This document shows positions 1 through 42,379 of a DNA stretch of 42,379 bases, one piece after another; the stretch's first letter is position 1; each line of letters starts with the position of its first letter. Position numbers and translations under genes: made by a program. Location of the stretch: the NCBI GenBank assembly GCA_026392155.1, contig JAPLCP010000041.1, forward strand, positions 1-42,379, given 5' to 3'. The notes below the pieces were generated by a model. It was not told where the DNA came from, did not search any database, and worked only from the letters and a program-made list of their open reading frames with translations. The DNA comes from Armatimonadota bacterium. GTDB lineage: Bacteria; Armatimonadota; Armatimonadia; Armatimonadales; Armatimonadaceae.

Positions 1-155
1 TGACTATTTTTACCTGACAGCAAATGTTCTTCAGGAGCATCTATCTCAATCAATATTATTTCTATCTTTTCATCGGGACGAACTCGATTCATCGTTTTCG
101 AAAGAATGATTTCCCCCATCTTAGTTCTTTGTTTAAGCATATCTCTAGTATTCAT
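1..155 (-). CDS. partial hypothetical protein, C-terminus beyond window
   Basis: An open frame starts at ATG 155 and runs leftward off the window without a stop (51 codons seen). GGAGA lies at 161-165, 5 nt before the ATG, a good ribosome binding site. It starts 13 nt after the stop of the Cys-rich exported gene, so the two are probably one operon. The visible protein is charged (begins MNTRDMLKQRTKMGE) and has no signal peptide or family I recognise. Codon use is AT-rich, unlike the genes from 942 on, suggesting acquired DNA. Function unknown. Confidence 0.6.
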   Translation of the reverse strand, partial: MNTRDMLKQRTKMGEIILSKTMNRVRPDEKIEIILIEIDAPEEHLLSGKNS

Positions 156-168
156 TACAATCTCCATT

Positions 169-711
169 TCATGCAGCAACTGCACTACAAATTACAGCGA
201 CACAAAGTCCTGTTGCAGGAGGAGGACATGCTATAATAAGTAAAGCAATACCTCCAATAATAATAATAGCTCCAATAACAGCCTCAATTGGATGTACCAG
301 TATCCACTGCAGAGCCTCGACTGCTGCTTGAGCCATTGCTGCTGCTACCATAAGTGCCACACACGCTCTATATTCAACTTCACAAGCAGCAACAGCACGA
401 GCATGATCACCATTAGCTTTCATCCGACATAAAATCTGGGCTAAACCCGTTTCATTCGCAAGACAGTCTGCATCAGAAATATCATGAGCAGTTTGTGCGT
501 CTTGATAACACTGTAGGTGCTCAGCATCACAATCAATCAAAACAGGTTTTGCGTCTGCGGAGTCAGCATTCCCAACCAGAACACCAGCAGCGACGACAGC
601 AGCAGCAGCTTGTAAAACATTTCGCCTAGTTGGTCGCCATACACTTTTACAAGTTTTACACTCGTTAATATCCACACGAACATCATCGTCATTTTCAAGT
701 TCATCAATCAT
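169..711 (-). CDS. Cys-rich protein with Tat-like signal and hydrophobic C-terminus
   Basis: The protein has 180 residues. ATG 711 is chosen because AGAGG (719-723) precedes it by 7 nt; the frame stays open to 831, but that part only translates a tandem DNA repeat. Near the N-terminus is a CKTC motif (C-x2-C), then TRRNVLQ followed by an Ala/Val-rich stretch and ADSADA, resembling a Tat signal, though without the usual Phe. The mature part has about nine cysteines, several in C-x6-C-like pairs, then a strongly hydrophobic segment rich in Ile/Gly and a tail with CPPP and further cysteines. This fits an exported, disulfide-stabilised or membrane-inserting small protein. I do not recognise the family. 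AT-rich and first in an operon with the partial gene. Confidence 0.65.
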   Translation of the reverse strand: MIDELENDDDVRVDINECKTCKSVWRPTRRNVLQAAAAVVAAGVLVGNADSADAKPVLIDCDAEHLQCYQDAQTAHDISDADCLANETGLAQILCRMKANGDHARAVAACEVEYRACVALMVAAAMAQAAVEALQWILVHPIEAVIGAIIIIGGIALLIIACPPPATGLCVAVICSAVAA

Positions 712-718
712 TATTACA

Positions 719-723
719 CCTCT
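719..723 (-). promoter_or_regulatory. Shine-Dalgarno for the Cys-rich exported gene
   Basis: AGAGG on the minus strand, 7 nt before ATG 711. It decides the start against the upstream in-frame ATGs in the tandem repeat, none of which has a comparable site. Confidence 0.6.
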
Positions 724-763
724 ACGAACTCTCGTTTTAGAAAACAGGTGCTTATCTCTAAAA

Positions 764-778
764 TTGTCTTTCAGACAA
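764..778. promoter_or_regulatory. perfect inverted repeat TTGTCT-N3-AGACAA
   Basis: Two perfect 6-bp arms separated by TTC lie in the divergent spacer between the Cys-rich gene (start 711) and the histidine kinase (start 942). Position and symmetry suggest an operator for a dimeric regulator. No partner protein is identified. Confidence 0.4.
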
Positions 779-784
779 ATGGAA

Positions 785-829
785 ACGGCACCGTTCATCA
801 CGGCACCGTTCATCACGGCACCGTTCATC
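785..829. repeat. three tandem 15-bp repeats (ACGGCACCGTTCATC)
   Basis: Three perfect head-to-tail copies at 785-799, 800-814 and 815-829. Each contains the near-palindrome ACGG-CA-CCGT. They lie between two divergent genes, so they could be iterated regulator sites. On the minus strand they read as MNGAV repeats, which is why a longer reading frame to 831 appears; I treat that extension as non-coding. The rest of the 712-941 spacer is AT-rich with no other clear gene. Confidence 0.7.
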
Positions 830-928
830 ATTAGTTTATTTTATGTCAAGAAATCAATTTTTAGGAACCAAAGGGATATTACATCAAAAATCCGTCTCCA
901 GACTGAGGGGAAATGCGCTACGGCGACG

Positions 929-934
929 TACAAT
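929..934 (+). promoter_or_regulatory. -10 box TACAAT, start-proximal
   Basis: TACAAT ends 7 nt before ATG 942 of the histidine kinase. It supports that start and a leaderless or nearly leaderless mRNA. No clear -35. Confidence 0.45.
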
Positions 935-941
935 TAAGGCT

Positions 942-2009
942 ATGATTAAAGCGCCCCCTCCGCGCCTACGCACCCAGCTCCGGGAGTCGCATGTCAAGGC
1001 CGCTGCGACCACAGCCTTGGCGACTCTGGGATTTTTTGTCTTGCTGGGCCTTTTTGATAGCCAGCCCAGCTCTAACTTCCTAGAGCGCCTCCTGCCCTCT
1101 GCGCTGGTGCTCGCGCTCTCGTCGGGCGTGGTGGCGGGAATCTCGGGCTATCTGTCGGCACGACGGCTCGCGTGGCGCTTTGATGCCATGACCCGTGCCG
1201 CCGATGCCTGGGCACGCGGCGACTTTACGGCGATGGCTCCCGAGGCTCCCGATGAGATGGGCCAGCTCGCCAGCCGCCTGAACCGTATGGCCGCTGAGCT
1301 TCAAGACTTAATGGCGCTCCGGCAAGATGTCGCCACACTAGAAGAGCGCAACCGGCTAGCGCGGGATCTTCATGACACGGTCAAGCAGCATCTTTTTGCC
1401 GCCTCGATGCAGATTGGAGCGGCCAAGGCACTTCTTCCCGCACAGCCCGACCAGGCCCTCACGCGCCTCGACACCGCCAACGACCTTGCCCAGCAGGCCC
1501 AGCGCGACCTGACCAGTGTCTTGCAGGAGCTACGGCCCGTCAGCGCGCAGGGTGCCCCGCTCGCGATTCTGCTCAAGGGCCATGTCAGTGACTGGAGCCG
1601 CCGCAATAGTATCGCCACGACGTTTGAGAGCGATGAGCTTCCGCCCCTTGCGCCCGAGGCGGCCAATGGCCTGCTACGGATCGCACAAGAAGCCCTTGCC
1701 AATGCGAGTAAGCACAGTGAGGCAACACGTGTGGAGGTCTCTCTCAGGCGCGATGATGCGGGGGGAGTTCGTCTGCTGATCCGTGACAATGGGCGCGGCT
1801 TCGATGCCCGCCAGCGCCGAATCTGTGGCGGCGAGGGCTTCGGGCTCCACACGATGCGTGAGCGGGCACAGGACCTGCCGGGTGGTCGGCTTCAGCTCCT
1901 GAGCACGCCCGGCGCGGGCTGCTGCATCGTGGTGCGCTGTGATGGCGCCGCCCGCCCCGCCCGTATGGACGATTTTCTGGGGATGGAAGACACCATCCGG
2001 ATGCTCTAA
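942..2009 (+). CDS. NarL-family sensor histidine kinase
   Basis: The membrane histidine kinase autophosphorylates and should pass phosphate to the response regulator encoded immediately after it. Two N-terminal membrane segments (about residues 20-40 and 48-72) are followed by a HAMP-like linker. Then comes a HisKA_3 dimerisation region with EERNRLARDLHDTVKQ, the phospho-acceptor being His144, and a C-terminal HATPase domain with HSEATRV, DNGRGF and GFGLHTMRERA motifs. The periplasmic loop is very short, so it may sense the membrane rather than a soluble ligand. The frame is open upstream to 843, but that part is AT-rich; ATG 942 has TACAAT 7 nt before it. It is 355 residues long and abuts the regulator gene with no gap. 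Confidence 0.88.
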   Translation: MIKAPPPRLRTQLRESHVKAAATTALATLGFFVLLGLFDSQPSSNFLERLLPSALVLALSSGVVAGISGYLSARRLAWRFDAMTRAADAWARGDFTAMAPEAPDEMGQLASRLNRMAAELQDLMALRQDVATLEERNRLARDLHDTVKQHLFAASMQIGAAKALLPAQPDQALTRLDTANDLAQQAQRDLTSVLQELRPVSAQGAPLAILLKGHVSDWSRRNSIATTFESDELPPLAPEAANGLLRIAQEALANASKHSEATRVEVSLRRDDAGGVRLLIRDNGRGFDARQRRICGGEGFGLHTMRERAQDLPGGRLQLLSTPGAGCCIVVRCDGAARPARMDDFLGMEDTIRML

Positions 2010-2663
2010 ATGGACGAGATCACGGTTCTGCTCACCGATGACCACGCGATCGTGCGTCAAGGAGTTCGGGCGTTTCTAGAGACCCAGCCGGATATTAAAG
2101 TGGTGGGTGAGGCGGGCAGTGGCGAAGAGGCCATCCCGCTCTGTGAGGCCCTTGCCCCGGATATCGTGCTGATGGACCTGCTCATGCCCGGAATGGGGGG
2201 AGTGGAAGCGACGCGCCGGATAAAGGCGATTAGCCCTCGCACTCAGGTGATTGTCCTGACCAGCTACCACGAAGACGAGCACGTGGTTCCGGCGATCCGT
2301 GCAGGGGCGCTCTCTTACTTACTCAAGGATGTGGCGGCAGGGGAGATTGCCACGGCGATTCGCAAAGCCGCAGCAGGAGAGGTCACTCTCTCTCCCGCGA
2401 TTGCCGCACAGATGATGAAAGCGGTCACGGGGGAGCGCAAGTCATCAGAGTCCCCGGGCCCAGAGTCTCCCTTGACAACCCGGGAGCGGGAAGTGATTCG
2501 TCTGATTGCGGACGGGCTCTCGAACACCGAGATCGCAGAGCGGCTGTACCTCTCGGAGAAAACCGTCAAGAGCCACGTCAGCAATATCCTCGCCAAGCTC
2601 CATGTCACAGACCGCACGCAAGCGGCGGTCTATGCATGGCGCGAAGGCATCATGACCCGCTAG
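2010..2663 (+). CDS. NarL/LuxR-family response regulator
   Basis: The cognate DNA-binding regulator has 217 residues. The receiver domain has the acidic pair near residues 10-11 (TDDHA), the phospho-acceptor Asp56 in VLMDLLMPG, a conserved Thr/Ser in VLTS and the switch Lys in YLLKD. After a Ser/Pro-rich linker comes a LuxR-type helix-turn-helix (LTTREREVIRLIADGLSNTE, then SEKTVKSHVSNILAKL). It starts directly after the kinase stop codon, so translation is coupled. Its TAG stop shares the four bases CTAG with the stop of the convergent STN gene. Targets are unknown; the tandem repeats at 785-829 are one candidate site. Confidence 0.92.
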   Translation: MDEITVLLTDDHAIVRQGVRAFLETQPDIKVVGEAGSGEEAIPLCEALAPDIVLMDLLMPGMGGVEATRRIKAISPRTQVIVLTSYHEDEHVVPAIRAGALSYLLKDVAAGEIATAIRKAAAGEVTLSPAIAAQMMKAVTGERKSSESPGPESPLTTREREVIRLIADGLSNTEIAERLYLSEKTVKSHVSNILAKLHVTDRTQAAVYAWREGIMTR

Positions 2664-3421
2664 CGACCGAAGCCGCCGAAGCCGCCCATTCCGCCGCCCA
2701 TACCACCGCCCATCATACCGCCGCCCATACCGCCCATTCCACCGCCCATACCGCCCATCATACCGCCGCCCATCATGCCGCCCATGCCGCCACCCATGCC
2801 GCCCATGCCGCCGCCCATGCCGCCCATGCCGCCGCCCATCATGCCGCCCATGCCGCCGCCCATGCCGCCCATACCGCCGCCCATCATGCCGCCCATGCCG
2901 CCGCCCATGCCGCCGCCACCCTGCATCGCCCGAGTGGTGTAGGAGACATTAATAATCCCTCCTAAGATCTGGCTTAAGTCCATCGGATCGAGATAGGTCA
3001 GGTTAATGCGCTCGAAAGCGGCATTGGGACGAGTCCCTAGGTCTTCGGTACTGAGAGCAGGCACCGAGTCCTGCGGATTAGGATTGATCGCACGGGGCTT
3101 GACGATCCAGACACCGTTCTCTTTGGTGTAGGTGAGAGGCACACTCGCTGCACGCATGATCAGCTTCAGTGCATTCTCAAAGGGCTGCTCTGTAATCTTA
3201 AGCGTGACAAAACCCACGACATTATTATCAATAATATAGTTATTGATTCCCGCTTGCTTAAATGCCGCCTCAATAGTAGACCGAATAGGTGCATCTTGCA
3301 GATCAAAAGTAACATTATTTAGTTTTTCTTGTGCAAATGAGCTCATAGGAAGAACAATTGCCACAATAGACAGAACCGATCCAGCGGTAAATTTCCCGGT
3401 AAAATTCACTTTTTTCCTCAT
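2660..3421 (-). CDS. secretin/TonB short N-terminal (STN) domain protein with Gly/Met-rich tail
   Basis: The 253-residue exported protein has a signal peptide (basic MRKKVNFTGK, hydrophobic core, cleavage near SFAQ). It continues with an STN/secretin N0-like domain (about 33-110, NNVTFDLQDAPIRSTIEAAF onward) and the beginning of a second secretin-like repeat (FERINLTYLDPMDLSQILGG). Where a secretin would continue into further repeats and the beta-barrel, the protein ends in about 88 residues of almost only Gly and Met. It therefore cannot form an outer-membrane pore on its own. It could be a secretin-interacting or metal/surface-binding protein. No Shine-Dalgarno is evident. Confidence 0.75.
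   Translation of the reverse strand: MRKKVNFTGKFTAGSVLSIVAIVLPMSSFAQEKLNNVTFDLQDAPIRSTIEAAFKQAGINNYIIDNNVVGFVTLKITEQPFENALKLIMRAASVPLTYTKENGVWIVKPRAINPNPQDSVPALSTEDLGTRPNAAFERINLTYLDPMDLSQILGGIINVSYTTRAMQGGGGMGGGMGGMMGGGMGGMGGGMGGMMGGGMGGMGGGMGGMGGGMGGMMGGGMMGGMGGGMGGMGGGMMGGGMGGGMGGFGGFGR
2663..2926 (-). repeat. GGM-coding low-complexity repeat
   Basis: Degenerate 9- and 12-bp units (plus strand CCGCCCAT with variations CATCAT) encode GGMGGGM-type repeats at the end of the STN protein. The array is prone to slippage, so its length may differ between strains or assemblies. Confidence 0.85.
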
Positions 3422-3450
3422 TTTCTAAATACGAACAGATTACTACTCGC

Positions 3451-3456
3451 ATTCTA
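3451..3456 (-). promoter_or_regulatory. possible -10 TAGAAT of the STN gene
   Basis: TAGAAT on the minus strand, 29 nt before ATG 3421, inside the AT-rich 3422-3550 spacer. No convincing -35 at the right distance. The rest of this spacer shows no gene. Confidence 0.35.
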
Positions 3457-3550
3457 AACAAATTGGACACGTAGAAAGTTCATTCCTTCAATTTATTTTT
3501 ATTTTTTGCAAACAACAAATCGCGAGAAAAGGTCAAACGGATTATCCTCT

Positions 3551-4876
3551 CTACCCGCCACGCAGATCGAAGCAGAGCACGCGGCGCGATGTGCCCTCCA
3601 CACCGGTCTCGTTCTGACAGACCGTGAGCAGACCTCGGCTCAGCGCAGGCGTCCCCCAAGACTCCCGCGCCACAAAAAGCGACGTTCGCGAGAGTTCCTT
3701 ATAGCCCTTGGGACTCAGCTCCAGCCAGGCAAGCTGCCCGTACTCGCCCATCATCAGACAGCGATCTTTCTCTTTGAAAGCGATCAGCGATGCCAGCGCC
3801 GGAGCGAGCCGAAGCGTCTTTCCTTGGCTTTGCACCTCCCACTCAGGCTCCTCGCGCCAGAGCTCCTTGCCGGTCTTGAGCTCCACACACACCAGCGGCG
3901 CGTTCTGTGGCCCGTGGCCATCAATGCCGTAGAGATAGCCGTCTTTATGGATCGCGGTCATGAAGTGCGTCCCAAAGCGCTTGTTGGTCCAGAGCTGGGT
4001 AAACGTCCCATCGGGCTTGAGATCTAAAAGCGTCCCACCCATCCCGTAGCACTCCGAAATAAAGACCTGGTTGCCGATCACTACCGGAGCCGAGGCGTTG
4101 ACGGACTCATAGCGCCGCGCACGCCAGGGAAACGTGAACATAACTTTCCCCGTGGTCGCCTCAAGACAGAGTAGCCCCCCCTGGGTCGGCTGGCTATCGC
4201 CACCTAGAAAGGCAAAGATACGGCGCTGGCCGTGCACCGTCGCAACAATCGGCGAGGCATAGCCCGCCGTCCAGCCCTTGCCGCCTGCCCAGACCTGCTT
4301 ACCTGTGGCTTTGTCGAAGGCCACCACGCTCGGCCCCGCATCTTTCCCGACAATCACGATCAGTACGTTGCCCTCTAGCAGCGGCGTGGCTCCAACCCCG
4401 AAGTAGTTCTGCGGCACTTTGTACTCGGCGGCGATATCGCGCTTCCAGACCACCTGCCCCGAGCTAAGACTCAGGCACGTCAGCATGCCTGCAACGCCGT
4501 AGGTATAGACAAACTTGCCGTCGCTGATCGGCTGGCAGCGCGGCCCGGCGCTAAACCCATAGCGATCCGAGTAGGGAGCCGCGTAGGCAGACTTCCAGAG
4601 CCGCTTGCCCGTCTCGGCGGCTAGACACTCGATCGTTTCTTGCTCCCCAACCCGGTGAAAGACGATCACTTTCCCCGCCACGACACACGGTGACGCGTAC
4701 CCCTCGCCTTTCGTCCGCTCCCAGACCAGCTTTGGCGTCTCCCGAAGCGGCGACTCTGTCGAGAGCCCATTGTGGCTCGGCCCCAGAAAATCCCGCCAGT
4801 CGTGCGTGACAGCACTTGCCGCCAGCGGCTTCGGCGGCGCATGAAAAGTAAGTCCCACTTCTTTAGCTTGATGCAT
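3551..4876 (-). CDS. PQQ-like beta-propeller repeat protein
   Basis: The 441-residue protein begins near DWRDFLGPSHNGLS, the typical opening of outer-membrane-type PQQ-like propeller proteins. It continues through repeated blades with motifs such as ETGKRLWK, SSGQVVWKRD, ATGKQVWAGG and LKTGKELWREE. The fold usually serves as a binding scaffold; I see no evidence for PQQ-dependent dehydrogenase activity. The frame is open into smc, but that extension is a shadow of smc. ATG 4876 has TATAAT ending 6 nt upstream, which fixes the start and suggests a leaderless message. No obvious signal peptide. Confidence 0.82.
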   Translation of the reverse strand: MHQAKEVGLTFHAPPKPLAASAVTHDWRDFLGPSHNGLSTESPLRETPKLVWERTKGEGYASPCVVAGKVIVFHRVGEQETIECLAAETGKRLWKSAYAAPYSDRYGFSAGPRCQPISDGKFVYTYGVAGMLTCLSLSSGQVVWKRDIAAEYKVPQNYFGVGATPLLEGNVLIVIVGKDAGPSVVAFDKATGKQVWAGGKGWTAGYASPIVATVHGQRRIFAFLGGDSQPTQGGLLCLEATTGKVMFTFPWRARRYESVNASAPVVIGNQVFISECYGMGGTLLDLKPDGTFTQLWTNKRFGTHFMTAIHKDGYLYGIDGHGPQNAPLVCVELKTGKELWREEPEWEVQSQGKTLRLAPALASLIAFKEKDRCLMMGEYGQLAWLELSPKGYKELSRTSLFVARESWGTPALSRGLLTVCQNETGVEGTSRRVLCFDLRGG

Positions 4877-4882
4877 GAGGAG

Positions 4883-4888
4883 ATTATA
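4883..4888 (-). promoter_or_regulatory. -10 TATAAT 6 nt before the PQQ-propeller start
   Basis: Perfect TATAAT on the minus strand, preceded by GGT and followed by CTCCTC then ATG, with no Shine-Dalgarno. AGTCGC lies exactly 17 nt upstream (4906-4911); the same hexamer at the same distance precedes the -10 box of the HExxH gene. Confidence 0.6.
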
Positions 4889-4921
4889 ACCGCTGATTGA
4901 AAGCAGCGACTGCAAAACTCC

Positions 4922-4936
4922 AATCGCGGAGCGATT
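4922..4936 (-). terminator. weak hairpin downstream of smc
   Basis: AATCGC-N3-GCGATT lies about 17 nt past the smc stop. On the minus strand it is followed by GGAGTTTT, a short T-run. A plausible but weak intrinsic terminator just upstream of the propeller promoter. Confidence 0.35.
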
Positions 4937-4952
4937 TCTCAGCCGCAGGCTT

Positions 4953-7900
4953 TTACACGCCGATTTCAACCGGCGGGCTATCGGCAGGTGTGGACTCGGG
5001 GACGCGCATGGAGATGCCGCGGCTGACACCGGGCTCTTGCATCGTGACGCCGTACCAGAGGGGAGCCGCCTCCATGGTCGTGGCGTTGTGAGTAATGAGG
5101 ATAAACTGGCTCTGCTGACCAAACTCTGCCACCAAGTCGGCGAACTTCTCGACATTGGCACCGTCAAGCGGCGCGTCTACTTCGTCGAGAACGCAGAACG
5201 GAGCAGGGCGGACTTCCAGAAAGGCGAAAAGAAGCGCCGTGGCGGTCAGCGCACGCTCGCCACCCGAGAGAAGCGAGAGGTTTTGCCTTTTCTTTCCGGG
5301 GGGCTGTGCGAGAATATCAATGCCCGTCTCTAGCACATCGCTGGGGTCGGTCATGACCAGATCCGTCGAGCCACCGCCAAAGAGCCGGGTGAAGAATTTT
5401 TGGAAGGCGACGTTTACTTTATCAAAGGTCTCGGCGAAGACGCCTCGGGTAGAGTCGTCAATCTCCGTGATGGTGGCAAAAAGCTTGTCTTTCGCACTTT
5501 CCAGGTCAGCTTTCTGTTCCGTGAGGAACCGGAAACGCTCCGAGACCCGCTCGTACTCTTCGATAGCCCCTAAGTTAACGGTTCCCAGTGCCCGAATCTC
5601 GCGGCGCAGGCGGGCGATCTCCTGTGCGACGTCTTTCTCAACGGGCACACCACCGGTCAGCGCGACGGCGGAGTCGGGGTGCAGATCGTACTCGTCTTGT
5701 AGGCGCTGGCCAATCGTCTCGGCTTGCGTCTCGACGCGGGCGGCACGGAGCCGAGCCTGCTGTCCCCGCTCGTTGGCAAACTGGATCGTGCGCTGGACAA
5801 GCCGAATGCGCTCGGTGAGCTGGAAGTTCTCATTGACCAGCGCTTGGCGGCGCTCGCGCCACTTCTCGACTTCCTGTGCGGCCTCGTCCAGAGATTTCTT
5901 GGCAATGTCGCGCTCACCGGCACGCTGGATCGCCTCAGCATCCTCGGTGGCAATCGTGCTCTCGGCCTCCAGTGTACGGCGGCGGCGGTCGTCGGCGGTG
6001 ACGGTGGCACGCACGGCCCCCTCTTCCGCACGCTTAGCATCGCGTGCCAGCCCCACGGCACGCTCACGCAGGCGGGCGGCTTCGGTGGCGATTACCCGCG
6101 CCTGGTCGCGCGCCTCATCCCGACGAACAGTCAGTGCCACTTGCCGACGCGTTAGCTCCTCCCGGCTCGCCAAAGTAGACTCATCAGTGCGGTCCGCCTC
6201 GTCAATGGCCGCAGAGAGCGTTGCCTCGCGACTGGCATCGGCCTCACCGGAGGCAGCAAGCTGGCCTGCACGGGTCTGGAGCTGCTGCGCCTCGCGCTGC
6301 AGGCGATCTGCCTCCGTTTTCTTGTTCTGTCCGCGTCGCTCCGTGTCCAGAGCCGCCTCACGGGCACGCTGCACCATGCTCTCGGCTTCACGAACGGCCA
6401 GGCGAGCACTCTCCACCGCACTTCGAGCCTCGGCTTGCTGGGTCGCAATGCGCTCCAGAGCCCCACGCCCCGCTTCAACGGCCTCGCCTAGCTCCCCAAT
6501 CTCGCGTTTGCGGGAGAGAAGATTAGGCCCCTGTCGCCCTGCACGCCCTCCGGTAATTGCCCCCGTCGGCACAACAAGCTCTCCCGTGAGAGTGACAATG
6601 CGCGACCAGTCACGGTCGAGCTGCCGAGAGACCTCGGTCGCCACATCCAGATCGTCCACAACCAGCACACGGGCTAAGTGCACCCGAACGGCCAGCGAGA
6701 CATCGTCGGAAAAGCGAATCAGCTCCGCCGCAGAGCCGTGCACGCCACTGTACTTCTTTGCCGCCGCTCGGAGAGAGCTGGGCACCGGCTGATCTCTGAG
6801 GCGATCCAGCGGAAGAAACGTCGCACGTCCTCCCCGGCTCTCATGAAGAAAGCGAATGCCCTCTTTGGCCTGCTTCTCCGTGTCGGTGATAATGTCCTGA
6901 AGGCTTCCCCCCAGCGCGATCTCAATGGCGGTCTCAAACTCCGCAGGCACTTTGATGGCATCCGCAAAGAGCGTAAAGCGCCCTGAGATCTTTCCATCTG
7001 CCGCCGCGCTCAGTGCCGCCTTCACGCCCCCGAAGTAGCCCTCTTGCATGGCTTCGGTCTCTTCCAAAACCCGGAGGCGGGACTCGGAACCCGCTAGCTC
7101 TCGCTCTTTTCTCCGGCGCAGCTCTTCGAGTTCGGTCACACGCACCGAAGCGGCGCTGAAGTTGGGCTCGGCGACGGTGGCAAGTGCTGCCGCAGCGCGG
7201 GTTTGCTCTTGTTTTTGGGTATCAAGAAGCTCTCCCAGCTTGGCGTGCTCCTGCAAAGCGCTCTCCACCTCGGCGACACGCTGGGAGGCGCGCTCGTTCG
7301 CCTCACGGATCTCCTCTTTACGCCTGAGAATGCGCTCTCGAAGACTATCGCGCTCAGCTTTCTGGGCGGCGAGCTTCCGTGCAAGGGCGAGATAGTCGGC
7401 TTCTTGTCCCGCGAGCATTTTGGAGAGCTCCCCAAGTGCCTTCTCCGCCTCACGAGCCACCCCTTCGTGCTCTGCGAGTGTCTTTGTTCTCTCGGAAAGC
7501 TGTGCCTCTGCCGCTTTCGCCTCCACTTTTAGGCTCTCGGCTTCCGTGGCGAGCCTGAGCTTATCCGAATCCAGCGCCTCCAAGTCCGATGCCAGAGCGT
7601 CCAGTGTCTTTCGCGCACTGAGCTTGCGCTCCTCGGCCAGTGCGATCCGGCTCTCTAAGCGCTCCACTTGGGTCATGGTGAGCTGCTGCCGGATTCGTGC
7701 CGCGTCCATCTGGCTCTCGGCATCGGAGATGCGCTGCCCTAGCCCGTGAGCGCTTGCCTCTAGCTCCTCGACCTCGATCGCCAGTGCCTCTGCCTCTTTT
7801 TTGGCATCTGCCGCCGACTTTTCCAGCTCCGCAAGCTCATCTTTAGCACGCTTGTAGTCCGCCGCAAGCTGCCCAACCTCCACCGCTTTGAGCCGCTCGG

Positions 7901-8555
7901 TTAGTTCGTTGTATTTTTGAGCCGTCTCTGCCTGAAGCCGGAGCGGCTCCACTTGGGTATTTAGCTCCCCGAGAATATCCCGCACCCGGATTAAGTTGAT
8001 CTCGGTGTTCTCAAGCTTGCGCTGGGCCTCGCGCTTCTTGACCCGGTACTTTTTGATGCCCGCCGCTTCCTCGAAAAGCTCACGCCGGTCCTCGGGCTTG
8101 GCGGAGAGAATCCCATCAATCTCGCTCTGGTTGACAATGGCATAGGCTCCTCTGCCCACGCCCGTGTCGGTGAATAAGTCCGCGATATCTTTCAGCCGAC
8201 ACGCGACTTTATTGAGCAGAAACTCGCTGTCGCCATTACGGTAGATTCTGCGTGTCACACTGACCTCGGAGAAGTCTAGCGGCAGGAATCTATCTTCGTT
8301 GTCTACCGTGAGCGTGACCTCGGCCATGCCCATCGGCTTGCGCTTGGACGAGCCTGCAAAGATCACATCGCGCGCATTGGCGGCCCGCAGGTTAGAGGCT
8401 TTTTGCTCCCCCAAACACCAGACCAGTGCATCTAATAGATTCGATTTCCCCGACCCGTTCGGCCCGACGATACAGGTGACACCAGGGACGAACTCGATCT
8501 CCGTCTTGTCCGCGAAAGTCTTGAAGCCATGAAGGGTCAGGCGTTTGAGGCGCAT
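4953..8555 (-). CDS. smc: chromosome segregation protein SMC
   Basis: The condensin ATPase organises and segregates the chromosome, normally with ScpA and ScpB (not in this window). The 1200-residue length is typical. The N-terminal half-ATPase has Walker A GPNGSGKS (31-38). Two long coiled coils surround a hinge (about 500-660, with YFGGVKAAL and the conserved glycine-rich TGGRAGR region). The C-terminal half has the ABC signature LSGGERALTATALLFAF and Walker B CVLDEVDAPLDG. ATG 8555 has TAAAAT 9 nt upstream. The long frames on the opposite strand are side effects of its biased composition. Confidence 0.97.
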   Translation of the reverse strand: MRLKRLTLHGFKTFADKTEIEFVPGVTCIVGPNGSGKSNLLDALVWCLGEQKASNLRAANARDVIFAGSSKRKPMGMAEVTLTVDNEDRFLPLDFSEVSVTRRIYRNGDSEFLLNKVACRLKDIADLFTDTGVGRGAYAIVNQSEIDGILSAKPEDRRELFEEAAGIKKYRVKKREAQRKLENTEINLIRVRDILGELNTQVEPLRLQAETAQKYNELTERLKAVEVGQLAADYKRAKDELAELEKSAADAKKEAEALAIEVEELEASAHGLGQRISDAESQMDAARIRQQLTMTQVERLESRIALAEERKLSARKTLDALASDLEALDSDKLRLATEAESLKVEAKAAEAQLSERTKTLAEHEGVAREAEKALGELSKMLAGQEADYLALARKLAAQKAERDSLRERILRRKEEIREANERASQRVAEVESALQEHAKLGELLDTQKQEQTRAAAALATVAEPNFSAASVRVTELEELRRRKERELAGSESRLRVLEETEAMQEGYFGGVKAALSAAADGKISGRFTLFADAIKVPAEFETAIEIALGGSLQDIITDTEKQAKEGIRFLHESRGGRATFLPLDRLRDQPVPSSLRAAAKKYSGVHGSAAELIRFSDDVSLAVRVHLARVLVVDDLDVATEVSRQLDRDWSRIVTLTGELVVPTGAITGGRAGRQGPNLLSRKREIGELGEAVEAGRGALERIATQQAEARSAVESARLAVREAESMVQRAREAALDTERRGQNKKTEADRLQREAQQLQTRAGQLAASGEADASREATLSAAIDEADRTDESTLASREELTRRQVALTVRRDEARDQARVIATEAARLRERAVGLARDAKRAEEGAVRATVTADDRRRRTLEAESTIATEDAEAIQRAGERDIAKKSLDEAAQEVEKWRERRQALVNENFQLTERIRLVQRTIQFANERGQQARLRAARVETQAETIGQRLQDEYDLHPDSAVALTGGVPVEKDVAQEIARLRREIRALGTVNLGAIEEYERVSERFRFLTEQKADLESAKDKLFATITEIDDSTRGVFAETFDKVNVAFQKFFTRLFGGGSTDLVMTDPSDVLETGIDILAQPPGKKRQNLSLLSGGERALTATALLFAFLEVRPAPFCVLDEVDAPLDGANVEKFADLVAEFGQQSQFILITHNATTMEAAPLWYGVTMQEPGVSRGISMRVPESTPADSPPVEIGV

Positions 8556-8564
8556 AAGCGGTGC

Positions 8565-8570
8565 ATTTTA
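8565..8570 (-). promoter_or_regulatory. -10 TAAAAT (GGTAAAAT) 9 nt before smc
   Basis: The GGTAAAAT form seen before many genes in this window, ending 9 nt before the smc ATG; no clear -35 or Shine-Dalgarno. Confidence 0.5.
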
Positions 8571-8576
8571 CCAGAT

Positions 8577-8777
8577 TCCCTCCTCCCCCTGCCCCTCCTC
8601 CCAATCCTGGGAGGAGAGGGAACGGAGGGGAGTCTCTCCGCTACGGCCTCTCTGCATAATCCCCCCTCTCTCCCCTTCCTCCCAGGATTGGGAGGAGGGG
8701 GCAAGGGGGAGGAGGGAAAACGGGAGGAGGGAAAACGGGAGGAGGGAAAACGGGGGCAGGGGGAGAGAGGAGGGAGC
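8577..8777. repeat. palindrome- and G-run-rich spacer between RNase J and smc
   Basis: No gene is visible here. It holds two hairpin elements in opposite orientation: CTCCTCCCA-N4-TGGGAGGAG (8595-8616) and CCTCCCA-N4-TGGGAGG (8678-8695), with loops ATCC and GGAT. These are followed by three perfect 15-bp tandem units (8707-8751, GGGAGGAGGGAAAAC). The plus strand is G-rich at 8690-8775 and could form G-quadruplexes. The composition resembles the palindromic repeats in ispE and the DUF1592 gene, suggesting an interspersed repeat family. Confidence 0.75.
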
Positions 8778-10451
8778 TCACACCCGCATGACGGAGACGA
8801 GGATCACCGGGCGGCGACCGACGCGCTTCTCGAAGAATTTCTTGAGGACATTGCGAATATCGCCCTGGAGCGCTTCGGGCTCGCGGGGGGCATCTCCCTC
8901 GCCTTCCAGCAGCTTCTCTACCACCTCCGCAGCCTCGGAGAGAAGCTCATCGGCGCTGTCCATGTAGAAGCAGCCACGCGAGAGAAACTCAGGGCCACCG
9001 ATTAGCTCACTGGTCTCCGAGTCCAGCACCACCACCACATTGACAAAGCCATCATTGGCGAGGAACTGACGGTCTCGCAGAACCAGCTCATGGATCTCCT
9101 GGCCTGTGTCACCATCAATAAGCACCGCCCCCGACGGTACCCGATCCACAACCTCGCCCTTCTCTGTATCTAGCTCCAGCACATCGCCTAGCTCCAGAAC
9201 AAAGACATCCTCAGGCAACCAGCCCATCTCTTGGGCGTACTTGCTGTAGAGATGAAGCATGCGGCGCTCGCCGTGCACCGGAATCACGTACTGGGGATTG
9301 GTGATGTTAAGAACCAGCTTGAGCTCGTCGGAGTACCCATGGCCGCTGACGTGCACGGGCATGAGGGCATCGTAGATCACGTTGGCCCCGAGGGCAAAGA
9401 GGCGATTTACCACACTCCAGACCGCCGACTCATTGCCGGGAATCGGAGACGACGAGAGCACGACCGTGTCGCCCTTCTGGATCGTCACCTGCCGATGATC
9501 GCCGCCCGCCATGCGCGAGAGCCCGGCGAGTGGCTCGCCCTGGCTCCCCGTGGTGAGGATCGTCACCTGCTCGGGCTTGTTGCTATTGATATCATCGGCA
9601 CGCATCCGAATGCCTTCGGGCACCGAGAGGTAGCCCAAAGCGGCGGCCATGTCCATGTTCTGCGCCATCGAGCGACCGATGGCGGCTATTTTTCGTCCGT
9701 ATTTCTTGCTGGAGTCCACGGCCATCTGCATTCGATGGATCTGGCTGGCGAAGCTGGCGATAATCACGCGACCCGGCGCTTCGGAGATCACCCGGTCAAA
9801 GGTCTGGCCCACGATGCGCTCCGAGGGGACATAGCCCGTGCGCTCGACATTCGTCGTGTCGGAGACAATGGCGAGCACGCCCTCTTCCGCGATTCGAGCG
9901 AGCTTGGGGATATCAAAGAGCAGGCCGTCTACCGGGGTCTGGTCCAGCTTGAAGTCGCCAGTATGCACCACGGTGCCTGCATGGGTGCGAACCGCCAGCG
10001 CAAAAGAATCCGGGATGGAGTGGGAGACGCGGATCGGCTCGACCACGAAGTGCCCGAGCTGGAGCACATCATCCGCGCTGTACTCGATCAGCTTGACCTT
10101 GTCTAAAAGCCGTTTCTCCCCCAGCCGGTTCTTCGCCAGCCCCAGCGCCAAAGCGGGGCCATAGACAGGAACCGAGTTTCCGAGCTGAGGCAGCACAAAC
10201 GAGAGCGCCCCGATATGGTCTTCGTGGCCGTGCGTGATCACAATCGCCTGGATCGAAGCGCGGTTTTCAACCAGCCAGCGCACATCGGGAAGCACAAGGT
10301 CTACCCCGAACATCTTCTCATCGGGGAACTTCAGCCCACAGTCCACGACCAATAACTGGTCCAGAACCTGATAGACATAAAGGTTTTTACCGATCTCACC
10401 AATTCCACCAAGGGGAATAAAACGCAGCTTGCCGGGAGGCAGAGTTTCCAA
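8778..10451 (-). CDS. rnj: ribonuclease J
   Basis: The 557-residue zinc-dependent endo/5'-exoribonuclease acts in RNA decay and rRNA maturation. The metallo-beta-lactamase core carries THGHEDHIG (His74, His76, Asp78, His79) and further ligands in SHSIPDS and HTGDFKLD. The beta-CASP domain (about 200-360) has SQGEP and SGHGY motifs, then the HGERRMLHLY region and a C-terminal domain follow. The start is TTG 10451, supported by a strong AAGGAG (10459-10464) 7 nt upstream. It is thus one of the few genes here with a leader and Shine-Dalgarno. Confidence 0.95.
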   Translation of the reverse strand: METLPPGKLRFIPLGGIGEIGKNLYVYQVLDQLLVVDCGLKFPDEKMFGVDLVLPDVRWLVENRASIQAIVITHGHEDHIGALSFVLPQLGNSVPVYGPALALGLAKNRLGEKRLLDKVKLIEYSADDVLQLGHFVVEPIRVSHSIPDSFALAVRTHAGTVVHTGDFKLDQTPVDGLLFDIPKLARIAEEGVLAIVSDTTNVERTGYVPSERIVGQTFDRVISEAPGRVIIASFASQIHRMQMAVDSSKKYGRKIAAIGRSMAQNMDMAAALGYLSVPEGIRMRADDINSNKPEQVTILTTGSQGEPLAGLSRMAGGDHRQVTIQKGDTVVLSSSPIPGNESAVWSVVNRLFALGANVIYDALMPVHVSGHGYSDELKLVLNITNPQYVIPVHGERRMLHLYSKYAQEMGWLPEDVFVLELGDVLELDTEKGEVVDRVPSGAVLIDGDTGQEIHELVLRDRQFLANDGFVNVVVVLDSETSELIGGPEFLSRGCFYMDSADELLSEAAEVVEKLLEGEGDAPREPEALQGDIRNVLKKFFEKRVGRRPVILVSVMRV

Positions 10452-10458
10452 AAAGCGA

Positions 10459-10464
10459 CTCCTT
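10459..10464 (-). promoter_or_regulatory. Shine-Dalgarno AAGGAG for RNase J
   Basis: AAGGAG on the minus strand, 7 nt before the TTG start at 10451. It decides this non-ATG start. Confidence 0.75.
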
Positions 10465-10485
10465 AAGTCAGAAAATACTACCGAC

Positions 10486-10491
10486 AGTATA
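10486..10491 (-). promoter_or_regulatory. -10 TATACT (GGTATACT) of the RNase J gene
   Basis: GGTATACT lies 34 nt before the start, giving a leader of about 27 nt that holds the Shine-Dalgarno. TAGTAT at 10475-10480 is an alternative box. The rest of 10492-10580 shows no gene or clear terminator. Confidence 0.45.
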
Positions 10492-10580
10492 CCGCCCCTA
10501 AAGATTTTCGCTCAGCCCCCCACAACCCACGCCCAGCAGGGCCTTTAGAGCCTCACCGCAACAGGCACACACTGGCCTGA

Positions 10581-11354
10581 TTAGCTTCCCAAATACCTTC
10601 GCACTAGGGGGACGTCTTCGGGGTGATCCACATCCGCTCCTACCCCAGCGTGGTTGGAGACAATCGCACGGGCACTTGCGCCACCCAGCAAGCGGCTGAC
10701 GGCGGCTTCGAGCTGTGGGAGCGTGAGCAGCGATGGTGCGACGCGGGAGGCGAGCAGGCGCAGGATCGTGCTGGGGCCGAGCAAGGCGGCAAGGCCCGGG
10801 ACATTCTTGCGGAGCGCGTAGGCGTGGCGCACCACGGCTTCTTTGGTGCGCAAGAACTCGGGGTTGAGAACGACCAGGTTCCCTCCCGTAAACTCCCCCT
10901 CGGCAAGCTTCAGGGTCGTGCGGCGCATCTCGGGGAAGGCGTCGTAGCAGACTTTCGCGGGGATGATCGAGTAGACAAAGTCCGCGCTCTCCGGGGAATC
11001 GGCAAGTAAATCCGTGACGGCTTGAGGGGTGAGAAACGGAATATCGGCGGTGACGACCAGAAAGCGCATCTCCGTAGCATTGAGCGCCGCAACACCGTTG
11101 AGGAGCGTGTCCACCATCGACTCACCACCAGACACAGCAACACAGCCAGGCAGCAGGGGCACGTCGCCCGCCAATAAAATCCGGCTAATGCCCGGCGTCG
11201 CTTGGAGCGTCTCGACAACGTGCTGATACATCGGTTTGCCATTTAACTCCAGCAGCGCCCGGTTGCGCGTCCCCGGCGGGAGTAGCGGCTCCCAAGACGC
11301 GGCGTGTTTTTCTTTAACAGCGCCTCCTGCCAGCACCAGTGCAGCAATACTCAT
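10581..11354 (-). CDS. MobA-like nucleotidyltransferase family protein
   Basis: The 257-residue protein has the GT-A nucleotidyltransferase fold. LVLAGG opens the nucleotide-binding loop, KPMYQHVVETL matches the substrate-side motif and TADIPFLT is the metal-binding Asp region. The product cannot be assigned: candidates include molybdenum-cofactor guanylyl- or cytidylyltransferase-like enzymes and sugar nucleotidyltransferases. It follows ispE by 4 nt. Its fold is that of IspD, the enzyme preceding IspE in the MEP pathway, but it lacks the usual IspD sequence pattern, so I do not call it IspD. Confidence 0.75.
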   Translation of the reverse strand: MSIAALVLAGGAVKEKHAASWEPLLPPGTRNRALLELNGKPMYQHVVETLQATPGISRILLAGDVPLLPGCVAVSGGESMVDTLLNGVAALNATEMRFLVVTADIPFLTPQAVTDLLADSPESADFVYSIIPAKVCYDAFPEMRRTTLKLAEGEFTGGNLVVLNPEFLRTKEAVVRHAYALRKNVPGLAALLGPSTILRLLASRVAPSLLTLPQLEAAVSRLLGGASARAIVSNHAGVGADVDHPEDVPLVRRYLGS

Positions 11355-11358
11355 AAAG

Positions 11359-12294
11359 TTACAGACTCTCCACCAGCTTCAGCCACGCGATTTTCCCTGC
11401 GAGTTTCTTCACCAGCTCCAGTGCATGCGCCCGATCCCGCGTCAACCCAAACACCGACGAGCCCGAGCCACAGAGCAGCGCACGCACGGCTCCTGCATCG
11501 GTGAGGGCAGCATGGAGCGCCGCCACTTCCGGGTAGGCAGGAAGCACCGCGGCCTCGAAGTCATTGGACAGCCTCCCCCCAGCCCCCTCCGGCTCCGCGA
11601 AGGGGGAGTTTATCAGTTGCAGAGTGGCAGTGCCCGGCGCACGATTCGGGAGTGCGTCGAGAAGCGCGTAGGCCGGGCCCGTGGGCACGCCGATGGCGGG
11701 GCGGGCGAGCACGCCGTAGAACTTGGGGATCTTTAGCGCAACAGGTTCGATGATCTCTCCACGGCCTCGCATCCGCACCAGCCCTCTGAGCTCGCCTTCC
11801 TTGCCCTGAGGGAAGGGGCCGGGGGATGGGTTCAGAAACAGCGCGACATCGGAGCCGAGCTGCGCGGCAAGGGGAAAAAGCGCCTCTATCGGCGCTTCCA
11901 GCGCCTCACCGATTGCCTTGAGCACGGTGGCGGCGTTGCTACTGCCCGCCCCGAGTCCGGCCTGAGCCGGGAGGCGCTTGGCAAGCGTGATCCAGACCTG
12001 GAGCTCTTGCTCTGGCGCAAGCGTGTCCAGGGCGAGCTGAGCGGCTTTGTAGGCGAGGTTCTCCACACCTTTGGGAATCGGCTCGATAGCCACGGCATCC
12101 GGACGGCGGTCTTTGAGGATCAGCTTCACCTGGCGCGGGCCGGGCTTGACGGTGATCATTAGCTCGTCGGAGGCGGAGAGAAGCACCACGAGCGAGTCAA
12201 TGTCGTGAAAACCATCCGGGCGTGGCAGCCCCACATCCAGCGTCAGGTTGAGCTTACACGGCGAGCTTAGGGCCGCTTTGTAGGGAAGGCTCAT
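11359..12294 (-). CDS. ispE: 4-diphosphocytidyl-2-C-methyl-D-erythritol kinase, carrying two inserted repeats
   Basis: The GHMP kinase phosphorylates CDP-methylerythritol in the MEP isoprenoid pathway. KLNLTLDVGLPRPDGFHDI is near residue 14. The glycine-rich ATP loop is LPAQAGLGAGSSNAA (109-122) and the conserved GSDV follows at 147-150. At 311 residues it is somewhat long. Residues 155-170 (NPSPGPFPQGKEGELR) and 230-241 (SPFAEPEGAGGR) interrupt otherwise conserved blocks and coincide with GC-rich palindromic DNA, so they look like in-frame repeat insertions. Its ATG overlaps the stop of the upstream gene (ATGA), indicating coupling. Confidence 0.93.
   Translation of the reverse strand: MSLPYKAALSSPCKLNLTLDVGLPRPDGFHDIDSLVVLLSASDELMITVKPGPRQVKLILKDRRPDAVAIEPIPKGVENLAYKAAQLALDTLAPEQELQVWITLAKRLPAQAGLGAGSSNAATVLKAIGEALEAPIEALFPLAAQLGSDVALFLNPSPGPFPQGKEGELRGLVRMRGRGEIIEPVALKIPKFYGVLARPAIGVPTGPAYALLDALPNRAPGTATLQLINSPFAEPEGAGGRLSNDFEAAVLPAYPEVAALHAALTDAGAVRALLCGSGSSVFGLTRDRAHALELVKKLAGKIAWLKLVESL
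11569..11612. repeat. GC-rich palindromic repeat inside ispE (element A)
   Basis: CCCCCT (11583-11588) and AGGGGG (11601-11606) form arms around a 12-nt loop, flanked by further C-runs. It codes residues of about 230-241 of IspE, at a loop before the conserved NDFEAAV block. It resembles palindromic intergenic repeats more than kinase sequence. Confidence 0.6.
11786..11836. repeat. GC-rich palindromic repeat inside ispE (element B)
   Basis: CCTTCC (11795-11800) and GGAAGG (11811-11816) form the core. On the minus strand the 25 bases beginning GAACCCATCCCCCGG are identical to a stretch of the DUF1592 gene (35995-36019), and GCAAGGAAGG matches after a variable loop. It codes IspE residues 155-170. 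Confidence 0.8.
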
Positions 12295-13394
12295 TTCTTG
12301 GGCGTGCCCCGGCGCAGGACAACGGAAGAAATACTCCCCGAGACGGCTTTCATGCGCTTATAGCCGGGCGCGGCCACTTTAAAAGCAATTGGCTTGCTTG
12401 GGTCAAGGGGGCGCACATCTAGCATCACTTTCCCCGCAGGACCGCTGACGGAGTACATATCCGGAGCAAGTGGCACCCAGGCAGGAAGCTTCACTCTCAG
12501 CTCGGTCTGGAGGAAAACTCCATTGCGCACGGCATTGACCAGCGCCCCAGGAGTCGTGTCTTCCAGGTGGTAGAGCGCAAACCCAATCACTTTGGAGCCA
12601 AAGACCTCATCGGTGTCGAGAGCCATCCCGATGTAGTAGTCCATACCCTCCGTGTTGAGCTGCCTGAGGCGCTTATCGGCGGGGCCAGCAGCACTGTAGC
12701 GAGCCATGAGCGGCGCGATCTGCCGGTTGTAGTAGAGCTGTAAACCCGCCGCCTCGCAGAAGTCATCGGTCTTGCGCGGGAGCGCCAGTACATCCTCACG
12801 AAGCCACTTGAGAAACAAGCGCTCGCCGAGAAAGCCTGCCGCATCATTTTCAGGGTCTTTGTAGCCACGCGCAGCCAGTAGCACCAAGTGCCCCCACTCA
12901 TGCGCAATTGTCCGCGCCCACTCAATCTCCGGACGCGGCTCCGCAATCTCAAAAAGATAGACATGGTGTGCCTTGGTCTCCGCCGCCGCACTCGCCCGTG
13001 TTGGTGCTTTGACCCGTGTCAGCCAGACATTGGCGATCTCCTCGCCCTGCGGGTAGGTCGCCTCCTGTCCCACACGGTCTTTATGAAGCCTCAGCAGTCG
13101 TCCTGCTAGCCGCGCCACTTTAAGCGCAAACGCACGGTCGTTGGAGTCGTGGCGCACCGCGACCACCTGCTTAAAGCCGCCACTGACAACCGGTGCATAG
13201 ACAGCGATCTGTCGTGAGAGCTTCAGCCCGTAGTTGGGCTCCTCTTCGGCCTTTCCCAGCATCGTGGTGGAGGGCGCGACGACCAAAAATCCCCCGGGCA
13301 GAGTCTCCAGCTCCATCCCCGTACCAAGCTCACTGAGCGCTTCTTTGTTGGCGGGGTTGATGGGAAGGTCCTGTGGGGCGGCGAAAAACTTCAT
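12291..13394 (-). CDS. putative zinc-metallopeptidase-like protein with HEWGH motif
   Basis: The 367-residue protein has AHEWGHLVLLAARG, where HExxH (His165, Glu166, His169) is the zinc-binding and catalytic motif of many metalloproteases. GERLFLKWL about 20 residues later offers a Glu third ligand. The N-terminal part has no family I recognise; the C-terminus resembles a beta-sandwich. No signal peptide is evident from this start. ATG 13394 is preferred because TACAAT ends 6 nt before it; the longer frame upstream runs into the divergent gene. It heads the ispE operon by a 4-nt overlap, but a link to isoprenoid synthesis is not evident. Confidence 0.65.
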   Translation of the reverse strand: MKFFAAPQDLPINPANKEALSELGTGMELETLPGGFLVVAPSTTMLGKAEEEPNYGLKLSRQIAVYAPVVSGGFKQVVAVRHDSNDRAFALKVARLAGRLLRLHKDRVGQEATYPQGEEIANVWLTRVKAPTRASAAAETKAHHVYLFEIAEPRPEIEWARTIAHEWGHLVLLAARGYKDPENDAAGFLGERLFLKWLREDVLALPRKTDDFCEAAGLQLYYNRQIAPLMARYSAAGPADKRLRQLNTEGMDYYIGMALDTDEVFGSKVIGFALYHLEDTTPGALVNAVRNGVFLQTELRVKLPAWVPLAPDMYSVSGPAGKVMLDVRPLDPSKPIAFKVAAPGYKRMKAVSGSISSVVLRRGTPKK

Positions 13395-13400
13395 GCGCTC

Positions 13401-13406
13401 ATTGTA
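13401..13406 (-). promoter_or_regulatory. -10 TACAAT (GGTACAAT) of the HExxH-ispE operon
   Basis: Ends 6 nt before ATG 13394, no Shine-Dalgarno. AGTCGC lies exactly 17 nt upstream (13424-13429), as for the propeller gene. GGTACAA recurs in mirror orientation at 13438-13444 for the divergent gene. Confidence 0.6.
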
Positions 13407-13437
13407 CCGTGCGACTCTCGATTGCGACTTCCGATAA

Positions 13438-13445
13438 GGTACAAC
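13438..13445 (+). promoter_or_regulatory. -10-like GGTACAAC of the FAD oxidase gene
   Basis: TACAAC ends 7 nt before GTG 13453. With the mirror-image GGTACAA of the opposite promoter it forms a symmetric back-to-back promoter pair in a 58-nt spacer. Confidence 0.45.
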
Positions 13446-13452
13446 CAGAGAC

Positions 13453-14475
13453 GTGACTCCTGAGCTTTTGACCGATCTCGAAACCCGACAGAGTGCCTCG
13501 CGCTCCTGGTTCCCGCCGCACCTGAAGATACGTCCCCTTCTCTGCGATGCCGTTGCACAACCACAAAGCACCGACGAGGTTGCTGTGCTTGTGGCGTGGG
13601 CCGAGGCGCAGGGTAAGAGTCTTCGTGCCATGGGCGGCGGAAGCGGGACAGGCGAGCTTGCGTCTGTCGATATTGCCCTAGACACCAGCCACCTCACCGA
13701 GCTCTCCTGGAGCGAAGAGGACCTTACCGTAACAGTGGGGGCAGGCAAGACAGTGGGCGCCCTGGAAGATCAGCTCGCTCGGCATGGCTACACCACGGGG
13801 CACGTGCTAGGCAGTGCGAATCTGGCCACGGTGGGCGGCTGCATTGCCACGGATGCACATGGGCTCTTTACGGGGCGCTACGGCAGCTTCCGTGAGAGTG
13901 TGCTGTCTCAGAACACGGTCGGCGGGATTATCGTGGAAGCGACCCTAAAAATGCACCCTCAGCCCGAGGCACGTGCCTGGGCGGTGTTTGACTTCGGAGA
14001 CTTCGACGATGCCTGCGATGCCCTGCGCCTGATCCACCGCTCCGATGCAAGGCCCAGCTTGGCAAGAATAACAGCGCCACAGCGGGTTCTACTTGCCTTT
14101 GAGGGGGACGAGGTTGTCCAGACAGGGCACTTTCAGATGGCCTATGCCGTCTGCCAGCAGCTTGGCGGCATACCTGCCTCCCCCGATGATGGCGAGCGCT
14201 GGCTGGAGGGCCGCCAGCGAAGTGATTTTTGGAGCGCTAACGCACAGTCAGACACTTTCGCCGATTTTATGCGCCAGAAAGCCCCCTGGTCTTCTGTTTC
14301 AGAGACCTGCCAGCGCCTGAGAAATGTGTTAGAGGGCCGGGTGGCGAGCCTCGATATCGAGGTCGCGCACCCCACCCCACATGGAGCGACCCTAGAGCTT
14401 GCCTTCACGCTTCACGGCGACGAGCAGCGCTATCGGGAGCTTAGAGAGCTTATCCTCCCATCGCGGAAAGCGTGA
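13453..14475 (+). CDS. FAD-binding (PCMH/GlcE-type) oxidoreductase
   Basis: The 340-residue flavoprotein of the FAD_binding_4 family is related to glycolate oxidase subunits and alkyl-DHAP synthases. The FAD-binding motif is LRAMGGGSGTGELASVDIAL (about 57-77). The second FAD-contact segment is LGSANLATVGGCIATDAHGLFTGRYGSFRESVL, followed by GGIIVEATLKMHP. The C-terminal substrate domain is short for the family, and the gene ends inside the convergent amidohydrolase gene (26-bp overlap), so it may have been trimmed. The start is GTG 13453. The substrate cannot be inferred; glycolate or D-lactate oxidation are common roles in the family. Confidence 0.8.
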   Translation: MTPELLTDLETRQSASRSWFPPHLKIRPLLCDAVAQPQSTDEVAVLVAWAEAQGKSLRAMGGGSGTGELASVDIALDTSHLTELSWSEEDLTVTVGAGKTVGALEDQLARHGYTTGHVLGSANLATVGGCIATDAHGLFTGRYGSFRESVLSQNTVGGIIVEATLKMHPQPEARAWAVFDFGDFDDACDALRLIHRSDARPSLARITAPQRVLLAFEGDEVVQTGHFQMAYAVCQQLGGIPASPDDGERWLEGRQRSDFWSANAQSDTFADFMRQKAPWSSVSETCQRLRNVLEGRVASLDIEVAHPTPHGATLELAFTLHGDEQRYRELRELILPSRKA

Positions 14476-15250
14476 CATCAGCGGGACGGTCCACACTACC
14501 GGTTCCCCAGCCAAAGACGCGATGGGCATTGGCAAACAGGATCTTCTCACGCTCATCGGAGGAGAGGCCTGCTTCATCCATCATTGCCAAGTTCGCCGCA
14601 GGATCGCAACCCGGAGCGGTGGAGGAAAAGAGAAGCTTGCGTGCCCCACTCATGGCCTGGATGGCATAGCGAATTTTCTCGGGAGCCAGCGAGCCCGCGA
14701 TATCTAAGAAGAGGTTCGACGGCTTGACCGCAAAGTCAATCGCGGCACGCCACTCCTCGCCGCCCATCCCCGAAGCGACAATCTTGACGCCCTGCATAAA
14801 GCCGGCAATCTCCACCGCGTGCCACATCGCCTCGGCCGTCGGGGTCTCGATCAGTAGCGCCTTGCTATAACGTCGGATCAGGATCAGCAGCTCACGCGAG
14901 TACTCTAGGGCCACCGGCTCACCTGTCGCAGGATTGGGGTAGAGAGCCGCTCCCACAAAGTTCTCAGAGTACAGGTGACGCCGCATCTGGGCGCTTGATT
15001 CCTCGTGCTGGGCGGGCTGCACCACGAGCCAGCCACGAAGCTTAACCGGGCTCCCTGGATTTGCAAGCGTATCAGCGACAGTCTCGTTGCCTCCAATGGG
15101 ATCGTAGCGACGGGCCAAGAGCGACGAGAGACAGGCCATCGTGATGCCACGCTCTGCCAGCGTGCTCTGGACGGTCTCGGTCTGGTTCCAGGTCGGGGCT
15201 GCGGGGGTTGGTCCCCAGCCACAGTGGACATCGATGATCTCTTCTGCCAT
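14450..15250 (-). CDS. amidohydrolase-fold protein, metal ligands degenerate
   Basis: The 266-residue protein resembles the Amidohydrolase_2 (COG2159) family: IIDVHCGWGP at the N-terminus and PAANLAMMDEAGLSSDEREK then NAHRVFGW at the C-terminus. The N-terminal D-x-H-x-H metal motif is incomplete (DVHCG), and the usual G-[ST]-D-x-P is replaced by SSTAPG, so the catalytic Asp is missing. It is probably inactive as a metallohydrolase, or uses other ligands. It starts 1 nt after the paralogous gene upstream, and both follow gltX in one leftward operon. Confidence 0.65.
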   Translation of the reverse strand: MAEEIIDVHCGWGPTPAAPTWNQTETVQSTLAERGITMACLSSLLARRYDPIGGNETVADTLANPGSPVKLRGWLVVQPAQHEESSAQMRRHLYSENFVGAALYPNPATGEPVALEYSRELLILIRRYSKALLIETPTAEAMWHAVEIAGFMQGVKIVASGMGGEEWRAAIDFAVKPSNLFLDIAGSLAPEKIRYAIQAMSGARKLLFSSTAPGCDPAANLAMMDEAGLSSDEREKILFANAHRVFGWGTGSVDRPADVTLSAMGG

Positions 15251-15251
15251 A

Positions 15252-15992
15252 TTACGCTACCGCCCCTCCGGCGGCGAGCAGCCGCTTCGTATTCCCACCC
15301 AGAACCAGCTCACGGTCGGTGTCACTAAGCTTTGCTACCTTGGCCACCGCAAGCGACGCTGAAACCGAGCCACGCGCCACACCGCCCGAGCCATAGACCA
15401 CCCGGCTCGCGCCAACTAAACTCACGGCATAGGCGATCTCCCCCACCCCACGGAGCGCGTCGGTGCAGAGCAAGTAGCGCTCCTCGGCCTGGGCCAGCGC
15501 GACGGCTTCGGAGAACGCCGGGCCACTTAGCCCGGAGAACACCACAGAGCCTGTATAGCCCGTTGCGGTGACCAGGCGCGCAAGCTGGGTCGCATCACCG
15601 GGCTGGGTCGCCTCAAAGAGAATCGGCACCCTCACGCCGCGTCCTGCCAGCGCCTTAAGCGCATTCTCCAGCGGGGCATAGACGATAGGCCACTTCTGGG
15701 TTGTGGGAAACAGACAGATCAAGCGTGCCCCGGTCAAGAGAGTGTCCGACTGGGCCACACGCGGATCGAGCACGCCAGCGGGAAGCAAAGTCCCCCCAGA
15801 CTCCCCACAGCGCACCTGGGTCTCTTTATTCCCCGCCGATGGGGAGTGAAAAATCGCACGGGTGGAGAGAGTCACCGCCCCTGCCACACCGTACTTTGCC
15901 ATCATGTTCTTTAGAGTGTTGGTACCCGGCTCCGCGCCACGGGGAGGCATCGCCCCAAAGAGGGTGTACAAATCAAGAATCGGTTCCGCCAT
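15252..15992 (-). CDS. second amidohydrolase-fold protein, divergent paralog
   Basis: The 246-residue protein has the same layout as its downstream neighbour: an opening MAEPILDLYTLFG in place of the metal motif, a central TIM-barrel-like region and the C-terminal LSDTDRELVLGGNTKRLLA helix pair. The metal-binding residues are even less preserved (no His pair, and VYGSGG in place of GSD). It overlaps the end of gltX by 20 bp, so it is co-transcribed. The two may act as a heteromeric non-catalytic pair; function unknown. Confidence 0.55.
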   Translation of the reverse strand: MAEPILDLYTLFGAMPPRGAEPGTNTLKNMMAKYGVAGAVTLSTRAIFHSPSAGNKETQVRCGESGGTLLPAGVLDPRVAQSDTLLTGARLICLFPTTQKWPIVYAPLENALKALAGRGVRVPILFEATQPGDATQLARLVTATGYTGSVVFSGLSGPAFSEAVALAQAEERYLLCTDALRGVGEIAYAVSLVGASRVVYGSGGVARGSVSASLAVAKVAKLSDTDRELVLGGNTKRLLAAGGAVA

Positions 15993-17577
15993 CTGCTAAC
16001 TCCTTTGCTTTCTTAAACCGCACGGCGAGGCGCTCTTTGCCCAGAACGGCCATGAGCTCAAACAATCCGGGCCCCACCTCACGGCCCGTGAGGGCGACAC
16101 GTACCGGGTGGGTCGCCTCGCCTTTTTCACGCTTATGGCTGGCCGCCACCGAGCGAACGGCTGCTTCAATGGCCGCAACACTCCACTCAGGAAGCGCCGC
16201 AATGGCACTGTCCAGCTCCGCAAGATAGGCACCAGAGCCCTTGAGCCACTTTGCCACGGATCTCTCGCTGTACTCGGGCAGCTCAGAAAAGAAAAAGTCC
16301 GTCACTTCAGGCACTTCGCGTAGCTCCTTAACCCGCTCTTGCTCCAAGGCAATGGCGGCGGCGGCGTAGTCGGCATCAAGTCCCTCAGGCAGATAGGGCC
16401 TTGCTTTCTCGTAAAACGCACTTGGGGAGAGGCTGCGAATGTAGACCCCGTTCATCCACTGGAGCTTTTCCAGGTCAAAGATCGCAGGCGACGGCGAGAT
16501 TTTCGAGATATCAAAGGCTTCGATAATCTCCTCACGGGTCATCACCTCGCGGTCATTGCCCGGAGACCAGCCGCAGATAGAGAGGAAGTTGAAGAGCGCC
16601 TCAGGCAAGATCCCATCCTGGTTGAGATAGCCGATCAGAAACTCACCGGTGGGGACATAGTTTTTATCGAACTCCGGCACCGGGCCGAGCAAGGGCTTGG
16701 CACCATTGCGCTTGCCCAGCTTCTTACGGTCATTGCCAAGAACGCCAGGGGTATGCAGGAAGATCGGGGGCTCCCAGCCCATGGCCTGGAAGACACTGAC
16801 GTGCTTGGGAGTCGAGCTGATCCACTCTTCGCCACGGAGCACATGGCTGATCTCCATGTCGTGGTCGTCCACCATAGCCGCTAGGTGATAGGGCGGCAGG
16901 CCATCGGCTTTTAAGATTATGAAATCGTCTTGGGTGTTCGCGTCCCAGAGCGTCTCACCGCGCAGAAAGTCCACCGTGCGGATCGGGCCTTCCGTGGGCA
17001 TCTTGAGGCGCACCACGGCACGCTCGCCGTCGGCCACGCGCTTGCGAGCCTCGGCTAAGTCATAGTCGCGGAAGTGCCTATCGTAGCGATACGGAATCTT
17101 GCGGGCATCGCAGGCCGCACGCTTGCCCGCCAGCTCTTCTTCCGTCTCAAAGGCCCAGTAAGCTTTTCCCGCATCCAGCAGTGACTCCACAACTTCCGTG
17201 TAGCGTGCTTTGCGAAGCGACTGGATATACGGCCCAAACGCCCCGCCGTTCTCGGGCAGGAGCGCCGGGTCTACGGTTCCATAAGCCTCAGGCAGTGCCG
17301 CAACACTCGCCCGATCCGGGCCTTCGTCGTAGGGCGTTCCGAGGGCATTCAGCGACTGGATAATATGCTCCAGCGAGCCCTTCACCAAGCGCTTTTGGTC
17401 AGTGTCCTCGATGCGTAGCAGAAAATCCCCACCATATCTCTTGGCAAGCAGGTAGGAAAACAGCGCGGTACGAAACGCTCCGACGTGAAGAAATCCGGTC
17501 GGGGAAGGGGCAAAGCGCGTGCGCACCCGGCGCGGCTCGCGGCCCATGAAAATATCAGAAGAATCAGTAGTTGGCAC
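15973..17577 (-). CDS. gltX: glutamyl-tRNA synthetase
   Basis: The 534-residue class I synthetase charges tRNA-Glu. RTRFAPSPTGFLHVGAFRTA contains the HIGH-type motif (HVGA, 31-34), and RIEDTDQKR is the conserved GluRS block. The KMSKS counterpart is KLGKR (286-290) rather than the usual KLSKR. There is an extra stretch of about 25 residues (about 90-113) between DEGPD and FGPYIQSLRKARY, which are normally nearly adjacent. Start GTG 17577, with TATCAT 8 nt upstream; it also follows the amidase gene by 6 nt. Confidence 0.92.
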   Translation of the reverse strand: MPTTDSSDIFMGREPRRVRTRFAPSPTGFLHVGAFRTALFSYLLAKRYGGDFLLRIEDTDQKRLVKGSLEHIIQSLNALGTPYDEGPDRASVAALPEAYGTVDPALLPENGGAFGPYIQSLRKARYTEVVESLLDAGKAYWAFETEEELAGKRAACDARKIPYRYDRHFRDYDLAEARKRVADGERAVVRLKMPTEGPIRTVDFLRGETLWDANTQDDFIILKADGLPPYHLAAMVDDHDMEISHVLRGEEWISSTPKHVSVFQAMGWEPPIFLHTPGVLGNDRKKLGKRNGAKPLLGPVPEFDKNYVPTGEFLIGYLNQDGILPEALFNFLSICGWSPGNDREVMTREEIIEAFDISKISPSPAIFDLEKLQWMNGVYIRSLSPSAFYEKARPYLPEGLDADYAAAAIALEQERVKELREVPEVTDFFFSELPEYSERSVAKWLKGSGAYLAELDSAIAALPEWSVAAIEAAVRSVAASHKREKGEATHPVRVALTGREVGPGLFELMAVLGKERLAVRFKKAKELADGGTDS

Positions 17578-17583
17578 GATTGC

Positions 17584-19044
17584 CTATGATACCCCGAAAT
17601 CTGCCGTGCCCGCGAAGGTGGGAGCGCGACGGTGCTTGGTGGCTTGCTCAAAGGCGAAGGCAATCTTGAGGAGAGTGGCCTCGGAGTTGGCGCGACCCCA
17701 GAACGCAACCCCGACGGGCAGGCCGTGGACATGGCCCGCCGGGACGGTGATACTGGGATAGCCTGCGACGGCGGCGGGGCTGGTGGCGCTCCCCAGAAAG
17801 TGGTCGCCGTTGATCAGATCAATGGGCCAAGCTGGAGCCTGGGTCGGGGCGAAGAGAGCGTCGAGCTTGTGCGTTTTCATCACGGCATCAACTCCCTGCT
17901 CACGAGACTCTTTCCGGCATTTTTCCCGCGCCTTGAGATACTCTGGGCTGGTCAGCGGCCCCTTGGCCTGCGCTTGCTCCAGAAACTCTTGCCCAAAGAA
18001 CGGCAGCTCCTTGGCCTTTACGCTATTGTTAAACGCGATCAGCTCTTTGAGGTTTTTTACAGGCGTGCTGGCCAGCTCTGCAAAGTACTGATTGAGCCCG
18101 TCTTTGAGCTCGTAGAGCAGCACTGTGGTTTCATCAGCATCAAAAGTGCTCACCGTGGGCATGTCTGCCGGGTCAATGATCTCCGCCCCAAGCTTCTTGA
18201 GCACCGCGATGGCGTCCTCGGCAAGCTTGTCGGTCGCGGGATGGTAGCCAAAGAAGCGCTTGCGGGCGATGCCGACGCGCTTGCCCTTCAGGCTCCCGGC
18301 AACCATGGCGCCGCTGTAGTCTTTTCCCGTCAGTGCCCCCAGAAGGATCGCGACATCAAAGACGGTTCGAGCCATCGGCCCTGCGGTGTCTTGTGTGGCA
18401 GAGATCGGAATAATTCCCTTGCCGGAGAGTAGCCCGACGGTAGGCTTCAGCCCCACCAGACCACACGCCGCCGACGGCGAGAGAATGGAGCCATCGGTCT
18501 CAGTGCCGATTCCCGCCGCCGCAAAGCTGGCCGCAATCGCCGACCCTGTGCCCGAGCTCGACCCCGAGGGCGAGCGGTCTAGGGCATAGGGGTTGCGGGT
18601 CTGTCCACCGCGCCCACTCCAGCCACTCGATGAGTGCGTCGAGCGCATATTTGCCCACTCGCTCAGATTGGTCTTGCCTAAAATCACCGCCCCCGCTTTT
18701 CGGAGCGCGGTGACAATCGGCGCATCGGCTTTGACTTTTGCCCCCACCAGCGCCAGAGAGCCCGCCGTGGTCTGCATCTTGTCGAGCGTGGCAATATTGT
18801 CCTTGATCAGGATCGGTATTCCGTGCAGCGGCCCCAAGGGCTTGCCTGATGCCCGCAGAAGCTGCAAGCGCTCGGCCTCTTTGGAGGCATCCGGATTCAG
18901 CTCAATCACCGCCTTGAGCTTTGGGTTCCACTCCATCACCCGCGCTTGGTAGAGCTGAACGAGCTGCGGCTCGGTGTAACGATTGGCCTTCAGCGCCTGG
19001 CGGAGCTGGGAGAGAGACATTTCTTCTAGTTCAAACGATGACAT
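17584..19044 (-). CDS. amidase (GatA-family signature)
   Basis: The 486-residue serine hydrolase of the amidase-signature family cleaves or transfers carboxamide ammonia. The Ser-Ser-Lys triad region is intact: Lys81 in PILIKDNI, the serine-rich RSPSGSSSGTGSA (158-169) and Ser186 in TETDGSILSPS. The family includes GatA of the glutamyl-tRNA amidotransferase, and the next gene is gltX, but gatB and gatC are absent here and the C-terminal half is unlike a standard GatA. I call a generic amidase. TAAAAT ends 6 nt before its ATG. Confidence 0.85.
   Translation of the reverse strand: MSSFELEEMSLSQLRQALKANRYTEPQLVQLYQARVMEWNPKLKAVIELNPDASKEAERLQLLRASGKPLGPLHGIPILIKDNIATLDKMQTTAGSLALVGAKVKADAPIVTALRKAGAVILGKTNLSEWANMRSTHSSSGWSGRGGQTRNPYALDRSPSGSSSGTGSAIAASFAAAGIGTETDGSILSPSAACGLVGLKPTVGLLSGKGIIPISATQDTAGPMARTVFDVAILLGALTGKDYSGAMVAGSLKGKRVGIARKRFFGYHPATDKLAEDAIAVLKKLGAEIIDPADMPTVSTFDADETTVLLYELKDGLNQYFAELASTPVKNLKELIAFNNSVKAKELPFFGQEFLEQAQAKGPLTSPEYLKAREKCRKESREQGVDAVMKTHKLDALFAPTQAPAWPIDLINGDHFLGSATSPAAVAGYPSITVPAGHVHGLPVGVAFWGRANSEATLLKIAFAFEQATKHRRAPTFAGTADFGVS
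17586..17591 (-). promoter_or_regulatory. -10-like TATCAT (GGTATCAT) before gltX
   Basis: Lies at the very end of the amidase gene, 8 nt before the gltX GTG. It may give gltX its own transcript besides read-through. Confidence 0.4.
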
Positions 19045-19050
19045 ACGAAG

Positions 19051-19056
19051 ATTTTA
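19051..19056 (-). promoter_or_regulatory. -10 TAAAAT (GGTAAAAT) 6 nt before the amidase start
   Basis: The start-proximal box seen throughout the window; no Shine-Dalgarno. The palindrome at 19062-19084 covers the place of a -35. Confidence 0.5.
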
Positions 19057-19061
19057 CCTGA

Positions 19062-19084
19062 CACCGCCCGTTAGAGGGGCGGTG
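19062..19084. repeat. 8-bp inverted repeat CACCGCCC-N7-GGGCGGTG
   Basis: Perfect arms directly upstream of the amidase -10 box. It could be an operator or part of the repeat-rich spacer 19045-19154. Confidence 0.5.
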
Positions 19085-19098
19085 CTGGAGAGCCTGTG

Positions 19099-19153
19099 GC
19101 TACAAAGGCCGTTCCGGCCATCCGGGTTTTATGCCCGGAACGGGCTTTGTAGC
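19099..19153. repeat. long inverted repeat, 19-bp arms with one mismatch
   Basis: Arms 19099-19117 (GCTACAAAGGCCGTTCCGG) and 19135-19153 flank a 17-nt loop. It ends one base before the ferredoxin stop codon. There is no T-run after it in the ferredoxin direction, so it resembles an interspersed REP-like element more than a simple terminator, though it may stop or stabilise the transcript. Confidence 0.8.
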
Positions 19154-19154
19154 T

Positions 19155-19439
19155 TTAGCTCTCTAGTCCCCCCGCTCCAACCGGGGGGATAAAGAAATCC
19201 GCGTTGCGTTCGATAGCCGCCTTCCATTTTTCGGGCACATCGTCCACAGAAAAGATCGCCCCAACCGGGCACTCGGTCTCGCAGAGGCCGCAGTGGATGC
19301 ACTCGTCAGGGTTGATGTAGAGCTGGGGATCATCGCCCTCGCCGCCATGAATGCAGTCCACCGGGCAGGCGGCCACACAGGACTTATCTTTGACCCCAAT
19401 ACAGGGATCGGCAATGACATAGAAGAGCTGATTTTTCAT
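19155..19439 (-). CDS. seven-iron-type (3Fe-4S/4Fe-4S) ferredoxin
   Basis: The 94-residue electron carrier has a first cluster motif CIGVKDKSCVAACP (C-x7-C-x3-C-P), typical of the 3Fe-4S site in seven-iron ferredoxins, and a second motif CIHCGLCETECP binding a 4Fe-4S cluster. The tail PEKWKAAIERNADFF is the usual C-terminal segment. It is a paralog of the gene at 21451. It diverges from the Crp/Fnr gene across 61 nt holding a palindrome near -41.5, so it is probably controlled by that regulator. Confidence 0.93.
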   Translation of the reverse strand: MKNQLFYVIADPCIGVKDKSCVAACPVDCIHGGEGDDPQLYINPDECIHCGLCETECPVGAIFSVDDVPEKWKAAIERNADFFIPPVGAGGLES

Positions 19440-19445
19440 GACCTC

Positions 19446-19451
19446 AGGCTA
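19446..19451 (-). promoter_or_regulatory. -10-like TAGCCT (GGTAGCCT) of the ferredoxin gene
   Basis: Ends 6 nt before ATG 19439. The weak match to consensus fits an activator-dependent promoter; CGGACA 18 nt upstream is a poor -35. Confidence 0.45.
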
Positions 19452-19475
19452 CCGTCGCCTTGCTAGCACTGTCCG

Positions 19476-19487
19476 TGACTTTTGTCA
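19476..19487. promoter_or_regulatory. TGAC-TTTT-GTCA palindrome, predicted Crp/Fnr site
   Basis: A perfect 4-4-4 palindrome resembling FNR/DNR-type boxes. Its centre is 41-42 nt from the predicted ferredoxin transcription start, the class II activator position, and it directly adjoins the -10 box of the regulator gene (19488), where binding would repress. A single site found by eye. Confidence 0.5.
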
Positions 19488-19493
19488 TAGAAT
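19488..19493 (+). promoter_or_regulatory. -10 TAGAAT of the Crp/Fnr regulator gene
   Basis: Ends 7 nt before ATG 19501. It overlaps the upstream in-frame ATG 19492, making 19501 the better start. Confidence 0.5.
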
Positions 19494-19500
19494 GGACTCT

Positions 19501-20163
19501 ATGACCCGTGACGATGCCCTGCGGCGTGTGGGATTCCTGAAAGAGGCGCCCGAGGCGGCACGACGGGCGCTGGCAATGTCTGGCCATACCCAAACACTTA
19601 CCGAAGGCGAGCTACTGTTTCTGGAGGCCACGCCCTCGCTTGGGTTGCTGGTCGTTCTGGAGGGGAGCCTGAAGGAGAGCAAGCTCGATGCACGAGGCCG
19701 CGAGCTAATCCTGGCGATCCATAAACCCGGCTCCAGTGTCGCGGAGCTGCCTCTTTTCGACGGCGGGAATCATCCGACACAGGCAAGCGCCCTCACCGAA
19801 AACACCCGCATTTTCCGCGTCCCACGGCCCGCTTTCGAGAGCATTCTTACCAACTATCCCGAGCTAGCACGTGCGGCTCTGCGTAGCCTCGCGATCCAGC
19901 AGCGCAAGCTCCTAGAGATGCTCAAAGCCCAAGCACTCCACACCGTCCGCGCAAGGCTTGCCGCCTACCTGCTCGCCCAAAATAGCGCGACGTTCTCACT
20001 GCCCGAGACCAACGAGAGCATCGCCGCTCAAGTGGGAACCGTCCGAGAAGTCATCTGCCGCACCCTCCACCAGCTCGCCGATCTGGGGCACATCGCGCTT
20101 ACGGGCCGCACGATTGCCATTGTGAACCGAGAAGCGCTGGAAAAAATAGCATCAGGACATTAA
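19501..20163 (+). CDS. Crp/Fnr-family transcription regulator
   Basis: The 220-residue protein has an N-terminal cyclic-nucleotide-binding-type beta roll (about 20-120), a dimerisation helix and a C-terminal winged helix with SIAAQVGTVREVICRTLHQL as the helix-turn-helix. The phosphate-binding cassette is altered (AELPLFDGGNHPTQASA lacks the Arg that contacts cAMP), and there is no N-terminal Cys cluster as in Fnr, so the signal is neither clearly cAMP nor Fe-S-sensed oxygen. The recognition helix keeps the Glu and Arg (E-x3-R) that read TGA in this family, matching the palindrome at 19476. Likely target: the divergent ferredoxin and itself. Confidence 0.88.
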   Translation: MTRDDALRRVGFLKEAPEAARRALAMSGHTQTLTEGELLFLEATPSLGLLVVLEGSLKESKLDARGRELILAIHKPGSSVAELPLFDGGNHPTQASALTENTRIFRVPRPAFESILTNYPELARAALRSLAIQQRKLLEMLKAQALHTVRARLAAYLLAQNSATFSLPETNESIAAQVGTVREVICRTLHQLADLGHIALTGRTIAIVNREALEKIASGH

Positions 20164-20207
20164 AAACATGACGTTAAGCCCTGTTTCCGTCTCATCAAGC
20201 TTTTAGG

Positions 20208-20213
20208 TAGTAT
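20208..20213 (+). promoter_or_regulatory. -10 TAGTAT (GGTAGTAT) 7 nt before ung
   Basis: Followed by AAGGGGC and ATG. AAGGGG could double as a weak Shine-Dalgarno but is very close to the start. Confidence 0.45.
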
Positions 20214-20220
20214 AAGGGGC

Positions 20221-20904
20221 ATGGATACCACACTCCTTGCCCCCGACTGGCAGGCCGCTCTCAGCGCCGAGTTTGCTGCTCCGTACTTTACCGCCCTCAC
20301 CGAGTTTGTCGCCGCTGAGCGTACTGCCCATCCTGGCGCGGTCTTTCCTGCCGAGGATGAGGTTCTCAATGCCCTGAAGTTCACCGCGCTTGCCGACGTG
20401 AAGGTCTTTATTCTGGGCCAAGACCCCTACCCGACCCGTGGCCACGCGCACGGGCTCGCGTTCTCGGTTCAGCCGACGGTCAAGCCGCTGCCGGCGTCGC
20501 TGCGCAATATCGTGAAAGAATTGGAGAGCGATCTAGGAATCGGCAAGCCCGCCAGCGGGAGCCTGATTCCCTGGGCCAAACAGGGAGTTCTGCTGCTCAA
20601 TACCGTGCTCACGGTTCGGGAGGGCGAGGCCAACTCGCACCAGAAACGCGGCTGGGAGAAGTTCACCGATGCCGTGATCCGAGCCGTCAGCGATGCCAGC
20701 GTCGAGCCGGTGGTCTTTATCCTCTGGGGCAAGCCCGCCCAGAAAAAAGAGGCGCTGATTGACTCTAGCAAGCACACGGTCCTCAAGTCAGCACACCCCT
20801 CACCGCTCTCCGCTAGCACCGGTTTTTTTGGCAGCAAGCCCTTTTCCAAGACAAATGCCGCACTAAAAGCCGCCGGACGTGATGCGATAAACTGGAGCCT
20901 ATGA
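20221..20904 (+). CDS. ung: uracil-DNA glycosylase, family 1
   Basis: The 227-residue base-excision repair enzyme removes uracil from DNA. The water-activating loop GQDPYP has catalytic Asp68. GLAFSVQ and LLLNTVLTV (uracil-binding Asn127) follow, and the DNA-intercalation loop is HPSPLSA with His192. Length and motif order are those of the UDG family 1 enzymes. Its stop overlaps the start of the next gene (ATGA). Confidence 0.96.
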   Translation: MDTTLLAPDWQAALSAEFAAPYFTALTEFVAAERTAHPGAVFPAEDEVLNALKFTALADVKVFILGQDPYPTRGHAHGLAFSVQPTVKPLPASLRNIVKELESDLGIGKPASGSLIPWAKQGVLLLNTVLTVREGEANSHQKRGWEKFTDAVIRAVSDASVEPVVFILWGKPAQKKEALIDSSKHTVLKSAHPSPLSASTGFFGSKPFSKTNAALKAAGRDAINWSL

Positions 20905-21413
20905 ACCGACGTCTTATCTTCGCTCAAGCAGCTGTGCTTCTGGCACTTGCCATTCCTTGTCGCGCCGCCGATATGATCTTTTTGGAGCTCAAAGGCATAA
21001 AGTTTGGGCAGATCAAAGGCGATGTGACCCAAAAAGGCCGCGAGGGAACGATTGCCTGCCTTAGCTTTGAGCAGGCGATTAGTGTGCGCTCAGGAGCCAA
21101 CGCAGAGACGATGACAATTGTGATCCGAAAGCGGATCGATAAGAGTAGCCCTCTTTTGATTCAAGCTCTCGCGGAGAATCAGTCCCTCGAGGCACGTTTT
21201 AGGTTCTGGCGACCACAGATAAAAGCCGCAACCGGCGTTGGCTCCGAAGAGCAGTTCTACACGATTGATGGCAAAGTGGGACGCGTGCTCTCCGTCAAGA
21301 TACTCAGCAACAATGAAGATAAACAGCCACCTCTTGAAGAGGTGACTCTGAGTTTTTCGGATCTCACTTGGACCTACAACGAAGGCGGAATTACCTACCA
21401 GATTAAGAAGTAA
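20901..21413 (+). CDS. exported Hcp-like (T6SS tube fold) protein
   Basis: The 170-residue protein has a clear signal peptide (MNRRLIFAQAAVLLALAIPCRA) and then the Hcp pattern: DMIFLELKGIKFGQIKGD, CLSFEQAISV, IRKRIDKSSPLLIQAL, then VTLSFSDLTWTY near the C-terminus, which is characteristic of Hcp. Cytoplasmic T6SS Hcp has no signal peptide, and no other T6SS gene is present, so this is likely an exported relative with another role, perhaps a self-assembling ring in the envelope. Coupled to ung by a 4-nt overlap. Confidence 0.72.
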   Translation: MNRRLIFAQAAVLLALAIPCRAADMIFLELKGIKFGQIKGDVTQKGREGTIACLSFEQAISVRSGANAETMTIVIRKRIDKSSPLLIQALAENQSLEARFRFWRPQIKAATGVGSEEQFYTIDGKVGRVLSVKILSNNEDKQPPLEEVTLSFSDLTWTYNEGGITYQIKK

Positions 21414-21416
21414 GCG

Positions 21417-21445
21417 TTGCGGAGAGAGAGCGAGCAGGGTAGAAT
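21417..21445 (+). promoter_or_regulatory. promoter TTGCGG-17-TAGAAT of the second ferredoxin gene
   Basis: -35 TTGCGG (21417-21422), 17-nt spacer, -10 TAGAAT (21440-21445, GGTAGAAT), then 5 nt to ATG 21451. The best complete sigma-70-like promoter in the window, and leaderless. Confidence 0.6.
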
Positions 21446-21450
21446 TGGCC

Positions 21451-21693
21451 ATGCCTTACGTGATTGCCGAGCCCTGCGTCGGCGTAAAAGACAAGTCCTG
21501 TGTTGCGGTCTGCCCGGTAGACTGCATTCATGGTGGCGACGACGACAACCAGCTCTTCATTGACCCGACTGAGTGTATTGACTGTGGCCTCTGCGAGCCG
21601 GAGTGTCCGGTAGACGCCATCTTCATGGATGACGAAGTGCCTGAAAAATGGTCGAGCTTCATCCAGCTAAACGCCGACTACTACAAAAAGTAG
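21451..21693 (+). CDS. seven-iron-type ferredoxin, second copy
   Basis: The 80-residue electron carrier closely resembles the 19155-19439 product: CVGVKDKSCVAVCP (C-x7-C-x3-C) then CIDCGLCEPECP, ending PEKWSSFIQLNADYYKK. It lacks the other copy's Gly/Pro-rich C-terminal tail and is more acidic (GGDDDNQ). The start is ATG 21451; a TTG two codons earlier is in frame but overlaps the promoter. The two copies point in opposite directions around the Crp/Fnr-ung-Hcp block and could be expressed under different conditions. Confidence 0.94.
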   Translation: MPYVIAEPCVGVKDKSCVAVCPVDCIHGGDDDNQLFIDPTECIDCGLCEPECPVDAIFMDDEVPEKWSSFIQLNADYYKK

Positions 21694-21696
21694 TCG
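21675..21696. repeat. 7-bp inverted repeat over the ferredoxin stop
   Basis: CGACTAC-N8-GTAGTCG spans the TAG stop. No T-run follows, so termination is doubtful; possibly coincidental with the coding sequence. Confidence 0.3.
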
Positions 21697-21708
21697 CAAC
21701 TTACTTCG

Positions 21709-22110
21709 ATGCCGCTGACTGCCCGAATTCGGGTTCGGACGTATGAGCTAGACTCGTTCGGGCATGTCAACAATGCGGTCTATCTTCAGTACTTTGAAGA
21801 GGCTCGCTCGGAGTATCTCCTTCAGCTCGGCCTTTCTTTCGATGACTTTGCCCGCACCCAAACCCTGTTTGTGATCACCGAAGCAAGGGTGCGCTACGTC
21901 TCTTCTGCGCGTTATGGCGACGAGCTACTGATCACGGGGGAGATCGAGAGCGCTGGCCCGGCGACGGCTCTGTTTACCTACAAAGTCACCCGCAATGGTA
22001 CCCTGATTGCCGAAGGGGAGACCCGTGGTGCCTTTCTCAGTGCCACCACAGGTCGCCCTATCCGAACCCCAGAGCCCTTTAAGAGTGCCTTCGCCCCAAA
22101 GACAAGCTAG
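21709..22110 (+). CDS. acyl-CoA thioesterase, 4HBT hotdog family (YbgC-like)
   Basis: The 133-residue hotdog-fold enzyme hydrolyses acyl-CoA thioesters. RVRTYELDSFGHVNNAVYLQYFEEARSEYL carries the catalytic Asp in the D-x2-GHVNN motif of the 4-hydroxybenzoyl-CoA thioesterase family, and RVRYVSSARYGDELLI follows as expected. It starts 15 nt after the ferredoxin stop, so probably in the same transcript. Its TAG stop shares CTAG with the convergent TPR gene. The natural acyl substrate is unknown. Confidence 0.9.
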   Translation: MPLTARIRVRTYELDSFGHVNNAVYLQYFEEARSEYLLQLGLSFDDFARTQTLFVITEARVRYVSSARYGDELLITGEIESAGPATALFTYKVTRNGTLIAEGETRGAFLSATTGRPIRTPEPFKSAFAPKTS

Positions 22111-22877
22111 TTGTTGCCCGCCAGCTCCGCCGCACGCGCACGCTTCTGCGCTTCTTTCACAAGCAGTGTACTTGCGCCTTGCAGTGCCGCCACCGAGGCG
22201 GCCTCCGTAAAGCGATCAAGGTTCTTCAGGTTGCCACTCAGGGCGTGGAGTGTGGCAGGTGTAGACTCCGCGGATGTGATCTTGAGCCGGTGCTCCAGAG
22301 CGAAAAAGTGTTTCCCTTGTGCTTCCAGCGCATCTGCATAGCCCTGGCGCACCACAGCAGGAGCAGACTTCGTGCTCTTGATAAGAGCCTTAAATGCCTG
22401 CTCCGCGAGTTCGGGCTTCTGCATTCGCTCTGCCGCTTGAGCATAGAGCCACACAAAGACCGGGTTCTGCCTATTTTTCTGAGCGAGTGCTCCCAGGCTC
22501 GAGAACGCTTCGTTGGCGCTATCGGGATCACCCAGGTGAAGAAAGTGCTGCGCGGCGAGGGCATCAGGGGAAGGCTTCGCAGACTTTACTCCAAGCTCAA
22601 TCACGCGAGAAAAGTAGGTCTCAGCCTCAGCTTCAGAAGCATGTGCAGCCATGTTTGCTGCCAAAAATAGTCCCAGATGGCTGTCCTGAGGAAACTGCAC
22701 GACGAGCTTCTGAAGAGCCTTCTCTGCCTGAACACTATCGCCCTTGCTCCAGAGCTGCCACGCACTCTGATAGCCCTCCATCGCACTCTTGGCGGGCTTG
22801 TTATCTGCCAAAGCGGGCATCGTGACCACACCTCCAGCTAGCACCAGAGCCACCATAAATCTATTGCGAACCTGCAT
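22107..22877 (-). CDS. exported TPR-like repeat protein
   Basis: The 256-residue protein has a signal peptide (MQVRNRFMVALVLAGGVVTMPALA) followed by helical repeats of TPR type, for example SAWQLWSKGDSVQAEKALQK and AEAETYFSRVIELG. Such domains mediate protein-protein contacts in the periplasm or envelope. A strong GGAGGA (22884-22889) lies 6 nt before the ATG, unlike the leaderless genes. It lies 72 nt downstream of the HtrA protease gene on the same strand; a functional link is possible but unproven. Confidence 0.75.
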   Translation of the reverse strand: MQVRNRFMVALVLAGGVVTMPALADNKPAKSAMEGYQSAWQLWSKGDSVQAEKALQKLVVQFPQDSHLGLFLAANMAAHASEAEAETYFSRVIELGVKSAKPSPDALAAQHFLHLGDPDSANEAFSSLGALAQKNRQNPVFVWLYAQAAERMQKPELAEQAFKALIKSTKSAPAVVRQGYADALEAQGKHFFALEHRLKITSAESTPATLHALSGNLKNLDRFTEAASVAALQGASTLLVKEAQKRARAAELAGNN

Positions 22878-22883
22878 TGAAGT

Positions 22884-22889
22884 TCCTCC
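22884..22889 (-). promoter_or_regulatory. Shine-Dalgarno GGAGGA of the TPR gene
   Basis: The strongest Shine-Dalgarno in the window, 6 nt before ATG 22877. Confidence 0.75.
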
Positions 22890-22949
22890 AGGGTTTATCT
22901 TTGGTGGCTCTAGTCGAAGAAGATACTGAGTAAATTACTAGGTTCCCCC

Positions 22950-23981
22950 CTAGCGTGCCTCGCCAAGCCGGGCTTTGATGGTCAGGGTGCGCCCTCCTCG
23001 CAGTGCCGTAAAGAGAATCGGATCGCCCGGACTCTTGCCACGCAGAAGGCGCTGCAGATCGAGATCTGTATTGATCGGAGAGCTGCCAAGCTTGGTCAGA
23101 ATGTCACCCGGCCGTAGCCCTGCCTGGGCCGCAGGGCCACTGGGATCAAGTCTTGCAATGACAACGCCACGGGAGACAGGAAGCTGGTAGGTACGGGCCA
23201 CTTGCTCCGTCAGTCCCACGTACTCAATTCCGAGGTAGGTTCGGCGCACATCCGCTCCCGCAATAATCTTCTGGGCGTAGCTCTGCGCCACTTTAATGGG
23301 AATCGCCAGCCCGAGCCCCTCCGCGCTATCCGCACGTAACACCGCCGTATTGATACCAATCACCCGTCCCTGAGAGTCAAGCAGTGGCCCGCCAGAGTTC
23401 CCTGGGTTGATCGCCGCATCGGTCTGGATAAAGCCCTGCTCCTGGCGCTCACTCAGCCGACGGTTGGTTGCGGAGACGATCCCTGTGGTGACGGTCTGCT
23501 CCAGCCCGAGCGGGTTGCCAATCGCAATCGTGGTCTGTCCCACTTCCAGCCGATCCGAGTCTCCGAGCGGCGCAGCAGGGAGCGGCTTAGGCGACGAGAC
23601 CTTTACCACCGCGATATCAATCTCACGGAACGCCCCCAGCACACGGCCCGTCAGCTCGGTGGTACTCTTGAAGCGCACCCCTACTCTCGTGCTCCGCCCC
23701 ACCACGTGGGCGTTCGTCAAGATCAGCCCCTGCTTGCCGTCTATGACCACGCCGGTGCCCAAGCCACTCTCCGTCTGGATCAGCACCACAGCAGGCGAGA
23801 CGGACTTCACAACCCGAATAACATTTTGTTCATCGGTGCTCTTTGCCACAGCGGCTTGTGCTTTCACGGGAGCTGAGAACGAAGTCTTCCCTCCCCAAAA
23901 GCCCAGTCCTGCCCCAAATCCCGCTCCAAGGCCAAGGGAGCAAACGCCAAAAGTGGCCAGTTTTTTTGCAAACTCTCTCAT
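22950..23981 (-). CDS. HtrA/DegP-like trypsin-family serine protease with PDZ domain
   Basis: The 343-residue envelope protease serves protein quality control. The N-terminal hydrophobic segment (about 10-30, Gly-rich) is a membrane anchor or signal. The trypsin-like domain has the full triad: His92 in LTNAHVV, Asp122 in EIDIAVVKV and Ser196 in NPGNSGGPL. One PDZ domain follows (about 255-340, with GVVIARLDPSGPAAQAGLRP). TATAAA ends 5 nt before the ATG. Confidence 0.94.
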   Translation of the reverse strand: MREFAKKLATFGVCSLGLGAGFGAGLGFWGGKTSFSAPVKAQAAVAKSTDEQNVIRVVKSVSPAVVLIQTESGLGTGVVIDGKQGLILTNAHVVGRSTRVGVRFKSTTELTGRVLGAFREIDIAVVKVSSPKPLPAAPLGDSDRLEVGQTTIAIGNPLGLEQTVTTGIVSATNRRLSERQEQGFIQTDAAINPGNSGGPLLDSQGRVIGINTAVLRADSAEGLGLAIPIKVAQSYAQKIIAGADVRRTYLGIEYVGLTEQVARTYQLPVSRGVVIARLDPSGPAAQAGLRPGDILTKLGSSPINTDLDLQRLLRGKSPGDPILFTALRGGRTLTIKARLGEAR

Positions 23982-23986
23982 GCCTA

Positions 23987-23992
23987 TTTATA
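23987..23992 (-). promoter_or_regulatory. -10-like TATAAA 5 nt before the HtrA gene
   Basis: Start-proximal AT-rich box without Shine-Dalgarno, as in the other leaderless-type genes. Confidence 0.4.
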
Positions 23993-24021
23993 CGAGTGAG
24001 AAGCGAAAAAAATTCCCATTG

Positions 24022-25029
24022 TCAGCGCAGTGACGACGGTAAGTAGCGTCGTAGAAGCGCCGCGCGGGCCAGCCCTAGCCGGGAGCCACTGCCACTGCCC
24101 AGCTCTAAAAGTGCCTCCGCAAACTCCGTAGGCGCAAGAGGCTCCGTGAGGGCAAGTACGCCTGCGAGTCGCCGGTGGGAGAGAAGCTCCAGTGCCTCAC
24201 TCTCGTCGAGTAGCTCTGCCTCACAAATCCGCTCAGCGGCCTGCTCCCAGCTCGTGCGCAGGCTGTAGGGGTGACGCACCAGAAGCCGCTCACGGGCAGA
24301 CTGCTCAGCGGCAATGAGCACTTGCGCCGCCCCTTGAACACTACGGACAAAGAGCAAGGGGTCGTTCTCAGGGCGGTAGGTGATCTCGTGGCTGATCTGG
24401 TAGAGTGCGCCGGTGGGAAGAGAGCCCTCACCATGCACACCACGGATCGTCCCACCGAGCAGGCAGACCGCCTCTTTCTGGGGCTCTAGCTCTTTGAGGA
24501 GTGTCAGAGCAGGCAAGTGCAGCAAGACCGAGAGCCGCAGTCCCGTTCCGACATTGGCCAGCGAGGTCGTCAAGAATCCCAAGCGATCGTCCCAGGCCAG
24601 CTCCAGTCCGCGCGCCAGAAGCCGCTCCGCCGCGCTTACCCGCTCAAAGACTTTTTGTGGCTCACAGCCGGGCGCAAGAGCTTGGAGGCGCAGATGATCC
24701 TCTTCATTGACGAGAATCGAGAACGAGCCATCTGTGGCCAGCAGTGCCCAGCGGCCTGGCGTACCATCCGCCATCACGGGGGAGATGCGCTGCGCTGCCA
24801 CTAAGGCTAGGCGCTGGTTTTTCTCCAGTTTTTCCAGCTCATAAGGCTTAAGCAGGGCCAGCTCCCCCGCCTTTGCTGCCTCCCGCACAAGCTGCGCCAC
24901 CCGCTTACGCTCTGTTATCGTTGCCCGGTGGGGAAACGGAAACTCTGCCAGATTTCGTGCCAGCCTCGCCCGTGTCGAGACCGCGATCTCCCGCTCCGCC
25001 CCCTCTTGCCCCAGCCAGTCAAAACTCAC
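24022..25029 (-). CDS. mcsB: McsB-like protein arginine kinase, active-site Cys replaced by Ser
   Basis: The 335-residue member of the phosphagen-kinase fold phosphorylates arginines to mark proteins for ClpCP degradation. STRARLARNL (18-27), NEEDHLRLQ (108-116) and NVGTGLR (159-165) are the conserved ATP/substrate blocks. The catalytic Cys in the usual TSCPTNLGTG motif is Ser156 here (TTSLANVGTG), and the C-terminal RDxxRA phospho-arginine sensor is not recognisable. McsA and ClpC, its usual partners, are not adjacent. It may be weakly active or have shifted function. Start GTG 25029, with TATAAT 5 nt upstream. Confidence 0.8.
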   Translation of the reverse strand: MSFDWLGQEGAEREIAVSTRARLARNLAEFPFPHRATITERKRVAQLVREAAKAGELALLKPYELEKLEKNQRLALVAAQRISPVMADGTPGRWALLATDGSFSILVNEEDHLRLQALAPGCEPQKVFERVSAAERLLARGLELAWDDRLGFLTTSLANVGTGLRLSVLLHLPALTLLKELEPQKEAVCLLGGTIRGVHGEGSLPTGALYQISHEITYRPENDPLLFVRSVQGAAQVLIAAEQSARERLLVRHPYSLRTSWEQAAERICEAELLDESEALELLSHRRLAGVLALTEPLAPTEFAEALLELGSGSGSRLGLARAALLRRYLPSSLR

Positions 25030-25034
25030 GGAGT

Positions 25035-25040
25035 ATTATA
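25035..25040 (-). promoter_or_regulatory. -10 TATAAT 5 nt before the mcsB GTG
   Basis: Perfect -10 hexamer; ATTATAAT is nearly symmetric, so it could also be read on the plus strand. No Shine-Dalgarno. Confidence 0.5.
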
Positions 25041-25083
25041 ATCCCCTTTCCGATTTAGCGCCCCAGTGGGGAGTCTCTGGCGG

Positions 25084-25089
25084 TATAAT
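25084..25089 (+). promoter_or_regulatory. -10 TATAAT (GGTATAAT) of recN
   Basis: Ends 14 nt before ATG 25104, giving a leader of only about 7-8 nt without Shine-Dalgarno. No LexA-type box recognised. Confidence 0.5.
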
Positions 25090-25103
25090 TCTTTCGCGTC
25101 ACT

Positions 25104-26759
25104 ATGCTCACGGAACTCTCTGTCGAAAACTTTGCTCTGGTCGAGCGGGTGCGGCTTCGCTTTGGAGCCGGACTGAACTTGCTCACCGGAGAGACCGGTG
25201 CGGGCAAGTCTATCTTGCTTGATGCACTCGGGATGGTGCTTGGGGAGCGCACGAGCGCCGACTCGGTGCGCCACGGTGCCGATAAAGCCCGCGTCGAGGC
25301 GGTCTTCACGATGACGGCTGGCGACCCGCGCCTCACACCGGCTCTGGAAACCACGGGAATCGAGCCTGAAGACGGTCTGCTGATTCTCTCGCGGGAGCTG
25401 AGCGCCACGGGAAAGAGCAATGCTCGGATCAATGGGCGCACCGTGACCGTGGCGACCCTCAAGGTCATCGGGGATGCGCTAGTGGACATCCATGGCCAGC
25501 ACGAGCACCAGTCGCTAATGGTGGTGGAGCGCCATGTGGAGCTGCTCGATGCCTGGTGCGGCCCGGAGACGGAAGTACTAAGAGCATCGGTCGCAGCAGC
25601 CTGGGATAGCTATGCCGCTGCCCGTGACGAGCGTGAGGCGCTTCTGCGTGAGGCCCGCGAGCGTGCCCGTAATCTTGATCTGTACTCCTACCAGCGCGAT
25701 GAGATAGATGTGGCGGCTCTTATTCCTGGAGAAGACGACGAGCTCTTGGCCGAGAAACTGCGCCTTGGGAGCGCCGAGCGTCTTCATGCAGCATCATCGG
25801 CGGCGTACGGTGCCCTGCAAGGCGGTGCGCTAGACGGGCTCTCGCAGGCCGTCCGAGAGATCGAGCGGGCGCAAAAATTCGATGAGGGACTCTCCAGTAT
25901 TCTAGAGTCGCTTAATAGCGCCCTCTACGCCGCCGACGATGCCATGCGAGAAGTGCGGAGCTACCGAGACTCCGTCGAGTTCAACCCGAATCGCCTCACC
26001 CAAATCGAAGATCGCCTCGACACGCTCAAGAGCCTCAAGCGCAAGTACGGGGAGAGTACCGCCGATATTCTCCGCTACCGCGAGGAAATCGGGCAGAAGC
26101 TGAGCACTCTCGAAAACGCCGAGGAGCGCCTGGCAGAGCTGGAAGCGCTGGAGAAAGCCGCCTTTGCGGAGGTGGAGAAACGCGCCGCGGTGCTGACCAA
26201 GGCCCGCAAGAAAGCCGCTGAGCCCTTTGCCAAAGGGATTCAGAATGAGCTAAAAGACCTCGCGATGGCGGCCACCCGGTTTGCCGTCTCAATTGAGCCA
26301 CGCGAGCCCGGCCCTGGCGGTGCGGATGCCTTAGAGTTTCTGATCTCTCCCAACCCCGGCGAGCCGCTCAAGCCGCTCGCTAAGATCGCCTCGGGAGGAG
26401 AGCTATCTCGCGTCATGCTCGCGCTGAAGTCCGTCATGAGTAAGCATGTCGCTCCGCCAACTCTAGTCTTTGATGAGATTGACACGGGCATCGGAGGACG
26501 AACCGCCACGACCCTTGCCGAGAAGCTTCACACACTCGGAAAGTCCGCCCAGACCCTCTGCATCACCCATCTTCCCCAGATCGCGGCCCGTGGCGATGCC
26601 CACTTCTTTATTGAAAAGCGCACCGAAAAAGGCCGCACCACGGTCAGCGTAGTCGCCTTAGACGGCGAGTCCCGCGTGCAGGAGCTTGCGCGCATGCTAG
26701 GCGGTAACGGCTCCGAGACGGTTCTCGCCCACGCCCGCGAGATGCTAGGAAAGCTCTAG
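25104..26759 (+). CDS. recN: DNA repair protein RecN
   Basis: The 551-residue SMC-like ATPase acts in double-strand-break repair. MLTELSVENFALVERV is the classic RecN opening, Walker A is GETGAGKS (31-38), and DIHGQHEHQSLM follows. A coiled-coil pair spans about 150-380. The C-terminal ATPase half has the signature ASGGELSRVMLALKSV and Walker B LVFDEIDTGIGG. The TAG stop shares CTAG with the convergent small membrane protein gene. Length is typical. Confidence 0.97.
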   Translation: MLTELSVENFALVERVRLRFGAGLNLLTGETGAGKSILLDALGMVLGERTSADSVRHGADKARVEAVFTMTAGDPRLTPALETTGIEPEDGLLILSRELSATGKSNARINGRTVTVATLKVIGDALVDIHGQHEHQSLMVVERHVELLDAWCGPETEVLRASVAAAWDSYAAARDEREALLREARERARNLDLYSYQRDEIDVAALIPGEDDELLAEKLRLGSAERLHAASSAAYGALQGGALDGLSQAVREIERAQKFDEGLSSILESLNSALYAADDAMREVRSYRDSVEFNPNRLTQIEDRLDTLKSLKRKYGESTADILRYREEIGQKLSTLENAEERLAELEALEKAAFAEVEKRAAVLTKARKKAAEPFAKGIQNELKDLAMAATRFAVSIEPREPGPGGADALEFLISPNPGEPLKPLAKIASGGELSRVMLALKSVMSKHVAPPTLVFDEIDTGIGGRTATTLAEKLHTLGKSAQTLCITHLPQIAARGDAHFFIEKRTEKGRTTVSVVALDGESRVQELARMLGGNGSETVLAHAREMLGKL

Positions 26760-27070
26760 TTCCACTCGATTAGAAGCTGGATTCGCCCGACGGCACGCCA
26801 GCTATCGAGCAAGCGCCAGGCTTCCGTGGGGTCGGGGTCGGCGCTGGCTCCGAAGAAACCTTGACGGGCCAGAGACGCGACGATGCGCTCGGGCTCTCCC
26901 GTGAGAATATCGCCGCTGGGAGTGACGACACGCACGATGCGGCGCGGGGGGAGCGGGCGACTCTTAATATCGGGACGCTTTCCGCGACGCGGCGCATGGA
27001 TCAGAAGTAGCTCGACCATTAAGATACCGATCAGGAGCACGGGAATCAGAGCGATCCAGAAAGCGGCCAC
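26756..27070 (-). CDS. small membrane-anchored hypothetical protein
   Basis: The 104-residue protein has one N-terminal membrane helix (FWIALIPVLLIGILMVELLL), then a basic Arg/Pro-rich stretch and a short soluble domain ending IQLLIEWN. Start GTG 27070 with GGGGAGGGGA directly upstream, 9 nt after yceD, so it is in the yceD operon. It occupies the place where rpmF (ribosomal protein L32) often follows yceD, but it is not L32. No family recognised. Confidence 0.65.
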   Translation of the reverse strand: MAAFWIALIPVLLIGILMVELLLIHAPRRGKRPDIKSRPLPPRRIVRVVTPSGDILTGEPERIVASLARQGFFGASADPDPTEAWRLLDSWRAVGRIQLLIEWN

Positions 27071-27079
27071 TCCCCTCCC

Positions 27080-27730
27080 CTATCCTTTCTGGCTACGCTT
27101 GGCCCACAGATCGCCCAGAGCAGATAAAGGGGTCGAGGTAACCACGACGGCTTCTAGCTCCTCTTCGGGCACGGAGACGCCGTTGGAGCACCCCCCGGCA
27201 CACAGCGGCTGAAGCGGGGCGGCAAGCAGCAGGTTCTGACGCAGCAAGTCCCCGACATTGAGAATATTTCCATCCACTACCGAAGCCTCGACGTTCTCAT
27301 CCACGATCTTCACCTCGCCTTGAGCATAGGCCGTGTTCTCGGGGATCAGGTCCAGGGACTCCTCAATCTCAGTCTCCACCTGCTGCTGGGTCGGGCTGAG
27401 GCAGCGAGTGCACTCCATCTCCAGGGTAGCGGTGACACTTCCGTTAAGCAACAAAGCGGCTCCGGTATTATTCAAGACGAGAGTTCCCGTAACGGGGGTC
27501 ACGGCTCCTAAATCGTCAATCGCTCCCGCAGGAATATCAAAACGGTGGGTGTAGCGCATCCCGGGCGTCCTTGCCAGGGTGCCAATATCAAGGAGAAGTT
27601 CGGTGGGGCCTGGCACCCCAATCGCCAGGCCATTTCCTCCACGAGCATGGGGCTTACTGCCCTTAGGGTCCGCCGAGACGACTCCGCCTTCGCCTGGGTC
27701 ATCGTCAATATGATACGCAAATCTAGACAT
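27080..27730 (-). CDS. yceD: YceD/DUF177 family protein
   Basis: The 216-residue protein has the DUF177 pattern: LLNGSVTATLEMECTRCLSP, with the paired Cys of ECTRC, then an acidic segment and PLCAGGC near the C-terminus. DUF177 proteins are linked to 23S rRNA accumulation and ribosome biogenesis and usually sit beside rpmF. The N-terminal about 50 residues are longer than usual and Gly/Asp-rich. ATG 27730 is preferred over the GTG two codons upstream, since TAAGAT ends 8 nt before it. Confidence 0.85.
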   Translation of the reverse strand: MSRFAYHIDDDPGEGGVVSADPKGSKPHARGGNGLAIGVPGPTELLLDIGTLARTPGMRYTHRFDIPAGAIDDLGAVTPVTGTLVLNNTGAALLLNGSVTATLEMECTRCLSPTQQQVETEIEESLDLIPENTAYAQGEVKIVDENVEASVVDGNILNVGDLLRQNLLLAAPLQPLCAGGCSNGVSVPEEELEAVVVTSTPLSALGDLWAKRSQKG

Positions 27731-27738
27731 ACGCACTC

Positions 27739-27744
27739 ATCTTA
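27739..27744 (-). promoter_or_regulatory. -10-like TAAGAT before yceD
   Basis: In the 42-nt gap after the coiled-coil gene, 8 nt before ATG 27730. May give yceD its own transcript. Confidence 0.35.
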
Positions 27745-27772
27745 TCGCCCCCAAGCACCGACATGCTAAACT

Positions 27773-28528
27773 TTAGCGGCGAACGGCGCTGGCCAGACGC
27801 TCATTTTCCTGGGTGGTGCGCTCCAGAAGCTGACGGCCGCGCTGCACCTGACTGCGTAAACCGCCGATCTTCTGCTCCACGCCCATCACGAGGTTATCGA
27901 GCTGCTGCTCCACGGTTGCCAGCACTTCACGCGCATAGTTGTCCGAGTCGCGGCGCATCTCCTGGGCGTAGCGCTCTGCCTCAGCGCGTAGCTCACGAAC
28001 ATAGCGCTCCGCTTCCGTACGGTGGGTATCAGCATCGGCACGGGCTTCCCGGCGGAGCACCTCGGCATCAGCTTCGGCCCCACTGGTGATCGAGCGTGCT
28101 TGGGAGTTGGCCTGCTCCATGATCACCGTGTTCTGAACCATCGCCTCAGCTTTACGGCGTGCCTCATCGAGAATCTTGGCCGCTTCCTGGCGTCCTAGCT
28201 CGATGGTCTGCTCTGCATCGCGTCGCCCCGAAGCACGCGCCTGATCGGCTTGTGCGTGGGCTGCCTCCAGAAACTGCCGTGCATTAGTCTGGGCACCGCT
28301 CAGCTCCTGCTCCGCAACAGAGCGAGCATTATGAAGCTGCTCCTGCGCCTCAAACTCAGCCTTTTCTAGGACGCGATCTGCTCCCTCGGCGATAAGGCCC
28401 GCCTTGCGCAGATCCTCCGGCAACGAGGCGCGGACTTTCTGTACAAGCATGTAGAACTCATCATGGTTAAACCGTGAGAAGCCCATCACGACTGTCGAGT
28501 TATCAATAAGCGCCTCCAGGCGCTCCAA
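27773..28528 (-). CDS. coiled-coil protein, DivIVA / ATP-synthase-b-like family
   Basis: The 251-residue protein starts with a short conserved region (ERLEALIDNS, then FYMLVQKVRASLPEDLRKAG) found in a family encoded beside coaD in several phyla. About 180 residues of continuous Ala/Glu/Arg/Gln-rich coiled coil follow. Database names include DivIVA-domain protein or F0 subunit B-like, but it has no membrane helix, so it is not an ATP synthase subunit. It is possibly a cell-division or polarity scaffold. Start TTG 28528, 14 nt after coaD; an in-frame stop lies just upstream, and the next ATG would remove the conserved opening. Confidence 0.72.
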   Translation of the reverse strand: MERLEALIDNSTVVMGFSRFNHDEFYMLVQKVRASLPEDLRKAGLIAEGADRVLEKAEFEAQEQLHNARSVAEQELSGAQTNARQFLEAAHAQADQARASGRRDAEQTIELGRQEAAKILDEARRKAEAMVQNTVIMEQANSQARSITSGAEADAEVLRREARADADTHRTEAERYVRELRAEAERYAQEMRRDSDNYAREVLATVEQQLDNLVMGVEQKIGGLRSQVQRGRQLLERTTQENERLASAVRR

Positions 28529-28542
28529 ACACTTCAGCGTAT

Positions 28543-29049
28543 CTATGAGGATAACGCTCCTTCCCGTAGAAATCGGGTTTTCAACGCACGCTGCACCGGT
28601 TCAGGTGCTAGCGCGGATATGTCGCCACCCAGGCGTGCAATCTCTTTCACAATCGAAGACGAGAGATAGAGATACTCCGCACTCGTCATCAAAAAATAGG
28701 TCTCAATATCGGGTGCCATCTGCCGGTTGGCCAGCGCGATCTGGAACTCAAACTCAAAGTCAGAGACAGCCCGCAGGCCACGCACAATGACATGAGAGCC
28801 TTGCTCACGAACAAAGTTCACCAGCAATCCGTCGAAGCTCGTCACTTCAACATTGGGTAGCGACGTCACACACTCGCGGAGAGTTGCGATGCGCTCTTCC
28901 GGCGTAAACAAGACGTTCTTGCTGGAGTTTCGTCCGACCGCGACTAAGAGACGGTCGAAGGTTCCTGCGGCACGCTCGATAATATCAAGGTGGCCGTTGG
29001 TTGCTGGGTCAAAAGACCCTGGGTAAACTGCCGTGATAGGTTGGCTCAC
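28543..29049 (-). CDS. coaD: phosphopantetheine adenylyltransferase
   Basis: The 168-residue coenzyme A biosynthesis enzyme adds AMP to 4'-phosphopantetheine. AVYPGSFDPATNGHLDI contains the (H/T)xGH nucleotide-binding motif, VRGLRAVSDFEFEFQIALAN is the substrate block, and YLYLSSSIVKEIA the second ATP motif. Length is typical. Start GTG 29049, with TAGAAT 8 nt upstream. It leads a leftward operon with the coiled-coil gene, yceD and a small membrane protein. Confidence 0.97.
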   Translation of the reverse strand: MSQPITAVYPGSFDPATNGHLDIIERAAGTFDRLLVAVGRNSSKNVLFTPEERIATLRECVTSLPNVEVTSFDGLLVNFVREQGSHVIVRGLRAVSDFEFEFQIALANRQMAPDIETYFLMTSAEYLYLSSSIVKEIARLGGDISALAPEPVQRALKTRFLREGALSS

Positions 29050-29057
29050 GATAGGCC

Positions 29058-29063
29058 ATTCTA
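29058..29063 (-). promoter_or_regulatory. -10 TAGAAT (GGTAGAAT) 8 nt before coaD
   Basis: Start-proximal box without Shine-Dalgarno. TTGTAA lies 19 nt upstream as a possible -35. Confidence 0.5.
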
Positions 29064-29127
29064 CCGCAATTTTAAGAGTTTTTTACAATATTTGAACCCT
29101 TCATAAAAAAGAAGGAACCAAATTGCT

Positions 29128-29613
29128 ATGAAACGAAACACGAACTCTCTTCTGCGCGGCGTCCAGGTTGCTGCCCCCTGCCATGAAAGCTGGGACGCCA
29201 TGCCCGGCACCGACCAAGTCCGCTCCTGCGAGCGCTGCCAGCACAAGGTCTACAACCTCTCCGAAATGAGTGCCTCCGAAGCGGAAGCGCTGATCCGGGG
29301 CGCTGAGGGCCGCCTCTGTGTGCGCTTCTATCGCCGCGCCGATGGCACCGTGATGACCAAAGACTGCCCCGTGGGCACCAAGGCAATCCGCCAGAAACGA
29401 ATCGCACAGACCGTCGCCGGGGTCGCCGCCGCCGTCGGAAGCGCCGCCGCGCTTCTTCGTCCACAGCCAGAGTCTCAGCCCGTCCTGAGCGCCCCCCTGC
29501 CCCTTACCGTCATCCAGAGCACACCGGAGCCGATCCAAGGCAACGTGATATTACAGCAGGCGGAAATGGGAGACATTGCCATTTCTAACCCGAAGACGCT
29601 CAACCGGAAATAG
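29128..29613 (+). CDS. zinc-ribbon-like Cys-rich N-terminal domain with membrane helix
   Basis: The 161-residue protein opens with C-HESWDAMPGTDQVRSCERCQHKVYNLSEMS: a conserved W-x2-M-G ... R-x-C-x2-C-x3-VYN pattern, then CVRFYRRADGTVMTKDCP with two more Cys, probably binding metal. A short Ala/Gly membrane helix (about 90-110) and a Pro-rich tail follow. The same domain is found fused to regulatory or TonB-like tails in other bacteria. AAGGA (29112-29116) lies 11 nt before the ATG. Role unknown. Confidence 0.68.
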   Translation: MKRNTNSLLRGVQVAAPCHESWDAMPGTDQVRSCERCQHKVYNLSEMSASEAEALIRGAEGRLCVRFYRRADGTVMTKDCPVGTKAIRQKRIAQTVAGVAAAVGSAAALLRPQPESQPVLSAPLPLTVIQSTPEPIQGNVILQQAEMGDIAISNPKTLNRK

Positions 29614-29627
29614 ATTCGTGAAAACGG

Positions 29628-29633
29628 TATCAT
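29628..29633 (+). promoter_or_regulatory. -10 TATCAT (GGTATCAT) 6 nt before the DUF2071 gene
   Basis: Followed by AGGGGC and ATG 29640; start-proximal type, similar to the ung promoter. Confidence 0.5.
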
Positions 29634-29639
29634 AGGGGC

Positions 29640-30419
29640 ATGAGTGTTCTGGAAGCCGATGCCCCTCTTCTTGCGCAGGAATCAAGCCCTGTGCATGCCC
29701 CCCTTAAGGTCGCCACGGCCAGCGCTGTCCTACGCGATCTTTTTATCGTCACCTGGAGCGCCCCTATGGAGAAGCTTCAGGCTCTGGTTCCGCCGGGCAC
29801 CACGCTGGAGCGCTTGCCCCGTAGCGACGGCCAGCTTGTCGGGTTTGTCCAGGTGATCTTTGCCCTCCGTGAGAACGCCCGCTGGTCGCCGCTCCCGAGC
29901 CAGCTGGGGGAAGACTACCAGGAAGCAACTCTGCAGGTGCTGACCCGCACCGAGAACGAGCGCAGCGCCGCGGTGATCAAGCACTTTGTTAGCAGCACGA
30001 CTATCGCGACTAGTCTCTTACCCTTCAGTCGGGTTGCGGAAGAGAGCCGGTTCAGTGTCTATGTCGCCGGTGACCCCGCCCGCCAGACTTTCGAGCGTCT
30101 CGGGGTAAAAGTGACCACCCATGCGGTCCAGCTCCATCTTCGTGCAGAGTGCGCGGAGACTCCTGAGGCAACCATGATCGGCTCGTGGCATGAGTCCGTG
30201 CGGTTTCTCACGCGGCTGGAGAGACAGCTTCATCCCGCGCGGCTCTCCAAAGACGGCCAGAGTCTCTTTCGCACGCAGCACCCACCACTCTCCCCTCGTG
30301 CCGCGACACTTACCCACCAGGTCGTTCGGCCCTTCGATGACTTAGAGCTCGGCGAGCCGCTTTTGGCGCTCTACCAGGCAGAGCTTCCCGTGACCAACCT
30401 GCCGATCAAACAAAAGTAA
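29640..30419 (+). CDS. DUF2071-like (acetoacetate-decarboxylase-fold) protein
   Basis: The 259-residue protein resembles DUF2071 (YqjF-like): an early hydrophobic/Trp segment LFIVTWSAPMEKLQALVPPG, then blocks such as LVGFVQVIF, YQEATLQVLTRT, SRFSVYVAG and a C-terminal strand-rich part. The family has the fold of acetoacetate decarboxylase but mostly no known activity. Its 3' end overlaps the convergent Nif3-like gene by 14 bp. Confidence 0.65.
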   Translation: MSVLEADAPLLAQESSPVHAPLKVATASAVLRDLFIVTWSAPMEKLQALVPPGTTLERLPRSDGQLVGFVQVIFALRENARWSPLPSQLGEDYQEATLQVLTRTENERSAAVIKHFVSSTTIATSLLPFSRVAEESRFSVYVAGDPARQTFERLGVKVTTHAVQLHLRAECAETPEATMIGSWHESVRFLTRLERQLHPARLSKDGQSLFRTQHPPLSPRAATLTHQVVRPFDDLELGEPLLALYQAELPVTNLPIKQK

Positions 30420-31167
30420 CACGCACACCCTCCAGCGCCTGCTCCAGCCGCCTGCCCAGCTCCCATGCGCCGGGGTTTTCCGTGGCGTGGTGCCCCGCGT
30501 CAATCAGCAGGAACCCCTGCTCAGCGGCGGCGACAAACTCGTGGTGCCGGATGTCGCCGGTTACCAGTGCATCGGCTCCGGCGCCTAGCGCTTCGGTGAT
30601 CAGCTCCGCTCCTGCCCCGCCACAGACCGCGACACTCTGGACGGCCAGCGCCCGTGTGGGAGTCAGTGTGCGCGGCGCAATCCCTAGAACATTGCCCAGC
30701 TTGTTGAGAAAGTCTGTGGCCGTCAGTGGCTCCGGCAAGAGTCCCACCCGCCCGATCCCATCGCCACTGAGGGGGCTGGTGACACGCAACACTTTCACCT
30801 CGGTCAGTCCCAGAAGCCCCGCTAGGACATCGTTGATCCCGCCTGTGGCGACGTCCCAGTTGGTGTGGGCACAGGCAACCGCGATCCCATGACGCGCACA
30901 GGCCAGCACGACACTGCCCGGATGCGGCTCCGAAGCGAGCAGTGTTTTGGCAGGCTGGTAGATCAGCGGGTGGTGCGCGATTATCAAGCTCGCCCCGACT
31001 TTCTGCGCCGTCTCCACAGCCCGCTGCGTCACATCAAGGCACGCAACAATTCCCGTCAGCGGCGCTTTGAAATCCCCAATCAGCAGGCCGCGCGGGTCAC
31101 TTCCCAGCGCAAGCCCGGGCGGGGCGAGCTGATCCAGCGCCACTAAGGCATCACGAATTGTCAGCAT
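30406..31167 (-). CDS. Nif3-like dinuclear metal-centre hexameric protein
   Basis: The 253-residue protein belongs to the NIF3/YbgI (GTP cyclohydrolase I type 2-like) family of ring-forming metal proteins. Metal ligands are visible in LIIAHHPLIYQP (His-His), CAHTNWDVATGGIND (His and Asp), ALVTGDIRHHEF and DAGHHATENPG (His and Glu). The biochemical role of the family is unsettled. It starts 1 nt after apt, so the two are co-transcribed. Confidence 0.92.
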   Translation of the reverse strand: MLTIRDALVALDQLAPPGLALGSDPRGLLIGDFKAPLTGIVACLDVTQRAVETAQKVGASLIIAHHPLIYQPAKTLLASEPHPGSVVLACARHGIAVACAHTNWDVATGGINDVLAGLLGLTEVKVLRVTSPLSGDGIGRVGLLPEPLTATDFLNKLGNVLGIAPRTLTPTRALAVQSVAVCGGAGAELITEALGAGADALVTGDIRHHEFVAAAEQGFLLIDAGHHATENPGAWELGRRLEQALEGVRVTFV

Positions 31168-31168
31168 C

Positions 31169-31681
31169 TTAATAGCTCAAAAGAGTCGTGATCTCGCGTC
31201 CTACCAGCTTGCTACGGCCCTCTAAAAAGCCCAGCTCCACAAAGAAAGCAAACCCCACGGTCGCGCCACCGAGCTTCTCCACAAGCTGTCCCGCCGCCAC
31301 AGCAGTCCCGCCGGTCGCCAGAACATCGTCCACAACGACCACGCGCTGACCGGGCTTGATCGCATCTACATGGGCCTCCAGCGCCGCCGTCCCGTACTCC
31401 AGTGCGTACTCCTGCGAAACCGTATGGTAGGGCAGCTTCCCTACTTTACGAAACGGTACAAACCCGACTCCGAGCTCATGGGCGATAGGTGCCCCAAAGA
31501 GAAACCCCCGCGACTCAATCCCCACAATCACATCGGGCTTGAGGCGCTTGATGTCCTCGGAGAGCGCGGCGATGACCTCGGCAAAGGCCACGGGGTCGGC
31601 CAGAACGGGGGTAATGTCTTTGAACATGATTCCGGGTTGCGGAAAATCGGGGATGTCACGAATGAGGGTTGCGGCTTTCAT
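31169..31681 (-). CDS. apt: adenine phosphoribosyltransferase
   Basis: The 170-residue purine salvage enzyme makes AMP from adenine and PRPP. IRDIPDFPQPGIMFKDITPVL is the typical APRT start, GIESRGFLFGAPIA the adenine-side loop, and VVVVDDVLATGGTA the PRPP-binding motif. Length is typical. TAGAAT ends 6 nt before ATG 31681, just downstream of the gyrA terminator. Confidence 0.97.
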   Translation of the reverse strand: MKAATLIRDIPDFPQPGIMFKDITPVLADPVAFAEVIAALSEDIKRLKPDVIVGIESRGFLFGAPIAHELGVGFVPFRKVGKLPYHTVSQEYALEYGTAALEAHVDAIKPGQRVVVVDDVLATGGTAVAAGQLVEKLGGATVGFAFFVELGFLEGRSKLVGREITTLLSY

Positions 31682-31687
31682 GGCTTC

Positions 31688-31693
31688 ATTCTA
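31688..31693 (-). promoter_or_regulatory. -10 TAGAAT 6 nt before apt
   Basis: Start-proximal box, no Shine-Dalgarno; lies after the gyrA terminator, so apt has its own transcript. Confidence 0.55.
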
Positions 31694-31704
31694 CACCAAG
31701 AACA

Positions 31705-31733
31705 GAAAAGGCCAGAGGCAGACGCCTCTGGCC
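31705..31733 (-). terminator. intrinsic terminator of gyrA
   Basis: Perfect 10-bp stem (GGCCAGAGGC 31710-31719 with 31724-31733), 4-nt loop, followed on the minus strand by TTTTCTGTT. It lies 20 nt after the gyrA stop and is the clearest terminator in the window. Confidence 0.88.
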
Positions 31734-31753
31734 TTCGTTCAAAAGACCTTTGT

Positions 31754-34309
31754 CTAGTCCTCAGCCTTCTTGCTGGCGTCGAGATACTCTACCGTCTTGA
31801 CCAGATCGCCCTCGCGTAGCTCGATCAGCTTGACGCCCTGGGTCGAGCGGCTCTGGGTAGTCTTGATCTCGCTGACCTTCACCCGAATTCCGGTGCCATG
31901 CTCAGTGACGATCATCAGGCGAAGATTTTCCTCGCCCTCACGCGGGACGACGCAGGAGGCGATGAGATGCCCGGTGCGCGCCGTGATGTCCATCGTCTTG
32001 AGCCCCTTACCCCCACGTCCCTGGGTTTTGTAGGCCGCCATCGACGTGCGCTTGCCCAGGCCATTGGCTCCCACGACCAGCAGATCGGAGTCGTCGGAGG
32101 CGATGTCCATGGCGACCACGCGGTCTTCTTCGCCGTCTAAGACAATTCCGCGAACACCACCCGAGGCGCGCCCACTGGCGCGAACATCGGACTCTTTAAA
32201 GCGAATCGCCATTCCCTTGATCGTGGTCAGAACGATATTCTGCTCGCCATCGGTCATCTTCACCCAGTTGAGCTGATCGCCCTCGTTCATGTCGAATGTC
32301 ACGAGGCCATTGGCGCGTAGGTTGGCAAACTCTGCAATACGAGTGCGCTTGATCTCGCCGCGCACCGTTCCCATGAAGAAGTACCCCTCGGCGTTCTTGA
32401 GGTTGCGGATCGGCACGGTCGCCGTGATGCGCTCGTCGGGGAGGATCTGGATCAGGTTGATCACCGCCATCCCCATCGCCGTACGGCTGGCTTCCGGCAC
32501 TTCGAAGGCTTTTAGGCGGTAGACACGGCCCCGGTCGGTGAAGAAGAGAATATAGTCGTGCGTTGATGCGACAAAGAGATGCTCGAAGCCGTCTTCTTCT
32601 TTCGTCTTGCCCGCAATCCGGCCCTTACCACCACGGCCTTGGGTCGGGAAGGTGTCCATTTTCAGACGACGGATATAGCCATCACGGGTGATCGTGATCA
32701 GCATCTCCTCGTTGGCGATCAGGTCCTCAAGGTTGATCTCCTCCGCCTCGGTCTTCTCAATCACCGTCTTACGAGCATCGCCGAACTTGTCTTTGAGGTA
32801 CTTCAGGTCGGCCTTGATCATTGCATTGACCCGGCGCGGATCCACGAGAATATCTTCGAGGCGTGCGATCTCTTTGAGGATCTCTTTGTACTCCGCCTCG
32901 ATCTTGTCCTGCTCCAGCCCCGTCAGGCTACGGAGCTGCATGCTCAAGATGGCCTCAGTCTGGATTCCCGTGAAGCTGAAGCGCTCGATCAGGCTCTGGC
33001 GTGCGACTTCCGTGCTCCGTGAGCGGCGGATGATCGCGATCACCTCGTCGAGGTTCTGCACCGCGATCTGGTAGCCCTCTAGGATATGGGCGCGTGCCTT
33101 GGCGCGGGCCAGCTCAAAGCGGGTGCGACGGGTGATAATAATCCGTCGGTGGTCAATGTACTCCTGGAGAATCCCCTTGAGCCCCAGCAGCTTCGGGCCA
33201 CGTCCATTGTCCACAAGCGAGAGCAGGATCACACCAAAGTTGAGGCGCATCGGCGTGTGCTTGAACAGATAGTTGAGCACTTTCTGGGGCAGCACATCGC
33301 GGCGTAGCTCGATAACCACGCGCATTCCGCTCTTATCGGTGTAGTCGTTGACCGCGGTGATTCCCTCGACTTTTTTCTCACGGGCGAGCAGACCAATCTG
33401 CTCGATCAGCTTGCTCTTGATCACCTGGTAGGGCAGCTCGGTGATAATAATCGCGGTCTTATTATTGTCCATCTGCTCAAAGTGGACTTTAGCCTGCATG
33501 GTCACCGAGCCACGCCCAGTCTCGTAGGCCGAGCGGGTGCCCTTCTGGCCTAGAATCAGCCCCGCCGTGGGGAAGTCGGGGCCGGGGATGAAGGCCATCA
33601 GCTCTTCCGTCGTGGCCTCCGGGTTCTCTAGGAGATGCGTGATCCCGTTACAGACTTCGGTGAGGTTGTGGGGCGGCATGTTGGTTGCCATACCCACCGC
33701 AATCCCCGTCGAGCCATTGCAGATTAAGTTAGGGAACTTCCCTGGCAACACCGACGGCTCACGGCGCTCATTATCAAACGTCGGAACAAAGTCAACCGTA
33801 TCTTTTTCGATATCCTCCAGCAACTCCATGGCTAAAGGCGTCATACGGGCTTCCGTATAACGGTAGGCTGCGGGCGGGTCGTCGTCGATACTTCCAAAGT
33901 TTCCCTGACCGTCTACCAGTGGGTATCTTAGGGAGAAGTCCTGCGCCATACGCACCATTGTCATATAGATCGCTTGATCGCCGTGAGGATGGAAGTTACC
34001 AATCGTCTCCCCGACGATCTTCGCGGACTTTAAGTGGCGGTTATTGGGCGATAAACCGAGCTCTCGCATGGCGTAGAGAATGCGGCGCTGCACGGGCTTG
34101 AGACCATCGCGGACATCGGGGAGAGCGCGGGAGACGATGGTGGACATCGCGTAGCCTAAGTAGCTGGTGCGCATCTCGTCGCTGATCTCGATCTTGGGGC
34201 CATCGTAGACCATCACGCTGACTCCAGGGGCAGCTAAGGTCTGGGGCACTTCCGGAAGATCGTCGTCTTCAGGCATAGCTTCAGCGGGGCTTGTTAGTTC
34301 ATCGGGCAT
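31754..34309 (-). CDS. gyrA: DNA gyrase subunit A
   Basis: The 851-residue type II topoisomerase subunit breaks and rejoins DNA. The catalytic tyrosine is Tyr151 in [10 protein letters not shown]. The DNA gate includes the [20 protein letters not shown] region. Positions matching E. coli Ser83 and Asp87 are Gln112 and Met116. The C-terminal wrapping domain has two GyrA-box-like motifs, TQGRGGKG (in [13 protein letters not shown] and [13 protein letters not shown]), supporting gyrase rather than topoisomerase IV. An extended acidic N-terminus precedes [10 protein letters not shown]. The start has GAGGA 6 nt upstream. Confidence 0.96.
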
Positions 34310-34315
34310 AAAAAA

Positions 34316-34320
34316 TCCTC
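34316..34320 (-). promoter_or_regulatory. Shine-Dalgarno GAGGA of gyrA
   Basis: 6 nt before ATG 34309. gyrA is one of the few genes here with a conventional leader. Confidence 0.6.
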
Positions 34321-34377
34321 AAACAAAAGGCTACCGGGACACTCCGGAGGGTAGCGGGGAAGCGGAAATCACACGCT

Positions 34378-34383
34378 ATTTTA
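34378..34383 (-). promoter_or_regulatory. -10 TAAAAT (GGTAAAAT) of gyrA
   Basis: Gives a leader of about 60 nt containing the Shine-Dalgarno. It lies 14 nt from the -10 box of the divergent hydrolase operon, so the two promoters are nearly back to back. Confidence 0.5.
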
Positions 34384-34396
34384 CCATGAAATGCGC

Positions 34397-34402
34397 TAAA
34401 AT
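34397..34402 (+). promoter_or_regulatory. -10 TAAAAT 5 nt before the hydrolase-DUF1592-DUF1552 operon
   Basis: Followed by GGGTT and ATG 34408; start-proximal type. Confidence 0.5.
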
Positions 34403-34407
34403 GGGTT

Positions 34408-35922
34408 ATGCTACCCCTCATGCCTGCCCTTGTCGCCTCTGTCCAGCCACCGTCGTGGGAGACACGGAAACGCGCTTTTGACTACGATGCCAGCAAGCCG
34501 CTCAGTTTCAAGGAGACACTTACTGAGAGTCGGTTAAAGCTAAGCTTCACCAACCTGCGCGGCGAGACGGTCACGGCGCTCTACCAGAAGCCCGAGGGTG
34601 CTGGCCCGTTTCCTTGTGTCGCGCTGCTGCATGGATTAGGTGGCAGTAAAGAGCAGCTCTTCTCCCTCATGGCCCCGGAGCTGATCAAGCAAGGCTTCGC
34701 AGTGATTGCCCTAGACGCCGCGCTTCATGGTGAGCGCAAGATCGAGGGCAAGAGCCCGCAGGCCGCGTTTCTGCAAGTCGTCCCTGATACCGTGAAAGAC
34801 TGGCGGCAGGCGCTGGACTGGCTGGGAACCCGTCCTGAGATCAACAAGAACCGCATTGGGCTTTTGGGCTACTCGATGGGCGCGTTCCAGGGCAGTATCC
34901 TCATGGGAGTCGAGCCACGCTTTCAAGCCGCCACTCTCTGCGTCGGGGGGGACCCATTTGTCAAGTTTCCCGGTGCCGCGCTCGCCTCCCCGAGCAACTT
35001 TATCGGCCACGCCACCCCGCGCCCGGTCTACTTTGCCAATGGCACCAAAGACACCACGGTTACCCCCGCCGCCTCGAAAGTCCTGATCAGCGCCGCAAAA
35101 GCCCCCAAGGTAGTGAACTGGATCGAATCGGGCCACATCCTACCCGCCGATGACGTGAAGAAGGGTTTGAGCTGGCTCGCGCTCCGGCTCAAGCTCCCCA
35201 CCGCCGCCGATAAATACGCCGTGCCCGAGGCGGCAAAACTTAGCTTCGCGCCTATCGAAGATGCCGATGCAAGAGTCGAGAAAGTCAGCTTCACCAACGC
35301 CAGCAAAGAGGCCGTCAGCGGGCTCTACGTCCGCCCCAAGGACGGCACTGGCCCATTTCCCCTTGTCTTGGTTCTGCACGGCAAGGGTCATAGCAAAGAG
35401 CGCATGCTCAACACGATGAAGCGCGAGTTCGCCAGCCGAGGGATCGCCGCGATCGCCCTAGACGCCGCAGGCCACGGCGAGCGCAAGCCGAATACCGACA
35501 CGGAGGCGATCTTCACGACCACGATCAAAGACTACCGCCAGCTCCTGCCAGATCTCCTAGAGCGCCCCGAGATTAACTCTGAGAAAGTCGGGCTGATCGG
35601 CTTCTCAATGGGCGCGATGATGGGAACGATCCTCACCGCCATTGACGAGCGCATCCGGGTCGCGCTCCCCTGTGTCGGCGGCGAGCTCGATACGCTCCCG
35701 GAAACCTGCCGCCCCGCCCTCTTTGCCCCCTACCTCACCGATCGACCGATCGCTTTCGTCAACGGCCACAACGACCCTACCGTCCCTGAGGCAAGTGCCA
35801 AGAAGCTCCATTCTGCGGTTGGCACGAACCCCACGATCTTCTGGTACGACGAAGCCGACCACACGATTCCCAAACCGACGCTTCGTCTCGGAACGGACTG
35901 GCTTGTAGAGAAACTGAAATGA
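34408..35922 (+). CDS. double-headed alpha/beta hydrolase (two tandem domains)
   Basis: The 504-residue protein has two homologous dienelactone-hydrolase-like domains. Domain 1 (about 20-255) has LLHGLGGSKEQ, nucleophile Ser156 in LGYSMGA, Asp in NGTKDTTV and His in ESGHILP. Domain 2 (about 265-500) has VLHGKGHSKER, Ser400 in IGFSMGA, Asp in NGHNDPTV and His in EADHTIP. Both triads look intact, so it should act on two esters or twice on one polymer. No clear signal peptide. Its stop overlaps the next start (ATGA) in an operon with DUF1592 and DUF1552 proteins, suggesting a shared catabolic pathway. Confidence 0.85.
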   Translation: MLPLMPALVASVQPPSWETRKRAFDYDASKPLSFKETLTESRLKLSFTNLRGETVTALYQKPEGAGPFPCVALLHGLGGSKEQLFSLMAPELIKQGFAVIALDAALHGERKIEGKSPQAAFLQVVPDTVKDWRQALDWLGTRPEINKNRIGLLGYSMGAFQGSILMGVEPRFQAATLCVGGDPFVKFPGAALASPSNFIGHATPRPVYFANGTKDTTVTPAASKVLISAAKAPKVVNWIESGHILPADDVKKGLSWLALRLKLPTAADKYAVPEAAKLSFAPIEDADARVEKVSFTNASKEAVSGLYVRPKDGTGPFPLVLVLHGKGHSKERMLNTMKREFASRGIAAIALDAAGHGERKPNTDTEAIFTTTIKDYRQLLPDLLERPEINSEKVGLIGFSMGAMMGTILTAIDERIRVALPCVGGELDTLPETCRPALFAPYLTDRPIAFVNGHNDPTVPEASAKKLHSAVGTNPTIFWYDEADHTIPKPTLRLGTDWLVEKLK

Positions 35923-38462
35923 AACGTACGGCGCTTGGTCTGACACTTGGGGCGGTGCTTCTCGGCTGTAGCCTTGCCAGAACCCATCCCACCAGAACCC
36001 ATCCCCCGGCCCCTTCCCTGCCGCAAGGAAGGGGAGACCCGAGGGGATTTTTGGCCAAGTACTGTGCTCCGTGCCATACGGGGGAGAAAGCGAAGGGGAA
36101 CTTTCGCACCGAAGTGCTAACGCCAGACAGCTTCAAAGACCGGGCACTAAAGGCTAAGTGGGCCGAGGCGGTGAACCAGCTAAACAGCCAGCTCATGCCC
36201 CCACGCGAAGCCGCACAACCGACAGCGGCAGAAGTGGCGACGTTTGTGGATTGGGTCTCGGCGGAGACCAAGAAGGCCGAGGACGCGCTTAAGGACAAAG
36301 CCCCGGTGATTCGGCGGCTCACGCGGGATGAGTATAAAAACTCCATCAAGGACCTCACCGGCGTGGACTTTGACACATCAGGCTTTCCCGCCGACCCATC
36401 GGGGGGCGGCTTTGACAACAATGCCCGCAATCTCACGGTCTCCCCGCTGCATGTCGAGCTCTACGCCAACGCCGCAAAACAAATCCTGGATCAGGCACTT
36501 GTCGAGGAGGGTCAGCCGCGCCCGGAGAAGATTCTCTGGCGCTTTGATCCGAAAAATACGGCGATGGACTCGCGAAGGGTGAAGCTGGACGCCAAGAACA
36601 ATTTTGTGATTGTCAATGGCGGCAAGAACACGGAAGAGGGCGACTGGGTTGTCGTGCATCATGAGAGCTGGGACAAAGGCGTAGACGCACGCAACTTCGC
36701 CGTGCCGGTCGAGGGCAACTACATCATTCGGCTCCGCGCCGCTGGTCGCGTGCCGGGCAGAGCGCAGGTCACTGACGCCGCCGATAAAATCCTGGCCTTT
36801 CGCTGTGATCAGCAAATGCGGGAGAACCCCAACGGTGCCAAGTACCACCAAGAGGCCTACCAGCGCGATCTGAAGCACTTCGCCACCGACCCGATCTACG
36901 GCTACGGCCCGCCGCGTGTGAAAGTCGTGCAGCACCTTGGCTCGCAGCCGCGCACGGTGGCCGAGGTGGATATCACCGAAGGCCCCAAGACCTACGAGTT
37001 TCCCACACGCTTCTCGACCCAGTCCGCCGGGATCAACTTCCACTACGCCTACGACATTCCCAAGGTGCTAGAGAACTTCTGGTGCCAGGGCAACGATGCC
37101 TTCGCGCGCCCCGAGCTTCTGATCGACTGGTTCGAGCTTGAAGGCCCCATCTACGATGCTTGGCCACCCACCAGCCATACAAGGATTCTCTTTCCGTCGC
37201 CCCTGCGCCAGAGCAACGAGCGGGAATATGCGAAGCAGGTGCTCGCAAAGTTCATGCGACGTTCCTATCGCAGGCCCATTGCGGAGGCGGAGCTGACGGG
37301 TAAGCTGGAGCTCTTTGACCAGGCGCGACAAGACAAGCTCAGCTTTGTCGAGGCGATCAAGGCTCCGCTCACGGCAGTTCTGGCCTCGCCCAACTTTCTG
37401 TTTCTCATGGAAGCTCCCGGCAAGCTCACCGACCACGCGCTGGCGGCTCGCCTCTCCTACTTCCTCTGGGCCGCGCCACCCGACGAGCTCCTGACCCAGC
37501 TCGCCGACTCGGGGAGGCTCCACGAGCCCGCGACTCTCAAGCAGCAGACCAACCGCCTGCTCGCCGACCCGCGCTCGTCGGAGTTTGTGCGGCGCTTTGC
37601 CGGGCAGTGGCTGGGACTGAACCAAGTGGGCGCGAATCCGCCCGCCGCCGATCTCTTCCCTGGCTACGACCGGCACTTTGAGCTCTCGATTGTGGGAGAG
37701 TCTGAGGCGTTCTTTGCAGAGATTTTAAAGAGCGATCTCGATGCGCTGAATCTGATCAAGTCCAGCTTTGTCGTGGTCAATGAGCGCCTCGCCCGTGCCT
37801 ATGGGATTCCCGGTATCAAGGGCGATGCATTTCGGCGGGTGGCCGTCCCGCCCAGTGTTCCGAGGGGCGGCGTCCCAACCCAGGCCAGCATCCTTACGAT
37901 CACGTCGAACGGGACGCGCACCTCGCCGGTGAAGCGCGGCACGTGGATCATGAAGACCCTGCTCGGGGCTGATCCGGGGCTGCCCGTGGCCAATGCCGGT
38001 GAGATCGCCGCGCGGGTTCCGGGCATCGAGAAAGCGACGGTTCGCAAGCGCCTCGAAATCCACCGCACCCGGCCACAGTGTGCCCGCTGCCACAGCCGCA
38101 TCGACCCACTTGGGTTCTCCCTCGAAAACTTCGACGCGTCGGGGGCGTGGCGCGAGCGCGAGGGCTTTGGCTACAAGGGCCGTGTCGAGCAGAACGACCC
38201 GCGGATCGACGCCAGCTCGCAGCTCCCCGATGGCACCAAGATCACCGGCGTGGACGGCCTCCAAGACGCGCTCCTCGCCCGCAGCGACGACTTCCTCACC
38301 TGCCTCTCCACCAAGCTCCTGACGTTTGCCCTCGGCCGCGAACTGAGCATCGCCGACCGGCCCCTGGTTCAAAGCGCTGTCGGCCACATGAAAGAGCGTA
38401 AGAATACCCTGCGCTCCCTGATCGAATACACTGTCACCTCGGAGGCATTTCGCACCAAATGA
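35919..38462 (+). CDS. DUF1592-type (planctomycete-style) c-type cytochrome protein
   Basis: The 847-residue exported protein begins with a signal peptide, perhaps lipoprotein-like (GAVLLGCSLA, Cys17). Heme-binding CAPCH (49-53) comes first, followed by DUF1587-like (RRLTRDEYKNSIKDLTGVD), carbohydrate-binding-like, DUF1595, DUF1592 (AARLSYFLWAAPPDELL, FAGQWLGL), DUF1588 (TSPVKRGTWIMKTLLG, then CARCH and RIDPLGFSLENFD) and DUF1585 regions. Such proteins are always paired with DUF1552 proteins and are thought to act in extracellular or periplasmic oxidation, with substrate unknown. Between signal peptide and first heme, residues 22-42 are encoded by a palindromic repeat shared with ispE. Overlaps both neighbours by ATGA. 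Confidence 0.92.
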   Translation: MKRTALGLTLGAVLLGCSLARTHPTRTHPPAPSLPQGRGDPRGFLAKYCAPCHTGEKAKGNFRTEVLTPDSFKDRALKAKWAEAVNQLNSQLMPPREAAQPTAAEVATFVDWVSAETKKAEDALKDKAPVIRRLTRDEYKNSIKDLTGVDFDTSGFPADPSGGGFDNNARNLTVSPLHVELYANAAKQILDQALVEEGQPRPEKILWRFDPKNTAMDSRRVKLDAKNNFVIVNGGKNTEEGDWVVVHHESWDKGVDARNFAVPVEGNYIIRLRAAGRVPGRAQVTDAADKILAFRCDQQMRENPNGAKYHQEAYQRDLKHFATDPIYGYGPPRVKVVQHLGSQPRTVAEVDITEGPKTYEFPTRFSTQSAGINFHYAYDIPKVLENFWCQGNDAFARPELLIDWFELEGPIYDAWPPTSHTRILFPSPLRQSNEREYAKQVLAKFMRRSYRRPIAEAELTGKLELFDQARQDKLSFVEAIKAPLTAVLASPNFLFLMEAPGKLTDHALAARLSYFLWAAPPDELLTQLADSGRLHEPATLKQQTNRLLADPRSSEFVRRFAGQWLGLNQVGANPPAADLFPGYDRHFELSIVGESEAFFAEILKSDLDALNLIKSSFVVVNERLARAYGIPGIKGDAFRRVAVPPSVPRGGVPTQASILTITSNGTRTSPVKRGTWIMKTLLGADPGLPVANAGEIAARVPGIEKATVRKRLEIHRTRPQCARCHSRIDPLGFSLENFDASGAWREREGFGYKGRVEQNDPRIDASSQLPDGTKITGVDGLQDALLARSDDFLTCLSTKLLTFALGRELSIADRPLVQSAVGHMKERKNTLRSLIEYTVTSEAFRTK
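35979..36045. repeat. GC-rich palindromic repeat inside the DUF1592 gene (element C)
   Basis: Two 15-bp tandem units (AGAACCCATCCCACC at 35979, AGAACCCATCCCCCG at 35994) lead into an 8-bp-arm hairpin CCCCTTCC-N9-GGAAGGGG (36010-36034). It shares 25 identical bases plus GCAAGGAAGG with element B in ispE but is read in another frame (THPPAPSLPQGRG against NPSPGPFPQGKEG). Confidence 0.8.
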
Positions 38463-39772
38463 ATCGACGATTTGTTCTACGCGCCGCAGGCGCAAGTTTA
38501 TTGTTACCGATGCTCGATGCGATGTTGCCACGCCGGACAACAGCACAGGGTGGCTTCCAGCCGTGGGAAAGATGCGATGTCAAGCACCCGCGCCTGATCT
38601 GCTGCTACATCCCCAACGGGGTCAATATCGCCGAGTGGGTGCCCAAAGACGCGGGGGAGAGCTACACCCTCTCCCCGACACTCCAGGCACTGGCAAGCAT
38701 TCGGAGCGAGTTCACGGTTCTCTCAGGGCTAGGCCATCCCCAGTCCGAGGGCGGGCACTCGGGAGCGGACACGTGGCTGACGGGCGCGAACCTCAAGAGC
38801 AAGCCCGGCTCGGACTACAATAACTCGATCTCCATGGACCAGATGATCGCCGCGGCACACGCCAAGGCGACCCGCTACCCCTCGCTCCAGCTCTCGGATA
38901 TGTCGGGGACGGGCAGCGCGGGGCACTCGCACACGCTCTCGTTTGATCGCAATGGGACGCCGCTGCCCTCCGAAAACTCCCCCCGACGGCTTTTCGAGCG
39001 CCTCTTTGTGCCCGAGAACGCCGCCGACCGGGCCGCTGCGCTCCGACGCTACACCCAGCGCCGCTCGATTCTCGATGAGATCTCTGCCGAGGCCAAGGCA
39101 CTCGATAAAAAACTCGGCACCGATGACAAGAAAAAGCTCGATGAGTACTACACCTCGGTGCGGGAGACGGAGCAGCTGGTCGGGCGCTTGCAAGGCTGGA
39201 TCGATGTCCCTAAGCCCAAAGTCTCGGAGGCGGGCCTCGGCCTGAACATGCAGCCTGGCAACGCGCATGACCGGCCCATGTGGCTGGATGTCATGCTCCA
39301 GCTCAGCTATCTTTCGTTTGTGACCGACACGACACGCGTCATTACCTTTGAGTGGTCGCGCGAGGCAGGTGGCTTTGGCGGCGGCGGCGAGAACCACCAC
39401 GAGCTCTCGCACCACGATGGCAGCCCCGAAAAACTCAAAAAGCTCGCCGAGATCGACAAGTTTCACCTCAGCCGCTTAGAGCGCTTTGTAAAACTACTCG
39501 CCGCCACGCAAGAGGCGGAGAGCCGGATGCTGGATCGGACCATGATCGTCTTTGGCTCAGGGATGAACTCAGGCACGGGCACGGGAGATCACTCACCGAA
39601 AAACTTGCCCCTACTTCTGGCGGGTGGAAAAGCGCTGGGGCTTAAGCACGGACGGCACCTCGCCTTTGACCAAGACAAGCACCCCCCCCTCTCTAATGTG
39701 CTCCTTACCCTGCTACAAAAGTCGGGGGTGGAGACCGAAAAATTCAGCGACTCGACCGGAACGCTGGGATAG
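38459..39772 (+). CDS. DUF1552 family Tat-exported protein
   Basis: The 437-residue protein has a Tat-like signal (NRRFVLRAAGASLLLPMLDA). It continues with the DUF1552 pattern: LICCYIPNGVNIAEWVP, LSGLGHPQSEGGHSGADTWLTGA, SISMDQMIAAA, GSGMNSGTGTGDHSPKNLPLLLAG. It resembles the alkaline-phosphatase-like/DUF1501 group that lies beside DUF1592 cytochromes in Planctomycetes and Verrucomicrobia. It overlaps the DUF1592 gene by ATGA, so the three-gene operon is coupled throughout. Enzymatic activity unknown. Confidence 0.93.
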   Translation: MNRRFVLRAAGASLLLPMLDAMLPRRTTAQGGFQPWERCDVKHPRLICCYIPNGVNIAEWVPKDAGESYTLSPTLQALASIRSEFTVLSGLGHPQSEGGHSGADTWLTGANLKSKPGSDYNNSISMDQMIAAAHAKATRYPSLQLSDMSGTGSAGHSHTLSFDRNGTPLPSENSPRRLFERLFVPENAADRAAALRRYTQRRSILDEISAEAKALDKKLGTDDKKKLDEYYTSVRETEQLVGRLQGWIDVPKPKVSEAGLGLNMQPGNAHDRPMWLDVMLQLSYLSFVTDTTRVITFEWSREAGGFGGGGENHHELSHHDGSPEKLKKLAEIDKFHLSRLERFVKLLAATQEAESRMLDRTMIVFGSGMNSGTGTGDHSPKNLPLLLAGGKALGLKHGRHLAFDQDKHPPLSNVLLTLLQKSGVETEKFSDSTGTLG

Positions 39773-39780
39773 GTTACAAT
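39752..39780 (+). promoter_or_regulatory. promoter TCGACC-17-TACAAT before the DgkA-PAP2 gene
   Basis: -10 TACAAT (39775-39780, GGTTACAAT) ends 11 nt before ATG 39792; TCGACC 17 nt upstream is a partial -35. It lies over the end of the DUF1552 gene. Confidence 0.45.
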
Positions 39781-39791
39781 AGAGCCAACAG

Positions 39792-40571
39792 ATGAGCCAC
39801 TCCACTTGGCGTACCAAGAATCCGCTGGTCTCGTTCCGCCATGCGGTTGAGGGACTCGGCCATGCTTTTCGCACCCAGCGGAACATGCGCTTCCACATCC
39901 TCACGTTTTTAGCTGTCTTCTTAGCGGGCCTGATTCTACGCCTGCCACGGGTGGAGATGCTGGCCCTAGTATTCTGCGCCGCGCTGGTGATGATCACAGA
40001 GATGTTTAACACCGCCATTGAGGCGACTGTGGACATGATCACCCAAAGCTACCACCCCGCCGCTAAGTTCATCAAAGATGTTGCCGCAGGAGCCGTCTTG
40101 ATCTCCGCCATTACGGCAGTTCTTGTCGGGGGAGTGGTGTTTTGGGGAGCGGTTCACCTCAATACACTCTCTATCCGCCTAGTTCAGCCCCCCACTGTCC
40201 CTGTCTTTCTGGGGGCATTTGTCCTGCTCCTCCTGACTGTGTTTCTGGGCAAGATCGCCGGGCGCAAGGGCTCGCTTCTCCAGGGCGGTGTCATCTCGGG
40301 GCACTCCGCGATTGCGTTTTATATCGCAGGAGTCATTGTCTTTCTCGTCCCTCAACCAGCGGTTGGGCTGCTGGCTCTTGGGCTGGCGGCTCTCGTGGCA
40401 CAGTCCCGTGTTGAGACCAAGATCCACACGCTTCGGGAGGTCGTTGCCGTGGCGGTCATTGCCCTCACTCTGGCCGCTCTGGTGCTCCAAGTCCCTCAGT
40501 GGCTGGGCTTTCATCTGCCCACGACGCAGCTGCCCGTCTGGGCACCGTCTCCACAACCCTCACAAAAATAA
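39792..40571 (+). CDS. fusion of undecaprenol/diacylglycerol kinase (DgkA) with PAP2-like phosphatase domain
   Basis: The 259-residue membrane protein starts with a DgkA domain (about 1-125: SFRHAVEGLGHAFRTQRNMRFH, catalytic EMFNTAIEATVDMI, three membrane helices). It continues with a PAP2-like domain (about 135-240) having SGHSAIAF and SRVETKIHTLREV, that is, SR-x5-H-x3 with Glu in place of the usual Asp. The N-terminal kinase is expected to recycle undecaprenol to its phosphate; the second domain could dephosphorylate polyprenyl diphosphate. One polypeptide would thus link both steps of carrier-lipid supply for peptidoglycan. Confidence 0.85.
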   Translation: MSHSTWRTKNPLVSFRHAVEGLGHAFRTQRNMRFHILTFLAVFLAGLILRLPRVEMLALVFCAALVMITEMFNTAIEATVDMITQSYHPAAKFIKDVAAGAVLISAITAVLVGGVVFWGAVHLNTLSIRLVQPPTVPVFLGAFVLLLLTVFLGKIAGRKGSLLQGGVISGHSAIAFYIAGVIVFLVPQPAVGLLALGLAALVAQSRVETKIHTLREVVAVAVIALTLAALVLQVPQWLGFHLPTTQLPVWAPSPQPSQK

Positions 40572-40574
40572 CCT

Positions 40575-41903
40575 ATGGACCCTGATAGTTTACCTCTCGC
40601 CTTTTTACTCGCCAGCAGCTTGCTGGTGCTTCTCCTGATCCTGCTCATGGGCGCTTTTTCCATGGCAGAAGCTGCCCTTCTCTCGCTCCGCTCCACACGG
40701 GTCGAGCAGCTCGTCGAAGAAAGTCGGCGAGGAGCGAGGGCCGTTCAGGCACTCTTAGAAAACCAGCCCCGCATGATCGCCACCACCCAAGTGGGCATGA
40801 CGATCTGTGGGTTTACGGCAGCAGCCGTCGCCGCGACCGTGCTCGCGCACCCGCTCGTTCCAACCGTCCGGCACCTGATCGTCAGTCCCAACTACGCTCG
40901 AATCGTTGCCTCCGCGGTCATCACCATCCCGATTGCACTCCTGGCGATGGCACTCGGGGGGATGCTCCCCAAGTCCCTGGCACTTCAAGCGCCCGATTAC
41001 TGGGCCATGCGCCTCGCTCCGTTTGTGCGCGGGTGCATGCCCCTTTTCACGCCGTTCTCCGGGCTGATTCTGGGGCTGGTGCGGATTGTGGCACCGCAGG
41101 CACGCTTCGAGTCGCCGATGATGACCCGCGAGGAGTTCGAAAAATTCGTGGACGACCAGGGCAAGGGGGGTGGCATTGACGAAGGCGAGGAGGAGATTAT
41201 CAAGAATATTATCGAGATCTCCGAGACGGAGGTGCGAGAGGTCATGACCCCGCGTGTGGACATGGCCGCTGTCGCGATCACCGCTCCCCCCGAAAAAGTC
41301 GTCGAGCTGATTCTCTCGTCGGGACACTCACGCATCCCGGTCTATGCCAACACAATTGACAATGTGGTGGGCATTCTGCATGCCAAGGACCTGCTCAAGC
41401 TCTTTGCCAGCACGGACCGCCAGGTGAGCCTGGGCAAGCTCATGCGCCCCCCGTATTTTGTCCCCGAGACCCGCCGCGTCTCCGATCTCTTAGAGACTAT
41501 GCGCCACTCACATCATCAGCTCGCCATTGTGCAAGATGAGTACGCGGGCACGGCGGGGATCGTGACCATTGAGGACGTTTTAGAGGAGATCGTCGGGGAG
41601 ATCCAGGACGAGTACGACACCGATGAGCCCGAGATCACCGTCCTCTCGCCCACCGAAACTCTCGTAGACAGCCGCCTGAGCCTGGATGACATCAACGAAC
41701 GCCTCGGCACCACGCTAGAGCACGAGGACTATACCACCATTGGCGGCTTCGTCTTTGGGATCCTCGGCCACGAACCCACGGTAGGAGAGCGCGTCCTCGC
41801 GGAGGGTGTCGAGCTGGTGGTCGAGACCCTGGAAGGCAGGCGCATCAAGACCCTCCGCGCCATCCGCCTCCCTGAGTTCCCTAAAAACGGAGCAGAGAGC
41901 TAA
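40575..41903 (+). CDS. CNNM/CorC-HlyC family transporter (DUF21-CBS-CorC)
   Basis: The 442-residue membrane protein has an N-terminal CNNM (DUF21) domain of three to four membrane helices (about 10-190, including GAFSMAEAALLSLRSTRV and GMLPKSLALQ). Two CBS repeats follow (about 215-340, EVMTPRVDMAAV, RIPVYANTIDNVVGILHAKDLL, QLAIVQDEYAGTAGIVTIEDVLEEIVGEI) and a C-terminal CorC_HlyC domain (DINERLGTTLEHEDYTTIGGF). The family exports Mg2+ or related cations. It begins 3 nt after the DgkA-PAP2 gene, so probably co-transcribed. Its TAA stop overlaps the convergent gene by CTAA. Confidence 0.93.
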   Translation: MDPDSLPLAFLLASSLLVLLLILLMGAFSMAEAALLSLRSTRVEQLVEESRRGARAVQALLENQPRMIATTQVGMTICGFTAAAVAATVLAHPLVPTVRHLIVSPNYARIVASAVITIPIALLAMALGGMLPKSLALQAPDYWAMRLAPFVRGCMPLFTPFSGLILGLVRIVAPQARFESPMMTREEFEKFVDDQGKGGGIDEGEEEIIKNIIEISETEVREVMTPRVDMAAVAITAPPEKVVELILSSGHSRIPVYANTIDNVVGILHAKDLLKLFASTDRQVSLGKLMRPPYFVPETRRVSDLLETMRHSHHQLAIVQDEYAGTAGIVTIEDVLEEIVGEIQDEYDTDEPEITVLSPTETLVDSRLSLDDINERLGTTLEHEDYTTIGGFVFGILGHEPTVGERVLAEGVELVVETLEGRRIKTLRAIRLPEFPKNGAES

Positions 41904-42322
41904 AACGCCATCGGAAACGACTCTGTAGCCGCCTCGTTTTCGCGCTCTTCGTCAAAGAGCCGGATGAGCGCCTGCTCGATCATCTTCACCCCGAACTGTC
42001 CTCTGGCATGCCGTCGCACCTTGCCATCTTTGTCAAAGAGAAAGTACGTCGGCCACGCGTCCACCTTCAGCTCATCGCCGATAGAGTGATCGTTGTCGAA
42101 GATCAGCTTCTCGGTAATGCCAAGCTCTTTGGCCACTTCGAGCACTTTAGCCTCGTCAAGATCAAATTCCCCCATAGGCCGATGCACCGCGACTACCTCC
42201 AAACCCTTCGGCCCATATTCATCTCGCAATTTTTGCAAATGTGGCATATTCGCATGACAAGAAGGACAGGACTTTGACCAAAAAGACACCAAACCAACAT
42301 GATTTTCAGTTAAAATATGCAT
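41900..42322 (-). CDS. thioredoxin-like (TlpA/ResA-type) protein
   Basis: The 140-residue protein has VSFWSKSCPSCHANMPHLQKL with redox motif CPSC and the cis-Pro block AWPTYFLFDKDGKV. It fits the thioredoxin/TlpA superfamily, probably a thiol-disulfide oxidoreductase. ATG 42322 (MHILTENH) is chosen, with GGGA 8 nt upstream; the frame also allows GTG 42367, which would add FRCFICLLLMLGFF, a possible membrane anchor. The 5' third is AT-rich and the 3' part GC-rich, a visible compositional break within the gene. The remaining 57 bases to the window end show no further gene. Confidence 0.78.
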   Translation of the reverse strand: MHILTENHVGLVSFWSKSCPSCHANMPHLQKLRDEYGPKGLEVVAVHRPMGEFDLDEAKVLEVAKELGITEKLIFDNDHSIGDELKVDAWPTYFLFDKDGKVRRHARGQFGVKMIEQALIRLFDEERENEAATESFPMAF

Positions 42323-42379
42323 AAAAAATCCCAGCATTAACAGCAAACAAATAAAGCATCTGAACACGTATTAAAGATG

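Follow-up and report, generated by a model that had tools for sequence, protein, structure and literature searches.

A conserved candidate Crp/Fnr-type operator between a regulator gene and a 7Fe-type ferredoxin gene in Armatimonadales

The divergent regulator/ferredoxin locus

The window, as we call the whole 42,379-nucleotide stretch of DNA analyzed here, belongs to a genome (G000) of the Armatimonadota, order Armatimonadales, with 4.77 Mb in 228 contigs and 96.6% completeness. The candidate operator TGACTTTTGTCA is placed between the divergent genes of a ferredoxin, fdxA2, on the minus strand and of a Crp/Fnr-family regulator on the plus strand. The features of the locus are listed below.

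19155..19439, minus strand: fdxA2, FdxA-like 7Fe-type ferredoxin, predicted to be regulated and probably leaderless (Pfam Fer4 over cut-off; FdxA_Actino 102 bits)
19446..19451, minus strand: TAGCCT, -10 hexamer of the ferredoxin promoter; its first base is number 25 after the site, and its T, A and final T do not vary in the eight-genome alignment
19476..19487, no strand assigned: candidate Crp/Fnr-type operator TGACTTTTGTCA (from the sequence; kept in each of the order's eight readable gaps)
19488..19493, plus strand: TAGAAT, -10-like hexamer of the regulator, directly adjoining the operator (from the sequence)
19501..20163, plus strand: gene of the 220-aa Crp/Fnr-family regulator, probably leaderless (over the Pfam cut-offs for cNMP_binding and HTH_Crp_2; orthologues)
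21440..21445, plus strand: TAGAAT, -10 hexamer 5 nt ahead of the ATG of the second ferredoxin (from the sequence)
21451..21693, plus strand: second FdxA-like ferredoxin, which lacks the operator and is presumed to be the housekeeping copy (profile matches, site scan)

The original prediction had reported a TGAC-N4-GTCA palindrome at 19476-19487 that touched the -10 box of the divergent regulator. The palindrome was confirmed as the candidate operator, and the TAGAAT hexamer directly abuts it. The fdxA2 side has the layout TAGCCT-6nt-ATG, with the ATG at 19439 on the minus strand, and the regulator side has TAGAAT-7nt-ATG, with the ATG at 19501. Hexamers of the form TAnn[AT]T close before start codons were common in the window. 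By crude gene calls, such a hexamer stood 4-7 nt ahead of the start codon in about 10 of the 33 called genes and a Shine-Dalgarno match was seen in only 5, so the proposed leaderless start of fdxA2 is plausible. Both fdxA2 and the regulator plausibly fit leaderless promoters. The FdxA 7Fe ligand pattern, C-x7-C-x3-CP-x2-C together with C-x2-C-x2-C-x3-CP, was present in fdxA2 when read by eye, and the protein scored 102.4 bits against the NCBIfam FdxA equivalog (FdxA_Actino), under the cut-off of 125.

Conservation of the site and of its distance to the promoter

The bare pattern TGACN4GTCA occurred twice in the window against 0.47 expected, a count reached in 9 of 100 shuffles, and 46 times in the whole genome against 33 for the reversed pattern. 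Neither enrichment was significant. The other copy in the window (13010-13021) lies inside a gene on the minus strand (12294-13751). The missing enrichment in the window, with none that is strong in the genome, is what a chance sequence would give; against this, the palindrome and its spacing to the -10 hexamer were kept down to about 50% regulator identity, and a chance origin is extremely improbable. The palindrome is a convincing candidate through its conservation, not through its bare count.

Orthologues of the regulator, about 47-76% identical, were picked by protein similarity alone. TGACTTNNGTCA was found in 8/8 readable regulator/ferredoxin gaps of the order, from two families and with the window's gap included; the gap of G002 was counted as readable though its contig ends before the ferredoxin, and a ninth gap (G004), cut by a contig end, was left out. 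The original prediction was open to loss of the palindrome in relatives with the same gene pair, and no such loss was seen in these eight gaps. Their alignment had no invariant columns other than both half-sites including the AA, a single G close by, and the T, A and T of a -10 hexamer, which on the ferredoxin strand comes 24-25 nt after the site. Within Armatimonadales, the site was present at all 7 regulator-adjacent fdxA genes and at 0 of 17 other fdxA matches (Fisher p = 3e-6, relatedness ignored). The relatives were mostly draft genomes, often metagenome-assembled, and related sequences are non-independent samples. The regulator orthologue of G006 (L013, 1501-2148) contained four in-frame TGA codons and an apparent frameshift next to an intact operator, reflecting either decay or an assembly error.

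The composite of site and -10 hexamer occurred once in each of G000, G001, G002, G003 and G006. The 45 other TGACN4GTCA copies in G000 were mostly inside ORFs, and none had an intergenic class II layout by crude gene calls. Since the composite occurs once in G000, a regulator with a single promoter looks like the simplest reading there. A switch in ferredoxin use had also been predicted, and this seems reasonable given the second fdxA without a site 2 kb away.

The ferredoxin genes of family f5 (Chthonomonadia) are not divergent from the regulator; they lie downstream of it, on the opposite strand. Six f5 genomes yielded 11 fdxA genes, each with its own GTGAYTTAAGTCAC-like site and 10 of them with a -10 hexamer at the right distance. 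One Chthonomonadia locus (L047, 1719-9432) holds the regulator and ferredoxin among genes recognized by eye as catalase-peroxidase-, MscS-, FeoB- and FeoA/DtxR-like, which gives the neighborhood an iron/oxidative flavor.

Another Crp/Fnr paralogue, rather than the divergent regulator, might bind the site. G000 contains at least one further related Crp/Fnr gene, and its other Crp/Fnr paralogues have similar recognition residues, the Arg/Glu pair being common in the family. However, the presence of the site tracks that of the divergent regulator across the order, and in f5 it is present at all ferredoxin genes found and at most regulator genes; binding by a paralogue is therefore very unlikely.

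The distance from the site to the promoter was examined in 21 distinct fdx promoters, and 19 of them had, on the ferredoxin strand, a TAnnnT hexamer beginning 24-26 nt after the site. This loose pattern was picked once the first promoters had been seen, with the f5 promoters added later; in 2000 shuffles, taking the best window over all offsets, the count never exceeded 8 against the 19 observed. The distance between the site and the ferredoxin start ranged between 37 and 118 nt, so the promoter spacing is held and not the distance to the gene. The center of the site falls at -41.5 (offset 24, most relatives) or -42.5 (offset 25, the window), the class II position. The class II placement of the original prediction thus held, with the exact value shifted from 41-42 nt to -42.5, counting from the A of the fdxA2 ATG. 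As at a class II promoter, the site near -41.5 is accompanied by a -10 hexamer and no -35 box, and this conserved geometry strongly supports the proposal that the ferredoxin gene would be activated in class II fashion. Comparative genomics establishes the site, its spacing to the -10 hexamer, its co-occurrence with the regulator and the single composite in the genome.

Binding, the direction of control, autorepression and the signal, as we infer them, would come together as follows. A Crp/Fnr dimer would bind the palindrome, which would be the operator of the divergent regulator. Bound at -42.5, where a -35 box would lie, the dimer would recruit RNA polymerase to the weak fdxA2 promoter (TAGCCT). 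In the window's species, this dimer would also obstruct the regulator promoter next to it and thereby restrict its own supply.

The opposite direction of control, in which the regulator represses fdxA2 from the site and a signal releases the repression, draws on the overlap of position -42 with the expected place of the -35 box. A repressor, however, would need no fixed distance to the -10 hexamer, and here the 24-26 nt were held in 19/21 promoters with weak and varied hexamers. The fdxA paralogues without a site also often have a better -10, such as TATAAT or TAGAAT. Repression is unlikely on these grounds, and activation of fdxA2 is the reading we prefer.

The predicted autorepression fared less evenly. 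The gap from the site to the regulator -10 was 0 nt in the window; it measured 18 nt within the genus, 22 nt for G003 and about 30-35 nt for f5, and no conserved autoregulatory geometry was found among these. Autorepression is plausible in the window's species, where a dimer would cover the promoter, but the geometry varies among relatives, and the 22-nt spacing of G003 would even suit activation.

The regulator protein and its possible signal

The regulator belongs to the Crp/Fnr superfamily by its matches to PF00027 (55 bits) and PF13545 (51.5 bits), each of which exceeds its cut-off. Its recognition residues R182, E183 and R187 correspond to R180, E181 and R185 of CRP, and the Glu/Arg recognition pair that had been read from the sequence is indeed there as R182 and E183. 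Within the half-site, R180 has been correlated with G3, and E181 with A6 (Rodionov et al. 2005; PMC1274295). Most f5 sites had the full GTGAY-RTCAC form, and f1 sites usually had GTGA in one half and ATGA in the other.

The sensor side was also as predicted, with the cAMP-contacting Arg and the Fnr cysteines missing. The position of CRP Arg82 is His91 in the window's regulator and Tyr in several close relatives, and the score against the CRP equivalog was 37 bits against a cut-off of 266. The lack of an Arg82 equivalent does not fit a cAMP-responsive CRP. The sole Cys of the protein sits in the recognition helix, and the lack of cluster cysteine ligands does not fit a 4Fe-4S FNR. The best NCBIfam match was FtrB (NF006901) at 72.8 bits, and an FtrB identity was rejected with this score far under the cut-off of 211. 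No conserved His, Met or Cys was found in the sensor domain across the subfamily. A Cys near residue 46 was seen in many relatives, with Ser in the window's genus. The subfamily was recovered with 97/94 support and contained several branches, in a tree built without reference HcpR, DNR and FNR.

The neighborhoods of sister regulators offered hints about the signal. In families f3/f33, hcp adjoins the regulator in three genomes, and class II sites were found upstream of hcp in 3/3 tested genomes bearing both genes. The hcp gene of G012 had no site, and no such regulator was found in G012. The fdxA genes of f3/f33 likewise had no site (L224, L230). In the same families (L119, L126, L125, L121), the composite was also seen ahead of a gene for a protein with two [4Fe-4S] sites, a nitroreductase-like gene and an AhbC-like radical SAM gene. 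In one genome only (G018, L105), TGACAAAAATCA with a correctly spaced TAnnnT stands before a DXP synthase-like gene.

Among Acidobacteriota homologues, RIC/YtfE, an iron-sulfur repair gene, was near 11/30 against 0/49 control loci, and TGACATAAGTCA-type sites lay between some of these regulators and RIC. One Acidobacteriota homologue had a divergent fdxA with TGACTTAAGTCt and TAACGT at offset 24, the same layout as in the window. Ferredoxin as a general partner in Acidobacteriota was rejected, being present beside only one of the homologues examined. No site was found at the Armatimonadota RIC genes tested.

These links to hcp and RIC/YtfE suggest, by analogy, nitrosative or redox stress. A more specific version, in which the regulator senses nitric oxide or nitrosative stress in the manner of HcpR or DNR and fdxA2 is a stress ferredoxin, is compatible with class II activation of fdxA2. 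It is favored by the hcp linkage and hcp sites of f3/f33, by the RIC linkage in Acidobacteriota, and by HcpR regulons, in which TTGACnnnnGTCAA sites accompany hcp and the ferredoxin frdX (PMC1274295). Against it, neither hcp nor RIC was found in G000 (96.6% complete), so the nitrosative link comes from relatives only; no heme ligand is conserved, and the f5 neighbors are, by eye, catalase-peroxidase- and FeoB-like genes. We regard sensing of nitric oxide or nitrosative stress as a serious possibility that falls somewhat short of an even chance.

The reading that combines an operator of the divergent regulator, class II activation of fdxA2 and autorepression in the window's species appears highly probable to us from the sequence comparisons. 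Within it, a redox or nitrosative signal is the most likely, because the sister regulators are linked to hcp and RIC/YtfE.

Comparison with known Crp/Fnr systems

Our search of open-licence papers returned no description of this regulator/ferredoxin pair. The regulator, operator and target form a sharply testable triple in a phylum for which we found almost no published work on regulation, with a site kept for very long at a distance fit for switching on a spare ferredoxin gene. The comparisons suggest that one regulator subfamily apparently keeps its operator and promoter geometry while its target varies between hcp, RIC and ferredoxin; target switching and the sensor question can thus be tested directly. 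As a tentative scenario, which we consider rather doubtful, an ancestral nitrosative-stress target (hcp or iron-sulfur repair) could have been exchanged for ferredoxin. In Armatimonadales, the outcome would be a dedicated Crp/Fnr regulator that switches a single promoter, that of a duplicated 7Fe ferredoxin; in Chthonomonadia, all fdxA genes found would be under its control. Its signal would be one that no described family member uses.

Parallels were found with HcpR, which is predicted to target hcp and the ferredoxin frdX (PMC1274295). The HcpR regulon shares a Crp/Fnr regulator, a TGACnnnnGTCA core and a ferredoxin-type target with the present system, and in cyanobacteria HcpR is divergent from its only target, as the regulator is here (PMC1274295). 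The sister regulators of Armatimonadota with candidate sites upstream of hcp add to the likeness. Compared with the HcpR operator (TTGACnnnnGTCAA or TGTGAnnnnnnTCACA), the present sites have the matching TGAC-N4-GTCA core, with GTGA half-sites in f5; the outer bases in the window, CGTGAC and TATGAC, differ from those of HcpR. The target also differs, being an FdxA-like 7Fe-type ferredoxin in a genome where no hcp was found, and the recognition helix of the window's regulator is CRP-like, with Arg at 180. The HcpR of P. gingivalis is reported to have Met68 as a heme ligand (PMC12750200); no equivalent was identified in a sensor domain without conserved Met, His or Cys, HcpR itself not being in the alignment. 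An assignment to HcpR was set aside, as control of hcp did not apply in G000 and the tree lacked a reference HcpR.

The class II promoters of E. coli CRP and FNR are similar in having a site near -41.5, a poor -10 and no -35. They differ from the present case, which is apparently a one-promoter regulon under a protein without the cAMP Arg and the FNR cysteines. M. tuberculosis Cmr resembles the predicted system as a redox-responsive Crp/Fnr protein not acting through cAMP, with one site in a divergent gap that acts on both genes (PMC5499769). However, its site is TGTCAGCGTGCTGACA, the neighbor gene is another one, and M. tuberculosis fdxA belongs to the DosR regulon (PMC5499769). Overall, the system would work like a class II Crp/Fnr switch, and its operator and family neighborhood resemble those of HcpR.
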